From NCBI RefSeq assembly GCF_000196175.1, contig NC_005363.1:1240001-1304000 (forward strand): a stretch of 64,000 nt of DNA, read 5' to 3'. The notes under the pieces are model-generated. The model saw only the letters and a program-made list of their open reading frames with translations, was not told the origin of the DNA and made no database searches. Source of the DNA: Bdellovibrio bacteriovorus HD100. GTDB lineage: Bacteria; Bdellovibrionota; Bdellovibrionia; Bdellovibrionales; Bdellovibrionaceae. Of the stretch, positions 1 through 64,000 are shown one piece after another (position 1 is the stretch's first letter; each line of letters begins with the position of its first letter). Position numbers and translations under genes: made by a program.

Positions 1-1359
1 ACCAACGTGACATTCCTGGATGTGGAAAACAGCCAGATGAAATATCTGAATGACATTTTAAAGGACAAAAACCTTGTGACGGGGTTGACGAATTATCACA
101 AGGAATTGTTGTTTGATAATATCAAGGCACTGGAAGCTGCTAACCCGGGGCTGGTCATTGATAAGTACTCTGATTTCAAGTCCTCGCGTTTTGCTTTTTC
201 AGGCAAAGTCCCCAAGGACATTGAAGAGCAGTTGGAAAAGGTTTTTGACAAAACCAATGCTGAATTCAACAAAAAGCTGAAAGAGTCAGGCGCCCTGAAG
301 CCCGACACCAAAACAGAAGACTGGTTCCGCGCTGGCATTGGCAATTCGGCTGATGAGGCCAATATGGCGGCCCGCTACTCCCGTCAGTTGGACAAGAACG
401 AAGTTCAGAGCTTCCGCAAGGATGGTTTGAAGACCACGATGCAACAGAAAATCAATTCCCTTGAAAAGCAACGCCAAGAGCTGCGCACGGAAGTCGCTGG
501 CACCGGCATGGTGGATGGAAAGACTTTCGATCAGGACGTGTTTGATATCGTCCGTAAAGGCAAAGGGGATACGGCCCAGGTGCAGCAGGCCTTGAAAAAC
601 CGCTATGCTTTAAGTGACATTTCAACCGGCACCGTCAAAAAATTGCAGTCTTATGTGACTGCGACAGATGAGTTTTCACCGGGGATTTATATCGCCAAGC
701 GGGAGATTGCCCATCTGAATGCAGCAGATCAGGGTGGTTTGTCGGTGGACATTATCGGGCTGGGTTCAGCGAACTTAAAAGGCACGGCTGAAGCGTTGGC
801 TTCTTCTTCCAACGTGAACCGGGCCCTGGAGACCACTCGGGCGGCAGAAAAAGCCGTCACCAAAAAATTCAATGACCAGAAAAAGCAGTTTGAGGATGTT
901 TTGACCAAAGCCGTCCCGTCAGGGAAGTTGAAGTCTTTGTGTTCAGGGGATGACTGCGTGGCCGTGGCGGTGAAGCCTTTAAATCAGGCTGAAAAGCAGG
1001 ACATCTTAAAGGGTCTGGCTAACACCGACTACTCGGGAACCTACCGACTGGCCTTCATTCCGGATGGTGTGCGGAATGTATCGGCCCGCAACGCTTTGGC
1101 CAATCATGGAGAGTCGGTTGAAAAAATCCTGCGCCAATCCTTGGGGGCAAGGATGGAGCCACGCAAACTTAAAGGCCTGACTTTCGGTGTGGACATGCGG
1201 ACTCAGAATTTAAACGAGGGCAGTGTCAAATTGCTGATGGGTGAAGCCAAAGGCGTGACGCTGACATCCAGCGAACGCAAACAAATTCAGGAAGCCTTCA
1301 AAGAAGCCATCCAAAAATTCAACACCTCCACCTCCGCCAACTACAACGCCCTCCCATAA
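1..1359 (+). CDS. C-terminal part of an unknown protein (5' end outside window)
   Basis: The frame is open from the first base of the window to the TAA at 1357-1359, so the true start lies upstream; the GTG at 7 is only the first possible start codon inside the window. The visible 450 residues are hydrophilic, rich in Lys, Ala, Glu and Asn, with predicted helical stretches (around residues 60-100, 125-165 and 270-310) and one close cysteine pair (CSGDDC near residue 313). I see no transmembrane segment, Walker motif or catalytic signature that I recognise. No terminator follows; instead the stop codon is the first part of a short intergenic repeat. Function unknown. Confidence 0.75.
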   Translation, partial: TNVTFLDVENSQMKYLNDILKDKNLVTGLTNYHKELLFDNIKALEAANPGLVIDKYSDFKSSRFAFSGKVPKDIEEQLEKVFDKTNAEFNKKLKESGALKPDTKTEDWFRAGIGNSADEANMAARYSRQLDKNEVQSFRKDGLKTTMQQKINSLEKQRQELRTEVAGTGMVDGKTFDQDVFDIVRKGKGDTAQVQQALKNRYALSDISTGTVKKLQSYVTATDEFSPGIYIAKREIAHLNAADQGGLSVDIIGLGSANLKGTAEALASSSNVNRALETTRAAEKAVTKKFNDQKKQFEDVLTKAVPSGKLKSLCSGDDCVAVAVKPLNQAEKQDILKGLANTDYSGTYRLAFIPDGVRNVSARNALANHGESVEKILRQSLGARMEPRKLKGLTFGVDMRTQNLNEGSVKLLMGEAKGVTLTSSERKQIQEAFKEAIQKFNTSTSANYNALP

Positions 1360-1379
1360 AAAGGTGCCTGGTTGTTTTA
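1357..1379 (+). repeat. Short intergenic repeat, copy 1 (TAAAAAGGTGCCTGGTTG)
   Basis: The segment begins on the stop codon of the upstream gene and reads TAAAAAGGTGCCTGGTTGTT. It resembles copies at 4153-4176 and 29119-29154; the shared core is TAAAAGGTRCCTG followed by a T-rich tract. Confidence 0.5.
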
Positions 1380-1445
1380 TCTGGCTACAGTGCAGAATCT
1401 TGTTCGAAATACATTTATCCTGCCCCCTCAGACTGAGCTATCGTA

Positions 1446-1460
1446 AAGGCCTGAGGCCTT
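1446..1460. repeat. Perfect inverted repeat AAGGCC-TGA-GGCCTT just before a start codon
   Basis: AAGGCCTGAGGCCTT ends one base before the ATG at 1462. The right half contains the only SD-like stretch (GAGG), so a hairpin here would hide the ribosome binding site. A similar AAGGCCT..AGGCCTT inverted repeat lies at 33642-33657 across another gene's stop codon. Confidence 0.4.
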
Positions 1461-1461
1461 G

Positions 1462-2319
1462 ATGAAAAAAATGACAGTGTTGTTCTTCCTTGCTGTTAAT
1501 ATGTTTTGCCCATTGGCATGGGCCGAGGACATCACATGGATCCGTTGGGATGATCCGCCCATTTTTATTTTTAGCGGCCCATTTAAAGGGCGGGGGCTGC
1601 TGGATAACGTAGAGAGTGAACTTCGTCGGAAGCTTCCCCAGTACACCCACAAGACCATCGAGGGCACGGTCCCCCGGGTTTTGAAAGAGGCCGAAGCCAA
1701 AGCTCCGGTGTGTAATGCGGGCTGGCTGGATACGCCGGAGTGGTCCAAGCTGTTTTATTTTTCAAGGCCGGTCTTTGTGATTCCTGCCAATGGGATTCTT
1801 CTGCCAAAAAGTCGGCTGGTGGAGGTCAGAAATCTGGCGCCCTATTCATTGCAAAAGTTCCTGGATGATAAAAAAGACTGGAAGCTCGGGGTGGGAAGAC
1901 TTTACGGCGTTGGTATTGATGATGTGCTGATTAAGAACAACTATCAGAAAAACCCGCAGGTTATCACCATCGCGACCAGCCTTCGTGTGCACAAAATGCT
2001 TCATTCCAATCGGATTCAGTACACCTTGGGATATCCCTTTGAAGCGGTCTATTACAACAAACTGCTGGATGGGAAGAACAACGAGGTCGTGCATATCCCG
2101 GTGACTGAAAATGCAGCCCGTGTGGAGGTCGTGGTGGCTTGTCCTAAAACTCCGTGGGGAGCCAAAGTCATCGCGGATATCGATCAGGTTTTGCAAAACA
2201 GAGCACTGCTGGAAAAATTTGAAAAAGGGGTGGACCGCTGGCTCAGCATTGAGGACCAGGAAAAACTCGCTCCGGCCCGTAAAGAATTTTATCGAAAGAA
2301 CTATCCTTCGCTCAAGTGA
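1462..2319 (+). CDS. Orphan periplasmic substrate-binding-like protein
   Basis: A 285-residue exported protein. The N-terminus (MKKMTVLFFLAVNMFCPLA, then WAED) is a classical signal peptide with cleavage after the Ala before Glu-Asp. The mature part has the size and two-lobe character of type II solute-binding proteins (SBP_bac_3-like, about 260 residues), but no ABC permease or ATPase gene is nearby, so it may act as a sensor or orphan binder rather than a transporter part. ATG at 1462 is preferred over the TTG directly before it. The 3' end overlaps the convergent dihydrouridine synthase gene by 19 bp. Family assignment is moderate; the ligand is unknown. Similar orphan proteins occur at 32067, 34740 and 59964. 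Confidence 0.6.
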   Translation: MKKMTVLFFLAVNMFCPLAWAEDITWIRWDDPPIFIFSGPFKGRGLLDNVESELRRKLPQYTHKTIEGTVPRVLKEAEAKAPVCNAGWLDTPEWSKLFYFSRPVFVIPANGILLPKSRLVEVRNLAPYSLQKFLDDKKDWKLGVGRLYGVGIDDVLIKNNYQKNPQVITIATSLRVHKMLHSNRIQYTLGYPFEAVYYNKLLDGKNNEVVHIPVTENAARVEVVVACPKTPWGAKVIADIDQVLQNRALLEKFEKGVDRWLSIEDQEKLAPARKEFYRKNYPSLK

Positions 2320-3272
2320 TCGACACCGCACAAGGCGTGCAGTTTGGCTTTGAACTCTGTTGGTTTTTTAAGAACCTTGATTTCATCAAAGATCGCCTTG
2401 GCTTCCTGATTTTTCAGGGACAGGGCTTTGAGCCATTGTTTGGAGCGGGACACGGCAAAGTAGTCGTTGATGTACAAAGTGCTGGATTCAAAGAACTGCG
2501 GCAGCAGGGGGCGGGCGCGTTCCCAGCTCATGTCTTCCACGGGCTGTTGATTCAGGCTTTGTTTGATCTGGCTAAAGATGAACGGATTGCTCATGACTCC
2601 GCGGCCGATCATATAGTCTTCGCACTGGGTGACTTCCACGCAGCGGTTGAAGTCCGCCACATTCCAGATTTCACCGTTGGCGATAAGCTTTATTTTGGTC
2701 TTTTCTTTGATCTTCGGGATCCAGTCCCAGTAAGCCGGTGGTTTATAACCATCAGTTTTGGTGCGGCAGTGAACCGTCAGCCAGGTGGCATTGGCTTCTT
2801 CCACGGCCTGGGCGATTTCCAGACACTTGGTCGGATCGTCAAAGCCCAGACGGATTTTCGCCGTCACTGGAACATCCGCGGGAACAGCCTTGCGAACAGT
2901 GTCGACAATGTTAAACACGCGATCGCAGGATTTCAAAAGGCTCGCGCCGCCATCATGACGATTCACGGTTTTTGCCGGGCAGCCGAAATTAAGATCCACA
3001 CCTAGGGCGCCCAGTTTCACTGCGCGCTGGGCATTCAAAGCCAAAGGTTCGGCCTGGCCTCCCAAAAGCTGCACAAACACCGGCGTGCCCCAGCGGGTGC
3101 GCGATCCGGTTTTCAGTTCGGGGCAGTTTTTATAGAAAACACTTTCCGGATGCAGACGGTCGGTGACACGCAAAAATTCGGTCACGCACTGATCAATGCC
3201 GCCCAGACGCGTGAGAGTATCACGCATCACCCAGTCGACAACGCCTTCCATCGGAGCCAGAAACAGTTTCAT
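2301..3272 (-). CDS. dusC: tRNA-dihydrouridine synthase, DusC-like
   Basis: A 323-residue FMN-dependent tRNA-dihydrouridine synthase, which reduces uridine to dihydrouridine in tRNA D-loops. The N-terminal LAPMEGVVD is the Dus flavin-barrel start. NFGCPAKTVNRHDGGASLL (around residues 95-113) holds the catalytic Cys98, the same position as in E. coli DusC; VPVTAKIRLG and LIANGEIW are further Dus landmarks. The KTVNRHDGGASLL form points to the DusC/A16 branch rather than DusA or DusB, although specificity cannot be proved from sequence. It is the last gene of a three-gene leftward operon (ychJ-like, EVE, dus), starting 2 nt after the EVE stop codon, so translational coupling is likely. Confidence 0.88.
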   Translation of the reverse strand: MKLFLAPMEGVVDWVMRDTLTRLGGIDQCVTEFLRVTDRLHPESVFYKNCPELKTGSRTRWGTPVFVQLLGGQAEPLALNAQRAVKLGALGVDLNFGCPAKTVNRHDGGASLLKSCDRVFNIVDTVRKAVPADVPVTAKIRLGFDDPTKCLEIAQAVEEANATWLTVHCRTKTDGYKPPAYWDWIPKIKEKTKIKLIANGEIWNVADFNRCVEVTQCEDYMIGRGVMSNPFIFSQIKQSLNQQPVEDMSWERARPLLPQFFESSTLYINDYFAVSRSKQWLKALSLKNQEAKAIFDEIKVLKKPTEFKAKLHALCGVDHLSEG

Positions 3273-3274
3273 TC

Positions 3275-3733
3275 CTAAGCGCCGCCCAGTTTGGTCAGAA
3301 TATCAAAATGCTTTTTTTCAACAGGCTGAATGGAAAGGCGGGAGCCTTTTTGCAAAACCAGCATGTCAGCCAGTTTTGCGTTGTCGCGCAGCTCAGGCAG
3401 ACTGATATAGTTTTTAAAGTGCGCCACATATTCCACCTGCACACAGAACCAGATTGGTTTTTCTTTGGTGGCTTTCGGGTCAAAATATTCAGATTTTTTA
3501 TCGAACTGCTCTTTGTCCGGCTCGGCCACCTTGCTGATACGAGCAATGCCAGCCACTCCTGGAGGAGTGGCGTTGGAGTGATAGAACAGCACTTCGTCGC
3601 CGACTTGCATGTCTTTCATCATGAAGTTGCGCGCCTGATAGTTGCGCACACCGGTCCACCAGGTCGTTTTGTCTTTCTTCAGTTGATCCAAAGAAAAGAC
3701 ATCCGGTTCTGATTTCATCAGCCAGTACTTCAT
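3275..3733 (-). CDS. EVE domain protein (thymocyte nuclear protein 1-like)
   Basis: A 152-residue single EVE domain protein. It starts MKYWLMKSEPDVFSLDQLK, the hallmark of this family, followed by WTGVRNYQARNFM and the GDEVLFYHSN segment that lines the binding pocket. EVE domains are PUA-related and bind modified cytosine bases or modified RNA; the in vivo ligand of the stand-alone bacterial form is not settled. The ATG at 3733 overlaps the upstream ychJ-like stop codon (ATGA, 3733-3730), which fixes the start and indicates coupled translation. Its place between a YchJ-like protein and a tRNA-modifying enzyme fits an RNA-related role, but that is inference. Confidence 0.88.
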   Translation of the reverse strand: MKYWLMKSEPDVFSLDQLKKDKTTWWTGVRNYQARNFMMKDMQVGDEVLFYHSNATPPGVAGIARISKVAEPDKEQFDKKSEYFDPKATKEKPIWFCVQVEYVAHFKNYISLPELRDNAKLADMLVLQKGSRLSIQPVEKKHFDILTKLGGA

Positions 3734-4125
3734 TTGGTTTTCTCCGCTTTGATTTTTCCGGATTTGAAGAACCATTCGCCCGCTTGTTTGCGGAACAGGC
3801 TGACTTCGTGATGGATGAAGTCTTCATCATCGACGTTGTAGTAGGCTTTGAACTCGACGGTGCCTTTGGTGCCCTTTTCTTCGGCGTGAATAATCTCAAG
3901 CTTCAGGAACTTCGCACGTTCCGCCCACTCACGGTTGGCCTCTTCGTCGATTTGATCCAAAGTCTGAGGATCTGTCGTATCCTGCAGGTACTCCATTTGA
4001 TTCTTGGCAAAAGCGCTGTAACGAGCGCGCATCAAGGCTTCGGCCGTCGGCGCCAAAGCTTTACCAGAGTGATAAACACCACAACATTCAGAATAATTTT
4101 TCTCAGAACCACAAGGACATTTCAT
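3730..4125 (-). CDS. ychJ: YchJ-family SEC-C motif protein
   Basis: A 131-residue protein of the UPF0225/YchJ family. MKCPCGSEKNYSECCG at the N-terminus is a SEC-C zinc-binding motif (Cys3, Cys5, Cys14, Cys15); the PTAEALMRARYSAF segment after it is typical of YchJ, and the rest has the NTF2-like alpha+beta character of the family. The biochemical role of YchJ proteins is unknown. It is the first gene of the leftward operon with EVE and dusC-like genes. There is no clear SD before ATG 4125; an extended -10-like TGGTAGTTT ends 8 nt before the ATG, so it may be leaderless, but this is weak. Confidence 0.85.
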   Translation of the reverse strand: MKCPCGSEKNYSECCGVYHSGKALAPTAEALMRARYSAFAKNQMEYLQDTTDPQTLDQIDEEANREWAERAKFLKLEIIHAEEKGTKGTVEFKAYYNVDDEDFIHHEVSLFRKQAGEWFFKSGKIKAEKTK

Positions 4126-4152
4126 AGCCCGCGAAACTACCAGAATTCCCCC

Positions 4153-4176
4153 TAAAAGGTACCTGCTTACTTTTTC
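4153..4176 (+). repeat. Short intergenic repeat, copy 2 (TAAAAGGTACCTGCTTAC)
   Basis: TAAAAGGTACCTGCTTACTT followed by TTTCC lies in the divergent intergenic gap between the ychJ-like gene and the SDR gene. It matches the 29131-29154 copy over TAAAAGGTRCCTG, a 2-base gap, then ACTTTTT. Confidence 0.5.
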
Positions 4177-4250
4177 CGAAGCATTGCGTTATTTGGCTTG
4201 TGGGGGTGCCCTTCCAGAGGGGGGCTGCTATCGTTTTGGGGTGAGGTGAA

Positions 4251-5018
4251 ATGATGGCGAAGTGGGCTTTGATTACTGGGGCAAGTTCGGGAATTGGCTG
4301 GGCAACGGCCGAGGCGCTGGCAGCGCAAGGATTTGATATTTTCGTGACTGGCAGACGCTATGAAAAACTGCAAGAGCTGGAAAAAGCCATCAAAGCCCGT
4401 CATCCCAAGACTCAGGTGAAGCTGGCTTGTTTTGACGTGTCCGACCGTTTCGAGGTCAGTGAATTCGTCAAAGCTCACAAGACTGAAATTTCTGAGGTGG
4501 AAATTCTGGTCAACAACGCAGGCCTGGCTCGTGGAGTTGAAAAAATGCAGGACGCCTCTTTGGATGATTGGGAGGTCATGATCGACACCAACATCAAAGG
4601 CCTGTTGTTCATGACCCGCGCCGTGGTGGAACACATGGTGAAAAAGAATTCCGGTCATATTATAAATTTAGGCTCGGTGGCGGGTCGCTGGACTTATCCA
4701 GGCGGTGGAGTTTACTGCGCTACCAAGTTTGCTGTGCGTGCATTGTCTGAAGGACTGCGCATGGATTTGCTGGGCACCAAGGTGCGTGTCACCAACATTG
4801 AACCGGGCATGGTGAACACGGAATTTTCCGTGGTTCGCCTGGGGGATCAGGCCAAGGCCGACAAGGTCTATGAAGGCATGACTCCGCTGTCGGCTCAGGA
4901 TATCGCCGAGACGGTCGCTTGGTGCGCAGCCAGACCGGCCCATGTGAACATTCAAGAACTCGTGATTTATCCCACAGATCAGGCCCATGTCGGCCAGGTC
5001 GCTCGCAAAGGAGTGTAG
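4251..5018 (+). CDS. Short-chain dehydrogenase/reductase (YdfG-like)
   Basis: A 255-residue classical SDR, an NAD(P)-dependent oxidoreductase. TGASSGIG (residues 9-16) is the nucleotide-binding motif, VNNAG the structural motif, and the catalytic Ser-Tyr-Lys set is visible as NLGSVAG and YCATK. The Arg residues soon after the glycine motif (TGRRYEKL) suggest NADP(H) preference. Length and the segments [13 protein letters not shown] and GMVNTEFS resemble the YdfG/serine 3-dehydrogenase group, but the substrate is not decided. GAGGTGAA gives an SD for the double ATG at 4251/4254. It stops 2 nt before fumC, so the two are probably co-transcribed. Confidence 0.85.
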
Positions 5019-5020
5019 TG

Positions 5021-6418
5021 ATGGCAGAGGGCGGATTCAGAATCGAAAAAGACACCATGGGTGAAGTGAAAGTTCCCGCAGACAAGTTCTGGGGAGCACA
5101 GACCCAAAGGTCCACAGAAAACTTCCGCATCGGGGGCGATCGTTTCCCGCGCGAGATGATCCGGGCCTTGGGTGTCTTGAAGAAGTCCGCCGCTATCACC
5201 AACGAAAAACTGGGTCTGCTTGATCCGAAAAAAGCCTCGGTCATCGTGAAAGCCGCCGATGAAGTGATCGTCGGCAAACTCGACGCCCATTTCCCGCTGG
5301 TGGTGTGGCAGACGGGTTCAGGCACACAGACCAACATGAATGCCAACGAAGTTATCGCCAATCGTGCGATGGACATGATGGGCATCAAACTTCCCAGCAA
5401 GGAAGTTCATCCCAATGATGATGTGAACAAGGGCCAGTCTTCGAATGACACTTTCCCCACCGCCATGCACATTGCTGTGGGCGAGCAGATTCATCATCGC
5501 CTGATTCCGATGCTGGAAAAGCTGCACAAAGCTCTGGAAAACAAACAGAAAGAATTTAAAGACATCGTGAAAATCGGTCGCACCCATTTGATGGATGCAA
5601 CCCCCCTGACCCTGGGGCAGGAGTTTTCCGGTTACAGCACCCAGGTGAAACACTCCATCCAGCGCGTGAAAAACACCTTGCCGCATCTGTACGAGCTGGC
5701 ATTGGGCGGGACGGCGGTGGGAACGGGTTTGAACACGCATCCGAAATTTGCGGTTGAAGCCGCTGCGGAAATCGCTCGCGAGACGGGGATTGCCTTTGTT
5801 TCGGCTGAAAACAAGTTTGAAGCCCTGGCGGCCCATGACGCTTTGGTGGAAGTCAGCGGGGCGCTGAACTCGGTCGCGGTGTCCCTGATGAAAATTGCGA
5901 ACGACATCCGCCTGCTGGGTTCCGGCCCGCGCTGCGGGATCGGGGAGCTTCATTTGCCCGAAAATGAACCGGGAAGCTCCATCATGCCGGGCAAAGTGAA
6001 TCCCACCCAGAGCGAGGCTATGACCATGGTCTGTGCCCAGGTGATGGGAAATCACGTGGCCGCCACAATTGGCGGGGCGACGGGGCATTTTGAGCTGAAC
6101 GTGTTTAAGCCCGTGATTGTGTTCAATGTTCTGAATTCCGTGCGCCTGTTGGCGGACGCGGCAGAATCCTTCACCGATCACTGTGTGGTGGGCATTGAAG
6201 CCAACCGTAAACAGATTCAGAAGCATCTGGAGCAGTCTTTGATGCTGGTGACGGCACTGAATCCTCACATTGGCTATGACAACGCAGCCAAAATTGCCAA
6301 AACTGCCCATAAAAACGGCACAACACTGCGCGAAGAAGCCATCAATCTTGGACTGCTCTCTGGCGAAGAATTTGATAAGATAGTAAAACCGGAAAACATG
6401 GTCGGCCCCAGCCGATAG
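5021..6418 (+). CDS. fumC: Fumarate hydratase class II
   Basis: A 465-residue cytosolic fumarase that interconverts fumarate and L-malate in the TCA cycle. It has the family's expected length and start ([26 protein letters not shown] region), the [12 protein letters not shown] substrate loop, the [16 protein letters not shown] region, [15 protein letters not shown] with the catalytic His, and the lyase signature [13 protein letters not shown]. These separate class II fumarase from aspartase. An upstream in-frame start at 4919 is rejected because that part overlaps the SDR gene and is not fumarase-like; ATG 5021 lies 2 nt after the SDR stop. The 120 bp downstream carry a degenerate repeat and no clear terminator. 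Confidence 0.95.
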
Positions 6419-6423
6419 AGCGT

Positions 6424-6516
6424 GAGCTGAAGCTCGGCTCCAGCCAGCGGGCGCATAAGCTGAAGCTCGGCTCTAGCCGGCAGAGCTGAAGCGCCGGCAG
6501 GCGCGCAAGCTGAAGC
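6424..6516 (+). repeat. Four degenerate direct repeats (RAGCTGAAGC)
   Basis: RAGCTGAAGC occurs at 6424, 6457, 6483 and 6507. The first two copies extend to RAGCTGAAGCTCGGCTC, with identical bases after the first position. Spacing falls from 33 to 26 to 24 bp. The array fills most of the gap between fumC and the next gene. Confidence 0.6.
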
Positions 6517-6537
6517 AGCAACAGAATTTGGAGAAAT

Positions 6538-7470
6538 ATGAACCCACTATTGGCAAAAGCGGACTGGATGAATCGTGACGACATCAGACCCTATGTGTTT
6601 GTTCGTCCCGAAAATCAGATCGCTCAGCCGGGTTCTGTGCATCGCAATGACTGGTTCACTCAGTCTCCCGTCTTCAAAAACCCTCTGGATGTGAAAGAAC
6701 TGGCGTTTGCCGATCGTATTTACTCTTTGGAAGAGCGGGCCTTCGGGCCGTCAAACATGGCCATGCCTCGCTGGGTCTTTTATGACTGCGCGGTGATGCC
6801 AGGGTTTGTGGCGGGCTTTGCGGCTCGTCCTTCGGCCCTTTCTAAGGCGGCGCGTGAGGCGCTGGACCCCAAAAAGTTCCCGGCCAGCCTTTCTCCGATC
6901 AAATCCTCCGGGGTTCTAAAAGAGGTTGAGTCCCTGGATGACATGGACTGGATACCCTTGTCCCTGTTTATCATCATCCCGACGATGCATAAGGGCGAGT
7001 GGGTGGCGCACAATCTGTGCTCTGTGAACTCACTGTTGCCGAAAGAGGAGCAGTTTTACGGTCTGGGTTTCTTGTCCAAGGCCTTTGGTCTTTGGTACGC
7101 CAACGTGGAGCAATGCTCCGGGATGACCCAGTGGGGGAGTCCGGCTTTGAAGCTGCACTCGCATTATGGTCATTTAGAGGTAATTGGGGCTTACGCTCCG
7201 GTGCATTCTCATGCTAAAACTATTACTTACCGCGTACAGGTAAATACCCAGTGCTGGGAAAAGTTCTTTAACAAGGAACCGGATCTGGCCTTTCTGGAAA
7301 ACTACGGACCGACGGGCACGTTCATCGATCCGAAACAGGAAGTGAGTATGTTGAACTTCCAGCAGCGCATTGAGCGCGGAGAGGGCCCTTTCTACCTGAG
7401 TGCAGGGGAGATTGCCCAAAAGAAGCTCGACGAACAATTGATGATTTATAGTTTGAAACAACAATACTAG
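6538..7470 (+). CDS. Conserved-looking protein of unknown function (310 aa)
   Basis: A 310-residue soluble protein with no signal peptide or transmembrane segment. It is rich in aromatic residues and contains histidine clusters (KLHSHYGHLEV and APVHSHAK) that could bind a metal, but I do not recognise the family. The ATG at 6538 has a good SD (TTGGAG, 6 nt spacing). A tight run of three genes on the same strand follows (zinc-ribbon/Tudor protein 14 nt later, then the helicase), so it may belong to the same transcription unit. No function is proposed. Confidence 0.7.
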   Translation: MNPLLAKADWMNRDDIRPYVFVRPENQIAQPGSVHRNDWFTQSPVFKNPLDVKELAFADRIYSLEERAFGPSNMAMPRWVFYDCAVMPGFVAGFAARPSALSKAAREALDPKKFPASLSPIKSSGVLKEVESLDDMDWIPLSLFIIIPTMHKGEWVAHNLCSVNSLLPKEEQFYGLGFLSKAFGLWYANVEQCSGMTQWGSPALKLHSHYGHLEVIGAYAPVHSHAKTITYRVQVNTQCWEKFFNKEPDLAFLENYGPTGTFIDPKQEVSMLNFQQRIERGEGPFYLSAGEIAQKKLDEQLMIYSLKQQY

Positions 7471-7484
7471 ATAGGAAGATATAC

Positions 7485-7925
7485 ATGTCCATGAATACCC
7501 TGCCACCGGTCGCGAAGTCTTTTTTTGCGTTCTGTAAAAAATGTGATGCCGACAGATACCACGTTGTCCTGGCTCACACTTCGGCGACTTCCGCAAAGAT
7601 CAAGTGCGAGATCTGCGGTTCTCAAAAGACGTATTCTCTTCCTAAAGCTCAGACTAAAACCGGCAAGCCTTTGACAGGTGCAGCGGCGAAAAAACGTGAG
7701 CAGACCATGAGCTCCCGCAAGTCCAGCCACCGCAATGAATACGACATGCTGATGTCGAACGACGGCGCGGCGACGGCGACTTACAGCATGAAGGGCAAGT
7801 TCGAAAAGAACACCAAGCTGCAACATCCTAAGTTCGGCCTGGGCTTCATCAAGGACGCTATGACTGATAAAATTGAAGTTGTGTTCGAAGACGAAGTTCG
7901 TACTTTGATCCATAACCGTCAGTAA
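7485..7925 (+). CDS. Zinc-ribbon protein with UvrD/PcrA-type C-terminal Tudor-like tail
   Basis: A 146-residue basic protein. Two CxxC knuckles, CKKC (residues 17-20) and CEIC (about 43-46), form a likely zinc ribbon. The middle is Lys/Arg/Ser-rich. The last 35 residues contain HPKFGLGFI followed by a short beta-rich stretch ending at VRTLIHN, closely resembling the Tudor-like RNA-polymerase-binding tail at the end of PcrA/UvrD helicases (typically HpkFGxGxV...V.F). The gene immediately downstream is a Rep/UvrD helicase lacking this tail. AGGAAG gives a good SD for ATG 7485. The family as a whole is not one I can name; a role linking helicase to RNA polymerase is inference. Confidence 0.7.
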   Translation: MSMNTLPPVAKSFFAFCKKCDADRYHVVLAHTSATSAKIKCEICGSQKTYSLPKAQTKTGKPLTGAAAKKREQTMSSRKSSHRNEYDMLMSNDGAATATYSMKGKFEKNTKLQHPKFGLGFIKDAMTDKIEVVFEDEVRTLIHNRQ

Positions 7926-7947
7926 TTTTTTATAGAATCGAAAATTA

Positions 7948-9966
7948 ATGGATTGGTTTAAGGGGCTTAACCCCGAACAACAAAAGGCCGTGAAGCACAA
8001 CTTCGGGCCTTTGTTGATTTTGGCGGGTGCCGGTTCAGGCAAAACGACGGTTCTGGTTTCCAGGACAGGACGACTGATTTCAGAGCGTGTGGCACAGGCT
8101 CAGGAAATCTGCGTGCTTACTTTTACCAACAAAGCCGCGCGCGAGTTGAAACATCGCGTGGGTGCAAAGCTGGGAAGCTCCGGCTCGGGCATGTGGGCGG
8201 GGACCTTCCACTCGTTCGGATTGCAGATTTTGCGCCGATTCCACAAGCATGCGGGGCTTTCCCCGTATTTCGGCATTGTTGATCAAAGTGACTGTAATGC
8301 CATCGTCAAAGATCTGATCAAAGACATCAAAAACTCGGGCAAAGACAAGTTCGATGCCGACAAGATCCTGAACATGATCAATGACCGTCGCACGGGCATG
8401 GCCCCGCAGACGGAAGCCTTTGACGAATATCACGAGATGGTGGAAGTCCTGACTCCGAAATTCACCAAACGCCTGGAGCATCTGGGGGTTGTGGATTTCG
8501 AGGGGCTTTTGATCAAGCCTATTACGTTGTTTAAAGAAAATCCTGAAATCCTGGAAAAAGTGCAGGGCATGTTCACGCAAGTGATGGTCGATGAGTTCCA
8601 GGACACCAATCGTCTGCAGATGGATCTGATCGCGCAGATCGTGAAAAGCCACAACAACATCGCGGTGGTGGGGGACGACGATCAGTCGATTTACGGCTGG
8701 CGTGGGGCGGAAGTGAAGAACATCCTGAACTTCCCCCAGGAATTCACACCGTGTGAAGTGATCAAGCTTGAGCGCAACTATCGTTCTTCCGCTGAAATTC
8801 TGGCGGTGGCGAATGCGGCGATTTCCAAGAATAAAAACCGTCACGGCAAGATCCTGCGTCCGCAGGTTGCGGAAGACACCGGTCAGTTGCCGGAATTGTT
8901 TATTTTGGATCGTGAAGAGGACGAATGTGAATTCGTCGTCACTGAGATTTTGAATTTCCAAAGACAGGGTTATTCCTACAAGGACATGGCCGTGCTTTAT
9001 CGTTCCAATACGCAAGGAGGCTTGATTGAGTCCTCGTTGCGTCGTGCGAACGTGCCCTATCATATCTCAGGGGGCACTTCGATCTTTGACCGTCGCGAGA
9101 TCAAGGACCTGATGGCTTATCTGAAGCAGGCTTTGGCTCCGAATGAAGTGTCCCTTCGCCGTATCATCAATGTGCCTTCGCGCGGGATTGGTGACACTTC
9201 CATCGAGAAATTGAGTGAATTTGCACTGAAAAAACGCATCAACTTCGTCGATGCCTGCCGTTTCTGGCAGGAAGCGGGAGTGCAGGACAAAGCCGGCGCC
9301 GCCATTGATGATTTGATGATGTTCATTGAAAATCTTCCGAAAAACATCCTCGATTTCCAGGTGGGTTCTTCGCCAGGGGCGAAGATGGTTCAGATTTTCC
9401 AGGACATTGGTTACCGCGAATACGTTTATGGAACGGCCGCGGACCCCACCAGTGCCGAAAAAAAATGGATGGTCGTCGAGATTCTGGGACGCATCCTGGA
9501 TTCATTCCTGGGCCGTCGTTCTTATGACGTTGAAAACATCAAATCCTTCGTGGATTGCATGCTTTTGCGGGATGATCTGTCCGAAGAGGAACTGGAAAAC
9601 AAAGTTCAGCTGATGACCTTGCACGCCTCCAAGGGCCTGGAGTTCCCGGTGGTGATTTTGGCGGGCCTTGAAGAAGACCTTCTGCCGCACAAGAATCTGG
9701 GATCTGACATCGATGAAGAACGTCGTTTGTTTTATGTGGGCGTGACCCGCGCAAAAAAGCGTCTGGTGATGTCGCGCTGTCAGCAGCGCAAGAAGAACGG
9801 CGCGGTTCGTCCGGTGGCGCCTTCACGATTCCTGCTGGAGCTTCCTAAAGAGCTTTACACAGAATTCCCTCTGGGAGCTCGACCTGTGGTCGGGCAAGAA
9901 CGCGAGGATTTAGTGGCAAGTTTCCTGTCGAAGCTGGACAGTAAGCTGGGAACGGGCAAGAAGTAG
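7948..9966 (+). CDS. Superfamily 1 ATP-dependent DNA helicase (Rep/UvrD/PcrA family)
   Basis: A 672-residue 3'-5' SF1A helicase. All motifs are present in order: Q-like LNPEQQKAV, Walker A AGAGSGKT, Ia TFTNKAARELKHRV, II VDEFQDTN, III VVGDDDQSIYGWRGA, IV LERNYRS, V LHASKGLEFPVV and VI EERRLFYVGVTRAKKRL. The length and the short Lys-rich C-terminus match E. coli Rep (673 residues) rather than UvrD/PcrA, which carry an extra C-terminal Tudor-like domain; a similar domain is encoded separately just upstream. No SD is visible before ATG 7948, which lies 22 nt after the upstream stop, so translation may rely on coupling. Replication-fork restart or repair are the expected roles. Confidence 0.93.
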   Translation: MDWFKGLNPEQQKAVKHNFGPLLILAGAGSGKTTVLVSRTGRLISERVAQAQEICVLTFTNKAARELKHRVGAKLGSSGSGMWAGTFHSFGLQILRRFHKHAGLSPYFGIVDQSDCNAIVKDLIKDIKNSGKDKFDADKILNMINDRRTGMAPQTEAFDEYHEMVEVLTPKFTKRLEHLGVVDFEGLLIKPITLFKENPEILEKVQGMFTQVMVDEFQDTNRLQMDLIAQIVKSHNNIAVVGDDDQSIYGWRGAEVKNILNFPQEFTPCEVIKLERNYRSSAEILAVANAAISKNKNRHGKILRPQVAEDTGQLPELFILDREEDECEFVVTEILNFQRQGYSYKDMAVLYRSNTQGGLIESSLRRANVPYHISGGTSIFDRREIKDLMAYLKQALAPNEVSLRRIINVPSRGIGDTSIEKLSEFALKKRINFVDACRFWQEAGVQDKAGAAIDDLMMFIENLPKNILDFQVGSSPGAKMVQIFQDIGYREYVYGTAADPTSAEKKWMVVEILGRILDSFLGRRSYDVENIKSFVDCMLLRDDLSEEELENKVQLMTLHASKGLEFPVVILAGLEEDLLPHKNLGSDIDEERRLFYVGVTRAKKRLVMSRCQQRKKNGAVRPVAPSRFLLELPKELYTEFPLGARPVVGQEREDLVASFLSKLDSKLGTGKK

Positions 9967-10037
9967 CGATTTTCTCTCGAGATCCGAATCTATTTTGATC
10001 TGAAGCCTGAGCAACCATCACTTTCGTGAATGAGTGC

Positions 10038-10065
10038 TAAGGCTATGTCCGGGAAGTGCCGATCA
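10038..10065 (+). promoter_or_regulatory. Sigma28-like promoter upstream of the PAS/chemoreceptor-like gene
   Basis: TAAGGCTA (10038-10045), a 12-nt spacer, then GCCGATCA (10058-10065). The -10 matches the FliA consensus GCCGATAA at 7 of 8 positions; the -35 matches TAAAGTTT at 5 of 8. The chemoreceptor at 27526 has the same arrangement with the same 12-nt spacer. Confidence 0.5.
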
Positions 10066-10100
10066 AAAAACTGTTAAAAAGTTTTTTTCGAGAGGATTCC

Positions 10101-11462
10101 ATGAAACGTCCCGTGCCCACCCAAGCTGAAAGCCCTTTCGGGTTTGATGAGTTCTTTTTTTCAACAACCGACAAACGTGGCGTTATCCGTTATGGAAATG
10201 ATGTCTTTGTTCGTGTCAGCGTTTATCCCAAAGAATCCATGTTGGGTGCTCCGCACAGTCTGATCCGCCATCCTGACATGCCTCGTGCCGTGTTTAAGGA
10301 ATTCTGGAGCTTTCTGAATCAGGGGAAAGCCGTCGGAGCATACGTTAAGAATCTGGCCGGGAACGGCAGTTATTATTGGGTGTATGCGTTCGCCTTTCCG
10401 ATTGGCGATGGGTATTTGTCTGTTCGATTCAAGCCCTCTTCAGAGTTGTTTTCAGTTGTGCAGGGTCTTTATAAAGAGGTCCTGGCTTACGAGCAGCAGG
10501 AACACAGTCTGGAAGAGTCCCATCAGCACTTGCTGCTGAAGATCCAAGAGGCCGGGTTCCCTGACTATGAAAGCTTTATGATGAAGGCTGTCATGGAGGA
10601 GCTGAAGGCCCGGGCTGCCCAGGTGCTGGCCTCTGAATCCAGATCGTCCGGAGCCACCGGTGCCAGTCAGATCACTGCGGTCACAAATTCCACCACACGC
10701 AAGCTGAATGATGTTTTTGATAAGCTGCGGGACTTTCAAGGGGCCAATCAAAGTCTTGAAAGTGCTATGGGTCGTCTGGATCAGGGCTTTCAGCAGCTGA
10801 AGTTTATTTCCATCAATATGAAAATCGCGGCTGCCAAATTTGGCGAGATGGCGGCAAGTCTGGGTGTGGTTTCCCACGAATTTTCAGTGTTGTCGGGCAC
10901 TATTGAAAAGCACCTGGGCGGTCTTTCCGGGTTTGTTGAGGAATTGTCTAGTGTGATTCAAAAGTGTGTCTTGCGTGCAGCGGCCCTGAATGTGCAGATG
11001 CTGATGGTGGACTTTTTTGTTCGCGAATCCATCGCCAAGCTGGCAACTTCAGAAAACGCTTTCGACGAGATGCTGCAGAATCAGAAGGCCTTTTCCGATC
11101 TTTTTGCCCAGTATTGCCAAAATCTCGATAAAGAGTTTTCCGAGCTGAAAAAAAGCCTGTCCGCGATTTCCTATGAGATGCTGGAAGTGGCCAAGTTTGT
11201 GACCGGACTTGAAGTGGTTCGTCAGATGGGGGCGATTGAGTCGGCGCGAACAACTGAGATTAGAAACAGTTTCACGCACTATCTGGAAGCAATGGATGAT
11301 TTTATTCAGTTGCTGCGCGAAAGTACCGGTGAAATCGGCCGGGGTGTGACTTCCCTGGCCTCAAATTCCGAATTCATTGTGTCTTCCATTCGCAATATTT
11401 CAGGAAATGTGGATCAGATCTTTGCTCTTGCTTCCTCGCAAGAGCAGCAGAAAGCCGGCTAA
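10101..11462 (+). CDS. Cytoplasmic PAS-domain protein with degenerate chemoreceptor signalling region
   Basis: A 453-residue soluble protein. Residues about 15-110 form an Aer-like PAS domain (FFSTTDKRGVIRYGNDVFVRVSVY, SLIRHPDMPRAVFKEFW, then YYWVYAFAFPI), which in Aer binds FAD to sense redox state. A long coiled-coil follows, containing ISINMKIAAAKFGEM and a GVVSHEF element that align with the chemoreceptor hairpin consensus (LNAAIEAARAGE..GFAVVAEEV) but have lost most conserved residues, so coupling to CheA/CheW is doubtful. ATG 10101 has an SD (GAGAGGA); the upstream GTG at 10056 is rejected because it precedes the transcript start predicted from the sigma28-like promoter. The stop abuts the convergent rluA-family gene. 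Confidence 0.75.
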   Translation: MKRPVPTQAESPFGFDEFFFSTTDKRGVIRYGNDVFVRVSVYPKESMLGAPHSLIRHPDMPRAVFKEFWSFLNQGKAVGAYVKNLAGNGSYYWVYAFAFPIGDGYLSVRFKPSSELFSVVQGLYKEVLAYEQQEHSLEESHQHLLLKIQEAGFPDYESFMMKAVMEELKARAAQVLASESRSSGATGASQITAVTNSTTRKLNDVFDKLRDFQGANQSLESAMGRLDQGFQQLKFISINMKIAAAKFGEMAASLGVVSHEFSVLSGTIEKHLGGLSGFVEELSSVIQKCVLRAAALNVQMLMVDFFVRESIAKLATSENAFDEMLQNQKAFSDLFAQYCQNLDKEFSELKKSLSAISYEMLEVAKFVTGLEVVRQMGAIESARTTEIRNSFTHYLEAMDDFIQLLRESTGEIGRGVTSLASNSEFIVSSIRNISGNVDQIFALASSQEQQKAG

Positions 11463-12149
11463 TCAGCCTTTCATGGCTTCCTTGAATTCTGGCGGCAGCG
11501 GGGCTTCAAAAGAGTGTTTATAGCCATTGATCATCACGGTCATGCGCGCTGCGTGCAGGAACATGCGTTTGGTTTGGTAAATATTCGCCATGCGCTCGTT
11601 GTACTTGGGGTCACCATAACGAGTGTCACCCACGATGGCATGCCGGATCAGGGCCGTGTGTTTGCGGATCTGATGCTGGCGTCCGGTGATCAGGCGCACT
11701 TCCACCAAAGAAAAATACTTATTGGCTTCAAGGACTTTGTAAAGCGTCCGGGCCTCGACGCGGTCTTTTAAAAGCCCCTGCGGATTTTTGCGTCCTTCAG
11801 CTTTGTCGGAAATAGGTGTGTTCCATTCCTGCCAATCGGTGCTGACAGGAAGTTCGCCTCGCAAAAGTGCGTAATAAGTTTTTTCAACTTTGTGTTCTTG
11901 AAACTGCCCGGAAAGATTGGCGGCGGTTTCGGCATCCAGTCCCACCAGCAAAAGGCCACTGGTTTCCTTGTCCAGACGATGTACGGGGTGAATGTCCTGA
12001 TAGGTTCCCGGTGTCAGTTGCTTTTTTAGAAGTGTGCGCACATCGGGTGGGTCATTGTGAACAGAAACGCCCGAAGGTTTGTTGATCACCAGCCAGTGTT
12101 TGGATTTTTCGACAATGGGTATTTGGATCGGTGCGGACGGGCGGCTCAT
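11463..12149 (-). CDS. RluA-family pseudouridine synthase
   Basis: A 228-residue enzyme that isomerises uridine to pseudouridine in RNA. The signature HRLDKETSGLLLVG with the catalytic Asp is present, preceded by VINKPSGVSVH, and RQHQIRKHTALIRHAIVGDTRYG is the second RluA-family landmark. There is no N-terminal S4 domain, so it resembles RluA or TruC-type enzymes; which rRNA or tRNA site it modifies cannot be told. A strong SD (AAGGAG) precedes ATG 12149. Its ATG overlaps the stop codon of the upstream membrane protein gene (ATGA), so the two are coupled. Confidence 0.9.
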   Translation of the reverse strand: MSRPSAPIQIPIVEKSKHWLVINKPSGVSVHNDPPDVRTLLKKQLTPGTYQDIHPVHRLDKETSGLLLVGLDAETAANLSGQFQEHKVEKTYYALLRGELPVSTDWQEWNTPISDKAEGRKNPQGLLKDRVEARTLYKVLEANKYFSLVEVRLITGRQHQIRKHTALIRHAIVGDTRYGDPKYNERMANIYQTKRMFLHAARMTVMINGYKHSFEAPLPPEFKEAMKG

Positions 12150-12556
12150 GGGATCTCCTTCAGGATTTTCTGCACCTCTTCCGGGGGCAGATCCTGAGTG
12201 GTCAATGGACTTTCAAACAGGGCTCTTTCTTTACGGGAGATCGCCAATGAATGCACGGAAATTAAAACAATCAGGTTGAACAGGAATCCGCCCCAGCTCA
12301 GGAACAGGAAAAAAGTTCCCATAAGCAGGATGTTCTTTTCATAAGCTTTCAGGTTCTGCTCTTCAGCACCCTCGTTGAAGGGCTCGACATCCGAGCGGGA
12401 CTCGCGCCAGTAAAGTCCGACTTTTTGCAGGTTGTTTTGCAGCTGTCGGTACGCAGGGGCTTTGACCTTTTTCCGGTGTATCCACAAATGCAGTCCGGTG
12501 ACGGAAGCCGAGGGAATCCAACCGATGACATAGGCGGCGGCAAGTTCGGGTGCCAT
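12146..12556 (-). CDS. Small membrane protein of unknown function (136 aa)
   Basis: A 136-residue protein with a hydrophobic N-terminal segment (about residues 5-25), a charged middle, and one strong long hydrophobic stretch (about residues 77-107, ILLMGTFFLFLSWGGFLFN onward). The C-terminus (PLTTQDLPPEEVQKILKEI) is polar. No family recognised. AAAGGA gives an SD for ATG 12556. It forms a coupled pair with the downstream pseudouridine synthase through a 4-nt overlap, which suggests shared expression rather than shared function. Confidence 0.65.
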   Translation of the reverse strand: MAPELAAAYVIGWIPSASVTGLHLWIHRKKVKAPAYRQLQNNLQKVGLYWRESRSDVEPFNEGAEEQNLKAYEKNILLMGTFFLFLSWGGFLFNLIVLISVHSLAISRKERALFESPLTTQDLPPEEVQKILKEIP

Positions 12557-12672
12557 AGAGGTCCTTTCAGGAGCTTTTCCAGCTTATTCCCTTGGTTGAT
12601 TCTTAGCAAGCCAGAGCCCGGGGGTTTGAGGCAGCAAAGGGTTGCGGGGCAAAATACATCAAGGGGGTGTCT

Positions 12673-12927
12673 ATGAATCCGAATATCAATGAATTCCTGG
12701 ATTTTCTGGAAAAAGAGGATGACACGGATTATGGCGACTTCAAGCGTGAGGTGGACCTGCATCTGATGCAACTGGCAGAGTCCCTGCGCCCCTTAAGTAA
12801 TGAACAAGTCCTGCAATTACGCCGCATGCGCGAGCAATTACTCTGGTCTTACAAGGACGATATCGAAGAAATGCGCTCGTTGTTGAAACAAGAGGTCAGC
12901 CACCTTGAAGAGTTTGGCCCCCGATAA
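12673..12927 (+). CDS. Small acidic helical protein of unknown function (84 aa)
   Basis: An 84-residue hydrophilic protein predicted to be almost all helix (segments DFKREVDLHLMQLAESLRPL and EQVLQLRRMREQLLWSY). No signal peptide or known motif. AAGGGGG is the SD for ATG 12673; the in-frame GTG at 12667 lies inside that SD and is not used. It is 68 bp upstream of the parA-like gene on the same strand, so it could be part of that unit. Confidence 0.6.
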   Translation: MNPNINEFLDFLEKEDDTDYGDFKREVDLHLMQLAESLRPLSNEQVLQLRRMREQLLWSYKDDIEEMRSLLKQEVSHLEEFGPR

Positions 12928-12995
12928 GTTGGTGCGCTGCGTGTTTCCAAGCTTAAAACCCCCTTGTAGGCTTGAAGGACTGACGGAGGTCCTTC

Positions 12996-13925
12996 ATGTC
13001 CACTTTGGCGCAACAGGAGTTTTGCATTACTCTCAGCGATTTGGCCTCGTTCATGGAGATTCCTCCAAATCAAATCAAGGCCAAGGCTGAAAAAACTTTG
13101 CAGCGAAAGATCAAATCCCCGTGGCTGCTTCCCGAAGAAGCCCGTCAATTGTTGCTGGCTGAAGGTTACAAGTATCCCCACAAGGTGATTTCTATCCAAA
13201 TGCTTAAAGGTGGGGTGGCCAAGACCACGTCCGTCCTGAACATGGGGCTGCGAGCCGCCATGTACGGCGCACGCGTGCTATTTGTGGACTTGGATCAGCA
13301 GGCTAATTTGAGTTTCGCTTTGGGTGTCGAGGACGAGTCCCTTCCAGTCTGGGTGGACATCGTCGAAAAAAAGAAAAGCATCGATGAATGTGTGCGTTTT
13401 ATCGAACCGCACGTGGATTTGATTCCGTCCAGTCTGAACAATTCGGTTTTGGACCGGGTGTTGCTGAACTCCAACCGCAACTGGTCTTTGGCGGTGAAAA
13501 CCCCGCTGGAAAAAATCAAACACCGTTATGACCTGATTCTGATCGACACAGCTCCAGCCCTGAGCGCCACGAACACCGCTGTGACCGTGGCTTCCGACGA
13601 GGTGATTTTGCCAGTGAACCCGGACAAGTTCGCCTTTATGGGCCTGCAAAAGAACCTGAGCGAACTGGAAGACATCCGCAGCGACTTCAGTCTGGAGTTC
13701 TCGCGTAAAGTTCTCTTTACCAAATTCGATGGACGTGAGAAGTTCAGTCATGAGCTTTTACAAAAGTGCATAGAGTCTTTTGAGGACTCGCTGATGAAGG
13801 GCTATATTCGAACTTCAGCAGAGGTGAAAAACACCGTGCGCTCCGGCAAGAGTCTTTATGCCGGAAAGTCTCCGATCAAAGCCGACTATGATTTTGTAAC
13901 CCGTGAAATGTTGGGATTTGTTTAA
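12996..13925 (+). CDS. Orphan ParA/Soj-family ATPase with N-terminal DNA-binding-like domain
   Basis: A 309-residue ParA-type ATPase. Residues 1-65 (FCITLSDLASFMEIPPNQIK and on) look like a small helical MerR/HTH-like domain as in long plasmid-type ParA proteins. The deviant Walker A LKGGVAKTT (about residues 70-78) has the signature lysine; VLFVDLDQQANLSFALG is the A'/switch region, and LILIDTAPALSATNTAV holds the Walker B/DTAP loop. ParA proteins form DNA-bound dimers that position chromosomes, plasmids or protein cargo. No parB and no parS-like repeat is nearby; a charged coiled-coil protein follows after 12 nt. GGAGG provides an SD. A cargo-positioning role is inference. Confidence 0.9.
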   Translation: MSTLAQQEFCITLSDLASFMEIPPNQIKAKAEKTLQRKIKSPWLLPEEARQLLLAEGYKYPHKVISIQMLKGGVAKTTSVLNMGLRAAMYGARVLFVDLDQQANLSFALGVEDESLPVWVDIVEKKKSIDECVRFIEPHVDLIPSSLNNSVLDRVLLNSNRNWSLAVKTPLEKIKHRYDLILIDTAPALSATNTAVTVASDEVILPVNPDKFAFMGLQKNLSELEDIRSDFSLEFSRKVLFTKFDGREKFSHELLQKCIESFEDSLMKGYIRTSAEVKNTVRSGKSLYAGKSPIKADYDFVTREMLGFV

Positions 13926-13937
13926 AAGGAAGTAAAC

Positions 13938-14546
13938 ATGCCAGAGATCAAGCATTACGACGCAAAGAAAAAGCATCATCATCCAAAAAAACGCCGTCCT
14001 CATCACGAGGCGCAGGCGGAAATCGACGAAGCCACTGAGATCCGCGGTGACGCCGAAGAAATCATCGATGAGGCCCACGCCACAGGGGGCGAAGCTAAAG
14101 CCACGATGAAGGAGGCAAAGGCCACAATGGAGGCCGCTGATGAAATCAACACGGAAGCGCAAAACGAAGGCGTAAAGGCCGAACAAACACTGCGTGACGC
14201 TCATGAGATGGAATCCGAAGGTGCTCCGGCTTTTTCTGAAGACACGACCGATTCTGACATTCATCACAGCGAGGAGAAGGTTCACCTGGAGTTTTATGGC
14301 AGTGAAATGATCCGCCAGAAAGCCCCGAAAGTGATGGAAATCGCAGACACGGTTGCTGACGAGTGGAAGAAAGACGGGCAGTTTGAAGGCTTGCCTGTGG
14401 GAAATCCGATCGCGCAAATGGCGGCAGCCAAAGCTTTGCGCACAGCCAAGGATGTTGATAAGAAGCTGGAAGAAAAAGGTGTCTATGCCATGGCTAAAAT
14501 GGGCATCGATCTTATCAAATCAAAAATCGAAAAAAGAAATCACTAG
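13938..14546 (+). CDS. Highly charged Lys/His N-terminus plus Ala/Glu coiled-coil protein, likely ParA partner
   Basis: A 202-residue protein. Residues about 5-24 are strongly basic (KHYDAKKKHHHPKKRRPHH). Residues about 25-100 form an Ala/Glu-rich coiled coil with repeated EAKATM and GDAEEI/DEAHAT-like units. An acidic linker follows, then a more ordered C-terminal half (HLEFYGSEMIRQKAPKVMEI, then GLPVGNPIAQMAAAKA). No known domain. AAGGAAG gives an SD, and the gene starts 12 nt after parA. A short basic N-terminal peptide is how several ParA partners (ParB and cargo adaptors) stimulate the ATPase, so this is a candidate adaptor; that is inference. Confidence 0.7.
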   Translation: MPEIKHYDAKKKHHHPKKRRPHHEAQAEIDEATEIRGDAEEIIDEAHATGGEAKATMKEAKATMEAADEINTEAQNEGVKAEQTLRDAHEMESEGAPAFSEDTTDSDIHHSEEKVHLEFYGSEMIRQKAPKVMEIADTVADEWKKDGQFEGLPVGNPIAQMAAAKALRTAKDVDKKLEEKGVYAMAKMGIDLIKSKIEKRNH

Positions 14547-14550
14547 ATAG

Positions 14551-14883
14551 ATGTCCAAAAGAGAACAACGCATCCGCGAAATTCTGAACCAGTCCCTGGC
14601 TCCGTTGGAGCTGGGGGTGGAAAACGAAAGCCACATGCACTCCGTCCCGGCCAATAGCGAGACGCATTTTAAAGTGCTGGTGGTGTCTGAAGCCTTCGAA
14701 GGAAAATCTCGCATCGACCGTCAACGCATGGTCAACGATCTGTTGAAGTCCGAACTTCAATCAGGCCTGCACGCTCTAACACAAAAAGCTCTGACTCCGA
14801 CAGAGTGGCAAGCTCAAAAAGACACCTTAAACTTCGTCAGTCCGGAATGCCTGGGCGGGAGCAAACACGATCGTCGGTCCTAG
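14551..14883 (+). CDS. BolA-family protein
   Basis: A 110-residue protein of the BolA family. The family core is clear: REQRIREILNQSLAPLELGVENES, the HMHSVPANSETHFKVLVVSEAFEGKSRIDRQRMVNDLLK block with the conserved His and the GKSRIDRQR helix, and ELQSGLHALTQKALTPTEW. BolA proteins work with monothiol glutaredoxins in iron-sulfur trafficking, and E. coli BolA also affects morphology. ATG 14551 lies 4 nt after the stop of the charged protein, with no own SD, so it probably depends on coupling. Its stop overlaps the convergent gene by 4 nt. Confidence 0.9.
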   Translation: MSKREQRIREILNQSLAPLELGVENESHMHSVPANSETHFKVLVVSEAFEGKSRIDRQRMVNDLLKSELQSGLHALTQKALTPTEWQAQKDTLNFVSPECLGGSKHDRRS

Positions 14884-15374
14884 GGCGCGGGTTTTGGCTG
14901 GGGCTTGGGGCTGTCTGAAATCAGGATGAGTTTCACTTCTTTCTTTTTGTTGGACTGAGGGAAGTTGATTTTTGCGGAAGTGCGAATCGTTGAGATGAAG
15001 TTTGGATTGTTTTTAGCGGTGCATTTCGAGATGTCGAGAGTGACTTCAGAGAAGGACATATAGTCCGAGGCTTCTTTTGCGCTGATGACTTTCGCGCAAG
15101 TGAGTGCATTGATGTTTTCATCGATTTTTTCACCGCCACAACCGATATTCGAAGGCACTTTATATTCCGCCGTCCACTGCTGTAAAGCCGGGCCCTGAGG
15201 CAGGCCATAACATCCAATAATCGGCGCACGCTCGACAAAGAACGCATCAGATTCAGTTCCATCCGACTGAATATGTTGCACGACGAGCGCAACTCGATCA
15301 TTGCCATCCACCGTCGCATGAACTGTTGAACCAAGAATCGAAATCCCTAAAAGCATTCCCGCAGCAAAACGCAT
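14880..15374 (-). CDS. Secreted protein of unknown function (164 aa)
   Basis: A 164-residue protein with a signal peptide (MRFAAGMLLGISILGSTVHA, cleavage before TVDG). The mature part has five cysteines (IIGCYGLP, NIGCGGEK, LTCAKV and ISKCTAK among them), consistent with a disulfide-bonded periplasmic fold, and ends in a Pro/Lys tail. No family recognised. AAAGG is the SD. A perfect 14-bp palindrome lies upstream and overlaps the likely -35 (see 15413-15426). Confidence 0.7.
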   Translation of the reverse strand: MRFAAGMLLGISILGSTVHATVDGNDRVALVVQHIQSDGTESDAFFVERAPIIGCYGLPQGPALQQWTAEYKVPSNIGCGGEKIDENINALTCAKVISAKEASDYMSFSEVTLDISKCTAKNNPNFISTIRTSAKINFPQSNKKKEVKLILISDSPKPQPKPAP

Positions 15375-15412
15375 ATATAGTACCTTTGTTCGTTGAAAAT
15401 AAATTGGAGCCA

Positions 15413-15426
15413 GTATTGATCAATAC
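15413..15426. promoter_or_regulatory. Perfect palindrome GTATTGATCAATAC, probable operator
   Basis: A 14-bp perfect palindrome 39 bp upstream of the start of the secreted protein at 15374. On the minus strand, TTGATC inside it could be the -35, with TATTTT 16 bp downstream as the -10, so a bound repressor would block the promoter. Confidence 0.45.
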
Positions 15427-15479
15427 CAGGTTGATTGCGGCGAAATTTATTCAGATTTGCGTGAAAACAAGGCGGGCGA

Positions 15480-15740
15480 TTACTCGTCGAATTGATTAAG
15501 CTTGGACTTCAGCTCACCCAGAAGGCGTTTGACTTCCTGCAGCTGCTCTTCGTCAGGGGACACCTTGTTGGCAGCTTCTTCTGTCAGGGTTTCCCAGGTG
15601 TTCAGGGCGTGCTTTAGGTCGGAGTTCAGGTTGCCGAACAGGGATTTTTTGGACGACGGCTCACGCTTCTCCGGTTTTTCCGGGGAATTCGGCGTGTCAG
15701 TATTCGAATTTTGCTGCCGCTCTAGGTTGCCGCCACTCAT
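15480..15740 (-). CDS. Small hydrophilic protein of unknown function (86 aa)
   Basis: An 86-residue protein: a polar, Pro/Glu/Ser-rich N-terminal 30 residues, then a helical part with heptad-like spacing (NTWETLTEEAANKV, EEQLQEVKRLLGELKSKLNQF). No signal peptide and no known domain. There is no SD before ATG 15740. Instead AATAAG lies exactly 6 nt upstream with CTGAGC 16 bp further up, the geometry of a leaderless promoter. Confidence 0.6.
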   Translation of the reverse strand: MSGGNLERQQNSNTDTPNSPEKPEKREPSSKKSLFGNLNSDLKHALNTWETLTEEAANKVSPDEEQLQEVKRLLGELKSKLNQFDE

Positions 15741-15774
15741 TAAATGCTTATTTCTGTCCGTAATTTAAGCTCAG
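15738..15774 (-). promoter_or_regulatory. Candidate leaderless promoter (CTGAGC-16-AATAAG-6-ATG)
   Basis: On the minus strand CTGAGC (15774-15769), 16 bp, AATAAG (15752-15747), 6 nt, ATG (15740). The predicted transcript start coincides with the A of ATG, and no SD is present. Confidence 0.35.
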
Positions 15775-15859
15775 TGCTTATTTTTTGTGCCGGAAAACCG
15801 GCTTTCTATCAGAAGCGCATCCTGCGCTAGGGGCGATAGTGTGATAAATGGAACTCCAT

Positions 15860-15907
15860 TTGACAAGCGTTTTCGGGCTGGTAAATTACTTCGTTTATAG
15901 ACGAAGT
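15860..15907 (+). promoter_or_regulatory. Promoter and start-site hairpin upstream of ettA
   Basis: TTGACA (15860-15865), a 16-bp spacer and TAAATT (15882-15887). Directly after it ACTTCGT-TTATAG-ACGAAGT (15888-15907) forms a perfect 7-bp stem at the expected transcript start, suggesting a 5' hairpin on the ettA mRNA. Confidence 0.5.
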
Positions 15908-15943
15908 CAGGGCCGAATCCGGTCTTTTTAGGAGTGTGACGTC

Positions 15944-17614
15944 ATGTCTCAAGAGATTATCTACACAATGAAGGGCGTAAGTAAAGTATATCCTCCACAA
16001 AGATATGTGTTGAAGGATATTTATCTTTCTTACTTCTATGGCGCCAAGATTGGTGTTTTGGGTCTGAATGGCTCTGGTAAATCCACTTTGCTCAGAATTA
16101 TGGCAGGCGTGGACAAGGACTTCCTGGGGGAAGCTTTCCCTTCCAAGACAATGAAAGTCGGCTATTTCGAGCAAGAGCCTCACTTGGATGAAGCACTGAC
16201 AGTGAAAGAAAATATCTTCGCTGGCATGGGCGAACTGCCGAAAGTGATGAAAGAATACAACGCGATCAACGACAAGTTCTCGGACCCGGATCTGGATCCG
16301 GACGAGATGAACAAGCTGATCGAAAAACAGGGTGCACTTCAGGAAAAACTGGAAGCCCTGGGTGCCTGGGACGTCGATCAAAAGATCGAAATCGTGATGG
16401 ACGCTCTTCGCTGTCCAGATGGTGATCTGCCGGTGACAAACCTGTCCGGAGGTGAAAAACGCCGTGTGGCTTTGGCCCGTTTGATCATGTCTGAACCAGA
16501 TATTTTGCTTTTGGACGAGCCGACGAATCACCTGGATGCCGAATCGGTGGCGTGGCTTGAGCAATATCTTTCCAAGTTCCCGGGAACTGTTATCGCGGTC
16601 ACGCACGATCGTTATTTCCTTGATAACGTGGCTGGCTGGATCCTTGAATTGGATCGCGGTGAAGGTATTCCTTGGAAAGGGAACTATACTTCCTGGCTGG
16701 AACAAAAAGACAAGCGTCAGGCGAACGAAGCCAAAGATCAGGCTCGCAAGGCCCGCACGCTGGAAAAAGAGTTGGATTGGATCCGTCAGGGCGCCAAAGC
16801 TCGCCAGGCGAAATCCAAAGCTCGTATTTCTAACTATGAAAACCTGTTGAAAGAGGCTTCTCCGGAAAAAATCCAGGAGATGTCCATCTACATCCCGCCA
16901 GGACCTCGTCTGGGCGATATCGTGGTGGAAGCGCATAACATCACCAAAGCCTACAACCACAAAGTTCTTTTGGATGACGTGAGTTTCACAATTCCAAAAG
17001 GGGCGATCGTGGGTGTGATCGGTCCGAATGGCGTGGGTAAATCCACGTTGTTCCGCATGATCACAGGCAAAGAGCAGCCTGATTCCGGAACATTCAAGGT
17101 CGGCGAGACAGTCAAAATCGCCTACGTTGACCAGACCCGTGAAACTCTGGATCCGAACAAGTCCATCTACGAGGAATTGTCCGGTGGCGCTGATGTGATC
17201 CAGTTGGGCACGCGTGAAATCAATGCGCGTCAATATGTTTCCTGGTTCAACTTCTCGGGTTCTGACCAGCAGAAAAAAGTCGGTCAGTTGTCCGGTGGTG
17301 AACGCAACCGCGTGAATATGGCAAAAATCTTGAAGCAGGGTGCGAACTTGTTGCTTCTGGATGAACCGACGAATGATCTGGACGTCAACACCATGCGTGC
17401 GCTGGAAGAGGCGCTGCTGGAGTTCGGTGGATCTGCCGTGGTTATCTCGCACGATCGTTGGTTCCTGGATCGCGTGTGCACGCACATCATGGCCTTTGAA
17501 GGTGATTCCAAGATTGAATTCTATCCTGGAAACTTCACCGAATACGAAGAAGACCGTAAACGTCGTCTGGGCGAAAATGCGGGACCAAAACGCATTCGCT
17601 TCAAAATGGTGTAA
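15944..17614 (+). CDS. ettA: Energy-dependent translational throttle protein EttA (ABC-F)
   Basis: A 556-residue ABC-F ATPase (E. coli EttA has 555). It has two ABC domains without membrane segments: Walker A GLNGSGKST and GPNGVGKST, signatures LSGGEKRRVALARL and LSGGERNRVNMAKI, and Walker B LLLDEPTNHLDAESV and LLLDEPTNDLDVNTM, joined by the Lys/Arg-rich linker (EKELDWIRQGAKARQAKSKARI) typical of EttA. EttA binds the ribosomal E site and couples entry into elongation to the ATP/ADP ratio. TTTAGGAGTG is the SD. The stop codon overlaps the next gene's start (TAATGA), so the two are coupled. An upstream TTGACA promoter and 5' hairpin are visible. Confidence 0.95.
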   Translation: MSQEIIYTMKGVSKVYPPQRYVLKDIYLSYFYGAKIGVLGLNGSGKSTLLRIMAGVDKDFLGEAFPSKTMKVGYFEQEPHLDEALTVKENIFAGMGELPKVMKEYNAINDKFSDPDLDPDEMNKLIEKQGALQEKLEALGAWDVDQKIEIVMDALRCPDGDLPVTNLSGGEKRRVALARLIMSEPDILLLDEPTNHLDAESVAWLEQYLSKFPGTVIAVTHDRYFLDNVAGWILELDRGEGIPWKGNYTSWLEQKDKRQANEAKDQARKARTLEKELDWIRQGAKARQAKSKARISNYENLLKEASPEKIQEMSIYIPPGPRLGDIVVEAHNITKAYNHKVLLDDVSFTIPKGAIVGVIGPNGVGKSTLFRMITGKEQPDSGTFKVGETVKIAYVDQTRETLDPNKSIYEELSGGADVIQLGTREINARQYVSWFNFSGSDQQKKVGQLSGGERNRVNMAKILKQGANLLLLDEPTNDLDVNTMRALEEALLEFGGSAVVISHDRWFLDRVCTHIMAFEGDSKIEFYPGNFTEYEEDRKRRLGENAGPKRIRFKMV

Positions 17615-18447
17615 TGAAAAACCAGTGGGTGAGAGCAGGGTTATTCCTGCTCTTTCTTTTTGTGGCTTCACGATGGGTCCCACCGCATCCGGTGGACCCC
17701 TGGGGACTTTTCCGTCCTCAGAAAATTCTTTTTATGTTTTTCGCCCTGTCAGCCCTTCAGGTGGTGGGCAAGGCTTTTTCAATTTGGATCGGCCGGAAAG
17801 CCGGCGTCATTCTGACCGGTTTTTTGGGTGGTTTGCTTTCCAGTACAGCGACCACCGTCACGTTGGCCAAAGAAAGTCACGAACCCGTAGGATCGCAGAC
17901 TCTGCGTCTGGCGGCCCTGCAAAGTGCGATTTTGGCGATGCTGGTTCAGGCCGCGGTGCTAATCAGAGCTGGAGGAATTGCAGCTTTTGAGTTGGTGGGG
18001 CTGCATTTTGCGATTTTGTCGCTGATCACTCTTTCTTTGATTGGATTGTTATGGCGGCGCAAACCGCAATCACATCCGGTGATTGCGGGGACCGAAAGAA
18101 TACTCGATATCCGATCTTCATTAAAACTCACGGTGTTCATTGTGCTGATTCTGTCGGCTTCCAAACTTGTGCAAGAGTGGGCGGGCAGTCAGGGGTTGAT
18201 GATTCTGACTTTTGTGATCTCGCTGTTTGAGGTGCATGGATCTTTGATTTCGACCTCTCAGCTGCTTGCGGCGGGAAAAGTCGATGGCTTTCAATATGAG
18301 CGACTTGTGGAAGCCTCTTTGATGGCAAGTTACGTTTCAAAGTTTGCGCTGGTTGCGACGATATCAAGTTCGGGGTTTCGCAAAAAGGCCTTAATGACCT
18401 TGGCCCCTGGGATGTTGTTTATACTGTTGCATCTTACCAGCAGGTGA
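17614..18447 (+). CDS. DUF4010-type integral membrane protein (MgtC/SapB-related)
   Basis: A 277-residue membrane protein with about eight hydrophobic segments. The diagnostic GVILTGFLGGLLSSTATTVTLAKES segment (about residues 67-92) is the DUF4010 signature found in the C-terminal half of MgtC/SapB fusion proteins; the N-terminal MgtC part is absent. It also has the typical end with GFRKKALMTLAPGMLF. Transport or Mg-related functions are suggested for relatives but unproven. It starts within the ettA stop codon and overlaps the convergent fibre gene by 14 bp at its 3' end. Confidence 0.78.
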   Translation: MKNQWVRAGLFLLFLFVASRWVPPHPVDPWGLFRPQKILFMFFALSALQVVGKAFSIWIGRKAGVILTGFLGGLLSSTATTVTLAKESHEPVGSQTLRLAALQSAILAMLVQAAVLIRAGGIAAFELVGLHFAILSLITLSLIGLLWRRKPQSHPVIAGTERILDIRSSLKLTVFIVLILSASKLVQEWAGSQGLMILTFVISLFEVHGSLISTSQLLAAGKVDGFQYERLVEASLMASYVSKFALVATISSSGFRKKALMTLAPGMLFILLHLTSR

Positions 18448-21400
18448 AATTTGTATTGTTTATGCGGCCGAACATATGCTCCACACGCCAGTTTGAAACG
18501 GCGGGGTCATAGTGAAGGGTCGCAAAGACTTGTCCCATTCCAATAGCCAATTCTGTACCTGCAGAGTTTTTCAAAGACACCTGCCATCCACTCCACTCCA
18601 GATGAATAGCTCCATTTGAACCCGTGGTATGGAAAATAACCTTATAGGGGCCACCCCAGCTAGTTGCGATAGAGTCGAATTTGACTCCGGCATCAGGGCC
18701 GGCATTGCAACCCGTGACACTGTCTTGCAGGATAGGGCCGCCAGCCACCCACTGGTGCATTTCACCCTGGTGGGCCAGAACATAGGCATTGGTCCACGGC
18801 ATGGAGGCCGTGACTCCACCCGAGTTGCGAACCGCCGAAATAATTCCGTAGTTGGGTTGTTTAATCCCGCCGTTAACATCCATTTTTGCAGTCGGAGCGC
18901 CGACACCAACACCGACGTTGCCGTTTTGATCGATGACGACCTTTTCTGTGGACCCGGTTGCACCGTTGTTGGTGGTGTTGAAGATGATTTTTGCCCCGCC
19001 GGCCGACGCCGTATGTGCCTCGGTGGCAACGAAGTTGATAGAGGCATTTCCGCCGGATTGGTATTGGGTCCCGTTGTAAGCAAACGCAGTAAGACTGGTG
19101 AGGGATTGTCCGCTGGTGACGGCTGTCGGAGCGGCGAGAGTTCCGGCACTTTGATAGCCGGAGAATGTGGCCATTTCGATGGTGCTAGAAACGAGTGCGG
19201 ATATGCGGCCGCCTACGTCGGTGCCTTCGCCAACGGCCTGAATGCCCGCGCGATTCGGGTGTACTGCTGATGACGGCACACGCGTTGCCACCTGCAAAGG
19301 CACGGCGGGAGCAGGGGTGCCGATCCCTACAAGTCCTGAGCCGGTTATTCTCATGCGTTCTGAATCTGTTCCTGCCGCGGCTGTATAGAAGCGCAAGTTT
19401 CCGTTCACGGCTGTGGCAAAGTCTGTTTCAGCCGAAGAAGAAATGCGTGCGCTATAGGCGTGTGCGGTATTATCCCAACCGCGGAACGCCAAAGTTCCGA
19501 TAGTGTCGTTGGCCAAAAGGGGATTGCGGGTGGTCGTTGTGCCGCGGGAACGCGTCAGGCTGATTTGCGGAAGGGCTGTTTCGGAATTCACACCTTCCAG
19601 ATAGATGTCGTCCCCATAGTCTGTTCCGTCCCCCACGATATGCAGACGGCGGGTCGGCGAAGTGGTGCCGACACCAATCATCCCGTCACTGGCCAGACGC
19701 AGTTTTTCAGTTCCGTTCACGCTGAAGCCCAGTATGTTGGTGCCCGGGAACATTCCGGATGTGCTGTATCCGCCAAAGGAATATGTGGGATTTGCCGCCG
19801 TGAACGAACCTCCCCCCAGCCGCATCAATGGTCCAAAGGAACCATTCAGGGTCAATGAGGTGGAGCTGAGATCCATGGCCAGATTTCCGCCCGAAGTGAA
19901 CTTCATAATTCCACCGTTGTTGGAAATCCCGGTGTTCGGGCTGTTTGTGAAAGTCAAAGAAGGTGAATTCCAAGCGCCATCGGCAAGGTAAACCTTACCT
20001 GCGCCCGTGATGTTGTAAGTTGCCATGTTCAAATGGGTTGTGGCCGTGTGATTCCCCAGATTGTCGCCCGTAGCCGGCAGCAATGCCGCCGGAACTTTTC
20101 CGGAGCCATCCAGTTCTACCAAATTCCCGGCAGAGGTGCCGAAGTTTTTCGCCGCTGCGGTTCCCAGACCGGAAACCTGCGTGCTGCTGATGGCAATGTC
20201 CGCACATGAGAATGTGTCGGTGATCGAACTCCAGTTCAGGGTTTTGTTGGCTGTTGCGCAGGCTGCTGGCATTTGCGCATTGCCAGTGACCGTCGAACGA
20301 AGCTGGCCGAAGCCAAAGTACTGAGTGTCCCACTTTGTATTGTCGTAAACCAGAACCTGTCCCACCAGTGGAGTCGTCGCGGCCACGGCTGTGCCTTGGA
20401 TTTTTTCAACTTTGGTGTTGCTGAGGCCCGCGGTCGAAGTCACATCGCCAGCGACATTCGGAAGATCGGTTGCCGTCGCATTGGACGCCGCTGTCACAAG
20501 ACCCTTGGCGCTGACGGTAACGCGGTTGTAAGTTCCGGCCGTGACACCCGAATCGTTGAGTGAAATCGCCGGGGTCGTTCCACCCGAGCTTGCCAGCGGT
20601 GCCGTGGCCGTGACATCTGTCACGGTGCCTCCGCTGGTCGTGACGGTGGTCCAAGACAGTTTTCCTGTGCCGTCAGTCTTTAGCAACTGACCATTGGTGC
20701 CGTCAGCCGCAGGCAGTTCATAGCTGCTGTTTCCGGAAAGAGCAGGGGCCTTCAGCTCCACATAGTTTGCTCCATTGTACAGGCGCACTCCACTGGAGGT
20801 CTGAATCAGGCCGCTGGTGTTGATGGCGGTGGAACCCCCGATGGTGCCGGAGGTGATCGCACTGCCAGAAACTTTTCCGGCAGTGGATATCGTCGCAAGT
20901 TTGCTGTCTGCAATGGCCGCGGCGGCTGAGATGTCTTCATTCAAAATGGTTCCATTCAGAATTTTACCCGTGGTCACGGCATCGTCCTGAATTTTGGCGG
21001 TTGCGACCGTATTATCGTTCAAAGTGACTGTGGCCGCCGGACTGCCAGACGAGGACACCGCCCCCGTCAAAGAAGTGATAGCTCCCGCCGTGCCGGAGTT
21101 GTCATCTGCCGGGGCCCAGTTGGTCCCGTCAAATTTCAAAACTTTTCCAGACGCCAAGCCGGTATTCACAACCGGGGTTCCTTTGAGGCGATCCACAGAA
21201 GTGGCGCTTTGTGTGCCAGACACATCCCCCGTCAGATTGCCAGTGAAGCCCGCAGAGCTGCCTGGGATGTTTCCGGAAACATTAGCGCCAGTCACCACGG
21301 GCGCTGTGCACTCGAAGGTTCCAGCCGGGGCAATATGGCGAAGGTAGGTGCCAGCACCACAAACCGGCAAAGAGGCTTTGTCCACAAAGTCGCTGGCGAC

Positions 21401-21889
21401 ATTGGATCCCAATTTCAAGGCGCTTTGCGCCAACTTGGCGTGACCAGCATAGGGGACAGAGCGGATTTCATTGTCCGGGGTGATCAGCTTCCAGCCCGTG
21501 CCGTCGTGGAATTGCACACGCAAAAGACGTTTGTCGTCGGCAACTGGAGTGTAGGAGCCCCCGCCTTCACAGGGAATGGCGACGGAATTGTCAAAGCTGT
21601 CCAGCAGTTTAAAACCCGCAGCAGCAGGGTAGTTTTTGGTTCCGGTACCAATGGGTACGTCAAAGACGCCGGAGGAGTTGCGCATATCGATGGCGCCGGA
21701 GGTTTCACGGTAAAGCACGCAGGTGCCGCTCGGATTGGTGATCGAGAACTCGAATTGGACGCCGTTGACTTCAAGAGCCTCGCCTTGAGAGTTCTTTATA
21801 CGTCCCTGATAGGTGAGTGAACCCGGCGTGGCCAGAGCCCACGACGAAAGAAAAAGAACTGTGATTCCCGTTACGTACTGTTTTCCCAT
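18434..21889 (-). CDS. Long phage-fibre-like secreted adhesin, candidate mosaic adhesive trimer (MAT) protein
   Basis: A 1151-residue exported protein with signal peptide (MGKQYVTGITVLFLSSWALA). The N-terminal domain (TPGSLTYQGRIKNSQGEAL, FEFSITNPSGTCVLYRE, then VFDVPIGTGTKNYPA) is a head domain seen in many Bdellovibrio fibre proteins. A long low-complexity Gly/Ser/Thr/Asn shaft follows, with phage tail-fibre-type units (LKFDGTNWAPADDNSGTAGAIT; VLVYDNTKWDTQYFGFGQL; TSPTRRLHIVGDGTDYGDD). The last 130 residues (EMHQWVAGGPILQDSVTGCN to the C-terminal FTCW) form a distinct tip domain. No S74 autoprotease tip is visible. The architecture fits trimeric fibres used for prey contact. No SD; GCCGATAAG lies 6 nt before the ATG. 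Confidence 0.75.
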   Translation of the reverse strand: MGKQYVTGITVLFLSSWALATPGSLTYQGRIKNSQGEALEVNGVQFEFSITNPSGTCVLYRETSGAIDMRNSSGVFDVPIGTGTKNYPAAAGFKLLDSFDNSVAIPCEGGGSYTPVADDKRLLRVQFHDGTGWKLITPDNEIRSVPYAGHAKLAQSALKLGSNVASDFVDKASLPVCGAGTYLRHIAPAGTFECTAPVVTGANVSGNIPGSSAGFTGNLTGDVSGTQSATSVDRLKGTPVVNTGLASGKVLKFDGTNWAPADDNSGTAGAITSLTGAVSSSGSPAATVTLNDNTVATAKIQDDAVTTGKILNGTILNEDISAAAAIADSKLATISTAGKVSGSAITSGTIGGSTAINTSGLIQTSSGVRLYNGANYVELKAPALSGNSSYELPAADGTNGQLLKTDGTGKLSWTTVTTSGGTVTDVTATAPLASSGGTTPAISLNDSGVTAGTYNRVTVSAKGLVTAASNATATDLPNVAGDVTSTAGLSNTKVEKIQGTAVAATTPLVGQVLVYDNTKWDTQYFGFGQLRSTVTGNAQMPAACATANKTLNWSSITDTFSCADIAISSTQVSGLGTAAAKNFGTSAGNLVELDGSGKVPAALLPATGDNLGNHTATTHLNMATYNITGAGKVYLADGAWNSPSLTFTNSPNTGISNNGGIMKFTSGGNLAMDLSSTSLTLNGSFGPLMRLGGGSFTAANPTYSFGGYSTSGMFPGTNILGFSVNGTEKLRLASDGMIGVGTTSPTRRLHIVGDGTDYGDDIYLEGVNSETALPQISLTRSRGTTTTRNPLLANDTIGTLAFRGWDNTAHAYSARISSSAETDFATAVNGNLRFYTAAAGTDSERMRITGSGLVGIGTPAPAVPLQVATRVPSSAVHPNRAGIQAVGEGTDVGGRISALVSSTIEMATFSGYQSAGTLAAPTAVTSGQSLTSLTAFAYNGTQYQSGGNASINFVATEAHTASAGGAKIIFNTTNNGATGSTEKVVIDQNGNVGVGVGAPTAKMDVNGGIKQPNYGIISAVRNSGGVTASMPWTNAYVLAHQGEMHQWVAGGPILQDSVTGCNAGPDAGVKFDSIATSWGGPYKVIFHTTGSNGAIHLEWSGWQVSLKNSAGTELAIGMGQVFATLHYDPAVSNWRVEHMFGRINNTNFTCW

Positions 21890-21904
21890 GGGATACTTAT
21901 CGGC
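21887..21904 (-). promoter_or_regulatory. GCCGATAAG-N6-ATG element of the fibre gene
   Basis: On the minus strand GCCGATAA (21904-21897) is a perfect FliA-type -10, and the G after it is followed by exactly 6 nt and the ATG at 21889. The nearest in-frame upstream stop leaves no other start codon, and no SD exists. The -35 region is not convincing. Confidence 0.5.
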
Positions 21905-21981
21905 AGATCGTCAGCCTCAATTCAGTAATTTTGGGCAATTCTTTGCAAGGCGAGGGGTTGTTGAGTCCTGTTATGAGACAC

Positions 21982-23262
21982 TTACAAAACAGACTTGGCC
22001 AAAGGCATTTTCAGAACCACGCGGGTTCCACTCGGAGCAGAAGAGCTGGTTTCCTCGCTGGAAAAGATCTCAATCGTCCCATCCATCATCTGCAGGTATT
22101 CGCGCACCAGAGGCATGCCATAGCCCGTGCCTTTTTCGCCCTGAGTGCCGGGACGGGTGGTCTGGGAATTCAGGTTGAAGATGTTGGCCAGGATCTCTTT
22201 CGGAATACCAATCCCATAGTCGCGGATCTCGATAATCACTTCGCTGTCTGTAGGATAGGCCCGCAGGTCAATGCGCTCGCCGGGGTGAGAGAACTTGATG
22301 GCGTTGTTGATAAGGTTCTGCAGCACGACGTTGCTCAGGATGGTCTTTTCACCGTTGATCGGCATGCGGTCGCGGGAAATATCCAGCTGCATCTTGATGC
22401 CTTTTTGCTGGGCCGTGGCGACGGTGTTTTCGTAGACTTCGTTTAAAACCATGGTCAGGTTCAGCGGTTTCAGGGGCATGGAGGCTTTGCCGTCTTTCAC
22501 GGACTTCAGATGTCGCACCTGCGCCAGCAGGTTGACGATGTCATCCACGGCGCGTTCGATCTTGTCCAGTTCTTGGGCGCCGGACGGGTTTTCCTCCCGG
22601 TCCTCTTTGGCTTTCACCAGGTTGTAGGTCATCGAAGACAGAGTGTTGGCAATGTCATGGATCAGGACCCGCAGGAGGTTTTCCACATCGAGGTTTTTCT
22701 CCTCGAGGTTCTTCATCAGGCTCTTTTCCCCGCGGATGTAGTAGTGGGTGTTAAAGGCCGAGAACAACAAAAAGACGACGACATTAAAGAGCTTTTCGCG
22801 GTTGTAGTCCCCGTAGTCGGCAATGACGTTAGGGCCGAACCCCTGCGAGCGGGCGTACCAGAAGAACCACAAGATCGTAAAGACGATCAGATAGCCGCCA
22901 ATGGCCCCGGGAACGCCGACCAGGATACCGCAGACCAGAGGAATGGCCGTCAGCCAAAAGATGCCCGGAGCCTCGATACCACCCGAAAGATAAAGCAGAT
23001 AGGCCAGGATCAAAGAGGACATCGTGCCCATAATGCAGGCAGAGATCAGATAGTTTTTAAGGAGTCGCAGGCACAGTGGCGGCACAATCAGCAGCACCAC
23101 CCAGATCGGGATCAGGGCTGAGTTATAGTCGGGGACCTTATACTGCAAGTTGAATTTTACTATATAGACAAGCGAAACGGCGAGGGTCAGAAAATAGATG
23201 ACCTTGAAGTAGGTCAGTCTTTTTTTGTAGGCATCCTCTGATGTAAAAGTCAGGTCTCGCAT
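21982..23262 (-). CDS. Membrane-bound sensor histidine kinase
   Basis: A 426-residue kinase. The N-terminal half has about six transmembrane helices (from FKVIYFLTLAVSLVYI to VVVFLLFSAFNTHYY) without a recognisable periplasmic sensor, so it probably senses within the membrane. A dimerisation/H-box follows (LLRVLIHDIANTLSSM with the phospho-accepting His), then the HATPase domain with N-box LQNLINNAIKFSH, G1 RDYGIGIPKE and G2 GTGYGMPLVREYLQMMDG. There is no receiver domain and no adjacent response regulator. ATG 23262 is chosen because AGGAA lies 10 nt upstream; two in-frame ATGs further up (23289, 23313) lack an SD. Confidence 0.88.
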   Translation of the reverse strand: MRDLTFTSEDAYKKRLTYFKVIYFLTLAVSLVYIVKFNLQYKVPDYNSALIPIWVVLLIVPPLCLRLLKNYLISACIMGTMSSLILAYLLYLSGGIEAPGIFWLTAIPLVCGILVGVPGAIGGYLIVFTILWFFWYARSQGFGPNVIADYGDYNREKLFNVVVFLLFSAFNTHYYIRGEKSLMKNLEEKNLDVENLLRVLIHDIANTLSSMTYNLVKAKEDREENPSGAQELDKIERAVDDIVNLLAQVRHLKSVKDGKASMPLKPLNLTMVLNEVYENTVATAQQKGIKMQLDISRDRMPINGEKTILSNVVLQNLINNAIKFSHPGERIDLRAYPTDSEVIIEIRDYGIGIPKEILANIFNLNSQTTRPGTQGEKGTGYGMPLVREYLQMMDGTIEIFSSEETSSSAPSGTRVVLKMPLAKSVL

Positions 23263-23367
23263 GGTGCTTCTATTCCTGGTTGCTTCCATTATGCAATATC
23301 GGCGACGAAACAAAAGGCCTGAGGGTATTTCAGCAATGTAATCTTGTTTAGCTGAAATTTGTTTGTT

Positions 23368-23772
23368 CTAGAGTGAGACAAGCGGGCGCAAGGTCTCGTA
23401 GTGTGCTTTCAGCTCTACGAACTGCGGGGCGTTTCCACCATGGTCGGGATGCAGAATCATGGCGGCTTGGCGGAAGGCTTTTTTCAATTCACTTGCGGTA
23501 AAGCCGGCTGGAAGGTCAAAGATCCAGCTCTTCAAAAACTCGTAAGCCTGCTGCTGAGACGGGGAAAAGTTATGAGCTTTGCGCTGTGGACGAACTTTGG
23601 GGGCCGGATATTGTCCACGTGGGGAGTTGAATTCTTTGCGCCCCACTTGCCCGATCAGGAAGGCAAGGTGGGAGGGGTCGGCATTCAAAAGGCTTTCTTC
23701 GGAGGCGTTCACGAAGGGTTCAGAACCCATTTTCTCTCTGAGAATTTGCTTGAAGCTTGCCTGAAAACTCAT
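23368..23772 (-). CDS. J-domain (DnaJ-like) protein
   Basis: A 134-residue protein. The N-terminal 60 residues are unlike any domain I know. The C-terminal half is a J domain: helix II ASELKKAFRQAAMILHPDHGG contains the HPD motif that stimulates DnaK/Hsp70, then FVELKAHYETLRPLV is helix III. Gly/Phe-rich and zinc-finger parts are absent, so it is a specialised co-chaperone, not DnaJ itself. There is no SD before ATG 23772; CCGATAAG lies exactly 6 nt upstream. Confidence 0.8.
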   Translation of the reverse strand: MSFQASFKQILREKMGSEPFVNASEESLLNADPSHLAFLIGQVGRKEFNSPRGQYPAPKVRPQRKAHNFSPSQQQAYEFLKSWIFDLPAGFTASELKKAFRQAAMILHPDHGGNAPQFVELKAHYETLRPLVSL

Positions 23773-23786
23773 GTCTTTCTTATCGG
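23770..23786 (-). promoter_or_regulatory. CCGATAAG-N6-ATG element of the J-domain gene
   Basis: On the minus strand CCGATAAG (23786-23779), 6 nt (AAAGAC), ATG (23772). It is the same octamer and spacing as at 21887-21904 and 39251-39267. CTGAGC lies 17 bp upstream of GATAAG. Confidence 0.45.
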
Positions 23787-23841
23787 TAGAAAGGGGGGAT
23801 GGCTCAGTCCAGAAGGTGTTTTCCCTGTGAAAAACGGACTT

Positions 23842-23926
23842 TTTTAGAGGGGAAAAGGGGGCTTTCCATAGGGGAAAAAGCTGTTTTCAGAGGGGGGAGG
23901 GGGTGGTTTTAGAGGGGAAAACGGGG
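23842..23926 (+). repeat. G-run tandem-like repeats (TTTTAGAGGGGAAAACGGGG)
   Basis: Variants of TTTTAGAGGGGAAAACGGGG occur at 23842-23860, 23867-23880 (partial), 23884-23900 and 23907-23926, and another copy lies outside this cluster at 24815-24832. The G runs are all on the plus strand. Confidence 0.6.
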
Positions 23927-24056
23927 TCTTTTCCGCTTCCTGTGCGAAAAAAAAATGATTTCCCCTGCATTTTTCTTTAGACAAACGACTGGACTTGGAT
24001 ACACACTAAGCTCATTCGAGATAAACAAGACTAAAAACCTAACGGAGGAATTTCGA

Positions 24057-24479
24057 ATGGCAAAAGCAAAAGCTACAAAAAAAGCTACTACTAAGAAAGC
24101 AGCTCCTAAAAAAGCTGTAGCAAAAAAAGCAGCTCCAAAAGCAGCTAAAAAAGCGGCTCCAAAAGCAGCAGCTAAAAAAGCAGCAGCTCCAAAAAAAGCA
24201 GCAGCTCCTAAAAAAGCAAAAACTGCTCGTAAACCAAACGCAGCTTTCATGAAAGCGTTGACTCCATCTGCAGCTTTGGCAGCAGTTGTTGGTGCTTCTC
24301 CACTTCCACGTACTGAAGTTGTTAAAAAACTTTGGGCTTACATCAAGAAGAACAACCTTCAAGACACTAAGAACAAAAGAAACATCAATGCTGATGCAAA
24401 ACTGAAAGAAGTTTTCGGCGGCAAAACTCAAGTTTCTATGTTCGACATGACTAAACTAGTTTCTAAACACCTTAAGTAG
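24057..24479 (+). CDS. SWIB-domain protein with histone-H1-like Lys/Ala tail
   Basis: A 140-residue nucleoid-type protein. Residues 1-60 are almost only Lys, Ala, Pro and Thr (repeats of KKA and KKAAPKK), like histone H1 tails or chlamydial Hc2. Residues 62-140 form a SWIB/MDM2 fold (FMKALTPSAALAAVVGASPL, PRTEVVKKLWAYIKKNNLQD, KRNINADAKLKEVFGGK). The tail should bind DNA without sequence specificity. ATG 24057 has a strong SD (GGAGGAATTTCGA); the longer upstream frame is not coding-like. The tail uses AAA and GCT/GCA codons nearly exclusively, making it AT-richer than its neighbours. A good terminator follows. Confidence 0.88.
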   Translation: MAKAKATKKATTKKAAPKKAVAKKAAPKAAKKAAPKAAAKKAAAPKKAAAPKKAKTARKPNAAFMKALTPSAALAAVVGASPLPRTEVVKKLWAYIKKNNLQDTKNKRNINADAKLKEVFGGKTQVSMFDMTKLVSKHLK

Positions 24480-24500
24480 TAGGTCGTTTAAAACGGGGAA

Positions 24501-24534
24501 AAAAGCCTAGGTAAAACCTAGGCTTTTTTTTTGC
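24501..24534 (+). terminator. Rho-independent terminator after the SWIB gene
   Basis: AAGCCTAGGT-AAA-ACCTAGGCTT is a perfect 10-bp stem with a 3-nt loop followed by a run of T. Confidence 0.9.
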
Positions 24535-24543
24535 CTTCGTTTC

Positions 24544-24668
24544 GGGGCTGGTGAAAAAGGCCCATCTCCTGCGTTGTCGGCGGGTCTTCTCGCTCCGACG
24601 TACCATGGGTACGCCTCCGCTGCGAGGACCCACCTCCGCCTTGTATATGGACCTTTTTGACCAGCCCC
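24544..24668. repeat. 125-bp imperfect palindrome between SWIB gene and map
   Basis: The arms start GGGGCTGGTGAAAAAGG (24544) and end CCTTTTTGACCAGCCCC (24668); the exact centre is TACC-ATG-GGTA at 24601-24611. Outer 22 bp match with two mismatches; the middle third is less conserved but keeps the same order of short matches (GGGTC, CTCGC, CGTACC). An RNA from either strand would fold into one long hairpin. Confidence 0.8.
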
Positions 24669-24910
24669 TCGTCCCGTTTGGGGGTGGGCTTCCGCTGCGC
24701 GGGATCGCAGTTGATGGGCTCGACTTTGTCGTCGCGGGTATGGCTTCCGCTTTGCGGGTTCGCTTTTGGCTGGGCTTTCGCCGTCGCCTTGGTGGGGGTG
24801 GTTTATTAGCTCGATTTTAGAGGGGAAACGGCGGCTTTTATCTAAGGTGGACTTGGATTTTCCCTGTTGGGAGTTGGGGTTTTGGTCTGTTCAAGGGTGG
24901 GGGGCTGTGC
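24669..24910. other. Non-coding GC-rich stretch with direct repeats before map
   Basis: GGCTTCCGCTGCGCGGGATC (24687) recurs as GGCTTCCGCTTTGCGGGTTC (24742), 55 bp apart, each followed by GC; a weaker third copy starts near 24775. One G-run repeat copy is at 24815-24832. I see no convincing coding sequence; the whole gap between the SWIB gene and map is 444 bp. Confidence 0.55.
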
Positions 24911-24926
24911 TATACCATCCTCTATG
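24908..24926 (+). promoter_or_regulatory. Extended -10 of a leaderless map promoter
   Basis: TGC-TATACC (24908-24916) is an extended -10; the predicted transcript start is 24923, one base before ATG 24924. No SD precedes the ATG. The -35 (TGTTCA, 24888-24893) is weak, as is common with extended -10 promoters. Confidence 0.55.
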
Positions 24927-25688
24927 GGAATTAAGCCGCTTTCTTTGGAAGAAATCAAAAAGATGACTGTTGCCTGCCGTATTGCAGCCGACACGCTCAC
25001 TTACCTGGATAAATATATCAAAATTGGTATGACCACGAACGAGATCGATCAGCTTTGCTTCGATTTTATGGCGACCAAAGGTGCCAAGTCCGCATGTCTG
25101 GGGTATCACGGCTATCCTAAGTACACTTGTACTTCTATCAATGAAGTTGTCTGCCATGGCGTTCCTGATGACAAGACCATCTTGAAAGACGGGGACATTA
25201 TCAATGTCGACGTGACTGCTTGGATTGATGGTTTCTTTGGGGACACGTCCAAGATGTACATGATCGGTAACGTTTCTGAAGAAGCCAAGGACCTGGTGGA
25301 AACCGCCCGTATGGCTCGTGATATCGGTATCGAAGCGATTCGACCGAACGGTTATACCGGGGACATCGGTTTCGAAACGAACAAGCTTGTGACCCGCAAG
25401 GGGTATGTGGCCGTGAAAGAGATCGGTGGGCACGGTGTGGGCCGCAAGTTCCACGAAGAGCCGTTTGTTCCGTCCTATGGCAAAAAGGGCAAGGGCGAGC
25501 GCCTGGTGCCGTTCCACTGTATCACCGTCGAACCGATGGTGAATCAAGGGACTGACGAAATCATCGAATTCGACATTCCAGGAAGCAGCATTAAGTACTA
25601 TCATACTGCAGATAGTCTACTGTCCGCACAATTTGAACATACAGTTCTTGTGACGGATACTGGATATGAAATCTTAACTTTACCATAA
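24924..25688 (+). CDS. map: Methionine aminopeptidase type I
   Basis: A 254-residue cytosolic metalloprotease that removes the initiator methionine. The five metal ligands are visible: Asp in INVDVTAWIDGFFGDTSKM (two), His in GGHGVGRKFHEEP, Glu in TVEPMVNQG and Glu in QFEHTVLVT. The N-terminus SLEEIKKMTVACRIAADTL and CTSINEVVCHGVPDD are standard for bacterial MetAP I. ATG 24924 is chosen because family similarity begins there. It has no SD but an extended -10 at leaderless distance. It is 33 nt upstream of ahcY and probably co-transcribed with it. Confidence 0.95.
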   Translation: MGIKPLSLEEIKKMTVACRIAADTLTYLDKYIKIGMTTNEIDQLCFDFMATKGAKSACLGYHGYPKYTCTSINEVVCHGVPDDKTILKDGDIINVDVTAWIDGFFGDTSKMYMIGNVSEEAKDLVETARMARDIGIEAIRPNGYTGDIGFETNKLVTRKGYVAVKEIGGHGVGRKFHEEPFVPSYGKKGKGERLVPFHCITVEPMVNQGTDEIIEFDIPGSSIKYYHTADSLLSAQFEHTVLVTDTGYEILTLP

Positions 25689-25721
25689 TTTTTAAAAACC
25701 TAAGACAAGGACTTCAATCAA

Positions 25722-27137
25722 ATGTCATTGACTACGACGAACGGAAAAACCGCTATGAAGAAAAATGCTAAAATGAAAGCTCCTACAGCAACTAAAACTG
25801 CTGCTAAAACTCCAGTTGTTGACTACCGAGTCAGCAAAGAAGCAATGGAAAACCCAGAGGTTTTCGCAAAGCTTGCTAAATGGGGTCGTGAAGAAATCAA
25901 GATTGCTGAAACTGAAATGCCAGGTTTGATGGCTCTTCGTAAAGAGTACAAAAAACAGCAGCCTTTGAAAGGCGCTCGTATCGCTGGTTGCCTTCACATG
26001 ACTATCCAGACAGCGGTTCTGATCGAAACGCTAGTTGAGCTGGGTGCGGAAATCCGCTGGTCTTCTTGCAACATCTTCTCCACTCAGGATCACGCCGCAG
26101 CGGCTATCGCGGCAGCGGGCATTCCGGTATTTGCATGGAAAGGTCTGACTGAGCAGGAATTCAACTGGTGTATCGAACAAACTATCGTGGGTTGGGGCAA
26201 AGAAGGCTTCAACATGATCCTGGACGACGGTGGTGATTTGACGAACATGATGCACGAGCCTCGTTTCGCCAAAGAAATGAAGAAAATCATCGGTATCTCT
26301 GAAGAGACAACCACCGGTGTCCACAACCTGGAAGTCCTTGTAAAACAGGGTAAACTGAAAGTTCCAGCGATCAACATCAATGACTCTGTTACCAAATCCA
26401 AGTTCGACAATCTGTACGGTTGCCGCGAATCTTTGGCTGACGGTATCAAACGTGCAACGGACGTGATGGTTGCCGGTAAGATCTGCGTTGTTGCGGGTTA
26501 CGGCGATGTGGGTAAAGGTTCTGCGCACTCTTTGCGTGGACTGGGCGCCCGCGTTCTTGTGACTGAAATCGATCCAATCTGCGCGCTTCAGGCGGCAATG
26601 GAAGGTTTCGAAGTGACAACGATGGAAGATGCAGCTCCATTGGGTGACATCTTCGTAACAGCGACTGGCTGCTGCGACATCATCACTGACAAGCACTTCA
26701 TGAAAATGAAAAACAACGCGATCGTGTGCAACATCGGTCACTTCGATATCGAAATCGACATGGCTTGGTTGAACAAGAATTCCAAAATGCGTGAAGTGAA
26801 GCCACAAGTGGACATCCACACTTTGAAAAACGGCAAACAAGTCATCATCCTGGCTAAAGGCCGTTTGGTGAATCTGGGTTGTGCTACGGGCCACCCAAGC
26901 TTCGTTATGTCCAACTCCTTCACCAATCAGGTGTTGGCGCAAATGGAACTTTTCAACAACCGTGACAAGTACCAGGACATCGCTGTTTACCGCTTGCCTA
27001 AGCATTTGGACGAAAAAGTGGCGGCATTGCACTTGGATAAATTGGGCGTGAAGTTGACTAAACTTTCTTCCAAACAAGCCAAGTACCTGCACATGAGTCC
27101 TCAAGGCCCGTTCAAGCCTGAGCACTACCGTTACTAA
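25722..27137 (+). CDS. ahcY: Adenosylhomocysteinase (SAH hydrolase)
   Basis: A 471-residue NAD-dependent enzyme that splits S-adenosylhomocysteine to adenosine and homocysteine, keeping the methyl cycle running. Family landmarks: [46 protein letters not shown], the NAD motif [21 protein letters not shown], and the invariant C-terminal [18 protein letters not shown]. It carries an unusual N-terminal extension of about 30 residues rich in Lys, Ala and Thr before the normal start of homology (VDYRVSK). AAGGA is the SD for ATG 25722. No SAH riboswitch fits in the 33-nt gap after map. A strong terminator lies inside a large inverted repeat downstream. Confidence 0.96.
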
Positions 27138-27145
27138 TCAACCCG

Positions 27146-27312
27146 CAAGGGAAGAGGGGCTGCAGAGAGCGTGAAACTCTCGGACAGTCCTCGCGCAAGG
27201 GAGCCTTCGTGGCTCCCTTTTTTTTTGCCGTTGGACGATCTTCTTTATTATTGCACTTGTGACTGGCGCTGTGGAACTCGGTTTCACGCTCTCTGCAGCC
27301 CCTCTTCCCTTG
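27146..27312. repeat. Perfect 32-bp inverted repeat flanking the ahcY terminator
   Basis: The left arm is 27146-27177 (begins CAAGGGAAGAGGGGCTGCAG) and the right arm is 27281-27312, its exact reverse complement over 32 bp. The 103 bp between hold the terminator at 27197-27226. The arms begin 9 bp after the ahcY stop codon. I see no transposase or coding frame inside. Confidence 0.9.
27197..27226 (+). terminator. Rho-independent terminator after ahcY
   Basis: AAGGGAGCC-TTCGT-GGCTCCCTT followed by a T run: a 9-bp GC-rich stem, nested between the arms of the 32-bp inverted repeat. Confidence 0.92.
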
Positions 27313-27450
27313 CTGGTGATCAGCTTGCTTGTGCTGTGCTTTTTGAGTCTACGGTGCGGTATTGTTGGTGACTTTTTCTGTTTTTGATTTGTTCTGTTAA
27401 GGACTTTAGGGGCGGGTTTTGTAATCAAGATTATTTCACACCTTTAGTGC
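27313..27450. other. Intergenic stretch without recognisable gene
   Basis: Between the right inverted-repeat arm and the chemoreceptor promoter I find no supported coding sequence or RNA gene. The complete ahcY-to-chemoreceptor gap is 388 bp. Confidence 0.5.
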
Positions 27451-27478
27451 TTAGGTTTCTTTGGGGTCGACCCGATAA
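27451..27478 (+). promoter_or_regulatory. Sigma28-like promoter of the chemoreceptor gene
   Basis: TTAGGTTT (27451-27458), 12-nt spacer, CCCGATAA (27471-27478). This matches FliA consensus TAAAGTTT / GCCGATAA at 6 of 8 and 7 of 8 positions, with the same spacer as at 10038-10065. Confidence 0.55.
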
Positions 27479-27525
27479 ATTTGGCCATCGCTGGGGAATG
27501 CGATGGCTTTTGTCGGGGGAGAATA

Positions 27526-29121
27526 ATGAACGTACGCAGTTTAAACTTTAAAGTGTCTGTGATTGTTGGGATCCTAGTTGTTTGTTCGGCATTGATTGCG
27601 GTCATGAGCTGGCGAAGTCTTGGCGAGTTGAATTCGACTTTGACTCGCATCACGAATGTCACTGTGCCTCGAATTGATCGGGATCACATGATGAAAGAGA
27701 TCTTCCTTACCCAGGTTATCAATGAAAGAAACTTTGCACTGAATCCTGCGGGGGGACCGGCGCGGGAGGCGGCTCGTAAGTACATTTCGGAACGCCACAA
27801 AGAGATGGCGGAAGTGCTGGAAGAGCGCAAAGCCCTGGCGGATGAAGCGGGGGTGAAAAGGATCGCGGCCTTCGAAGCCGTTTATAAAGAGTGGACGGAT
27901 CTTAACACTCAGGTGACCGAGCTCTTTGACAAAGGTCAGGACAAAGAAGCACTGAATATTCTTGTCACCAAGGGGCGCGATGTCCGTGTGCGGGGGACGG
28001 AAATCGTGGATACCATGGTCAAGAGCAATAACGAGCGCATGCAGGCTGATCAGAAGTCTGCCGAGGCCTCTTTTGCGCGTTCGCGTGACCTGTTGCTGGG
28101 CACAGTCGTGGGGGCTCTGCTTTTCGGTATCGCTTGTGCTTTCCTGGTTCTTAGGTCTCTTAGTGCGGGTATCAACCGTGTTATTTCAGAGCTGACTGAC
28201 AATTCCACTCAGGTGTCGGGGGCTTCCCAGCAGATCTCGGTTTCTTCCGAACAGCTGGCGGAGGCTTCTTCTGAACAGGCGGCTTCTTTGGAAGAGACCG
28301 TGGCAACACTGGAGGAACTGACTTCCATGATCAAGATCAATGCCGATAATGCCCGTGAGGCGGCCCGTCTTTCCGGAGAGACCAGTCAGGTGGCCAGCCG
28401 CGGTGATCAAGAGATTCATTCTTTGATGGATTCCATGCAGGCGATTTCCCAGGACTCCAAGCGCATTGAAGAAATTATTAATGTGATTGACGACATTGCC
28501 TTCCAGACGAACTTGCTGGCGCTGAATGCGGCGGTGGAAGCCGCGCGTGCGGGCGAGCAAGGAAAAGGTTTTGCGGTTGTGGCGGAGGCGGTTCGTAATC
28601 TGGCTCAGCGCAGTTCATCAGCAGCAAAGGATATCACGGAGCTTATCAAAGGCAGCGTTGAGAAAATTGACCGAGGTGCCCATCAGGCTCAGCAAAGTGG
28701 GAGAGTGCTGGGTGAAATTGTGCAATCAGCCCAGAAGGTGTCCAGTCTGAATGCTGAAATTGCCAGCGCCAGTGAAGAGCAATCCAACGGCGTCAATCAA
28801 ATCAGCAAAGCCATGAATCAATTGGATCAAGTGACACAAGTCAACGCCGCGACCTCGGAAGAAGCCGCCGCCGCTTCGCAAGAGCTGTCCGCCCAGGCCC
28901 AGCAGTTGGATAAAGTCGTGGATCTTTTGACCTACACCATCAAGGGCGTGCGCCGGGAAATCGCAGCCGCCGCCAGCGGTGCGCAGTCAAAAGCCAAAAC
29001 CATTGACATCAAGTCAGCCCGAAGGCACCCGGCCCCAAAGGTGGCCCCCCACAAAGTTTCGTCAGTAAAAAGTGACTCCATGGATGACTGGGGCAAAGTA
29101 GGAACCACCGACGGCTTCTAA
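27526..29121 (+). CDS. Methyl-accepting chemotaxis protein with four-helix-bundle sensor
   Basis: A 531-residue transmembrane chemoreceptor. TM1 is about residues 9-28; a helical periplasmic region of about 155 residues resembles 4HB_MCP sensors ([18 protein letters not shown]); TM2 is about 183-205. The cytoplasmic part has [17 protein letters not shown] with methylatable Gln/Glu pairs and the near-invariant hairpin [20 protein letters not shown], then [19 protein letters not shown]. It must signal through CheW/CheA. There is no C-terminal NWETF-type CheR-binding pentapeptide; the end is [15 protein letters not shown] 27526 follows a GGGGGAG SD and a sigma28-like promoter. The stop codon starts a short repeat. 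Confidence 0.95.
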
Positions 29122-29154
29122 AAGGTGCCTTAAAAGGTGCCTGGTGACTTTTTA
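29119..29154 (+). repeat. Short intergenic repeat, tandem copies 3a and 3b
   Basis: TAAAAGGTGCCT at 29119-29130 (its TAA is the chemoreceptor stop codon) is followed at once by TAAAAGGTGCCTGGTGACTT (29131-29150) and TTTA. Related copies are at 1357 and 4153. Confidence 0.6.
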
Positions 29155-29235
29155 CATCTACGCCGCAGCATGAACGGTGTAGGCATTGTTATCTGTCTTC
29201 ACCGTGATAGGGTTCTAAGATATTCAGGAGGACTT

Positions 29236-30909
29236 ATGAAGGTTCTTGGTTTTATCTTAGCCCTTTTCGTCGCGGCATCCGCATTCGGTCGTCTTTCGGA
29301 CGGCAAAGCCACATTCGTCGTGAAAGACGGAAAGATCGTCGGCACCATTCAAAAAGGTTTTCATTTCAATAAGGAAGCTCCCGCGGCTTTTGCCATGAAG
29401 GGCGTAGAGATCGCGCCTCTTGTTAAAGAGGAATCTCAGCTGGTTTTTGCTATGCCGACAAAAGAAAACGAAGCCTTTGAGCTTGGCTTCTATGTCTGCG
29501 ACGACAAAAAAACCGTGTGCGAAGAACACAAGATCACTTACGTGATTTCCGGCGGGAAGCTAAAGCCTGCAAGCGAAGTCAAAAAAGCCGAGGTTGCAAA
29601 GCCGGAAGTGAAAGCCACCACGGGCAAAGTTCACAAGAATAGCCATGGTTTTATCGAAAACGATCTGGAAGCTGCCAAAGTTTTGGCGGCAAAGTCCAAA
29701 AAAAATCTGCTGGTTGATTACGGGGCCCCTTGGTGTCCGGCCTGTGTTCGTCTTGAAACGGAAGTCTTTGGCACCAAGGCTTTTAAAAACGTCACGAAGG
29801 ATTTTATCCTGGTCGCTTTGAATGCAGACATGAGCGCCAATAAACCGTTCGGAAAACAGTACAATATTAAAGCGATTCCAACAGTGTTGATCTTGAAACC
29901 TGATGGCACCGAACTTTATCGCGCCTTGGATTTTGCACCGGCGGATGTTTACGCCAAACGCATCAAAGACGCGAAAAAGAACCTTCAGTCGACTGCGGAT
30001 CTTGAAAAGCTGGCACAAGCCGGTGATCAAAAAGCCATCGAGGCTTTGGCTGTCAAAGCTTACAATGCCCTCGATATGGAAACGGCCGTGAAGTGGTATC
30101 GTCAGATTGATTCCAAATCCGATCGTTTTGCCTCTGCAGAAACGCAGTGGGCTTCTCAGCAGGCCCGTGCGGAAAAAAAGTCGGAAGAATATCTGGCCAT
30201 CCTGAAAAAGTGGGCCGACCTTAAACCGCAGAGTTTCACCAGCGTCACGGCCACCAACGAATGGGCGGAATTCCTGAAAAGTGAAAAGAAGGATCTGCCG
30301 GCGGATTTGAAAGAGCGCCTGAAAGCCAACAGCGAGTTTTTGGAAAAACTGACCAAGTCGAAAGCCGACACCGTCAAATGGGTGGAGTCCTGGGAGGTCA
30401 GTCCGATGGCTCCGGTGGAAAGGGCCGAGGCGCTTTCCATGTGGAAGGTGTCCGCCGAGGCCCTGGGGCAAAAAGAAGAGGTCGTCAGGATTCAACAGGA
30501 GCTGCAGAATGAAGTGCGTTCGTTGAAGCTTTCTGAGAATCGTCCGGGGGAGGTGATGGCAACGCTGTTTTACTTCCGTCAGGCGGGGCTTCCGGAACTT
30601 GAGGAATCGTGGCTGTTGAAACTTGAAAAGGCGAATCCTCACAGCTATGTCCCGCACATGAAGCTTGCAAGCTACTATGTGCGCAACAAGGCCTATGAAA
30701 AAGCCCTGCCCCAGGCAAAGCTTGCAGTGGAGCTGGGAGAAGACCTGCGTCTTCACAACTTGAAGACCCTGGCAGAGATTCAGAAAGAGCTGAAACAAAA
30801 AGATGAAGCCAAAAAGACCATCGAGATCGCTTTGGCTCATCCCCAAGTGAAAGAAGAGCGCTTCAAGGATGTTCTAAAATCCCTGGAGCAGATGAAAAAA
30901 GATCTTTAG
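29236..30909 (+). CDS. Periplasmic DsbD-like (alpha + thioredoxin) protein with helical repeat tail
   Basis: A 557-residue exported protein with a signal peptide (MKVLGFILALFVAASAFG). Residues about 20-120 resemble the DsbD alpha domain (KGFHFNKEAPAAF; redox pair Cys88/Cys95 in YVCDDKKTVCEEH). Residues about 140-275 are a thioredoxin fold with active site WCPAC (Cys167/Cys170) and the cis-Pro segment IKAIPTVLILKPDGT. The remaining 280 residues are TPR-like helices ending in PHMKLASYYVRNKAYEKALP and LKTLAEIQKEL. The electron-carrying membrane domain of DsbD is missing. AGGAGG is a strong SD. A role in periplasmic disulfide reduction is likely; the electron source is unknown. Its stop overlaps the convergent alkC-like gene by 4 nt. 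Confidence 0.8.
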   Translation: MKVLGFILALFVAASAFGRLSDGKATFVVKDGKIVGTIQKGFHFNKEAPAAFAMKGVEIAPLVKEESQLVFAMPTKENEAFELGFYVCDDKKTVCEEHKITYVISGGKLKPASEVKKAEVAKPEVKATTGKVHKNSHGFIENDLEAAKVLAAKSKKNLLVDYGAPWCPACVRLETEVFGTKAFKNVTKDFILVALNADMSANKPFGKQYNIKAIPTVLILKPDGTELYRALDFAPADVYAKRIKDAKKNLQSTADLEKLAQAGDQKAIEALAVKAYNALDMETAVKWYRQIDSKSDRFASAETQWASQQARAEKKSEEYLAILKKWADLKPQSFTSVTATNEWAEFLKSEKKDLPADLKERLKANSEFLEKLTKSKADTVKWVESWEVSPMAPVERAEALSMWKVSAEALGQKEEVVRIQQELQNEVRSLKLSENRPGEVMATLFYFRQAGLPELEESWLLKLEKANPHSYVPHMKLASYYVRNKAYEKALPQAKLAVELGEDLRLHNLKTLAEIQKELKQKDEAKKTIEIALAHPQVKEERFKDVLKSLEQMKKDL

Positions 30910-32039
30910 TCCTTTAAAAGGAAAGTGGCCTTACCCAGGCTTTTTCCGTTTGCGAAAATCTCAACGACATGGGAGCCCGGATAAAGCACCCGTGTCGTCA
31001 CCGGGCGGAAGGAGTGCTTCTTTGTGAAGTCCAGCCGCTCTTTGGCTTTCAGCTCTTTGTTTGCAAGCTTAAACACCTTGGCCGAGTTCGTGCCGTTGGC
31101 CTTTTTATAATGAATCGCATAGTCCACCACGACCGTGGCATTCTTGGGACTTGAAAGACCGAAGGACATTTCAAGGTGGCCCCCGGTTTTAACAGTCTTT
31201 GGTTTTAACGTCAGATCGTGCAGTTTTACCGTGGCATCGGTGTGATAGCCCAAAAGCTTCAAAGCCTCGGCATTACCGGCCTTCACCTGGGTGCGCAGGG
31301 CGTGGCGGGTGATCCAGTCGATTTTTGTTTTGTGTTCCTGGGGGGCTTCTTTCTGCCAGCGCTTCAGGGTTTTGATCACCACATCCGGGTGTGTTTTGGT
31401 GATGTCATTCAGGTGATTGGCGACGGATTTGCGCACGTAAAGTTCTTCGTCGTATTTCAGTTCTTCCAAAAGCTTCAACGTCGGTGCCGGGTCCTTGATA
31501 AATTCCCGCAGCAGTTCACCCCAAGGCAGACGGGGCCGAGAGCCTTCAGAAACCCAGCGGCGCACGTGGTGGCTTTTATCCTGAGTCCAGGCCATCAGCT
31601 GTTTCAGCGTTTCTTCCTGGCGGTGAATCAGAAACGGGCGCACGGCCCATTCGGCCGTGAATTTTTGCGTCAAAGTGTGCAAACCTTTCATGGATTCATC
31701 GAAATTCTCCAGTCCATAGGTTTGCACAAATTCAGTGAAGGCCCACAGGTCGAAACCTGATAGAGGTTCCACGCCCGGTTTTGGTTTGTTGACAGCCTTC
31801 AGCAGGATGTTGAGGGCTTTGGTATAGTCTTGCGGAAGATGTGACTGCAATCGACCGCGGATCAGCTGCACACGGGGTTTCATCTCAAGGGCCGAAAGCT
31901 CGCGGCTGAGCTTTAGAAAGCTTTTACTGTCAAAGTCTGCGTGGTGGTATTGCAGATGTTCAGCCATTCGGCGCACCAGCGCCTCGTTGATCCAGTTTTT
32001 GAAGGCCGATTCGTTTTCAGCGGTTTTTTTCTGCGGCAT
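30906..32039 (-). CDS. AlkC-like DNA alkylation repair glycosylase with Ig-like C-terminal domain
   Basis: A 377-residue protein. Residues about 40-260 are HEAT-like repeats of the AlkC/AlkD superfamily, with the typical HHVRRWVSEGSRPRLPWGE segment and LRKSVANHLND-like repeat (YVRKSVANHLNDITKTHPD). These glycosylases remove bulky or cationic alkylated bases such as 3-methyladenine without flipping the base. Residues about 265-377 are a beta-rich domain (LKPKTVKTGGHLEMSFGLSS to GSHVVEIFANGKSLG) matching the Ig-like extension known in one AlkC subgroup. GGAAAGG is the SD. No adaptive-response regulator is adjacent. Confidence 0.85.
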   Translation of the reverse strand: MPQKKTAENESAFKNWINEALVRRMAEHLQYHHADFDSKSFLKLSRELSALEMKPRVQLIRGRLQSHLPQDYTKALNILLKAVNKPKPGVEPLSGFDLWAFTEFVQTYGLENFDESMKGLHTLTQKFTAEWAVRPFLIHRQEETLKQLMAWTQDKSHHVRRWVSEGSRPRLPWGELLREFIKDPAPTLKLLEELKYDEELYVRKSVANHLNDITKTHPDVVIKTLKRWQKEAPQEHKTKIDWITRHALRTQVKAGNAEALKLLGYHTDATVKLHDLTLKPKTVKTGGHLEMSFGLSSPKNATVVVDYAIHYKKANGTNSAKVFKLANKELKAKERLDFTKKHSFRPVTTRVLYPGSHVVEIFANGKSLGKATFLLKD

Positions 32040-32066
32040 AAGGCAGCCTTTCCGTCTGATCCGAAG

Positions 32067-32945
32067 TTATTTGGTCGGATCAAACCACAGCTTCTTATTG
32101 TCGAAGGGAACACTAGTTGGCAACAGCGGATTTTCAATTCTGAACAGTTTTCTTTTCTTAAGATTCAGGTCCGCGATGACTTTGCCATAGGCCCTGTTAA
32201 ACATCCGGTCAAACTCGCCATTTTGAATCAGCAGCTCCAGGCCGTCTTGGGCGCGGCGGGCGAGCTTTTTTCCCTCTTCCGTCTGGTGGAACCAGAAATA
32301 GGTCGGCAGGGGATAATACAGTAAAATATTTTCTTCAATCATCAACTGGGGCAGCCGCTCTTTGCGGGCGTTGAATTCTTCCAGAACTTCGGTGACTCCG
32401 CGGGGGAAGGCGGTGGTGTGGGCACTGAATACAAGATTCTCAAAGATGCGGTCGTAATAGACCTCTTCCAGCACACGAAAGCCTGCGCTTTCCAGAATCG
32501 CATTGTCACCCCAGCCTTCGCCCTGGCGCATGGGTATTTTTTTGAGCTGTTCCAGGTTCGAGATTTTATCGAAAGTGGCTTTGTCTTTTTTATTGATCAG
32601 CAGCACGCGGTAGGAAATCAGGCTTTTGTCGATGGGGATGCGCACGGTTTCCAGTTGGCGCTCACGTTTGATGGAAGTCTCGCGGATCATGACGGTGAGC
32701 TTTTTTGAGTTCGACAAAAGTTCCCGCATCTGACGGTCTTCAGTCATGCGCACGCTGGGTTTTAAAACATAAGGGCCGTATTTGTCCTTGGTGGCCTCCA
32801 GCGCGGCCTTCAGCAAATCCCAGTGATAGTTGTAACGGCGATCTATTTCAGACTCTGGTGGATGAAAAATGTAAACCATCTCAGCGCCCAGGCCAGCCAG
32901 GGGAAGAAACAGACATAGCAAAAACATCAGACTTTTGCGCATCAT
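32067..32945 (-). CDS. Orphan periplasmic binding-like protein
   Basis: A 292-residue exported protein with signal peptide (MMRKSLMFLLCLFLPLAGLG, cleavage near AEM). The mature chain has the feel of a type II solute-binding fold (ISNLEQLKKIPMRQGEGWGD; LPTYFWFHQTEEGKKLARR; LIQNGEFDRMFNRAYG at the end of lobe 2), but the usual SBP_bac_3 signature is weak. AGGAGCTGA is the SD for the ATG pair. It follows alkC on the same strand by 27 nt in reverse order, so it is upstream of alkC and may share its transcript. No ABC transporter genes are present. Ligand unknown. Confidence 0.6.
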   Translation of the reverse strand: MMRKSLMFLLCLFLPLAGLGAEMVYIFHPPESEIDRRYNYHWDLLKAALEATKDKYGPYVLKPSVRMTEDRQMRELLSNSKKLTVMIRETSIKRERQLETVRIPIDKSLISYRVLLINKKDKATFDKISNLEQLKKIPMRQGEGWGDNAILESAGFRVLEEVYYDRIFENLVFSAHTTAFPRGVTEVLEEFNARKERLPQLMIEENILLYYPLPTYFWFHQTEEGKKLARRAQDGLELLIQNGEFDRMFNRAYGKVIADLNLKKRKLFRIENPLLPTSVPFDNKKLWFDPTK

Positions 32946-33044
32946 TCAGCTCCTGGTCTTGAAAGTAGGGGCCTTTGATTTTCGAGTCAAAAGAAATGAA
33001 CATGCGTCCGGCGCTGCAAGATCCGCTGTGGACGCATGTTTGCT

Positions 33045-33572
33045 CTATTTCGTGAAATGCATTTTGTCGGTGTAGTGACGCAGTTCCTGGATGCTTTCGC
33101 GGATGTCTTCCAGGGCGCGGTGTTTATTGGCCTTCTGGTAAACGTATTTGAACTTATTGTTGATGATCACTTTCCAGGAAGACACATCCACCATCCGATA
33201 GTGCAGGCGTCCGGCAAATTCCGGCATGTACTTGTTGATGAAAAGACGGTCCTGCATGATCGAATTGCCGGCAAGAACAGGTTTATCCTTGGGATCCGGG
33301 AAATGCTTTTTAACCATATCCACAAGCTTGGCTTCGACCTGGTCGGGATCCATTCCGTTAGGCACCTTAGCGGTCAAGCCGGATTTTTTGTGGTGCTCGG
33401 TATTCCAGGCGTCCATGCTGTCCAGATATTTCTGGGGCTGTTTCACCACGGTTTCGAAAGTTTCGAGTTCTTTGAAGTTTAGATCCGTGACGATGGCCGC
33501 CACTTCGATGATCACTTCCTTCTCGACATCAAGACCGGTCATCTCCATGTCGATCCAAAAGAGCTTGTTCAT
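33045..33572 (-). CDS. orn: Oligoribonuclease
   Basis: A 175-residue DEDDh exonuclease that degrades 2-5-mer RNA and pGpG. All catalytic acids are visible: Asp and Glu in FWIDMEMTGLD, Asp in NSIMQDRLFINKYMPE, and His/Asp in KHRALEDIRESIQEL. The length is near that of E. coli Orn (181). The ATG at 33572 has AGGAA as SD. pGpG removal links it to cyclic-di-GMP turnover, which is important in Bdellovibrio, but nothing here shows a specific connection. Confidence 0.95.
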   Translation of the reverse strand: MNKLFWIDMEMTGLDVEKEVIIEVAAIVTDLNFKELETFETVVKQPQKYLDSMDAWNTEHHKKSGLTAKVPNGMDPDQVEAKLVDMVKKHFPDPKDKPVLAGNSIMQDRLFINKYMPEFAGRLHYRMVDVSSWKVIINNKFKYVYQKANKHRALEDIRESIQELRHYTDKMHFTK

Positions 33573-33648
33573 GAGAGTTCCTATTCTAGGGCGCCACGCG
33601 CCCGGATACTCTCTATGATGAGGGATTTGCGTGGGGGAGACAAGGCCT

Positions 33649-34056
33649 TTAGGCCTTCTTTTGCTCCATCCCAGTTTTTAAGGCGCGTTCCACCGTGGAA
33701 ATGAGCGAGTTTTCATCCCAGGGCTTGTCAATAAAGGCATAGACGCCCAATCTTTGAGCTTCCAGCACCATGTCCTTCTGCCCATAGCCGGTGTGTATGA
33801 TGAACGGGATCTGAAGGCCGTTTTCACGCATCCACTTCAGAACTTCCAGGCCGGATTTTTTAGGCATCTTTTCATCAGAAAGAACGGCGTCGAACTGCCG
33901 GGTTTTTAGCAGGTCAATGCCTTCGATGCCATTGTTGGCCCGATGAATTTCCGAGGTGCTGCCTTCTAGGATGGCCGAGAGGACTTCCAGCAGTTCGAAT
34001 TCGTCATCGATGATAAGCAGGCGCCCTTTGGAGGTTTCGGAAATTGTGTTGATCAT
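33649..34056 (-). CDS. Single-domain response regulator
   Basis: A 135-residue CheY-like receiver. Key residues: Asp17/Asp18 (LLIIDDE), phospho-accepting Asp61 (AVLSDEKMP), Thr in IIHTGYG and Lys in AFIDKPW. There is no output domain. No kinase is adjacent. ATG 34056 is chosen: the frame extends to a TTG at 34107, but that part would overlap a well-formed promoter whose start site coincides with ATG 34056. The short inverted repeat at 33642-33657 spans the stop codon. Confidence 0.88.
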   Translation of the reverse strand: MINTISETSKGRLLIIDDEFELLEVLSAILEGSTSEIHRANNGIEGIDLLKTRQFDAVLSDEKMPKKSGLEVLKWMRENGLQIPFIIHTGYGQKDMVLEAQRLGVYAFIDKPWDENSLISTVERALKTGMEQKKA

Positions 34057-34091
34057 TGGATCATTATGCCGGAAAAGTGCAGTAAGGTCAT
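34054..34091 (-). promoter_or_regulatory. Leaderless promoter of the response regulator (ATGACC-17-CATAAT-6-ATG)
   Basis: Minus strand: ATGACC (34091-34086), 17-bp spacer, CATAAT (34068-34063), 6 nt, ATG (34056). The -10 matches 5 of 6 and the -35 matches 4 of 6. The predicted +1 is the A of ATG, and there is no SD. Confidence 0.6.
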
Positions 34092-34116
34092 CGCACTCTA
34101 TCGTCAATTTTTTTTA

Positions 34117-34144
34117 ATCGAACCCCCTGAGCAGGGGATTCGAT
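34117..34144. other. Strong hairpin without a proper U tract
   Basis: ATCGAA-CCCCCTGAGCAGGGGA-TTCGAT folds into an almost perfect stem. The T run lies on its 5' side on the plus strand, so it is not a standard terminator for either strand. It sits between the end of the HMA gene and the response-regulator promoter. Confidence 0.55.
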
Positions 34145-34156
34145 GACTCCACAATC

Positions 34157-34432
34157 TTACTTGGATTTTGAAGAGTTGATGATCTTGTATTCTCCGGCTT
34201 TGGAAATCGCCGCCTGAATCTGATCTTGAGAAATCGTTGAACCGGCTTTAGGTGAGACAATCACTTTACCGACAGTAACATCACATTTTTCCAGGCCATC
34301 CATTTTGCACACCTGTGCTTTGATGGATTTTGCACAGGATCCGCAGTGCATGCCTTCAACCTCATAGGTGATGGTTTCAGCCAGGGCCGTTTGGGACAGT
34401 AGCAGGGCAGTTACAGCCAAAAGTTTCTTCAT
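34157..34432 (-). CDS. Exported heavy-metal-associated (HMA) domain protein
   Basis: A 91-residue protein: signal peptide MKKLLAVTALLLSQTALA, then one HMA domain (ITYEVEGMHCGSCAKSIKAQ with the metal-binding CxxC, and LEKCDVTVGKVIVSPK). HMA domains bind Cu(I) or similar metals. Cytosolic CopZ-like chaperones lack a signal peptide, so this would be a periplasmic metal binder or delivery protein. No P-type ATPase is in the window. ATG 34432 is preferred (SD GGAGACCCC region); the longer frame upstream would place 14 polar residues before the signal peptide. Confidence 0.85.
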   Translation of the reverse strand: MKKLLAVTALLLSQTALAETITYEVEGMHCGSCAKSIKAQVCKMDGLEKCDVTVGKVIVSPKAGSTISQDQIQAAISKAGEYKIINSSKSK

Positions 34433-34551
34433 TTTGGGGTCTCCTTGATGGTGCAAAGACATTATACCCATCAAAACCGGCGGGCTAGGGCTTTATTTGC
34501 CCAAAAAGAGGGCATAGGACACCATGATATTAAGTTTTTTTAAAAATAATG

Positions 34552-34580
34552 TTGTCAGGGGTGTCCGACTTGGCTATAAA
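34552..34580 (+). promoter_or_regulatory. Promoter of tRNA-Asp
   Basis: TTGTCA (34552-34557), exactly 17 bp, TATAAA (34575-34580). The predicted transcript start is 34587, 14 nt before the mature tRNA. Confidence 0.8.
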
Positions 34581-34600
34581 AGATTCTCCGAAACGCCACT

Positions 34601-34677
34601 GGGGTGGTAGTTAAGTTGGTTATAACGTCCGCCTGTCACGCGGAAGGCCGCGGGTTCGAGTCCCGTCCACCCCGCCA
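34601..34677 (+). tRNA. tRNA-Asp (GTC)
   Basis: A 77-nt cloverleaf with encoded CCA. The acceptor stem is GGGGTGG / CCACCCC, the discriminator base is G as expected for tRNA-Asp, the anticodon loop reads CCTGTCACG (anticodon GTC), and the T arm is CGGGTTCGAGTCCCG. It has its own promoter upstream and a hairpin terminator downstream. Confidence 0.97.
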
Positions 34678-34702
34678 TTTTTTCCAAAAAGTGGCTAAAA
34701 TT

Positions 34703-34728
34703 ACCGAAGCAAAGTCTTCGGTTTTTTT
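34703..34728 (+). terminator. Terminator of tRNA-Asp
   Basis: ACCGAAG-CAAAGT-CTTCGGT followed by TTTTTTT. It may also serve the convergent binding-protein gene, though the minus-strand U tract is weak. Confidence 0.85.
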
Positions 34729-34739
34729 ATGCCCAAAAA

Positions 34740-35483
34740 TCAATCAACATACGTGCTGCCGTACTTTTTAAACAAGGCCTTCATTTTTCCCGAACTTTTG
34801 ATTTCATCGATTGCTTTGTCTACTTCCTTCTTCGTGATTCGCCCTTTGCGACTGATTGAGCAGACAATGGGGTAGTCTGTAAGAAAAAGTGCTTCGCGGT
34901 TTTTTGCAATACTGGGATTTTCAAGACGGAAATAATCGAAAAAAATTTGATCTGTGACGACGTACTGGATACGGCCATTGAGCAGTTTTTTTAGATTTCC
35001 TTCTTCGGATAGACTGTCTTCGCGTAGAATTTTGCCAGATGCAAAGTAAGGATCGAGCTTGGGGTAGACATACTGAAGCATCGTTCCGATTGTTTTGCCT
35101 TGCATATCGCTTATTTTTTTGGGCATCGGTGTCGGGCCAATAATAACTTCTTTTTTGTTAAAAAGAACTTCGGAGAAATCTAATTTTTTAACTCCGTCAT
35201 CCCAGATTTTGCTTGTATAGCAGAGGACATCCATTTGACCTGTCAGCATGTATCTGTTGAGTCGATAACGAGTCACGACACTGAAGTTTGCGGTACGTCC
35301 CATAGCCTCTGCCAAAGCACTGACATAGTCGACGATAAGGCCGTCCACTTTTCCTTTTTTTTCAATCAAAAGAGGTGGTGCCAGTCCAGCAGGAATTGCG
35401 GCGCGAAGTTCAGTCTCCGTTTTTGCCTGCGCTGAATGTGCCAGGATAAAAAAAGATAGGAAGTACAGCAGCTTCGTTTTCAT
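34740..35483 (-). CDS. Orphan SBP_bac_3-type periplasmic binding protein
   Basis: A 247-residue exported protein with signal peptide (MKTKLLYFLSFFILAHSAQA). The mature domain is a clear family 3 amino-acid-type binding protein in order and length: LRAAIPAGLAPPLL, KVDGLIVDYVSALAEAMGR, the aromatic/basic pocket region YRLNRYMLTGQMDVLCYTS, KKISDMQGKTIGTM, and the KEVDKAIDEIKSSGKMKALFKKYG terminus. No transporter partners lie nearby. TTGGAGT is the SD. Ligand unknown; sensing or scavenging of prey-derived amino acids is possible but not shown. Confidence 0.82.
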   Translation of the reverse strand: MKTKLLYFLSFFILAHSAQAKTETELRAAIPAGLAPPLLIEKKGKVDGLIVDYVSALAEAMGRTANFSVVTRYRLNRYMLTGQMDVLCYTSKIWDDGVKKLDFSEVLFNKKEVIIGPTPMPKKISDMQGKTIGTMLQYVYPKLDPYFASGKILREDSLSEEGNLKKLLNGRIQYVVTDQIFFDYFRLENPSIAKNREALFLTDYPIVCSISRKGRITKKEVDKAIDEIKSSGKMKALFKKYGSTYVD

Positions 35484-35585
35484 ACTCCAAGTTTATTAGA
35501 GAGTTGAGATGTCGCAAGGTTTAATTTGAATGATGCAATATCTTTTTTGTTTAGACAGTTGATTGCGATAAACAACAGGATGTTG

Positions 35586-35614
35586 TTGTCACAATGGCCA
35601 AAATCAGGTGATAT
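35586..35614 (+). promoter_or_regulatory. Candidate promoter of the GGCT-like gene
   Basis: TTGTCA (35586-35591), 17 bp, TGATAT (35609-35614). The -35 is identical to that of tRNA-Asp. It would give a leader of about 78 nt. Confidence 0.4.
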
Positions 35615-35698
35615 TAAAAGCCAAATGACTTGGATCCGGGATACACTGCAAGAGCTTTGAGCTAAGAACTGATACTTAGAAGCAGAAGGAAATCAAAT

Positions 35699-36232
35699 AT
35701 GGACGCCCATTACGGAAAAGTGATGCAAGCTAGAAATCAAATTCAAGGAACCGGAAGCAAATTGTATTTTGCTTATTCGGGGGTTTTGGATCGCCAGGCT
35801 TTCGAGGTTTGGGCGGAAGAGCATAGCTACCAGTTTTTCGTACTGCCCGAGGGGCTGGTGGCTGAAGCAAAAGGTGTCGATTTGGTTTTTGATTTTCCTT
35901 CGCGTTGGTGGGGTGGGCGTGTTGCCGGGTTGGTCGCCAAAGAAGGCTCGTCTGTCTTTGGAAGGTTATTTGAAATTCCGGAAAAAGAATGGCCCATTAT
36001 TCAGCATAAAGAAGGTGTCGTGACTGGGATGTCAGTTGAGACGACTCTGCGTGTTTCCGTCGACGGGCAAGAGTTTGAAGCGACGGCCTTTGTGACGTCA
36101 CCGAGTCGTCGCAGTCTTGATGGTCCTGTCAGTGAACGTTATCTCGAGGCATTGGTAAGAGGAGCCCGGGCTTCGGGTTTGCCAGAGGCGTATGTGGCCT
36201 CATTGCCAGCTAAAGCTCGAGACAACCCTTAA
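35699..36232 (+). CDS. Gamma-glutamylcyclotransferase-like (AIG2/GGCT fold) protein
   Basis: A 177-residue protein. KLYFAYSGVLDRQAFEVW matches the FAYGSNL-type phosphate-loop start of the GGCT fold, though with SG in place of GS; FDFPSRWWGGRVAGLVAKEGSSVFGRLFEIPEKEWPII fits the family core, and the Glu in QHKEGVV is at the place of the catalytic acid. GGCT enzymes release 5-oxoproline from gamma-glutamyl compounds. The altered loop makes activity uncertain. AGAAGGAA is the SD. Confidence 0.65.
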   Translation: MDAHYGKVMQARNQIQGTGSKLYFAYSGVLDRQAFEVWAEEHSYQFFVLPEGLVAEAKGVDLVFDFPSRWWGGRVAGLVAKEGSSVFGRLFEIPEKEWPIIQHKEGVVTGMSVETTLRVSVDGQEFEATAFVTSPSRRSLDGPVSERYLEALVRGARASGLPEAYVASLPAKARDNP

Positions 36233-36295
36233 TACCCGCGTCTCACTTTGCAACAGAAGCTCCGTATTTCAATTTAAGACATAACAAATTTGGAG

Positions 36296-36313
36296 GGCGC
36301 CTTTTGGCGCCTT
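36296..36313 (+). terminator. Hairpin, likely terminator after the GGCT-like gene
   Basis: GGCGCC-TTTT-GGCGCC followed by only a short T stretch. Confidence 0.45.
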
Positions 36314-36397
36314 CGACAGTTCTTGCCGTGTATAAACAAGCTTTATTGCAGTTGATGCTGGAATGACTCTCGCAGTGTAAATGGGCAGAGGTGCCCT

Positions 36398-36913
36398 ATG
36401 AAAAGAGTCTTGTTGGCAACTGTCTTAATTTTGAACTTCTCCGTTTTCCACGCCCACGCGAACCTGCTGCCTTTCACTCAGGATGTTAACGTCGGTGAGA
36501 ACTCCGTCGCGGTTTCAAAAATTAAGTTTAGCAAACGCGCTGACGCCGGTTCATTCTGTCACACTCTGGGCAAACAACTTGGCTTGAATATGAAACTGGC
36601 GGACCTTGAAGAGGTTATACAAGTTGCGGCATTCGGCAAACCCCAAGTGGACAGTGTGATGGTGCAGATTAAAAAGAAAGATGGCTCTGTTGATACAGCT
36701 ATCGTCGCCTGGGACAACAAGAAAAAGATCAAAATCGACAAAGAGAATCCAGCGAACGTTGATACTCATCTCGTACTTAGAATTCGTGGCGGCGACGGCG
36801 TCGTTAGGGAAACAACCCTCAAAGAACTGAAAGAGTTAGGGGCCGTCGACTATCAGGATCGACCTATTGATAAGCTTCCGGCCTTTTGCGTTCACGATAT
36901 TAAAAAACAATAG
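36398..36913 (+). CDS. Secreted protein of unknown function (171 aa)
   Basis: A 171-residue protein with signal peptide (MKRVLLATVLILNFSVFHAHA). The mature part is Lys-rich and contains two cysteines (GSFCHTL and PAFCVHD) that could pair. No family recognised. AGAGG serves as SD. It converges on the next secreted protein gene; the short palindrome AATAGCC-G-GGCTATT (36909-36923) spans both stop codons. Confidence 0.7.
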   Translation: MKRVLLATVLILNFSVFHAHANLLPFTQDVNVGENSVAVSKIKFSKRADAGSFCHTLGKQLGLNMKLADLEEVIQVAAFGKPQVDSVMVQIKKKDGSVDTAIVAWDNKKKIKIDKENPANVDTHLVLRIRGGDGVVRETTLKELKELGAVDYQDRPIDKLPAFCVHDIKKQ

Positions 36914-36918
36914 CCGGG

Positions 36919-37449
36919 CTATTTACAGTGCGCCTTTGAGCTAAGAACAAGCGCCCGCGCTTGTTCTTCTGTGCTGGCGGTGCCAATTGAGCAGGTATCC
37001 GCCCCATCCAATCGAACTGCATACACCACTTCCACACCCGACATTCCATCTTCAGTGGCTTCAGACAGGCGATAGATAAAGCCAATCCACTGCAATGATC
37101 CGCTGCCGTCTTCCGAAGAATTCGTTTTACGGTACATCCATTCCACTTCAGTTGACGCCACGTCATGGAAGGAATACGGGTTGTTAAGGGCAATCTGCTG
37201 CCCACCGTAAGCCAGCTCCGGATGATAGCGTAGGTCGCCGCCGGTGATATTCAGTTGATACCCGCCAAAGCCCTTGCATTCGGCATCATAGAAATCAATC
37301 GGGGACTGTTGGGTTGCCGCGCTGACTTCAATGCACTCCGTGGTTAGATTGGTAAATACGCTGCCAACGGTGACTTGCTGGCCTGTCTCGGCGAAGGCCG
37401 TCAGAGCTGTCGTTGAAATAATTGCTATTGAAGAAAGAAGCTGTTTCAT
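36919..37449 (-). CDS. Secreted protein of unknown function (176 aa)
   Basis: A 176-residue protein with signal peptide (MKQLLSSIAIISTTALTAFA). The mature chain has four cysteines (TTECIEV, DAECKGF, ADTCSIG and a C-terminal AHCK), suggesting disulfides. No recognised domain. ATG 37449 has AAAGGA as SD; the frame stays open for another 150 codons upstream but that part lacks an SD and coding character and is rejected. Confidence 0.72.
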   Translation of the reverse strand: MKQLLSSIAIISTTALTAFAETGQQVTVGSVFTNLTTECIEVSAATQQSPIDFYDAECKGFGGYQLNITGGDLRYHPELAYGGQQIALNNPYSFHDVASTEVEWMYRKTNSSEDGSGSLQWIGFIYRLSEATEDGMSGVEVVYAVRLDGADTCSIGTASTEEQARALVLSSKAHCK

Positions 37450-37656
37450 CGGTTGTTCCTTTACGGTTGCTGAGTTCCTGATGAACTGTTTATTGCGCCT
37501 AATAAGAAAATACGAGCCGAACTTAAGGCTCCTGCTGAGTGACAGCAACATTTTGTGTGCACACATCAGACCTTCAAGGGGGCTTTTTATTTGTCTTCCT
37601 GTAGTGGTGTCGTTACAATTCCTCGAAATTAGACCTGTCTTTTGTAAAGGACTGAT

Positions 37657-37794
37657 ATGGACACGCCTCAGGATTCCGAGATCGCAGAAAGAGAAGTACG
37701 TCGCAAAACCCTTTGGGTGATAGGATTGACCTTCATATTGCCGGTACTGATCACTTTGTGCGGCATCTATTACGTCGTGTCCACTGGGAAATAG
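37657..37794 (+). CDS. Small single-pass membrane protein (45 aa)
   Basis: A 45-codon frame with a good SD (AAAGGA, 6 nt before ATG 37657). The product has a charged N-terminus (MDTPQDSEIAEREVRRKT) and one strong hydrophobic helix (LWVIGLTFILPVLITLCGI) followed by YYVVSTGK. The basic RR before the helix suggests N-in topology. It lies alone between the secreted-protein gene and the SDR gene. Function unknown. Confidence 0.6.
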   Translation: MDTPQDSEIAEREVRRKTLWVIGLTFILPVLITLCGIYYVVSTGK

Positions 37795-37911
37795 TTCTGT
37801 TAAATCCTCCGACCGAGCTTTTGGTGTGAACACAACAACGACGATGTCCGTAAATGGCCAGTATTTTAAGTTGAAATATCTTAGCCTGCCTTGGATCAAC
37901 CAGGAGGTTTT

Positions 37912-38649
37912 ATGGATTTCAAAGGAAAGAATGTTTTTATCACCGGAGCCAACCGCGGGATCGGTGCCGCTTTAGTAGGGGCCTGCCTCAATCGGGGAGT
38001 CGCCAAGGTTTACGCTGCCGCCAGAGATAAAAACAAATTACCGAAAAACGATGACCCGCGTGTCGTTCCCGTTCAACTGGATATCACCAACCGGGAGCAA
38101 ATAAACGAAGCCGTGTCTGCCGCCGCCGACGTGCAGATCCTGATCAACAATGCCGGCACTCTTCATGCCGGAAGTTTTTTGGAAGGGAATAGGGACGGCT
38201 TCCTCCGTGACATGCAGGTAAACTATTTCTCGACGATGGATGTGATGACGGCCTTCGTTCCTGTGCTTAAGCGCAACTGCGACGGTCGTATCGTGAATAT
38301 CGTGTCGATAGCCAAGTTCGTGAACTTTCCCTTTATCGCGGGATATTCGGCTTCCAAAGCGGCACTTTATTCGATGACTCAGGCGGCTCGAATCGAACTT
38401 AGTCCGTACTGTATTGCCGTTCATGCTGTGAATCCGGGTGCCATCGATACGGACATGAATAAAGGTGCCGAGATGGACATGACCTCTCCGGTCGAGGTTG
38501 CAGACAGTATCTTGGCCCACGTCGAAAAAGAGATTTTGGATATTGTTCCGGACAAGATAGGTCAGGCGATGTTCAAAGTGTGGCAGGAGTCTCCAGTGGG
38601 GTTGGAGAACCTGGCTAAAGATATGTATTTTAAAAAGCCGGTCCCCTGA
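37912..38649 (+). CDS. Short-chain dehydrogenase/reductase
   Basis: A 245-residue SDR. TGANRGIG (residues about 11-18) is the cofactor motif, LINNAG is present, and the catalytic set is IVNIVS and YSASKAAL. The AARDKNKL segment after strand 2 suggests NADP(H). NPGAIDTDMNKGAEM is the substrate-lid area. AGGAGG gives a strong SD for ATG 37912; the GAT/ATG-like start further upstream is not used. The substrate is unknown. It differs clearly from the SDR at 4251. Confidence 0.88.
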   Translation: MDFKGKNVFITGANRGIGAALVGACLNRGVAKVYAAARDKNKLPKNDDPRVVPVQLDITNREQINEAVSAAADVQILINNAGTLHAGSFLEGNRDGFLRDMQVNYFSTMDVMTAFVPVLKRNCDGRIVNIVSIAKFVNFPFIAGYSASKAALYSMTQAARIELSPYCIAVHAVNPGAIDTDMNKGAEMDMTSPVEVADSILAHVEKEILDIVPDKIGQAMFKVWQESPVGLENLAKDMYFKKPVP

Positions 38650-38768
38650 ACTTCTTATAGGCAGAAAGTCTCTGAACAATCTGCTGACTTGAGGGGTGCT
38701 AATAGGTCGACGCAGGATTCAGGGGGATCGGGGTTCCTATTCACCTTCGATCAGTGCCGATGGCAGAG

Positions 38769-39086
38769 TTACTCAGAATAGAGCAATGTGTAACCTTTCA
38801 GCTTGCACTCCAGATCCAGAGCGAAGGCCTCTTGAAACCAGCCACTGTGGAACGAACCATTGTTGATATAAAGGTAAACATCCTGATGAAAAGGCCCGAT
38901 TTGTCCTTGGGCTCCTTTGCGGATTTCGCCAGCGAGCAGAGTGCCCGCCAGTACGGGAGAAGACGGGAAGTCGCTTCGGCTGCCATAGGTGGCTGCGATC
39001 TCAGTTGTTTCGTGATCGCAGGCGGCTGAAGCCGCTGTTGAAAGCACCATCGTCGTCATTGCAAGCAGGATTCTTGAATATTTCAT
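38769..39086 (-). CDS. Small secreted protein of unknown function (105 aa)
   Basis: A 105-residue protein with signal peptide (MKYSRILLAMTTMVLSTAASA) and two cysteines in the mature part (AACDHE, LECKLK), likely forming one disulfide. Rich in aromatic and Gly residues near DVYLYINNGSFHSGWF. No family recognised. AAAGG is the SD. Its size and cysteine layout are like the other small secreted proteins of this region (42036, 50677), but I see no clear sequence similarity. Confidence 0.65.
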   Translation of the reverse strand: MKYSRILLAMTTMVLSTAASAACDHETTEIAATYGSRSDFPSSPVLAGTLLAGEIRKGAQGQIGPFHQDVYLYINNGSFHSGWFQEAFALDLECKLKGYTLLYSE

Positions 39087-39250
39087 TCTTTTACCTTTGC
39101 TGGTTTTGCCGCCTCAGGATTTACCCTCGCTTCTGGTGGAGCTCAAGTCAGAATTTTGTCTGGAGATGGGAATATATAAGGAGTACACGGTCTTATCTGT
39201 GAGTTTACATCGTATTTTGAGTCTATGTCTCGAGCCACACTTATTAAATT

Positions 39251-39267
39251 CCGATAAGTCAGATATG
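39251..39267 (+). promoter_or_regulatory. CCGATAAG-N6-ATG element of the propeller lipoprotein gene
   Basis: CCGATAAG (39251-39258), 6 nt (TCAGAT), ATG (39265). It is identical in octamer and spacing to the elements at 21887 and 23770. TCGAGC lies 17 bp upstream of GATAAG. No SD is present. Confidence 0.45.
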
Positions 39268-41430
39268 TTTGGAACGTACTCGCTGAAATCACTTCTTGTT
39301 TTATCTGTATTTCTCTCGGGCTGCAGTCTGTCTGTCGACTTAGCCCCCGGTTCCTCAAATTCTTCCCCGGAAACCTCACCCACAGATCCTGTGCAGCAGG
39401 CCCAAGGTAAAGTCTGTTTTGATGGGGTGATTCGCACAGTCCTTGAGTCTGGCGGTGTTCGCTACTATGGGGGCGATTTTAGCAAAGCGGGTCCCTGCGG
39501 CAGCGGGATCGTCCGGATGGACTCTGATGACAGAAATCAACCGGTCACTTTACCGGTCTCAGCCAAAGAGATCCATGCATTGGCGCAGGATTCGACGGGA
39601 CGTTATTACGTTGTCATGACACCGGGAGCCCTGGGGGAGATGACCCTTAAAAGATTCAGCGCCAAGTGGGAGCTGGACACCTCATTTCAGGCACCGACAT
39701 TCTACTATCCCACTTCACTTCTTGAAAGTAAGCTCCCCTTCGCCTGGCTGAAGATCAATCAAAGTTCAGTGGTTCTGGCTGGCACCTTCACTTACTCGAA
39801 GTCAGAAGAAGAAGTGGGCGGTGGCGAAATGCTCCTGGCCCTGGAAGACGCCCAAAACGTGGCGATTCTTAACAAGGAAAGCGGGGCCTTGCTTCCTGCC
39901 AGTTCGGTCGGAGAAGGTCTGGATCTGAGACGTGTGGATGATGTGGTCTTTGTTGGTAACAGAGTCGTTCTGGCGGGCAACAGCAGTGAACACGGATCCG
40001 TGGTTGTTGATGTTGATTACGTCGATCAAAGTGTCTTCACTGATCTGACTGGATTTGAAGATAGGGTCACATTGCTTCAGGATGGCAGCGGTCAGGCACT
40101 GCTTTATAATATGGGTTCAGAATCTTCAGAGCTGTATTCAGTGGCGGGAGGAAATCTGATTCCTCGTGCCTTTGATATTTCTGCCTGCGGAGTTATGGGT
40201 TCTCCCACGGTGAAGGCCTCTGGAGATACGCTTTATTTGCTGGCCCTGGTAGATTTTGAAGCCGGGGGCGTAAATTTTTGTTCTTACAATTTGTCCACGA
40301 ATCAAATCACAAAAGTGCAAGCCTGGGATGTGGGACGTCTTCCACCAAGCGGGCGTTTCCTTTGGGGAGTCAGTGAGGATCATGTTGTCCTTTCACTGGG
40401 TGACCGGTTTGCGGAATTCAAGCGCAGCGATCTTTCCGAAACATATTTTCAGGAAAAGCTGGAGGTCTCGGCCTTCGCCTCTGTGGAAGGCGGCTTCTTT
40501 GCCCTGGGAACATCAGGCGGAGTGGCGGGCACCGGAACGTCGGCGGGGATCTATGCGCAGTCTATAAGTACGGGAGCTGAGGTTGATCTTTCAGTAGCTC
40601 TGCAGTTGTCGGATGAGAACGCTGATGGCGTCAGTGTTCGTGGCCTTGCGGTTCATAATAATAAACTGTATGTGGGTGGGATCTTTGATGAGGTCAATGG
40701 CGAGCAGCGCGAGGGCCTGGTGATCCTGGATATTGAAGATGACTATTCTCCGGTTGCACTGCCGTTGCCCGTTTCAGGACAGATCTCTGGGATGAGCCTT
40801 TATGGGAATAAACTTTATATGGCAGGCTATGGCCTTGTCGTGGGCGAGCCTGGAGAGGAAGAGGTCGGCGAGCTGGGTGCCATGTCTGTCGACGGCGCCA
40901 GCAAATTGGTGGCACTGGACTTGAACACGGGCTTGCTTGATGGGGGCCTGTCCAATCAGATCTATGCTGATATTGGTGATGCGGATGTCTATTCGCTGCT
41001 GGTTAATCAGTCCGGAATCTTTATCGGGGGCTATTTCGAGATTGGCGTCGAGGACGACTGGTATTGGGACTTTGTGGTGTTGGATCATTCAGGTGCTGTG
41101 ATCGGAACACCGTTGCCGGCAGAGCCAGGGAATTACGAACGGGTGACCGGCATCGTGGAGCTCAATGGGAAGGTCTACTTTGGGGTCGGTGACTATACGA
41201 CAGACAAAGCCACTTATGCCGAGCTAAAGTCAGACATGACCTTCGAGACCAGATTGTTTAGTGATGTGGCCGACAGCAAGATCGAATCCCTTTTTGTGTA
41301 CGATGGAAAGCTTCATGGTGTGCTTAAAGAAGATGAGCTGCCGGTGGTTCATCGAATCAATGACGATGGCTCAATTGCCGAGTCGGATAAGATCTCGGTG
41401 GGGGGACTGCCAGCCAATGTGCCTATGTAA
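39265..41430 (+). CDS. Large lipoprotein with beta-propeller-like repeats
   Basis: A 721-residue lipoprotein: LKSLLVLSVFLSGC is a signal peptide with lipobox, the Cys being the lipidated residue, followed by a Ser/Pro/Thr linker. The rest is built of repeated beta-hairpin units such as NNKLYVGGIFDEVNGEQREGL, GNKLYMAGYGLVVGEPGEEE, LNGKVYFGVGDYTT and YDGKLHGVL, about 50-70 residues apart, typical of beta-propeller or delta-60-type repeat surface proteins. Highly acidic. ATG 39265 is chosen because the signal peptide starts there; the longer frame upstream is not supported. No SD. It is likely surface- or periplasm-anchored; function unknown. Confidence 0.75.
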   Translation: MFGTYSLKSLLVLSVFLSGCSLSVDLAPGSSNSSPETSPTDPVQQAQGKVCFDGVIRTVLESGGVRYYGGDFSKAGPCGSGIVRMDSDDRNQPVTLPVSAKEIHALAQDSTGRYYVVMTPGALGEMTLKRFSAKWELDTSFQAPTFYYPTSLLESKLPFAWLKINQSSVVLAGTFTYSKSEEEVGGGEMLLALEDAQNVAILNKESGALLPASSVGEGLDLRRVDDVVFVGNRVVLAGNSSEHGSVVVDVDYVDQSVFTDLTGFEDRVTLLQDGSGQALLYNMGSESSELYSVAGGNLIPRAFDISACGVMGSPTVKASGDTLYLLALVDFEAGGVNFCSYNLSTNQITKVQAWDVGRLPPSGRFLWGVSEDHVVLSLGDRFAEFKRSDLSETYFQEKLEVSAFASVEGGFFALGTSGGVAGTGTSAGIYAQSISTGAEVDLSVALQLSDENADGVSVRGLAVHNNKLYVGGIFDEVNGEQREGLVILDIEDDYSPVALPLPVSGQISGMSLYGNKLYMAGYGLVVGEPGEEEVGELGAMSVDGASKLVALDLNTGLLDGGLSNQIYADIGDADVYSLLVNQSGIFIGGYFEIGVEDDWYWDFVVLDHSGAVIGTPLPAEPGNYERVTGIVELNGKVYFGVGDYTTDKATYAELKSDMTFETRLFSDVADSKIESLFVYDGKLHGVLKEDELPVVHRINDDGSIAESDKISVGGLPANVPM

Positions 41431-41447
41431 CAGTCTCTTCGAGCTCG

Positions 41448-41975
41448 CTACGTGGTAGCTATTGAATAAATGACCTCTACGCAAGTGTCTCCGTGCTGAC
41501 GGATGTTCTTGATCTTAAAAGCCGTGTCTGTATGGCGTGCAAATAGTTTTTTGCCTTCATTTAAGAAGACCGCCACAGTTTGAATGTGCATCTCGTTCAA
41601 CAGCCCCTGGTCGTAAAATTGTCCGGCCAGATCACCACCACCCACGACCCAGATGTTTTTTCCATTCGCTAATTTCTGCATTTCTTTGTGGTGGCTGGCG
41701 ACATCCCCTTGAACAAAACGGATGTCGGCACCGGGGAAGGGCTTAAGATTTTGATGGGTGAAAACAAAGCAAGGGACTTTATAAGGCCATTCCTCGGCAT
41801 GCTGTTGCATCCACTTGTACGTTGATGTGCCCATGGCCAGGGCGCCCACCGTATTTACAAAAGTGTCGATGAAACTAATGTCCGTGGGGCCGTTTTTGAA
41901 GAGCCATTCCAGAGAGTCGTTGGGATCAGCAATATACCCATCCAAGCTGGCCGCCGTGAAATAAATGGTCTTCAT
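41448..41975 (-). CDS. Dihydrofolate reductase-family (RibD C-terminal-like) protein
   Basis: A 175-residue protein of the RibD_C/DHFR superfamily as in YyaP/YwjB. TIYFTAASLDGYIADPNDSLEWL is the family start; ALAMGTSTYKWM, PCFVFTHQNL and the nucleotide-binding loop IWVVGGGDLAGQFYDQGLLNEMHI follow. It is probably an NADPH-dependent reductase, but substrate is unknown, and true folate reductase activity is unlikely from sequence. GGAGG precedes ATG 41975. Confidence 0.87.
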   Translation of the reverse strand: MKTIYFTAASLDGYIADPNDSLEWLFKNGPTDISFIDTFVNTVGALAMGTSTYKWMQQHAEEWPYKVPCFVFTHQNLKPFPGADIRFVQGDVASHHKEMQKLANGKNIWVVGGGDLAGQFYDQGLLNEMHIQTVAVFLNEGKKLFARHTDTAFKIKNIRQHGDTCVEVIYSIATT

Positions 41976-42035
41976 CAGGTCCTCCGTCTCCAGACTTGGA
42001 TGATATCCATAGTTTCGATGCAGCGGCAAGTTTTG

Positions 42036-42344
42036 TTATGGATTGATAACATCCAGAATCTGGTTGCTGCCGTTGATCTTAAGTTTCAACGGAACGCGGC
42101 TTTCCTGAGATTCCGTCAATAAGTGCAGTTTGGCTTCAGGGAAGCTCATCAAATTTTTGATGATCAAAAGCTTTGGCAGACCAACGAGCTTGACCATGGC
42201 TTCGTTTTCCATGGCTTCGATGTGTTCAACCACTCCCGTGACATACAGTTGCGATGCCGCACCGGTGCTGACAGTGGCGTTTGCCTGTGACGTCACAACA
42301 TTGAAAGCTACAAATAGACTCGCGATTAAAAGAAATTTTGCCAT
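42036..42344 (-). CDS. Small secreted protein in operon with L,D-transpeptidase (102 aa)
   Basis: A 102-residue protein with signal peptide (MAKFLLIASLFVAFNVVTSQANA). The mature domain is a short beta-rich chain (YVTGVVEHIEAMENEAMVKL, LKLKINGSNQILDVINP) without cysteines, perhaps an OB-like fold. It starts 2 nt after the L,D-transpeptidase stop, so it is almost certainly co-expressed with that enzyme. Family unknown; a cell-wall role is inferred only from context. Confidence 0.7.
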   Translation of the reverse strand: MAKFLLIASLFVAFNVVTSQANATVSTGAASQLYVTGVVEHIEAMENEAMVKLVGLPKLLIIKNLMSFPEAKLHLLTESQESRVPLKLKINGSNQILDVINP

Positions 42345-42346
42345 AA

Positions 42347-43921
42347 TTACCGTCCTAATCCTTTGACTTGAGATAAAATTAATTGATTGTGTCCGTAAAC
42401 GTCTTCCACAAAACGGATAACACCGTCCGAGTTCATTTGGGAAGTTACAGGTACTAAATAAACCGGCATCGGTTCTTTCAGGTCCACACGGGTTTCTTTA
42501 TCAACCAATTGACCTTCTTTAACCACGAAGTTTTCAATCTGCGGCCGGGACCATTGCGTTCCTGCAAGCAGATATTCGGCCAGATCCAGCGGTTTTTCCA
42601 GGCGCACACATCCCGAACTGCGCAGGCGCTGGGCTTCGCCGAACAAGTCGCGCTGATTGGTGTCGTGCAGATAGATGGCATAAGGATTCGTCATCATAAA
42701 CTTCACAACGCCCAGGGCATTATTGTAGCTCGGTTTCTGCCTGATATAGAAGTTCACGCTCGAGGACTTGATCGACTTCCAGTCAATGCTGGTCGGGTCG
42801 ATGGTTCGGCTAAAGTCAGCAGTGTACACTTCAAATCTGTTATCAGTGAAATACTTGCGAATGCCCTTGGTGTCGAGCTTCTTCAGAATTTCAACTTTAT
42901 CGTTCAGGAACACCGTGGGTGGAATTGTCCATGTCGGGTTCATCACCAAATAGGTGATGCGATCCCGAAGCGTGGGCGTCTTGCGTTCCGCAGTGCCGTT
43001 GATCGCCTTAAAGCTCATCGAGATGTTGTTCTTTTTATCCGTCATCATGAAGTGGGAAAACGCCGTATTCACGAAAATATGACGGTCTTCAAGATTCTGC
43101 GGGAACCAGCGCAGTTGCTCCATATCCGCTTGCAGTTGACTGAGTCGGTCCAACAGGGAAACGCTGAAGAACCTCCAGGTGCGGCCGCCGGGTGAAATCA
43201 CTCCATCCGGTTTCATTTTCAAGTTTAGTTGAATGTCATTGATCGCTATCAGCATGTCCTGATCAAACGTGTCGTTCATGCTGTCGATGCGATAACCCAA
43301 CTGACGCAAACGTTCTTTCAGTTTGATGATGACGGGATCTTTTTTACCCAGTGACAACGGCTTCTTTGCTGGGGTGATGTTTTCCCACAATCCGGTTTCC
43401 AGCAAAGGATACAGTCTTTCCAGCGCCATTTTCAGGGACTGATAGACGGAAAACTGGGGGGCCATTTTATCAAGGGCCAGTTTTGCATCGCTCTGGCTGG
43501 TCAGGACGACAAGGCGAACCTGTTCGGCCGTCAGGAAGTCCTTTTTTTTGACTTTGATATCTGAAGCCAGGCCTACCGGATTGACCGATCCGCTGTAAAC
43601 GTCACGCAGGGCCTTCACATAGACAGCCAGAATTTGGCGCCGGTCGAAGTCCGCGTCCAGGGTTCCGCGCAGGAAGGACTGCTCCAGTTCGTCGTTCCAA
43701 TAGACGGAAGGATTCAGTCCATGCTGCCACACCGTCAACAGAGCTTCGCGGATTGAAGCCGCACTTAAGCTGTCGACAGCGGTTAAATAATCAATCGCAC
43801 TTTGACCTTGCGTTGGCGCCGCAGAAGCATAGGGGGGACTTTGGGCCTTTGCCGTAGAAAGCCCGCTTGCCAAAATCAAAGACGTGATCGCAAGAAATAA
43901 ACGAACAGGTTGCGTATCCAT
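42347..43921 (-). CDS. L,D-transpeptidase (YcbB/LdtD-type) with signal peptide
   Basis: A 524-residue periplasmic enzyme. Signal peptide about residues 1-26 (VRLFLAITSLILASGLSTAKA). A peptidoglycan-binding-like part (PVIIKLKERLRQLGYRID.., about residues 190-260) precedes the YkuD catalytic domain, whose signature IYLHDTNQRDLF...SSGCVRLEKPLDLAEYLL carries the catalytic Cys and partner His. Such enzymes make 3-3 peptidoglycan cross-links or attach proteins; in Bdellovibrio they also modify prey wall. GAGGTG with 7-nt spacing favours ATG 43921 over the ATG two codons earlier. It forms an operon with the small secreted protein downstream. Confidence 0.9.
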   Translation of the reverse strand: MDTQPVRLFLAITSLILASGLSTAKAQSPPYASAAPTQGQSAIDYLTAVDSLSAASIREALLTVWQHGLNPSVYWNDELEQSFLRGTLDADFDRRQILAVYVKALRDVYSGSVNPVGLASDIKVKKKDFLTAEQVRLVVLTSQSDAKLALDKMAPQFSVYQSLKMALERLYPLLETGLWENITPAKKPLSLGKKDPVIIKLKERLRQLGYRIDSMNDTFDQDMLIAINDIQLNLKMKPDGVISPGGRTWRFFSVSLLDRLSQLQADMEQLRWFPQNLEDRHIFVNTAFSHFMMTDKKNNISMSFKAINGTAERKTPTLRDRITYLVMNPTWTIPPTVFLNDKVEILKKLDTKGIRKYFTDNRFEVYTADFSRTIDPTSIDWKSIKSSSVNFYIRQKPSYNNALGVVKFMMTNPYAIYLHDTNQRDLFGEAQRLRSSGCVRLEKPLDLAEYLLAGTQWSRPQIENFVVKEGQLVDKETRVDLKEPMPVYLVPVTSQMNSDGVIRFVEDVYGHNQLILSQVKGLGR

Positions 43922-44164
43922 TTCCATTCACCTCGTGGCACCAGGTAATACAAGAACTCTGCCAGTGCCGGGATGGAACTGAATGTGATTTAGAGACTAT
44001 TTGAGAAATATCTTCATATAAATCTGTCAGCCGGTGACACTTCTGGGGCCTCGCTCAGTTGCTGGACAGCCCGGGGCAGCCACAAGCGGCTTATAGTTCT
44101 TCCAAGATCCCGGGGGGCGGGCACGAGACTCGCAAGGGTGCTTTAAGCCCAGCAAAGGCGCTTT

Positions 44165-45019
44165 ATGAAAAAACTGTTAATGCTTCTTTCACTTCTTTTG
44201 ATCAATTGCCAGGAAAGTCCCGAAAGCTTTCAGGGAACAGGCATGGACATGGGGCAGGGACAGGGGATTATCGGTGGGACCACGGCTTCTTTTCAAAGTG
44301 ATCTGTCCCAGATGGTTGTCAGTGTGCGCACTTATTATAACACCCGCATTGAGGTTATAAACGGGCAGAAGGTGGAAATGAACGACGTGTTTCAGTGCAC
44401 GGGGATTCCACTGAGCAGGCAGTTGATTTTGACGGCCGCCCATTGTTTGAAGACTCCGGATGGGTATTTACGCACGGTCGAATTTAAAACCAAAGCCGGA
44501 GAGCATCTGGCTTATGCAGAAGACACGTTCGTGGTGCCAGAACAGTACAAAGCCGGAAATCAGGATTATGATTTTGGGATTTTGAAGTTAAAAAAGCAGT
44601 TATCTGAGGACATAATTATCACGCCCTTGATGGATCATTCTATCGGGGATCTGCGCTCTGTTCTGGCGGCAGGGTATGGGCGCACCAATGGTGTTTGGTC
44701 TGACATTAAAGGTGATGGCGGCAACACCCTGCGTTCGGTTCAATTGACGGTGTCCGCTTTCGCAAAGAACGAAAACCGTTTCCGTGTGCAACAGTCTCAA
44801 GGCAAAGGTTTTTGTCAGGGGGACTCCGGTGGCCCCGCCTTTGCCCGAATTCAAGGACGAACCTATGTGGTGGGGATCGCCTCAAAAACAACACGATCGT
44901 CAGAGTCCGCCACGGTCGACACTGAACGCTGCACCGATGAGGGTATTTATATCAGCGTTCAGAAGCAATTTGGCATGATCGTGGAGCTGGCCAAGTCCTT
45001 GGCCACTGACGTCCCTTAG
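44165..45019 (+). CDS. Trypsin-like serine protease lipoprotein
   Basis: A 284-residue S1 family protease. The N-terminus (MKKLLMLLSLLLINCQES) has a lipobox-like LLINC, so it is probably lipidated. IIGGTTASFQSDLSQMVVSV is the S1 activation site region; the catalytic triad is His in LTAAHC, Asp in DYDFGILKL and Ser in GFCQGDSGGPAF. Four further cysteines suggest disulfides. Activation would need cleavage before IIGG. AAAGG is the SD. Bdellovibrio encodes many such proteases, probably for digesting prey; location (outer membrane or periplasm) is not determined. The stop abuts the convergent DUF285 gene. Confidence 0.92.
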   Translation: MKKLLMLLSLLLINCQESPESFQGTGMDMGQGQGIIGGTTASFQSDLSQMVVSVRTYYNTRIEVINGQKVEMNDVFQCTGIPLSRQLILTAAHCLKTPDGYLRTVEFKTKAGEHLAYAEDTFVVPEQYKAGNQDYDFGILKLKKQLSEDIIITPLMDHSIGDLRSVLAAGYGRTNGVWSDIKGDGGNTLRSVQLTVSAFAKNENRFRVQQSQGKGFCQGDSGGPAFARIQGRTYVVGIASKTTRSSESATVDTERCTDEGIYISVQKQFGMIVELAKSLATDVP

Positions 45020-46390
45020 TTAGGGGAATGTCGGTTTTTTGCTGGCGTCCCAGGCAGGATTGGATTGGTGATCGAAGAGGGTGTTGTTCACGCCCGCAGG
45101 CAGGACCCACCCACTGATATCCTGATTGAAGGCGTCGGTGCCGAAGAACATCTGCTCCATACCGGTCAGCCCAGGGGTAGCAAAGACCCAACTGGCCAGG
45201 GGCTGGTTGAACGCATCCGCATTTTGGAACATGGATGTCATATCCGTGACTTTGGATGTGTCCCAGGAGCTTCCAGATTTAGTCAGAGGCTGATTGAAGG
45301 CCAGAGCCCCCATAAACATTCTAGCCATGTCGGTGACGTTCGCAGTATTCCAGTTGCTGATGTTCTGATTGAAGGCAAGGGCATCGCTGAACATACTGTT
45401 CATTGTGATCACGCTGGAAGTGTCCCAGTTTCCGATGGGCTGATTGAAAGCTGTCGCTCCCATGAACAAATTGCTCATATCCTCGATCCCGCTGGTGTTC
45501 CAATGACCGATAGGGCTGTTGAAGCTTGTGGCCATCATAAATGCGCCGCGCATATCGGTCATTTGAGTCAAGTCCGGAGCATCTGTCGCAGTGACTTGCA
45601 TATTCGCGCAGCCAGCAAACATCAGCTGCATAGTGCCCCACTGAATGGTGCCCCATTGTTTTACGTCGATGACTTTCAGATAATCACCAGCACCAGCAAA
45701 GCGGAACCAAGGCATGGCACCTTTGATTTTGATGTCATAGATTCCGCCCGTCGCGTAGTTGTGTGAAATAGCGGGCATGCCGGGATTCCAGCTTGCAGAA
45801 TCAACCGGTTCGGAACTGCCGTCACCCCAGTGAACCACAAAGTTGTATCCGGACCAGCCATTCAGTGGCAGCTCCATCGAGTTGGCAGCATTGCCTTTGC
45901 TGGTGTCGATGGTCATGATGAAAGAGTTTTTAATCGTGGCACTTGTTGATGGGCCGTATGCGGGTGCCAAAAGGCCATCCGCACTTTCCGCCGTGTCGGC
46001 AGCAATGGAGATATTCACCGGGCCATCCCCTGTACATCCGCTGATGGTCACCGTCGGAGTCATGGTGGTTCCATTCGTCACCACAGCGGTGCAACCAGCT
46101 GTGTCGGGTCCGCCCAGGGTGATGTCGGCATCTTGAAGGTCGACGATCGAGGCATCAGTGTAGGTGACGGTATAAACGAAGTTTGTCGCAACGGTTCCAT
46201 AAGACACGGACGGGGCACTGACATTCAATGTCGGTCCTGCAGGGACCGGCGGAGTCCCGGTTGGGGGAGTTTCTGAAGGCAGTACGACACTGGTTGGGAC
46301 GAGCTGCAAATCAAACGTGCAGCCCGTTAAAGCCAAGAATGCAAACAGAAGCATGATGTTCCAGAGTGAGACACGTACCGTCGTTATCAT
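45020..46390 (-). CDS. BspA-like DUF285 repeat lipoprotein
   Basis: A 456-residue lipoprotein (LLFAFLALTGCTFDLQL lipobox; Cys lipidated). After a Pro/Thr linker comes an Ig/cadherin-like beta domain (APSVSYGTVATNFVYTVTYT), then residues about 230-440 contain at least six DUF285 repeats of about 30 residues with the pattern MFxxAxAFNQPIxxWDTSxVTDMxx. Such repeats build surface solenoids in adhesins of the BspA type. Probably cell-surface and interaction-related. No SD before ATG 46390; the AT-rich upstream sequence might be a promoter but I do not call it. Confidence 0.88.
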   Translation of the reverse strand: MITTVRVSLWNIMLLFAFLALTGCTFDLQLVPTSVVLPSETPPTGTPPVPAGPTLNVSAPSVSYGTVATNFVYTVTYTDASIVDLQDADITLGGPDTAGCTAVVTNGTTMTPTVTISGCTGDGPVNISIAADTAESADGLLAPAYGPSTSATIKNSFIMTIDTSKGNAANSMELPLNGWSGYNFVVHWGDGSSEPVDSASWNPGMPAISHNYATGGIYDIKIKGAMPWFRFAGAGDYLKVIDVKQWGTIQWGTMQLMFAGCANMQVTATDAPDLTQMTDMRGAFMMATSFNSPIGHWNTSGIEDMSNLFMGATAFNQPIGNWDTSSVITMNSMFSDALAFNQNISNWNTANVTDMARMFMGALAFNQPLTKSGSSWDTSKVTDMTSMFQNADAFNQPLASWVFATPGLTGMEQMFFGTDAFNQDISGWVLPAGVNNTLFDHQSNPAWDASKKPTFP

Positions 46391-46476
46391 GATTAATATT
46401 TCGGTTTGCTACGAAGAACCCTTGAATACATCTTGGTAACATTCGCGCCTTTTACCGGCGGGAATGTGGAAATTAT

Positions 46477-46512
46477 TAAAAAACGAGGGGTGCTCCTTTT
46501 TCGGGAGTCCCC
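46477..46512 (-). terminator. Terminator of the 46536-48021 operon
   Basis: On the minus strand GGGGACTCCC-GAAAAA-GGAGCACCCC is followed by TCGTTTTTT. Stem has one mismatch region, strong GC arms and a proper U tract. Confidence 0.8.
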
Positions 46513-46535
46513 CGGTTGGGGGGCAAGGTGTTTTG

Positions 46536-47138
46536 TTAATTCAAAGCTTCGGCCTCAATTTGGAGCATCGTCGATCTGCTAGCCTGCATCAGAGCGTTGG
46601 TCAGCTCTTTCGTCATATTCTCCAGACGATCACGCTCTGGATTGCCTTTGACCATCAGTGTGACAAGGCCCCCAACGCTGGCGGCGGTCACAACAACACC
46701 GATCCATCTTAGCATGCTGGGTTTGCTGGCATCATCATTAACGAACATGATTGCGGTCAGGCATCCCGAGATCACCGTGTTGATCACGAGTGCGCCGCCG
46801 ATCGTGGATTCGTTGCCGTTTTGAGTCTCTAGAGAAATATAGTGACTAAGACGTTGCAGTTGCACCAGAGCTGCTTGAAGAACTTCCAGGCGTTGTTCCG
46901 GTGTCAGCCCGGCGGTCGCCTCTGAAAGTGCCTGCAGGTCCTCGGGGGATATTTCTGATTTACCGGACTGCAGAAGTGTCAGAGTCTGGTTTTTAATCGC
47001 TTTCACGGCCGCGTGTGCCTCGGGACTCAGCTGCTCTTGAGAGGCGATATTTCGAGGTGTGTTCGCTTGCTGGGTTCCGGCTTGAACAGACTGGGCCATC
47101 ATTGCGCCTGCCAGGATCATCAAAATTGCCTTTTTCAT
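46536..47138 (-). CDS. Exported protein with two C-terminal membrane segments (200 aa)
   Basis: A 200-residue protein with signal peptide (MKKAILMILAGAMMAQSVQA). A helical, Gln/Ala/Leu-rich region follows (SPEDLQALSEATAGLTPEQR), then two hydrophobic segments (about residues 113-135 and 145-166) and a helical charged tail. I do not know the family. AAAGGAGA is the SD. It is 10 nt downstream of the 290-residue gene with the same general layout, so the two probably work together in the envelope. Confidence 0.7.
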   Translation of the reverse strand: MKKAILMILAGAMMAQSVQAGTQQANTPRNIASQEQLSPEAHAAVKAIKNQTLTLLQSGKSEISPEDLQALSEATAGLTPEQRLEVLQAALVQLQRLSHYISLETQNGNESTIGGALVINTVISGCLTAIMFVNDDASKPSMLRWIGVVVTAASVGGLVTLMVKGNPERDRLENMTKELTNALMQASRSTMLQIEAEALN

Positions 47139-47148
47139 CTTGTCTCCT

Positions 47149-48021
47149 TTAGTTTGTATTTATAATTTCTAAGTTTTGTTTTTTTATATTCTCAATCAGC
47201 AACAGAGCTTTTTCGGCCTTTTCACTCTGGCCGGTTTTCTGGAACTCGAGAAGTTTGACCTCAAGTCCGGAGATGGTTTTTATGTTTTGGTCATAGGCAG
47301 CTCTGGTCATTGCCGAGGCTGACATCCGGGCCTGATTTTCCATGTATGCAGTGGGGTCGGTGATGACCTGATGATGAAAGACAGTCAGCCAGGAAAGCAG
47401 TCCCACAAAAATATAGCTGTTCAGACTGGAGATGATGACGTCAGCCCCATGGCGAACCCGGGCGTTGATGTAAGCCTTTGTCAGTGGACCGCCCTCGGGC
47501 TGGGTTAAGACTTCCATAAGTACACCATCGGGAATTTTTTCGGGGCGGAAGAATTTGAAGTGCGGGACAGAAACGATGAACCCGGCGGATCCCAGATACT
47601 GATAGCTCAGATAATTAAGGCCAGCATTGGCCCCCAGAGAAAACATCAGTCGGAAATAGTGAGCATTGTGTCGCAGAAGTGTCATCGGGTCCATTTTGAT
47701 TTGGACGCCCATTTTTTCCAGTGCACTCTTATAATCTCGGCGCTGGATTTCAATGGTCAGTTCGCGTCGATAGTCCCTGTTCAGATGAAGAATGTTAAAG
47801 AAGTCAGCGGCAGCCATTTTGGCTTTCACGGAAAGACTGCGGTCCCCCAGAATGTCGGCCTTGGCAGCTTGATAGATTTGAGTCTCGGTAACCCGTGATT
47901 TGCGAGAAAGCGACTCAAAGTGAGACGAACGGGTGTCCAGGAAAGCGCCACCGCAGGCCATTTGCGCGGCTGCAGGCAATGCTATCAGGAATATGAAGGC
48001 TGAAACAACCAGGCTTCGCAT
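47149..48021 (-). CDS. Exported protein with membrane segments, operon with 46536 (290 aa)
   Basis: A 290-residue protein: signal peptide MRSLVVSAFIFLIALPAAAQ, mature N-terminus with ACGGAFLDTRSSHFE, helical middle, hydrophobic stretches near residues 130-150 and 200-220, and a long C-terminal coiled-coil (SGLEVKLLEFQKTGQSEKAEK). No family recognised. GAGGTG is the SD. It is the first gene of a two-gene operon that ends at the terminator 46477-46512. Confidence 0.7.
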   Translation of the reverse strand: MRSLVVSAFIFLIALPAAAQMACGGAFLDTRSSHFESLSRKSRVTETQIYQAAKADILGDRSLSVKAKMAAADFFNILHLNRDYRRELTIEIQRRDYKSALEKMGVQIKMDPMTLLRHNAHYFRLMFSLGANAGLNYLSYQYLGSAGFIVSVPHFKFFRPEKIPDGVLMEVLTQPEGGPLTKAYINARVRHGADVIISSLNSYIFVGLLSWLTVFHHQVITDPTAYMENQARMSASAMTRAAYDQNIKTISGLEVKLLEFQKTGQSEKAEKALLLIENIKKQNLEIINTN

Positions 48022-48182
48022 TTAGGACACCTCTTCATTGGATGTCAATGCAATCACGGAACCAAATGCCATCCCGTTTGGTTCGATCTGATGATCTTCT
48101 AACGCAGCCCTAACATTTTTTGTCAATCGGGTGTAGAGGCTGTGGGCGTGGCCCGACCGGCGGGACTTTCGGGTCCTTTCTG

Positions 48183-48212
48183 TTGACGCTTCTTTGCTCT
48201 TCTCAGTATATT
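48183..48212 (+). promoter_or_regulatory. Promoter of the DUF4288 gene
   Basis: TTGACG (48183-48188), 18-bp spacer, TATATT (48207-48212), giving a leader of about 50 nt. Confidence 0.55.
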
Positions 48213-48268
48213 TTACGGGAAGCTGGGCTCTTCATCAGCTTTGAATACTTCATTCATAGGATATAGTA

Positions 48269-48691
48269 ATGAAAAATAAGAAATGGTTCGCCGTTAAGAC
48301 CCTTTATGTAACTCGTGCTGTGGGTAAATCCAGCGCCAAAGGCAAACAGGCCTTTGCGGAACTGCTGGAAGAGCGTGTGGTTTTGTTCCAGGCAGCGAAT
48401 GCCAACGCGGCGGTGAAAGCAGCTGAAAAAGATGCCAAAGAGTACAGCCAGTACACTTATACAAACTTTGAAGGCCAGGCCGTGCGCACAGAGTACTTGA
48501 AAGCCTGTGATGTGTTTGAACTTTATGAAACTCTGGAAAGCGGTGTAGAGCTGTTTGCCTCCACTGAAGTGCTGACGAAAAAGGTTTCAAGCAAGCAGTT
48601 GATCGCACGCAGACTTGGTGTCTTGGAAACAAAAAGCACCATCAAAATGCGCAAGCGTTTTATGAGCAAAGAGCTGGGTTCTTACGTTTAG
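48269..48691 (+). CDS. DUF4288 family protein
   Basis: A 140-residue soluble protein. NKKWFAVKTLYVTRA and ERVVLFQAANANAAVKAAEKDAKEY match the layout of DUF4288 proteins (WFAVKTLY start, ERVVLFEA middle, CDVFEL later), and the terminal 35 residues are Lys/Arg-rich. Function of the family is not known. AGGA is the SD. It is monocistronic with its own promoter and a bidirectional terminator. Confidence 0.7.
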   Translation: MKNKKWFAVKTLYVTRAVGKSSAKGKQAFAELLEERVVLFQAANANAAVKAAEKDAKEYSQYTYTNFEGQAVRTEYLKACDVFELYETLESGVELFASTEVLTKKVSSKQLIARRLGVLETKSTIKMRKRFMSKELGSYV

Positions 48692-48703
48692 ATGCCAAAA
48701 TAA

Positions 48704-48728
48704 AAAAGCCCCGGGAACGGGGCTTTTA
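48704..48728. terminator. Bidirectional terminator between convergent genes
   Basis: AAAAGCCCCG-GGAA-CGGGGCTTTT serves the DUF4288 gene on the plus strand and the MFS gene on the minus strand; the MFS stop codon lies in its right flank. Confidence 0.85.
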
Positions 48729-49907
48729 ATGTCCCACAGCGCCTTCGGTGTGCTTAAGTTCCGAGATCTGGAATTTCGCGGAAAGCATCAGTGAAGCCAG
48801 CACAAAGATGGCCCCGACATAGCCGACAGACCCGATATGGTTCGTGGAGGAAATGCTGCCAAGCAGGGCTCCTCCGCCAATGCCGATATTGAAAATGCCA
48901 GAGTACAGCGACATTGCCACATCCTGCACATCAGGGGCTTCCTTTAAAACAGCGGACTGGAATATCAGGCACAGAAGGGTCAGGGCTGTTCCCCAGACAA
49001 ATGCCAGCGCCATGAGCCAGATTTGTGAATGCACGGCCAGTGTCATCAACAGCAGGCTTGAGAAAACGATCCCGAGTGATATCCACAGTGCATTTTTCGG
49101 ATGTTTGTAAATAATCTTGCTGCCCAGGATGCTGCCGAAAACTCCAGAAGCACCAAACACCAATAGCAAAACCACGACGAAATCCGTTGAAATTCCACCC
49201 ACCGCCAGCAGGAACGGTTTGATGTATGTAAACGCGGTGAAGTGCCCGGTCACGGTCAGAGCCGTCATCAGGTAAACCAGCACCAGGGATTTTCGCTTGA
49301 ACAATGAAGGCACATTTTTAAACGTGGTGATGCTCTGGCTTGGTAAGGAGGGGAGCATGCGATACAGAATAACGTAAATGACGAAGGCCACCAGCGCGAT
49401 CAAAGAAAAGGCCATGCGCCAGCCAAAGCTCTGCCCCAGGAAAGTGCCCAAAGGGATCCCCAGGATATTTCCCAGAGAGGCTCCCATTGCAATTATCGAT
49501 AAAGCTTTGGCTCGTCCCCCGGCCGGGCCCAGGCGGATCGCCAGGGGGATCGCAATGGACCAAAACACCGCATGGGCAAAAGCCACGATGATCCGGCAGA
49601 CCAGCAGCATGCCAAAGCTTGCCGCCAGGCCCGAGGCCAGGTTTGCCACGACGAACGTTCCCAACAGGATCAGCATCAGCCGGCGGCGATCCCAGTGGGA
49701 GCTGACGACCGTCATTGGCAGGGACATTGTCGCGACAATCCAGGCATAGATGGTCATCAGCAGGCCGGTGAAGGCTTCGCTTTTCCCAAGACCTGCAGAA
49801 ATCTCTGGGAGCAGACCCACAGGAATAAACTCGCTGGTCACGAATATGAAACTGGCCAGACTGATGCTGACAGTGGGAAGCCAGGATTTGAGAGAATTTG
49901 TGTTCAT
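48726..49907 (-). CDS. Major facilitator superfamily exporter (SotB/YdeA-like)
   Basis: A 393-residue protein with 12 hydrophobic segments. The N-terminal LASFIFVTSEFIPVGLLPEIS and TGLLMTIYAWIVATMSLPMT, followed by the loop SHWDRRRLMLILLG (MFS motif A), closely resemble E. coli SotB, a sugar and arabinose/IPTG exporter; CRIIVAFAHAVFWSIAIPLAIRL supports the same subgroup. The actual substrate is unknown. ATG 49907 is preferred because homology starts there; a GTG four codons upstream is possible. Confidence 0.88.
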   Translation of the reverse strand: MNTNSLKSWLPTVSISLASFIFVTSEFIPVGLLPEISAGLGKSEAFTGLLMTIYAWIVATMSLPMTVVSSHWDRRRLMLILLGTFVVANLASGLAASFGMLLVCRIIVAFAHAVFWSIAIPLAIRLGPAGGRAKALSIIAMGASLGNILGIPLGTFLGQSFGWRMAFSLIALVAFVIYVILYRMLPSLPSQSITTFKNVPSLFKRKSLVLVYLMTALTVTGHFTAFTYIKPFLLAVGGISTDFVVVLLLVFGASGVFGSILGSKIIYKHPKNALWISLGIVFSSLLLMTLAVHSQIWLMALAFVWGTALTLLCLIFQSAVLKEAPDVQDVAMSLYSGIFNIGIGGGALLGSISSTNHIGSVGYVGAIFVLASLMLSAKFQISELKHTEGAVGH

Positions 49908-50146
49908 GATGCGAACCACCCCAGGGGAATGCGCTTCAGTATGAACCTGTCGGGAAAGACTGGAAAGGAAAATTCCGGTTTTGAATGGAAATCTGACTGT
50001 AACTTAGAAATCCAAAGGGACTTTATTGAATCCCAAAGGTTTTTAAAAAACAGTCTTGCCGCTTCATTTCGACAAAATGTGAAGTCTGGCCTATCTTTGT
50101 GTTAAACTTGTTCCGTCAGCGCACTAAACTTTTCACGGGGGTGTTT

Positions 50147-50674
50147 ATGAAGCATTGGATTTTTGTGATGGTGTTTGTTTTTTCTGCTGCGATTTCCGCC
50201 AAAGAAAAAGAATATGTAAAACCTTCTGATGCCGAGTTAAAGAAAACCCTGACTCCGATGCAGTATCAGTGCACGCAGCAGTCGGCGACTGAAAAGCCTT
50301 TCGACAATGCCTATTGGAATAATAAAAGAGAAGGCATCTATGTCGACATTGTCAGTGGCGAGCCATTGTTCAGTTCTACTGACAAATATGACTCCGGCAC
50401 GGGCTGGCCCAGTTTTACCAAGCCCATCGATGACAGTTCTTTGGTGACAAAGCCTGATTATGAAATGTCGGTGGAACGCACTGAGCTGCGTTCCAAAAAG
50501 GCTGACTCGCACCTGGGTCATTTGTTTGACGATGGCCCTAAGGATAAGGGCGGCAAACGATACTGCATCAATTCCGCAGCCCTGAAGTTTATTCCGGTTG
50601 AGGAAATGCAAGCCAAGGGATACGGACAGTATCTGTCGCTGTTCCCGAAATATAAAAAAGAAAAGAAGAAATAG
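50147..50674 (+). CDS. msrB: Exported methionine sulfoxide reductase B
   Basis: A 175-residue MsrB that reduces Met-R-sulfoxide, here with a signal peptide ([18 protein letters not shown]), so periplasmic. The domain is complete: [42 protein letters not shown], the His-containing [12 protein letters not shown] and the catalytic Cys in [11 protein letters not shown]. The two zinc-binding CxxC pairs of many MsrB proteins are missing. The Cys in YQCTQQS may act as resolving cysteine because the usual GCGWPSF position is Thr. GGGGG is the SD. No msrA is adjacent. Confidence 0.92.
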
Positions 50675-50676
50675 AC

Positions 50677-51024
50677 CTATTCCTGACAGGTGATAGAGAT
50701 GTTTTCAGTTCCATCAAGTGTCAGCGTTCCCGTCCAATGACGGGCTGTCACCATGTCCAAAGTAAGATGGGCGCGTTGTTCAGAAACTTTGCTTTGCCAG
50801 ATAAATTGCATGGAGCCGTAGTCTGCATACTGACTGAGCAGTTGGTACTGATTCAAAAAACCCAGTTCCCGTCTGAAACGCACGGTTTCAAGTCCATGCG
50901 GGCCCACCTTAAAATGGATGATTTGGTTCTGATTTTCCCCATGACAGCGGAACTGATAATCGAAGTGTGCCTGGCTTGCTGAGCTTAAAAGCATAAATAG
51001 AACGAAAGAGAAAAGTGTTTTCAT
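50677..51024 (-). CDS. Small secreted protein of unknown function (115 aa)
   Basis: A 115-residue protein with signal peptide (MKTLFSFVLFMLLSSASQA). The mature chain has two cysteines near its ends (FRCHGE and ITCQE), likely one disulfide closing a beta domain (IIHFKVGPHGLETVRF, AHLTLDMVTARHWTGTLTLD). No family recognised. GAAGG serves as SD. It ends 2 nt from the msrB stop in convergent orientation. Confidence 0.68.
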   Translation of the reverse strand: MKTLFSFVLFMLLSSASQAHFDYQFRCHGENQNQIIHFKVGPHGLETVRFRRELGFLNQYQLLSQYADYGSMQFIWQSKVSEQRAHLTLDMVTARHWTGTLTLDGTENISITCQE

Positions 51025-51276
51025 GGTTTTACCTTCACGGGCAATCTAAGCGAGATTGTCAGATTGTGGAATAGCCGGGGAAAAGTTTACCCGGTATTGC
51101 TGGTCAAGATTGCTGAGGCTCAGTTTTAAGCCACACGTTCGGCTGGTGAGAAAGTCACGGTCCGAAACAAGTCCCGTGATTTGAGGCCACTTTTAACACA
51201 ATATGCGTAAAACTCTTAATTCCTGAACCCACTTCTATAAACTTGTCCGGGAAGCGATGAGAGCAAAGGAGTTCAA

Positions 51277-51819
51277 ATGGAAATCTCACCAAGTGGAAGA
51301 AAGCAAGATGCCAAACACAAAGGCTCAACCCCGCATTCGAAGCTGCTGGTGATTGATCGCCAGTTTGATGTGCCACTGGAGAAGCTGTTTGCCGCCTTTA
51401 GCAGCGCGGAGGCCCTTAAAAGATGGTGGTGGCCGGAGGGCATTTACGCAGATCACATTGATTGGGAGCTGCGGGACGGCGGCAAGTACTTCATCAATAT
51501 GAAGGGCTACGATCAGAGTGCCAGCGGCATGGCCGGTTGGATTGAAGAGGTGGTAAAAAACGAACGCATCGTTATGACCGACCAATTCGCCAATGAAAAA
51601 GGCGAGCCGATCTCGGCCAAAGAAGCCAACATGCCAGGGGAATGGCCCGCCAAAGGCTATATCACCTTCGAGTTTGAATCCCGCGGGAAGGATCGCAGTG
51701 CTTTTAGGCTGTCGCAAGAAGGTATCCCCAATGAATTGCAAGCGGAGTGTATTCAAGGCTGGGCAGAGTCTTTTGAAAAACTGAAGAAATACTTGGCGGG
51801 GCCGGCGCAAGGCCACTAA
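51277..51819 (+). CDS. SRPBCC (AHSA1/START-like) domain protein
   Basis: A 180-residue protein with one START-like domain: DRQFDVPLEKLFAAFSSAEALKRWWWPEG, then DWELRDGGKYFINMKG, WIEEVVKNERIVMTDQFA, YITFEFESRG and the C-terminal helix ECIQGWAESFEKLKKYL. This matches the activator-of-Hsp90-ATPase-1-like (AHSA1) group, which binds small hydrophobic ligands in a helix-grip cavity. The ligand is unknown. AAAGGAG is the SD; the first 25 residues are polar and variable. Confidence 0.87.
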   Translation: MEISPSGRKQDAKHKGSTPHSKLLVIDRQFDVPLEKLFAAFSSAEALKRWWWPEGIYADHIDWELRDGGKYFINMKGYDQSASGMAGWIEEVVKNERIVMTDQFANEKGEPISAKEANMPGEWPAKGYITFEFESRGKDRSAFRLSQEGIPNELQAECIQGWAESFEKLKKYLAGPAQGH

Positions 51820-51980
51820 GGTGGCATACATCAAAAGTACGATGATCTTTGCCGTTTGTATTTCGTTGTCGTAATCCCACGAGAAGAATGATTAAGAGAC
51901 TGAAAAGGTCTTGGGGCCTTGGTACAGAACAGGCCTCCAGGTGATCATCTTTTCTTAACAACGACCCGATCTTTATTCCA

Positions 51981-52610
51981 ATGGTGCGATCATGCTTTTA
52001 CAGCTTCCTTATTTTGTGCGTTTTTTTTGGGTTGTCGAAAGACTGCCAGGCAAGCAATGTGGGCTTGTTTCCGGGAACGCGCGTGAGTGCATTTCAAAGC
52101 GTCTATTCCGGTGAAAAAGGCAAATCATTTGCGGAGTCCTCTTCTGGGGTGGGCGCCGGGGTTTCCGTGTATATGGATGGTAAATACCTGACTCCCTATT
52201 TTGGTTTCAAAGTGGGCAGCATGGCGGGAACTCAGATGTTTCTTGATAACGCCTCCGAAGTTTCCACCTCGTTCAACTATTACAGCGCCAGTGCGGAGGC
52301 GGGGTTTCATCTGTTTCCTATTGAACGTCGCAAGAAGGGCTTTAATGTTTATTTCTCGGGTGGCGGGGTGATTGGTTACAATTTTGTGGCCTTGAACAAA
52401 GAGGCCTCTCTGGAAAACATCCCTTACAGTGATCAGTCATTTTCCACGGGGTACGTGGCGGGAGTGGGTTCAGAGTGGATTCTGAACTCTGCTGACAAAA
52501 ATAAATGGAATCTCAATGCTGAAGTTCTATTTAAGAATGAAAGCAGCACTTTATTCAACCAGCGATACGATCTAAGCTGCATGGTTTTTTCCCTCGGTCT
52601 GGGGTGGTAG
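51981..52610 (+). CDS. Probable outer-membrane beta-barrel protein (209 aa)
   Basis: A 209-residue protein with signal peptide (CFYSFLILCVFFGLSKDCQA). The mature part alternates polar and hydrophobic residues in about eight strands (GVGAGVSVYMDGKYLTPYFG, FNYYSASAEAGFHLFP, FNVYFSGGGVIGYNFV, FSTGYVAGVGSEWIL) and ends VFSLGLGW, with the aromatic C-terminus expected for an OmpA/OprF-like eight-strand barrel. No extra domain. No clear SD before ATG 51981. Function unknown. Confidence 0.72.
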   Translation: MVRSCFYSFLILCVFFGLSKDCQASNVGLFPGTRVSAFQSVYSGEKGKSFAESSSGVGAGVSVYMDGKYLTPYFGFKVGSMAGTQMFLDNASEVSTSFNYYSASAEAGFHLFPIERRKKGFNVYFSGGGVIGYNFVALNKEASLENIPYSDQSFSTGYVAGVGSEWILNSADKNKWNLNAEVLFKNESSTLFNQRYDLSCMVFSLGLGW

Positions 52611-52788
52611 TCCTATTTTCACATTTGCGTAATACAATGTCGGACGTCGTTTCGATAAAATGCCAGCACATGCTTTTAGGCAACTACAGCCTTTATTGTT
52701 CGAGATTTTCCATTCGACGATTCAGAATCTCATTTCAGGCTAAAGTCTAAATCAAGCTATCCAAAAACATAGAGAGAAAGGAATCTCA

Positions 52789-54075
52789 ATGGAACGTTAT
52801 TGGTCTCAACGAATAGTTGCTTCGGTTCTGACGCTGCAGTTTGCAGCTGTTGCGCATGCGGATGTGCAAATCCCTGCCTACACCAACGGGGCGGAATTGT
52901 TTAATGAAGCTCAGAACAAACCGCCATTTGAAGGTGTTGGTCGCATTGGCGATGTTACCCGTCAGGCGGGTGGAGGTTTGTACAGGCTGGATCTGGTCAA
53001 GCCTCTTCCGCTGACAAGTCTGAAGGCAAAACCAAGTGCCGGACGGGTCAAGATTGTGACGGTGACACTGGTGACCGACAAAGGGGACCGTATCCCGGTG
53101 AAGGCGTATAACAATGTGGTTGTCGCCAGCACGGATCAGCCTCTGGCCTCAGAGCTTTTGAACACTCCAGCCCCGATTTCAGTGGTCGAAGTGCAGGCTG
53201 AAGCCATGGGTGGGAAAGCGGCTCTGGACATCAATGCCATCTCTAACAGCGAGATTCCCAAATTGAATCTGCGTGGAGAAGAAGTGGCCTGCAAAAAGAA
53301 CATCGATGCGACCTTGAAGGAGCATCTGGACGTGGTGCAGGTGTGGGCTGGTCGTGCTGAAGTCAGTGCGCCAGGCTCCATTCAGGAAAAATATGCCACG
53401 AAAGAGTTCAACCGCTATGTGAACGAGTTTATCTCGGTCCTGAAGGCTGACAAAGCGGCTTTTGCCTCCACTGAATACACGGTGACATTGCTGAATTTCT
53501 TTGCGGAAAGACACAATACGGCCCGTGCGGAAAGTGCCGCTGATGTGGCTTATAAAAATATGGCGATGGAAACCTTCAATGCATTTCTGCTGGCTCTGCA
53601 AAGTGATCAAACTTGCTACAATATCGGCAGCGAGGGCATGATCAAGATTGCGACAGACTTCCAGAAACGTCTTGAAGGCAATAAACCGGACAGCCGTGCC
53701 AGAAAGTTGTACGAAGTTTTTGTTGTCGGAATCGGCAAGCTGATCCCGACACAATACCGTAAAGAGCTGGCGGCCAAAAATCTGACTTTCCGTCAGGCAG
53801 ACAATGAAGGTCATAAGTATTATAAACTGGTCACCACCAGCAAGCCAGACAACTTCCTGAAGGCCACTCATCAGGACATGAGTGCTTCAGCTTATGCCGT
53901 GGCGGAGCAGGCTTTGAATCGTGAAGTGAAAACCATGACCAGCGACCAGCGCTACGAGCTGATCGTTGAGTATCAGGCGAAATACAACGATGCTGCAAAC
54001 TATCCTGCTGAGATCATGATGAAGTACCTCATCATTCTGTCTGAAAGTGGCACTTTGTTCCGTATCTATCGTTAG
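52789..54075 (+). CDS. Exported beta-sandwich plus helical protein of unknown function (428 aa)
   Basis: A 428-residue protein with signal peptide (RIVASVLTLQFAAVAHA). Residues about 45-150 form a predicted beta-sandwich (GLYRLDLVKPLPLTSLKAKP, RVKIVTVTLVTDKGDRIPVK, ISVVEVQAEAMGGKAALDI), like jellyroll domains found in several Bdellovibrio exported proteins; residues 165-428 are mostly helical with two cysteines (VACKKN, DQTCYN). No catalytic motif seen. AAAGGA is the SD; a good terminator follows. Confidence 0.72.
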   Translation: MERYWSQRIVASVLTLQFAAVAHADVQIPAYTNGAELFNEAQNKPPFEGVGRIGDVTRQAGGGLYRLDLVKPLPLTSLKAKPSAGRVKIVTVTLVTDKGDRIPVKAYNNVVVASTDQPLASELLNTPAPISVVEVQAEAMGGKAALDINAISNSEIPKLNLRGEEVACKKNIDATLKEHLDVVQVWAGRAEVSAPGSIQEKYATKEFNRYVNEFISVLKADKAAFASTEYTVTLLNFFAERHNTARAESAADVAYKNMAMETFNAFLLALQSDQTCYNIGSEGMIKIATDFQKRLEGNKPDSRARKLYEVFVVGIGKLIPTQYRKELAAKNLTFRQADNEGHKYYKLVTTSKPDNFLKATHQDMSASAYAVAEQALNREVKTMTSDQRYELIVEYQAKYNDAANYPAEIMMKYLIILSESGTLFRIYR

Positions 54076-54087
54076 GATTTCATGGCA

Positions 54088-54117
54088 AAAGGCCCGTCGC
54101 AAGGACGGGCCTTTCTT
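54088..54117 (+). terminator. Terminator after the exported 428-residue protein
   Basis: AAAGGCCCGTC-GCAAG-GACGGGCCTTT then CTTATT: an 11-bp GC-rich stem. Confidence 0.88.
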
Positions 54118-54177
54118 ATTTCATCATATCCCCGACGCAGAGTCCTCGCCGGTTGTGACATGAGGATCAGTCGCCAT

Positions 54178-54203
54178 CACCCGGGAAAGCCGGGTGGTTT
54201 TTT
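54178..54203 (+). terminator. Second, independent terminator hairpin
   Basis: CACCCGG-GAAAG-CCGGGTG followed by GTTTTTT. It lies 60 bp after the first terminator with no gene between. Confidence 0.8.
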
Positions 54204-54349
54204 CATTGTTAACTCCTAAGTGCGCTAAATTCGAGCTGAGCCAGACCGTGACGGATTCCCGACGGGCCGACAGGGGGCTTTCCGCCATTCTGGTGTCCTT
54301 CCAGAGCGAAATAGGCTATAGTCAGCCCTCGCTTTATCCGGGAGCCCGT

Positions 54350-55576
54350 ATGAATACCTTTGCTGATTTTGAGCTGTTGCCTTCTCTTTTGAAAACCCTG
54401 AAGACTTTGAAGATTTCCAAACCCACGGACATTCAAAAACAGGCCATTCCTTTGATCATGAGCCATCAGGCCGTGGTCGGAGTCTCTGAAACGGGTAGCG
54501 GCAAAACGTTGGCGTATGTGCTGCCAATTTTGAATTATCTGAAGTCTTTGGAAGAATCCGGAGACCCGGTGAAAGAGGAAAACGCACCTCGCGCGGTGGT
54601 TATGGTGCCGTCCCGGGAGTTGGGCGAGCAAGTGGCCAAGGTCTTTAAATCCATGACTCACGATACAAGACTGCGGGTTCGTCCGGCTCTGGGCGGGATG
54701 AGCCTTGAACAGGCCCGTCGCAACACCTCCGGGGCCTTTGAAGTTCTGCTGGCAACACCGGGCCGTCTGGTGCAGATGCTGAACAAGGACCTGATCAGTC
54801 TGCGTGATGTGCGGTTTTTGATTTTCGATGAAGCCGATCAAATGTTGGATCAGGGTTTTTTGCCTGACACCAATCGTATCGTCGACTGCTGCCCAGAGGA
54901 TGTGAATCTGGCGCTGTTTTCAGCCACAGTTTCCAAAACCGTGGAAAAGCTGATGAATGATTTGTTCGCCAAGGCCGAAGTCATTCGTAGTAAAAACAGC
55001 GGGAAGGTGGTTTCCACTTTAAAAACCAAAAACCTGACGGTCGAAGATGGCAAACGCTGGCCGCTGTTTGAAAAAGTACTGGCGCAGAAAGTGGACGGTG
55101 GCACCATCGTCTTTGCCAACACCCGTGAACAGTGTGACAAGATCGCCAAGGAATTGACGGACAAGGGCCACGCTTGTGTGGTCTATCGCGGAGAAATGGA
55201 TAAAAACGAGCGCCGAACGAATCTGAAGAAATTCCGTGACGGCCAGGTGGGCCTGTTGGTGGCCACCGATCTGGCGGGTCGGGGGCTGGACGTGTCCAAT
55301 ATCGCACGCGTGATCAACTATCACTTGCCGAAAGAAATGGAAAACTATCTGCACCGGGCGGGGCGCACGGCGCGGGCCGGTCGTCCGGGGTTGGTGGTGA
55401 ATCTGGTCACCGAGCGTGACAGCCGTCTGATTGCGGCTTTGGAGGGTAATAAGCCTCCTTCATTGGAAAAAAAGACCCAGCACCAGGGGAAACCTCGGGT
55501 TGCCTCCAAAACGCGATTCACTGACGCCAAAGGAAAGGCCGGATACGCAAAATCCATGGGAGTAAAAAAGCGCTAA
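54350..55576 (+). CDS. DEAD-box RNA helicase
   Basis: A 408-residue ATP-dependent RNA helicase. Motifs in order: Q motif with the upstream Phe (FADFELLPSLLKTLKTLKI...PTDIQKQAIP), I SETGSGKT, Ia PSRELGEQV, Ib TPGRL, II FDEADQML (DEAD), III SAT, IV IVFANTR, V ATDLAGRGLDV and VI HRAGRTARAGR. The C-terminal tail is short and basic (KTRFTDAKGKAGYAKSMGVKKR), as in RhlE-type helicases active in ribosome assembly or RNA decay. ATG 54350 with GGGAG SD is chosen; the longer frame upstream is not homologous and contains terminator-proximal sequence. Confidence 0.94.
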   Translation: MNTFADFELLPSLLKTLKTLKISKPTDIQKQAIPLIMSHQAVVGVSETGSGKTLAYVLPILNYLKSLEESGDPVKEENAPRAVVMVPSRELGEQVAKVFKSMTHDTRLRVRPALGGMSLEQARRNTSGAFEVLLATPGRLVQMLNKDLISLRDVRFLIFDEADQMLDQGFLPDTNRIVDCCPEDVNLALFSATVSKTVEKLMNDLFAKAEVIRSKNSGKVVSTLKTKNLTVEDGKRWPLFEKVLAQKVDGGTIVFANTREQCDKIAKELTDKGHACVVYRGEMDKNERRTNLKKFRDGQVGLLVATDLAGRGLDVSNIARVINYHLPKEMENYLHRAGRTARAGRPGLVVNLVTERDSRLIAALEGNKPPSLEKKTQHQGKPRVASKTRFTDAKGKAGYAKSMGVKKR

Positions 55577-55649
55577 CTGCGCCTTAGCTTATGCAGGGCA
55601 GCAGGAGGGCTTTCGGGCCTAACCAGAGCCAGTTAAGACCCTCCCAGAC

Positions 55650-55686
55650 TTGACAGAAATCAGGTCGAGGAGTGTACTGGTACGCT

Positions 55687-55689
<3 letters not shown>
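55650..55689 (+). promoter_or_regulatory. Leaderless promoter of glnS (TTGACA-17-TGTACT)
   Basis: TTGACA (55650-55655), 17-bp spacer, TGTACT (55673-55678). The predicted +1 is 55685, two bases before ATG 55687, so an SD could not be in the transcript. Confidence 0.6.
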
Positions 55690-57366
<1,677 letters not shown>

Positions 57367-57388
57367 GAAATTGAAAATTCAAACGACG

Positions 57389-57415
57389 AAGGCAGCCCCG
57401 AGCTGCCTTTGTTTT
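57389..57415 (+). terminator. Terminator after glnS
   Basis: AGGCAGC-CCCGA-GCTGCCT followed by TTGTTTT, ending just before the SD of the next gene. Confidence 0.75.
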
Positions 57416-57428
57416 ATAGGTGGTCGCT

Positions 57429-58703
57429 ATGTTGTTTGCTGAAAGTGTTTATAAGACCCGTCAGGGGAAAGTGGCCGACGCCTGGAAAGGCCTGTTAGGT
57501 CCCCAGGATCTGGTCCTGATTCACAGTGGTGAGGCCGTGCAAAAGCCGGGTGGCCTGGATCAGACGTATGATTTTCTGCCTCATCCCTCCTATTTCTGGC
57601 TGACCGGACACCGCCGTGATGAAGGTGTCATGGCTTATTCTGTGAGCGAAGGCTGGATTGAACATCAACGTCCACTCAGTCCCGTGGACATCGTCTGGGA
57701 GGGCGCTGAAGGAAATTTTGAATGCGAACACACTCTGGTGGATCTGCAAAAGAAGTTGCAGGGCGGGGCGTACAAGCGCGTGTTCCACCTGGGACAGACA
57801 TCAGAAAAGTCATTTGAAGCCGAAACCCGCGAACTGTCGATCAAGCTGGATCAGGTTCGTCGTTGCAAAGATTCACACGAAGTTCAGTTGATTCGTCAGA
57901 TCGCTGCGATGGCCAACAAAGGTTATCAGGCGTTGCAAAATGCATTAAGACCGGGAATCACCGAGCGTGAACTGCAATTGCATTATGAAAACGCCGTGTT
58001 GATGGCGGGCGCTGACAAGATGCCTTACGGTTCGATTGTGGGCAGTGGCGAAAACGCGGCAATCTTGCACGCGGTTCCGACCAAAAAGAAAGTTGTTTCT
58101 GGCGAATTGGTGCTGGTTGATGCCGGTGCTGATATTGAAGACTATTGTGTCGATATCACCCGCGTATTCGCTGTGGATGGTAAGTTCACCGGGCAGCAAA
58201 AGGATGTTTATGACCTGGTTCATGACGCTTATAAAGCCTCTGTGGCCCTGTGCCGCCCGGGGACTCAGTGGCGTGATGTTCATATGAAATCCGCCCGCGT
58301 GATTGCTGAAGGTTTGCAGCAGTGGGGCATTTGGAAAAGCTCCGTGGATGCGGCTTTGGAATCCGGCGCGATTTCCGTATTCTATCCGCATGGCGTGGGT
58401 CACCTGGTGGGCTTGAAAGTGCGTGACACCGGCAATCCGGAAAACGTGAATCCACAACGCTATTACGGAGCTCGTCTGCGTGTGGATCTGGAGTTAAAAG
58501 AAAATTACCTGATCACGGTTGAGCCGGGCTGCTATTTCGCCCGTGCGTTTATTGAAGACAATGACCTCCGCGAAAAATACAAGGACCACATTCAGTGGTC
58601 CGAGGCTGAAAAGTGGAAGTCCTTTGGCGGGGTTCGTCTGGAAGATGACATCCTGATCACAAAAGGTGAGGCAGAGAGTCTTACCAACGTTGTTCTCAAG
58701 TAA
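57429..58703 (+). CDS. M24B family Xaa-Pro aminopeptidase
   Basis: A 424-residue metallopeptidase. An N-terminal creatinase-type domain (residues about 20-150, YDFLPHPSYFWLTGHRRDEG) precedes the pita-bread catalytic domain with metal ligands Asp in VLVDAGADIEDYCVDITR (two), His in PHGVGHLVGL, Glu in TVEPGCYF and Glu in VRLEDDILIT. This set and length fit aminopeptidase P or Xaa-Pro dipeptidase; the two cannot be separated by sight. TAGGTGG is the SD for ATG 57429. Probably a cytosolic step in degrading proline peptides from protein digestion. Confidence 0.92.
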   Translation: MLFAESVYKTRQGKVADAWKGLLGPQDLVLIHSGEAVQKPGGLDQTYDFLPHPSYFWLTGHRRDEGVMAYSVSEGWIEHQRPLSPVDIVWEGAEGNFECEHTLVDLQKKLQGGAYKRVFHLGQTSEKSFEAETRELSIKLDQVRRCKDSHEVQLIRQIAAMANKGYQALQNALRPGITERELQLHYENAVLMAGADKMPYGSIVGSGENAAILHAVPTKKKVVSGELVLVDAGADIEDYCVDITRVFAVDGKFTGQQKDVYDLVHDAYKASVALCRPGTQWRDVHMKSARVIAEGLQQWGIWKSSVDAALESGAISVFYPHGVGHLVGLKVRDTGNPENVNPQRYYGARLRVDLELKENYLITVEPGCYFARAFIEDNDLREKYKDHIQWSEAEKWKSFGGVRLEDDILITKGEAESLTNVVLK

Positions 58704-58705
58704 AA

Positions 58706-58942
58706 TTACAACGAGGTCTCCTGGCCGGCTTTAAGCCAGGAGGACCACTTCTGTGAATCATAGTCTAAATCTGGGACACTTTCATGGGCCTCCATTGACG
58801 TGTCAAAACCATTGGCCTTTTCGTCACCTTCGCGCGAAGAGGGATGCTCACGCATCTCGGCTTCCACAGTCCACTTTGGACGTGTCAGTATGATTGCCAA
58901 GATGAAACCCACAACAATCAGCACGATATATCGTTTGCGCAT
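58706..58942 (-). CDS. Small single-pass membrane protein (78 aa)
   Basis: A 78-residue protein with an N-terminal anchor (RKRYIVLIVVGFILAIILT) and a polar, acidic remainder (TVEAEMREHPSSREGDEKAN, SVPDLDYDSQKWSSWLKAG). The basic RKR before the anchor suggests the tail is outside the cytoplasm. AAGGGGG is the SD for ATG 58942; the in-frame ATG 11 codons upstream is not needed. No family recognised. It ends 2 nt from the M24 gene stop, convergent. Confidence 0.68.
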   Translation of the reverse strand: MRKRYIVLIVVGFILAIILTRPKWTVEAEMREHPSSREGDEKANGFDTSMEAHESVPDLDYDSQKWSSWLKAGQETSL

Positions 58943-59462
58943 TGGTCCCCCTTCTCCCACAGGAGTTTGAGACAATGCAAGACCGTGCCGAACCCTTCGG
59001 CAAAAATAAGCGGCAAAGAGCTTCTAAAGTTTAGACAATCGCCAGTCGCTAGACAGCGGGACTGCAATTGCTTGATTCCACTCTGAAAATGTCAGGGCGC
59101 GATGATTTGAGTGTCTACCAGCTGAACATGACGAGTTCCTGGGCTGCCCAGCACCAGTGTCGTGGGAGTGGTCATCCCATTGGTTTTTTCATCGCCTTGT
59201 TTTTTTACGATGGGCCGATTCTTCTTAGGTTTTGCGTTCATTCTTCAATTCACCCTATACAGATAAACGTTCAAAAGTGAGGTCAATCAAAGCTGAGACC
59301 TTAACGGGAACAGTGTTGTTAGGCATAAAGAGTGTCGATGGCCGATACAATTGGCAAGCGAAATGTTCCGTGGGCTAGTAAAAAGGAATTTTGCTCAGAT
59401 ACATATTTGTTTAGTTCGATGACGGGAGGATCATTGTTCGCACGAACTTACAAGGAGGAATT
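58943..59462. other. 520-bp stretch without a recognised gene
   Basis: I find no supported coding sequence. A 70-codon frame at 59068-59280 lacks an SD and protein-like composition. At 59108-59130 the minus strand reads like a tRNA D arm (TTCAGCTGGTAGACACTC), but no T arm or acceptor stem can be paired. The last 10 bp hold the SD of the next gene. Confidence 0.5.
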
Positions 59463-59837
59463 GTGGAAACAGACGCAACTATGAGCGTAGGGAAGAAACT
59501 GGTTGAGCTGTGTAAGAAGGGCGACAACATGAAGGCCATTGAAGATCTTTATTCGCCTGATATTGAAAGCCACGAGGCGATGGAGATGCCTGGCATGCCT
59601 GCAAAAATGCGCGGCCTGGAGGCGATTCGCAGGAAAAACAAGGACTTTGACGAACAAATGGAAATGCACGGGATTGAAGTGGAAGGTCCATTTCCCTTCG
59701 GAGATCGCTTTGCCGTTCACTATAAAATGGACGCCACCGAGAAAAAAACCAATAAGCGGATTAAAATGGAAGAGGTCGCACTGTATACAGTCCGAGACGG
59801 AAAAATCATCAAAGAAGAATTCTTCTACACGATGTGA
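59463..59837 (+). CDS. SnoaL-like / NTF2-fold protein (124 aa)
   Basis: A 124-residue protein with the NTF2/SnoaL-like layout: helical start (KKLVELCKKGDNMKAIEDLYSPDIESHEA), a middle helix (MRGLEAIRRKNKDFDEQM), then antiparallel strands (HGIEVEGPFPFGDRFAVHYKMDAT, KRIKMEEVALYTVRDGKIIKEEFFYTM). Such proteins bind or modify small molecules; no specific substrate can be read. The start is GTG at 59463, with an excellent SD (AAGGAGG) 4 nt upstream; no ATG is as well placed. Confidence 0.82.
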   Translation: METDATMSVGKKLVELCKKGDNMKAIEDLYSPDIESHEAMEMPGMPAKMRGLEAIRRKNKDFDEQMEMHGIEVEGPFPFGDRFAVHYKMDATEKKTNKRIKMEEVALYTVRDGKIIKEEFFYTM

Positions 59838-59963
59838 GTTTATTCATATTTTCAAAAAAGCTAACTGAGTATCTTCAGTGTTCCTGATTAAGTTTGCGAA
59901 ATCATCAAGACGTCCCCAAGGTGAGAGCTGGTGGATTCAACTCTGGATTTATAGAATCAGTTT

Positions 59964-61712
59964 GTGAACACACTGGCTCTTTCCTTTTTCATGGCTCTGC
60001 TTCTGACTTCTTGGGTCAGTCAGGCCCGCACGTACAACGTCGCCATTTTATACTGGAGCATGAAGATTCCCGGTCAGGTGGCCATGCGACAGGGGTTCGA
60101 AGAAGAGGTGGCAGCGTATAACAAGGCCAATGAAGAAAACCAAATTAAATTAACTCCTTATGTGGCGGGTGAAGGCCGTGATGGTTTGCTCAGACAAATA
60201 GAGCAGTTGGATCAGGCGGTAAAGTCCAAACCCGATGCTATCGTGATACAGCCGGCGGATATCACAATCCTGAGTCGAGGGGTTCAGGAGGCCAACAGTA
60301 AGAACATCCCGGTCTTTGCTTATGACCAGTACATCATCAAAGCCAAACTGACCTCTTTCATCAGCAGCGACAACTATCAGGCGGGGTGGGACAATGGTCT
60401 TTATATCGACAGTCAGTTTCCGCCGGAAAAAGTTTTAAGAATCGTGCCTTTTGAATATTTCCGTGTGTCGGCGACGGTGGAGCGCATGGATGGTTTCTTC
60501 GACGCCCTTCGCAGCCGCAACCGCAAGTTCACTGTTCTTGGTCATTTCGAGGCGGTGGAACCCGTGGGCGGTTTGAAAGCCGCTCAGGATTATCTGAAAA
60601 AATTCAAACGTGGCAGTGTGGATGTGATCTTCACCAACAATGACGGCGGAGGCCTGATCATTGTCAAAACCCTTTGGGATGCCGGCCATAAGAAGCTGAT
60701 TCATGCGACGGTGGATGGGGACCCGGCCTCCATTGAAAACATCAAGAGCAAAACACTGACGGTGATTGACTCAGCACAATTCTGTGGTGAGCTGGGACGG
60801 GAAACGGCGCGCACGGTGGTTCAATTCTTCAAGAATGGAAAAGTGGAGCCTGTGAAATTCATTCCGACATTCCCGGTCACACTGGAGTCCCTGAAATTCT
60901 ATCCAGGCTGGATGGGGCGGCCCACGGAAAAAGTTCGATTCCAGTCCTTGCGGGACATCCATATCAAAGAGGCCAAAGCCGACGGCAAGCCCAAGCGCGG
61001 AGCCATCATCAAAGTGGGACTGACTCCCTCTTGCCCCTATTTGTGTGAAATGGGTCCGGCGGGCTGGTCTGGCTATTTGTACGACATTCTTGAAAGTGCC
61101 GCCAAAGAAAGTGATTTCAAATTGGAGATCGTCAGCCTGCCCAGTGAAAAACTGCTGCCGGCTCTGCAAAAGCAGCAGGTTCACTTTGTGATAAGCCCCA
61201 TATCCAAGGTTCGTTATACTCCTGATCTGCGGGTCGTCGGCCCGAAACTGGGAATGAGTCTTGCCGGCGCCCTGTTCACCCCCGGTGTAAAGCTGCAACT
61301 GGTGGATTCAGATTCATTGGCGGACAAACGCATTGTTTTTGCCCAGTTGGCCCATGAAAACCTCATGCAGCTGCCGCCGTCAGACTTTAACCGTTCGTTG
61401 AAAATCTCCGGCCGCGAGATCGGGGACCGCATGACCAAACTGATCGCCGAAAGACGGGTGGACCTGGCTTTGGGGGACTACAATGTTCTTCGCTATAATA
61501 TGTTGCGCCGGCAACTGCTCAGCTTTGAAATTCAACCGACCTCTTTGGCCGGCTACAACGCGCTTGTGCTGGTGGGACATCCTAAAGATCCAGAGTACGG
61601 CGAGCTGCCGTTGATCCTGAACAAGTGGTTCGATACTCACCGCGCGTCAGGCAAGCTGGAAAAGATTCTAAAAAAATACAATCTTGAGGACTGGAACATC
61701 TTTGCTTTGTAG
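59964..61712 (+). CDS. Fused periplasmic binding protein: type I sugar-like + type II SBP domain
   Basis: A 582-residue exported protein (signal MNTLALSFFMALLLTSWVSQA). Residues about 23-325 form a type I periplasmic binding domain of the ribose/galactose kind (YNVAILYWSMKIPGQVAMRQ, the KPDAIVIQPADITILSRGVQ element, NIPVFAYDQYI, VDVIFTNNDGGGLIIVKTL). Residues about 345-582 are a type II SBP-like domain (KVGLTPSCPYLCEMGPAGWSG, YLYDILESAAKESDFKLEIV, LPALQKQQVHFVISPISKV, ending LEKILKKYNLEDW). No membrane or kinase domain is attached. The start is GTG 59964 without SD; TATAGA ends 8 nt upstream. No ABC transporter nearby. Confidence 0.8.
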   Translation: MNTLALSFFMALLLTSWVSQARTYNVAILYWSMKIPGQVAMRQGFEEEVAAYNKANEENQIKLTPYVAGEGRDGLLRQIEQLDQAVKSKPDAIVIQPADITILSRGVQEANSKNIPVFAYDQYIIKAKLTSFISSDNYQAGWDNGLYIDSQFPPEKVLRIVPFEYFRVSATVERMDGFFDALRSRNRKFTVLGHFEAVEPVGGLKAAQDYLKKFKRGSVDVIFTNNDGGGLIIVKTLWDAGHKKLIHATVDGDPASIENIKSKTLTVIDSAQFCGELGRETARTVVQFFKNGKVEPVKFIPTFPVTLESLKFYPGWMGRPTEKVRFQSLRDIHIKEAKADGKPKRGAIIKVGLTPSCPYLCEMGPAGWSGYLYDILESAAKESDFKLEIVSLPSEKLLPALQKQQVHFVISPISKVRYTPDLRVVGPKLGMSLAGALFTPGVKLQLVDSDSLADKRIVFAQLAHENLMQLPPSDFNRSLKISGREIGDRMTKLIAERRVDLALGDYNVLRYNMLRRQLLSFEIQPTSLAGYNALVLVGHPKDPEYGELPLILNKWFDTHRASGKLEKILKKYNLEDWNIFAL

Positions 61713-61753
61713 CAGTTTTTCGACATATGATTTTCATGGGAAATGGAGTTTCT

Positions 61754-62953
61754 ATGAAAACATTGGGATTGTCTTTGTTCTTGATGGCAAGTTCTTCCTG
61801 GGCTTTGCCGTCCTATCAGGTGCCGGAAATGCAGGTGCGTGCGCACTATCGCAACACATTCAACTTGCCGCCTCTGACTTATCTGAGCAACACCTCGCCT
61901 TCCATTAATAACCACGGTGATGTGACCTTTAAGTTGATGGCCGTGGATGGCACTCCCAATCAGGCCGTGTGGTACAAAGGCAAGAGTGATAGCAAATGGC
62001 AAATTGTCTTTGTGGCCCCCGAAGATCGTTATGTGTCAGATCCGTCTGTGAATGACCGCGGGGAAATCACTTACAGCCCTTATACCGAAGTGATGAGTGA
62101 TGGTCTGTTCGTGTTCGATACCAAATCTGGAACAACCATCGAAAAGCTGGCAGGTCCGGCCCATAAAATAGTTTTTATGGCGTATGTTCAAACTTTGAAT
62201 GACGGCACCTCGGTGTTCCGAGGCATGGGGACAGATTTTGACCGTGGCTTCTATGAAGTGAACGGCGGTCTTAAAACCATTGCGATGGAAGGTCAGAGAA
62301 ACTTTGGCACTCCTTCCGCTTATCTGTTTAAGCCGGCCGTGAATGATAAAAAGCACTGGGCCTTCAAGGTTCGGGTGGGTGAGCGTGGTGAAATCGGCAA
62401 TGAACAATCAGACCAGATCCTGCTGGTGAAGCCAACACCACAGGGATATGACAAGATCATCGTGGCTCAGGACAACAAAGGCGACGTGAATTCTCCGTTC
62501 ACCGGATTTGGTAACGGTGTGTCCATGGCTCAAAACGGCCTGGTGGCCTTTGTTGGTCACGATAAGAACAACAGGAAGTCCCTGGTGCTCTGGGAAAACG
62601 GCAGCATGACAACGCTGGTTCGTGAAGGGCAGGGCGGAATTTCTGAAATTGAGATGTTCTCTCCGAAAGTGAACTCCAGTGGGGTGGTGGCATTCCGTGC
62701 GAAAAATGAAAAAGGCCTGCGTGGGATTTATGTGGCCTCCAAGGACGGCGTCAAGCGTCTGATCGGCGAGGGCGACAGCATCCCGACAGATCTGGGGCCG
62801 GGGCAAATCCTGCAAAAGCAAGACTTCCCGGGCTTTGCCGGTGATATTGATATCAATGAAAAGAATGAGTTGGTCTTTGCCTGTGTGGTGGCCACCACCG
62901 ACAATCAGATCACCGGAGATGCCGTTTACCGCATTTCGCCAGCGGGTCTTTAG
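61754..62953 (+). CDS. Exported propeller-like protein of unknown function (399 aa)
   Basis: A 399-residue protein with signal peptide (MKTLGLSLFLMASSSWALP). The chain consists of repeated four-strand-like units with SINNHGDVTF, SVNDRGEITY, AVNDKKHWAF, MAQNGLVAF, KVNSSGVVAFRA and DINEKNELVF about 50-60 residues apart, typical of a six- or seven-bladed beta-propeller. TGGAG is the SD. It lies 41 bp after the fused binding protein on the same strand and may be co-transcribed. Ligand or partner unknown. It overlaps the convergent gene by 4 nt. Confidence 0.75.
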   Translation: MKTLGLSLFLMASSSWALPSYQVPEMQVRAHYRNTFNLPPLTYLSNTSPSINNHGDVTFKLMAVDGTPNQAVWYKGKSDSKWQIVFVAPEDRYVSDPSVNDRGEITYSPYTEVMSDGLFVFDTKSGTTIEKLAGPAHKIVFMAYVQTLNDGTSVFRGMGTDFDRGFYEVNGGLKTIAMEGQRNFGTPSAYLFKPAVNDKKHWAFKVRVGERGEIGNEQSDQILLVKPTPQGYDKIIVAQDNKGDVNSPFTGFGNGVSMAQNGLVAFVGHDKNNRKSLVLWENGSMTTLVREGQGGISEIEMFSPKVNSSGVVAFRAKNEKGLRGIYVASKDGVKRLIGEGDSIPTDLGPGQILQKQDFPGFAGDIDINEKNELVFACVVATTDNQITGDAVYRISPAGL

Positions 62954-63804
62954 CGCGCACATTCCCGCAGCAAGCTGGCGCAGCGGTCCAGAATGGTGGC
63001 GCGGATTTTATCGCGCTGCTCTCGGAACTCGGGGTGCTGGCTGGTTTGCACGATTTTATAAAGGCTGATAGTTCTAACCAGATCTATCAGCCTTTGTTTT
63101 TCCGGTCCCCGTGACAGCGGAAACTTCGGGATCTCGCGGTTCAGGGACACGGCTTTTTCGACAGCTTCCGTCCAGTCAATTTCAGTCTGGGTCAAATAGA
63201 TGGTCGGCACAATGCCGGTCTTTTTGATGGCCTGCTCTTCACTTTTCAACTGGGTGTTCAGCCAGCGCAGCTCGTTGACGATAGCGTTGAATTCGGCATC
63301 GTGCTTTTTTCCAAACAGACTGAAGACGGTTTTTCTCCATGCCGCACAGAAATCATCAAAATCAATGTTCTCGGCTTTTTCAAAGAATGGCGGGTGCGTG
63401 ATGTAGTGCAGGGTTCTGCTTAAGACATCCGTTGAAATCACCGCGCTGTCTGTTTTGTGCCCCAGGCGCATCAGATTGTGGGCCCAGCTGACGATGTTCA
63501 TGACGGAATGGCTGTTGACCAGCCCGCTGCGAAAATTCAGATGAAAGCCTTCGTACACGGCCATGCTCATGGGGCGATTCAGCAGTTGATCCATGTGGGA
63601 TTTGCGGCGTTCGCTGCGGGCTATGGCAAAGAAGCTCTCCAGACGGTCCGAAAACTTTTCAAAGGATTCGTTCCACAGGCCTTCGTGCTGGCAGGTTTTA
63701 TAAAGTTGAAAGGCTTTGGCAGGAGTCGGCTCAGCCTCTTCCAGCAGGGCATTGATTTTTTGTTCCAGCAAACGTGGGAATGAATGCCAAAGTTCCTTGA
63801 TCAT
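62950..63804 (-). CDS. Helical cytosolic protein of unknown function (284 aa)
   Basis: A 284-residue mostly helical protein with no signal peptide. Arg-rich segments (SERRKSHMDQLLNRPMSMAV, DKIRATILDRCASLLRECAR) and tryptophan-containing helices (SWAHNLMRLGHKTDSA, DDFCAAWRKTVFSLFG) but no motif I know. ATG 63804 is preferred over the longer frame upstream: an extended -10 (TGC-TATTCT) sits 7 nt before it and there is no SD, as in map. Confidence 0.7.
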   Translation of the reverse strand: MIKELWHSFPRLLEQKINALLEEAEPTPAKAFQLYKTCQHEGLWNESFEKFSDRLESFFAIARSERRKSHMDQLLNRPMSMAVYEGFHLNFRSGLVNSHSVMNIVSWAHNLMRLGHKTDSAVISTDVLSRTLHYITHPPFFEKAENIDFDDFCAAWRKTVFSLFGKKHDAEFNAIVNELRWLNTQLKSEEQAIKKTGIVPTIYLTQTEIDWTEAVEKAVSLNREIPKFPLSRGPEKQRLIDLVRTISLYKIVQTSQHPEFREQRDKIRATILDRCASLLRECAR

Positions 63805-63820
63805 GGACCAAAGAATAGCA
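63802..63820 (-). promoter_or_regulatory. Extended -10 of a leaderless promoter
   Basis: Minus strand: TGC-TATTCT (63820-63812), 7 nt, ATG (63804). It is the same geometry as the map promoter (TGC-TATACC, 7 nt, ATG). Confidence 0.5.
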
Positions 63821-63948
63821 CGTCTCTGACAGAGATTCTGATTTCCTTTTTTTGTCGAAATAATTGACGATTCCCCTCTGAAAAAACATCCAATGCCAGT
63901 TCGCAAATTGGTGCGGCGATCTTTGCCGCGCTTGAAACGGGGATTTAG

Positions 63949-63954
63949 TATAAT
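63949..63954 (+). promoter_or_regulatory. Consensus -10 (TATAAT) of the last, truncated gene
   Basis: A perfect TATAAT 25 nt before ATG 63980. No good -35 at normal spacing (TTGCCG lies 20 bp upstream). Confidence 0.45.
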
Positions 63955-63979
63955 AGAGCCTGAACAAGGAGGTTGCTCT

Positions 63980-64000
63980 ATGTTGTTTTCGAAACCTTTT
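63980..64000 (+). CDS. First seven codons of a gene running out of the window
   Basis: ATG 63980 follows an ideal SD (AAGGAGG, 7 nt spacing) and a TATAAT box. Only MLFSKPF is visible, so no product can be named. Confidence 0.6.

Follow-up and report, generated by a model that had tools for sequence, protein, structure and literature searches.

The window, that is, the whole stretch of 64,000 nucleotides of Bdellovibrio bacteriovorus HD100 that was analysed, contains an inverted repeat immediately behind ahcY. The preliminary description reported a perfect 32-bp inverted repeat that encloses an intrinsic terminator after the ahcY stop. Recomputation of the arms confirmed it: 27146-27177 and 27281-27312 are exact reverse complements of 32 bp with a spacing of 103 bp. 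When one mismatch is allowed, the repeat grows to 27141-27177 and 27281-27317 (37 nt, 97%). Because the ahcY ORF ends at 27137, the full left arm starts 3 nt past the stop codon. The next gene beyond the hairpin is also co-directional. The parts of the locus are as follows.

25722..27137, + strand: ahcY, an ORF named after the preliminary description and our own reading of the sequence; co-directional with the element and immediately preceding it
27141..27177, + strand: left stem arm from the repeat search, perfect over 27146-27177
27180..27193, + strand: left core block TCGGACAGTCCTCG, conserved, its bases mostly invariant in the 19 HD100 copies
27197..27226, + strand: intrinsic terminator in the loop, AAGGGAGCC TTCGT GGCTCCC TTTTTTTTT, with a T run; presumably the terminator of ahcY
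27227..27268, no strand assigned: remaining variable loop, read from the sequence
27269..27279, + strand: right core block CTGTGGAACTC, conserved
27281..27317, + strand: right stem arm, in which 27281-27312 is the perfect reverse complement of 27146-27177

Compared with shuffled sequence, the fold of the ahcY hairpin is far from chance on the + strand (z = -10.4) and on the - strand (z = -12.6). Elsewhere in the window, the + strand ORF at 23955-24479, judged by eye, combines a histone H1-like N-terminus rich in lysine and alanine with a SWIB-like C-terminus.

The 200-bp ahcY region was searched against the HD100 genome (one contig, 3,782,950 bases), and many short matches to TCGGACAGTCCTCG were observed. 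Exact copies of this 14-mer number 15, three more differ from it by one change, and one further copy (L036) has the left block with two changes. Each of these 19 copies lies inside a long near-perfect inverted repeat whose arm sequence differs from site to site. A second block, CTGYGGAACTY, is located just within the right arm. The covariance model R1 (A1), which was built from the 19 copies, finds 21 elements in this genome. The ahcY inverted repeat belongs to a family of non-coding hairpins dispersed in about 20 copies over this genome. The core consists of TTCRGACAGTCCTCGC on the left and GCTGYGGAACTYG on the right. It is predicted to form a bulged helix, AGTCC/GGAACT with unpaired TTCRGAC, atop a stem of 20-35 bp.

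One reading in the preliminary description made the arms the ends of a small non-autonomous element with the terminator as its cargo, and a search for other copies of the arm was proposed. A 28-nt piece of the arm has no second site in the genome (3.78 Mb) when up to 3 mismatches are allowed; it is the inner core blocks that recur, in about 21 copies. The dispersed family agrees with a small element. The copy at genome position 1545172 matches the ahcY element at 77% over 111 bp, with the same loop and terminator and with unrelated arms. The part of the proposal that concerns the ends does not hold, since the conserved parts are internal and the arms are not conserved ends.

The sequence of the stem is free and its pairing is kept, as shown by compensated stems. 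Among the 19 HD100 copies, all 21 modelled stem pairs change on both sides, and the cells changed on both sides number 171, versus 55 in shuffles. Shifting the partner by one base lowers pairing from 90% to 39-47%. The core helix AGTCC/GGAACT is invariant and 100% paired in the same copies. Across 87 distinct copies from the genus, Watson-Crick pairs make up 98% at stem positions 11-20, and mismatches concentrate 2-4 and 9-10 positions away from the core.

Among close relatives, an orthologous stem has either hardly changed or been replaced block by block on both arms; double changes between orthologues come in clusters and consist mostly of transversions. Stepwise compensation via wobble pairs is disfavoured, because it would not give transversion-rich block co-changes. 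Apart from six pairs, mostly weak, no arms are common to non-orthologous loci, and for this reason spread by gene conversion between copies was rejected. The block-wise, transversion-rich co-changes and the arms unshared between loci together suggest that one arm serves as the template from which the other is renewed. The arms are unique to each locus in Bdellovibrio and partly shared in some Coriobacteriia genomes. At least six loci in one Eggerthellaceae genome have near-identical copies with the same arms, which appears to be a sign of copying within the genome.

The ahcY 3' region was recovered from all but one of the 24 genomes of the genus. The element lies behind ahcY in about a dozen of them, always in the same orientation. 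The preliminary description had named diverged arms in relatives as evidence against its readings. The arms do diverge, but they do so jointly: they are swapped wholesale between species and their complementarity is retained. Arm changes of the same kind were observed in orthologous sets at 16 other loci. Half-elements are also present. At ahcY, G006 has the left half only and G002 the right half only, and at the L012 locus G006 keeps only the left half.

No clean pre-insertion (empty) site was found and no target duplication was identified at the elements. The sole core-less site is the counterpart of the HD100 locus L019 in G006 (L314), where both arms are fused into a short hairpin; it is probably the result of a later deletion via GGCTCT direct repeats. 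At the ahcY loci of G003 and G019 (L075 and L081), an insertion of 60-70 bp interrupts the left core block, with GACAGT on one side and CCTCGCG on the other. This insertion has two more variable hairpins, and its conserved CCTTYGGACTTCGCGAAAA is otherwise absent from the 24 genus genomes.

The exact left block is present in 23 of the 24 genus genomes (22 of the 23 besides HD100), while the reversed-pattern control has 1 match in total in the 24 genomes. R1 matches were observed in 31 of 66 genomes of the bacterial family and in 39 of 291 genomes of the phylum, where they are patchily distributed (18 of 163 sampled genera). For GTDB genomes, the compact pattern ACAGTCCTCGC-N(0-30)-CTGCGGAACTYG was used. 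It is found in at least 118 stretches, mostly from other phyla. Among the matches listed, Coriobacteriia are foremost, and Lachnospiraceae, Omnitrophota, Chloroflexi, Myxococcota, Planctomycetes and others are also represented. The compact pattern has no match in viral contigs. The arms are clearly paired in 212 of 225 scored copies drawn from all groups. In the shortest forms the loop is TTC only (L183).

Some copies have a particular context. In G058-G060, the element (L162-L164, L170, L171, L175, L176, L179-L181) lies within a unit of ~270-330 nt. These units have a second, outer long stem, which is variable between copies, and conserved joining loops GTTCAGGGTTGGGCGGGGATCTTCC and GGAAGACCGAGCTTGAATTG. 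On the minus strand near 2582 of a Myxococcota contig (L226), core units separated by identical short spacers appear to form a tandem array. In one Eggerthellaceae genome, GTCATCCTGAGCG..GCGAAGGATC repeats are found within ~100 bp after copies (L194, L202, L253, L258, and L268), and these repeats look like CGTC-type REPs.

The placement relative to genes is strongly oriented. In 76 cases a co-directional CDS on the left has its end no more than 70 nt from the core, versus 17 mirror-image cases; genes were called from ORF length alone, so that individual cases may be wrong. The stem mostly starts 0-20 nt past the stop codon. For 19 copies the 3' end of a tRNA (Leu, Arg, or Pro) precedes the element by at most 75 nt, in most of them by 17-29 nt, whereas no tRNA gene is found on the other side of the element. 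Some stems pair with the CCA end of the tRNA. No neighbouring gene family recurs beside the element across phyla.

The types of mismatch in the stem were counted with one copy per arm cluster. At positions 6-25, the motif strand has 63 A.C against 11 G.T mismatches (49 versus 10 clusters, p = 1.4e-7). At positions 1-5, C.T-type mismatches are observed in 64 clusters and purine-purine mismatches in 8. Read on the complement of the motif strand, these mismatches become G.U and G.A, pairs that folded single strands tolerate or favour. In the hairpins of intrinsic terminators, which function as sense RNA and lie in this same set of sequences, the bias is reversed (GT 12, AC 4). The counts given for the family draw in part on related species, an effect that clustering lessens and does not remove. 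The loop of 14 copies, including that of ahcY, contains a terminator on the sense strand, and none was found on the other strand. A sense RNA from these copies would lack one arm, because the terminator would end the transcript before the right arm. The A.C/G.T bias and the loop terminators thus make sense RNA unlikely as the selected molecule. The mismatch types indicate that it is the complement of the motif strand that has retained its ability to fold.

A folded complementary DNA strand and an antisense RNA both remain as candidates, since antisense RNA gives the same mismatch signal. DNA is preferred, because by eye there is no conserved promoter-like sequence outside the arms. Predicted folding energies favour the complementary strand weakly, and with DNA parameters alone. 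The scarcity of wobble pairs was dropped as proof of pairing at the DNA level, as such pairs are also scarce in the terminators of these sequences.

A search for the core letters in the running text of papers returned no relevant paper. Tagged REP palindromes are the nearest described kind. The tagged REPs (GTAG- and CGTC-) measure 20-40 bp, with stems conserved family-wide and one end that carries an unpaired tag, and Y1 (RAYT) transposases often act on them (PMC3733652). Like REPs, the elements are dispersed, non-coding intergenic hairpins with a short conserved core, found in several phyla and often near ORF ends. In contrast to REPs, they have a locus-specific stem of 20-35 bp and an apical conserved part, and they show no dependence on Y1. 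G001, G011, and G014 have 5-8 copies and no PF01797 match, while G022 has a match and no copy. A Y1/RAYT transposase was rejected as the partner, because its presence and absence do not match those of the element.

The attC sites of integrons lie behind stop codons and form an imperfect hairpin with conserved bulges and a variable terminal loop, in which the complementary strand is folded. The present element is similar in its position behind co-directional genes and in that the complementary strand has apparently been kept folding, to judge from the mismatch types. It differs in that the conserved core is apical rather than basal, and its neighbours are stable housekeeping genes, not cassettes. 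Identity with attC was rejected: the R boxes RYYYAAC/GTTRRRY are found on either strand in 1 of 227 elements, and in 2 of the shuffled ones. MITEs and other palindromic mobile elements are likewise small, non-coding and multi-copy with inverted arms, but in MITEs the arms are conserved termini accompanied by target duplications, whereas the arms here differ at nearly every locus. An intrinsic terminator is also a hairpin right behind a gene, and the ahcY copy contains one in its loop, but no T run follows the long stem of the element, whose mismatches show the reverse signature. We call this a new, apparently unnamed dispersed hairpin family, probably a folded-single-strand element working like attC or REP sites.

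The best explanation, which we hold tentatively and at somewhat below even probability, is that of a dispersed hairpin whose complementary strand adopts a single-stranded fold recognised by a factor, and whose arms are recopied and selected. The results above show the existence and spread of the family, its compensated stems, its placement and orientation, and its strand bias; from there we infer that such an element would be mobile and would have a function. The strand complementary to the core motif, that is, the template strand of the preceding gene, would fold as a single strand. It would then be recognised by a putative protein factor, of host or mobile origin, as attC sites and REPs are, and this factor would spread or maintain the element. 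The arms would stay perfect through recopying of one from the other by template switching in the hairpin, and selection for pairing near the core would add to this. In the ahcY copy, the loop of the hairpin contains the presumed terminator of ahcY. No recombinase or transposase was found tied to the element; Y1 is present in element-free genomes and missing from three element-bearing ones. A wider form of this idea is rather unlikely. It would make the elements a hitherto unrecognised cross-phylum class of folded ssDNA sites, inside-out compared with attC, which target the 3' ends of genes and tRNAs, are moved or maintained by a putative structure-specific recombinase, and have their stems continually rewritten on both arms.

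A structured RNA, either a 3' UTR or tRNA trailer or an antisense RNA, that acts in 3'-end formation, stability or processing is a real possibility. The distances from stop codons and tRNA ends and the pairing with the CCA end are consistent with it, and RNA motifs typically combine variable stems with an internal loop that is conserved. The G.U-type exchanges also fit an RNA from the complementary strand, but the sense strand has the wrong exchange, A.C and not G.U, and in the 14 copies with a loop terminator the sense RNA ends before the right arm. As for an antisense RNA, the lack of a conserved promoter-like sequence outside the arms argues against it, as does the next gene, which by eye is often co-directional. 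Rfam 15 covariance models gave no match in the window or in copies from several phyla, and the published coordinates of attack-phase sRNAs (PMC3627812) do not overlap with any copy.

It is improbable that the element is a functionless relic hairpin, its arms perfected solely by template switching during replication (quasipalindrome correction) and drifting by block replacement. Such a process would account for the joint, clustered and transversion-rich arm changes, the arms unique to each locus, and the half-elements in relatives. It would not account for identical core blocks across phyla, for mismatches that persist at fixed distances (positions 2-4 and 9-10) in unrelated stems, or for the strict orientation behind genes. 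It is hardly credible that the repeat is peculiar to ahcY, whether as an invertible switch or as a simple inverted duplication of recent date, both raised in the preliminary description. Perfect arms in one genome agree with this, but about 20 sister copies are present, and in all element-bearing relatives the ahcY copy has the same orientation and different arms. The switch is unsupported because the core has only one orientation behind ahcY among these relatives. The duplication of the ahcY 3' region is unsupported because the stem lies outside the CDS and is completely different in relatives.

The core is common to predatory Bdellovibrio, gut Coriobacteriia, Omnitrophota, and Chloroflexi, and its orientation behind genes and tRNAs is fixed, which implies a common partner. 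The stems, which differ by whole blocks on both arms between close orthologues, are a natural record of how perfect inverted repeats get rewritten. The same data can test hairpin template switching against stepwise compensation as the driver of stem evolution in bacteria.
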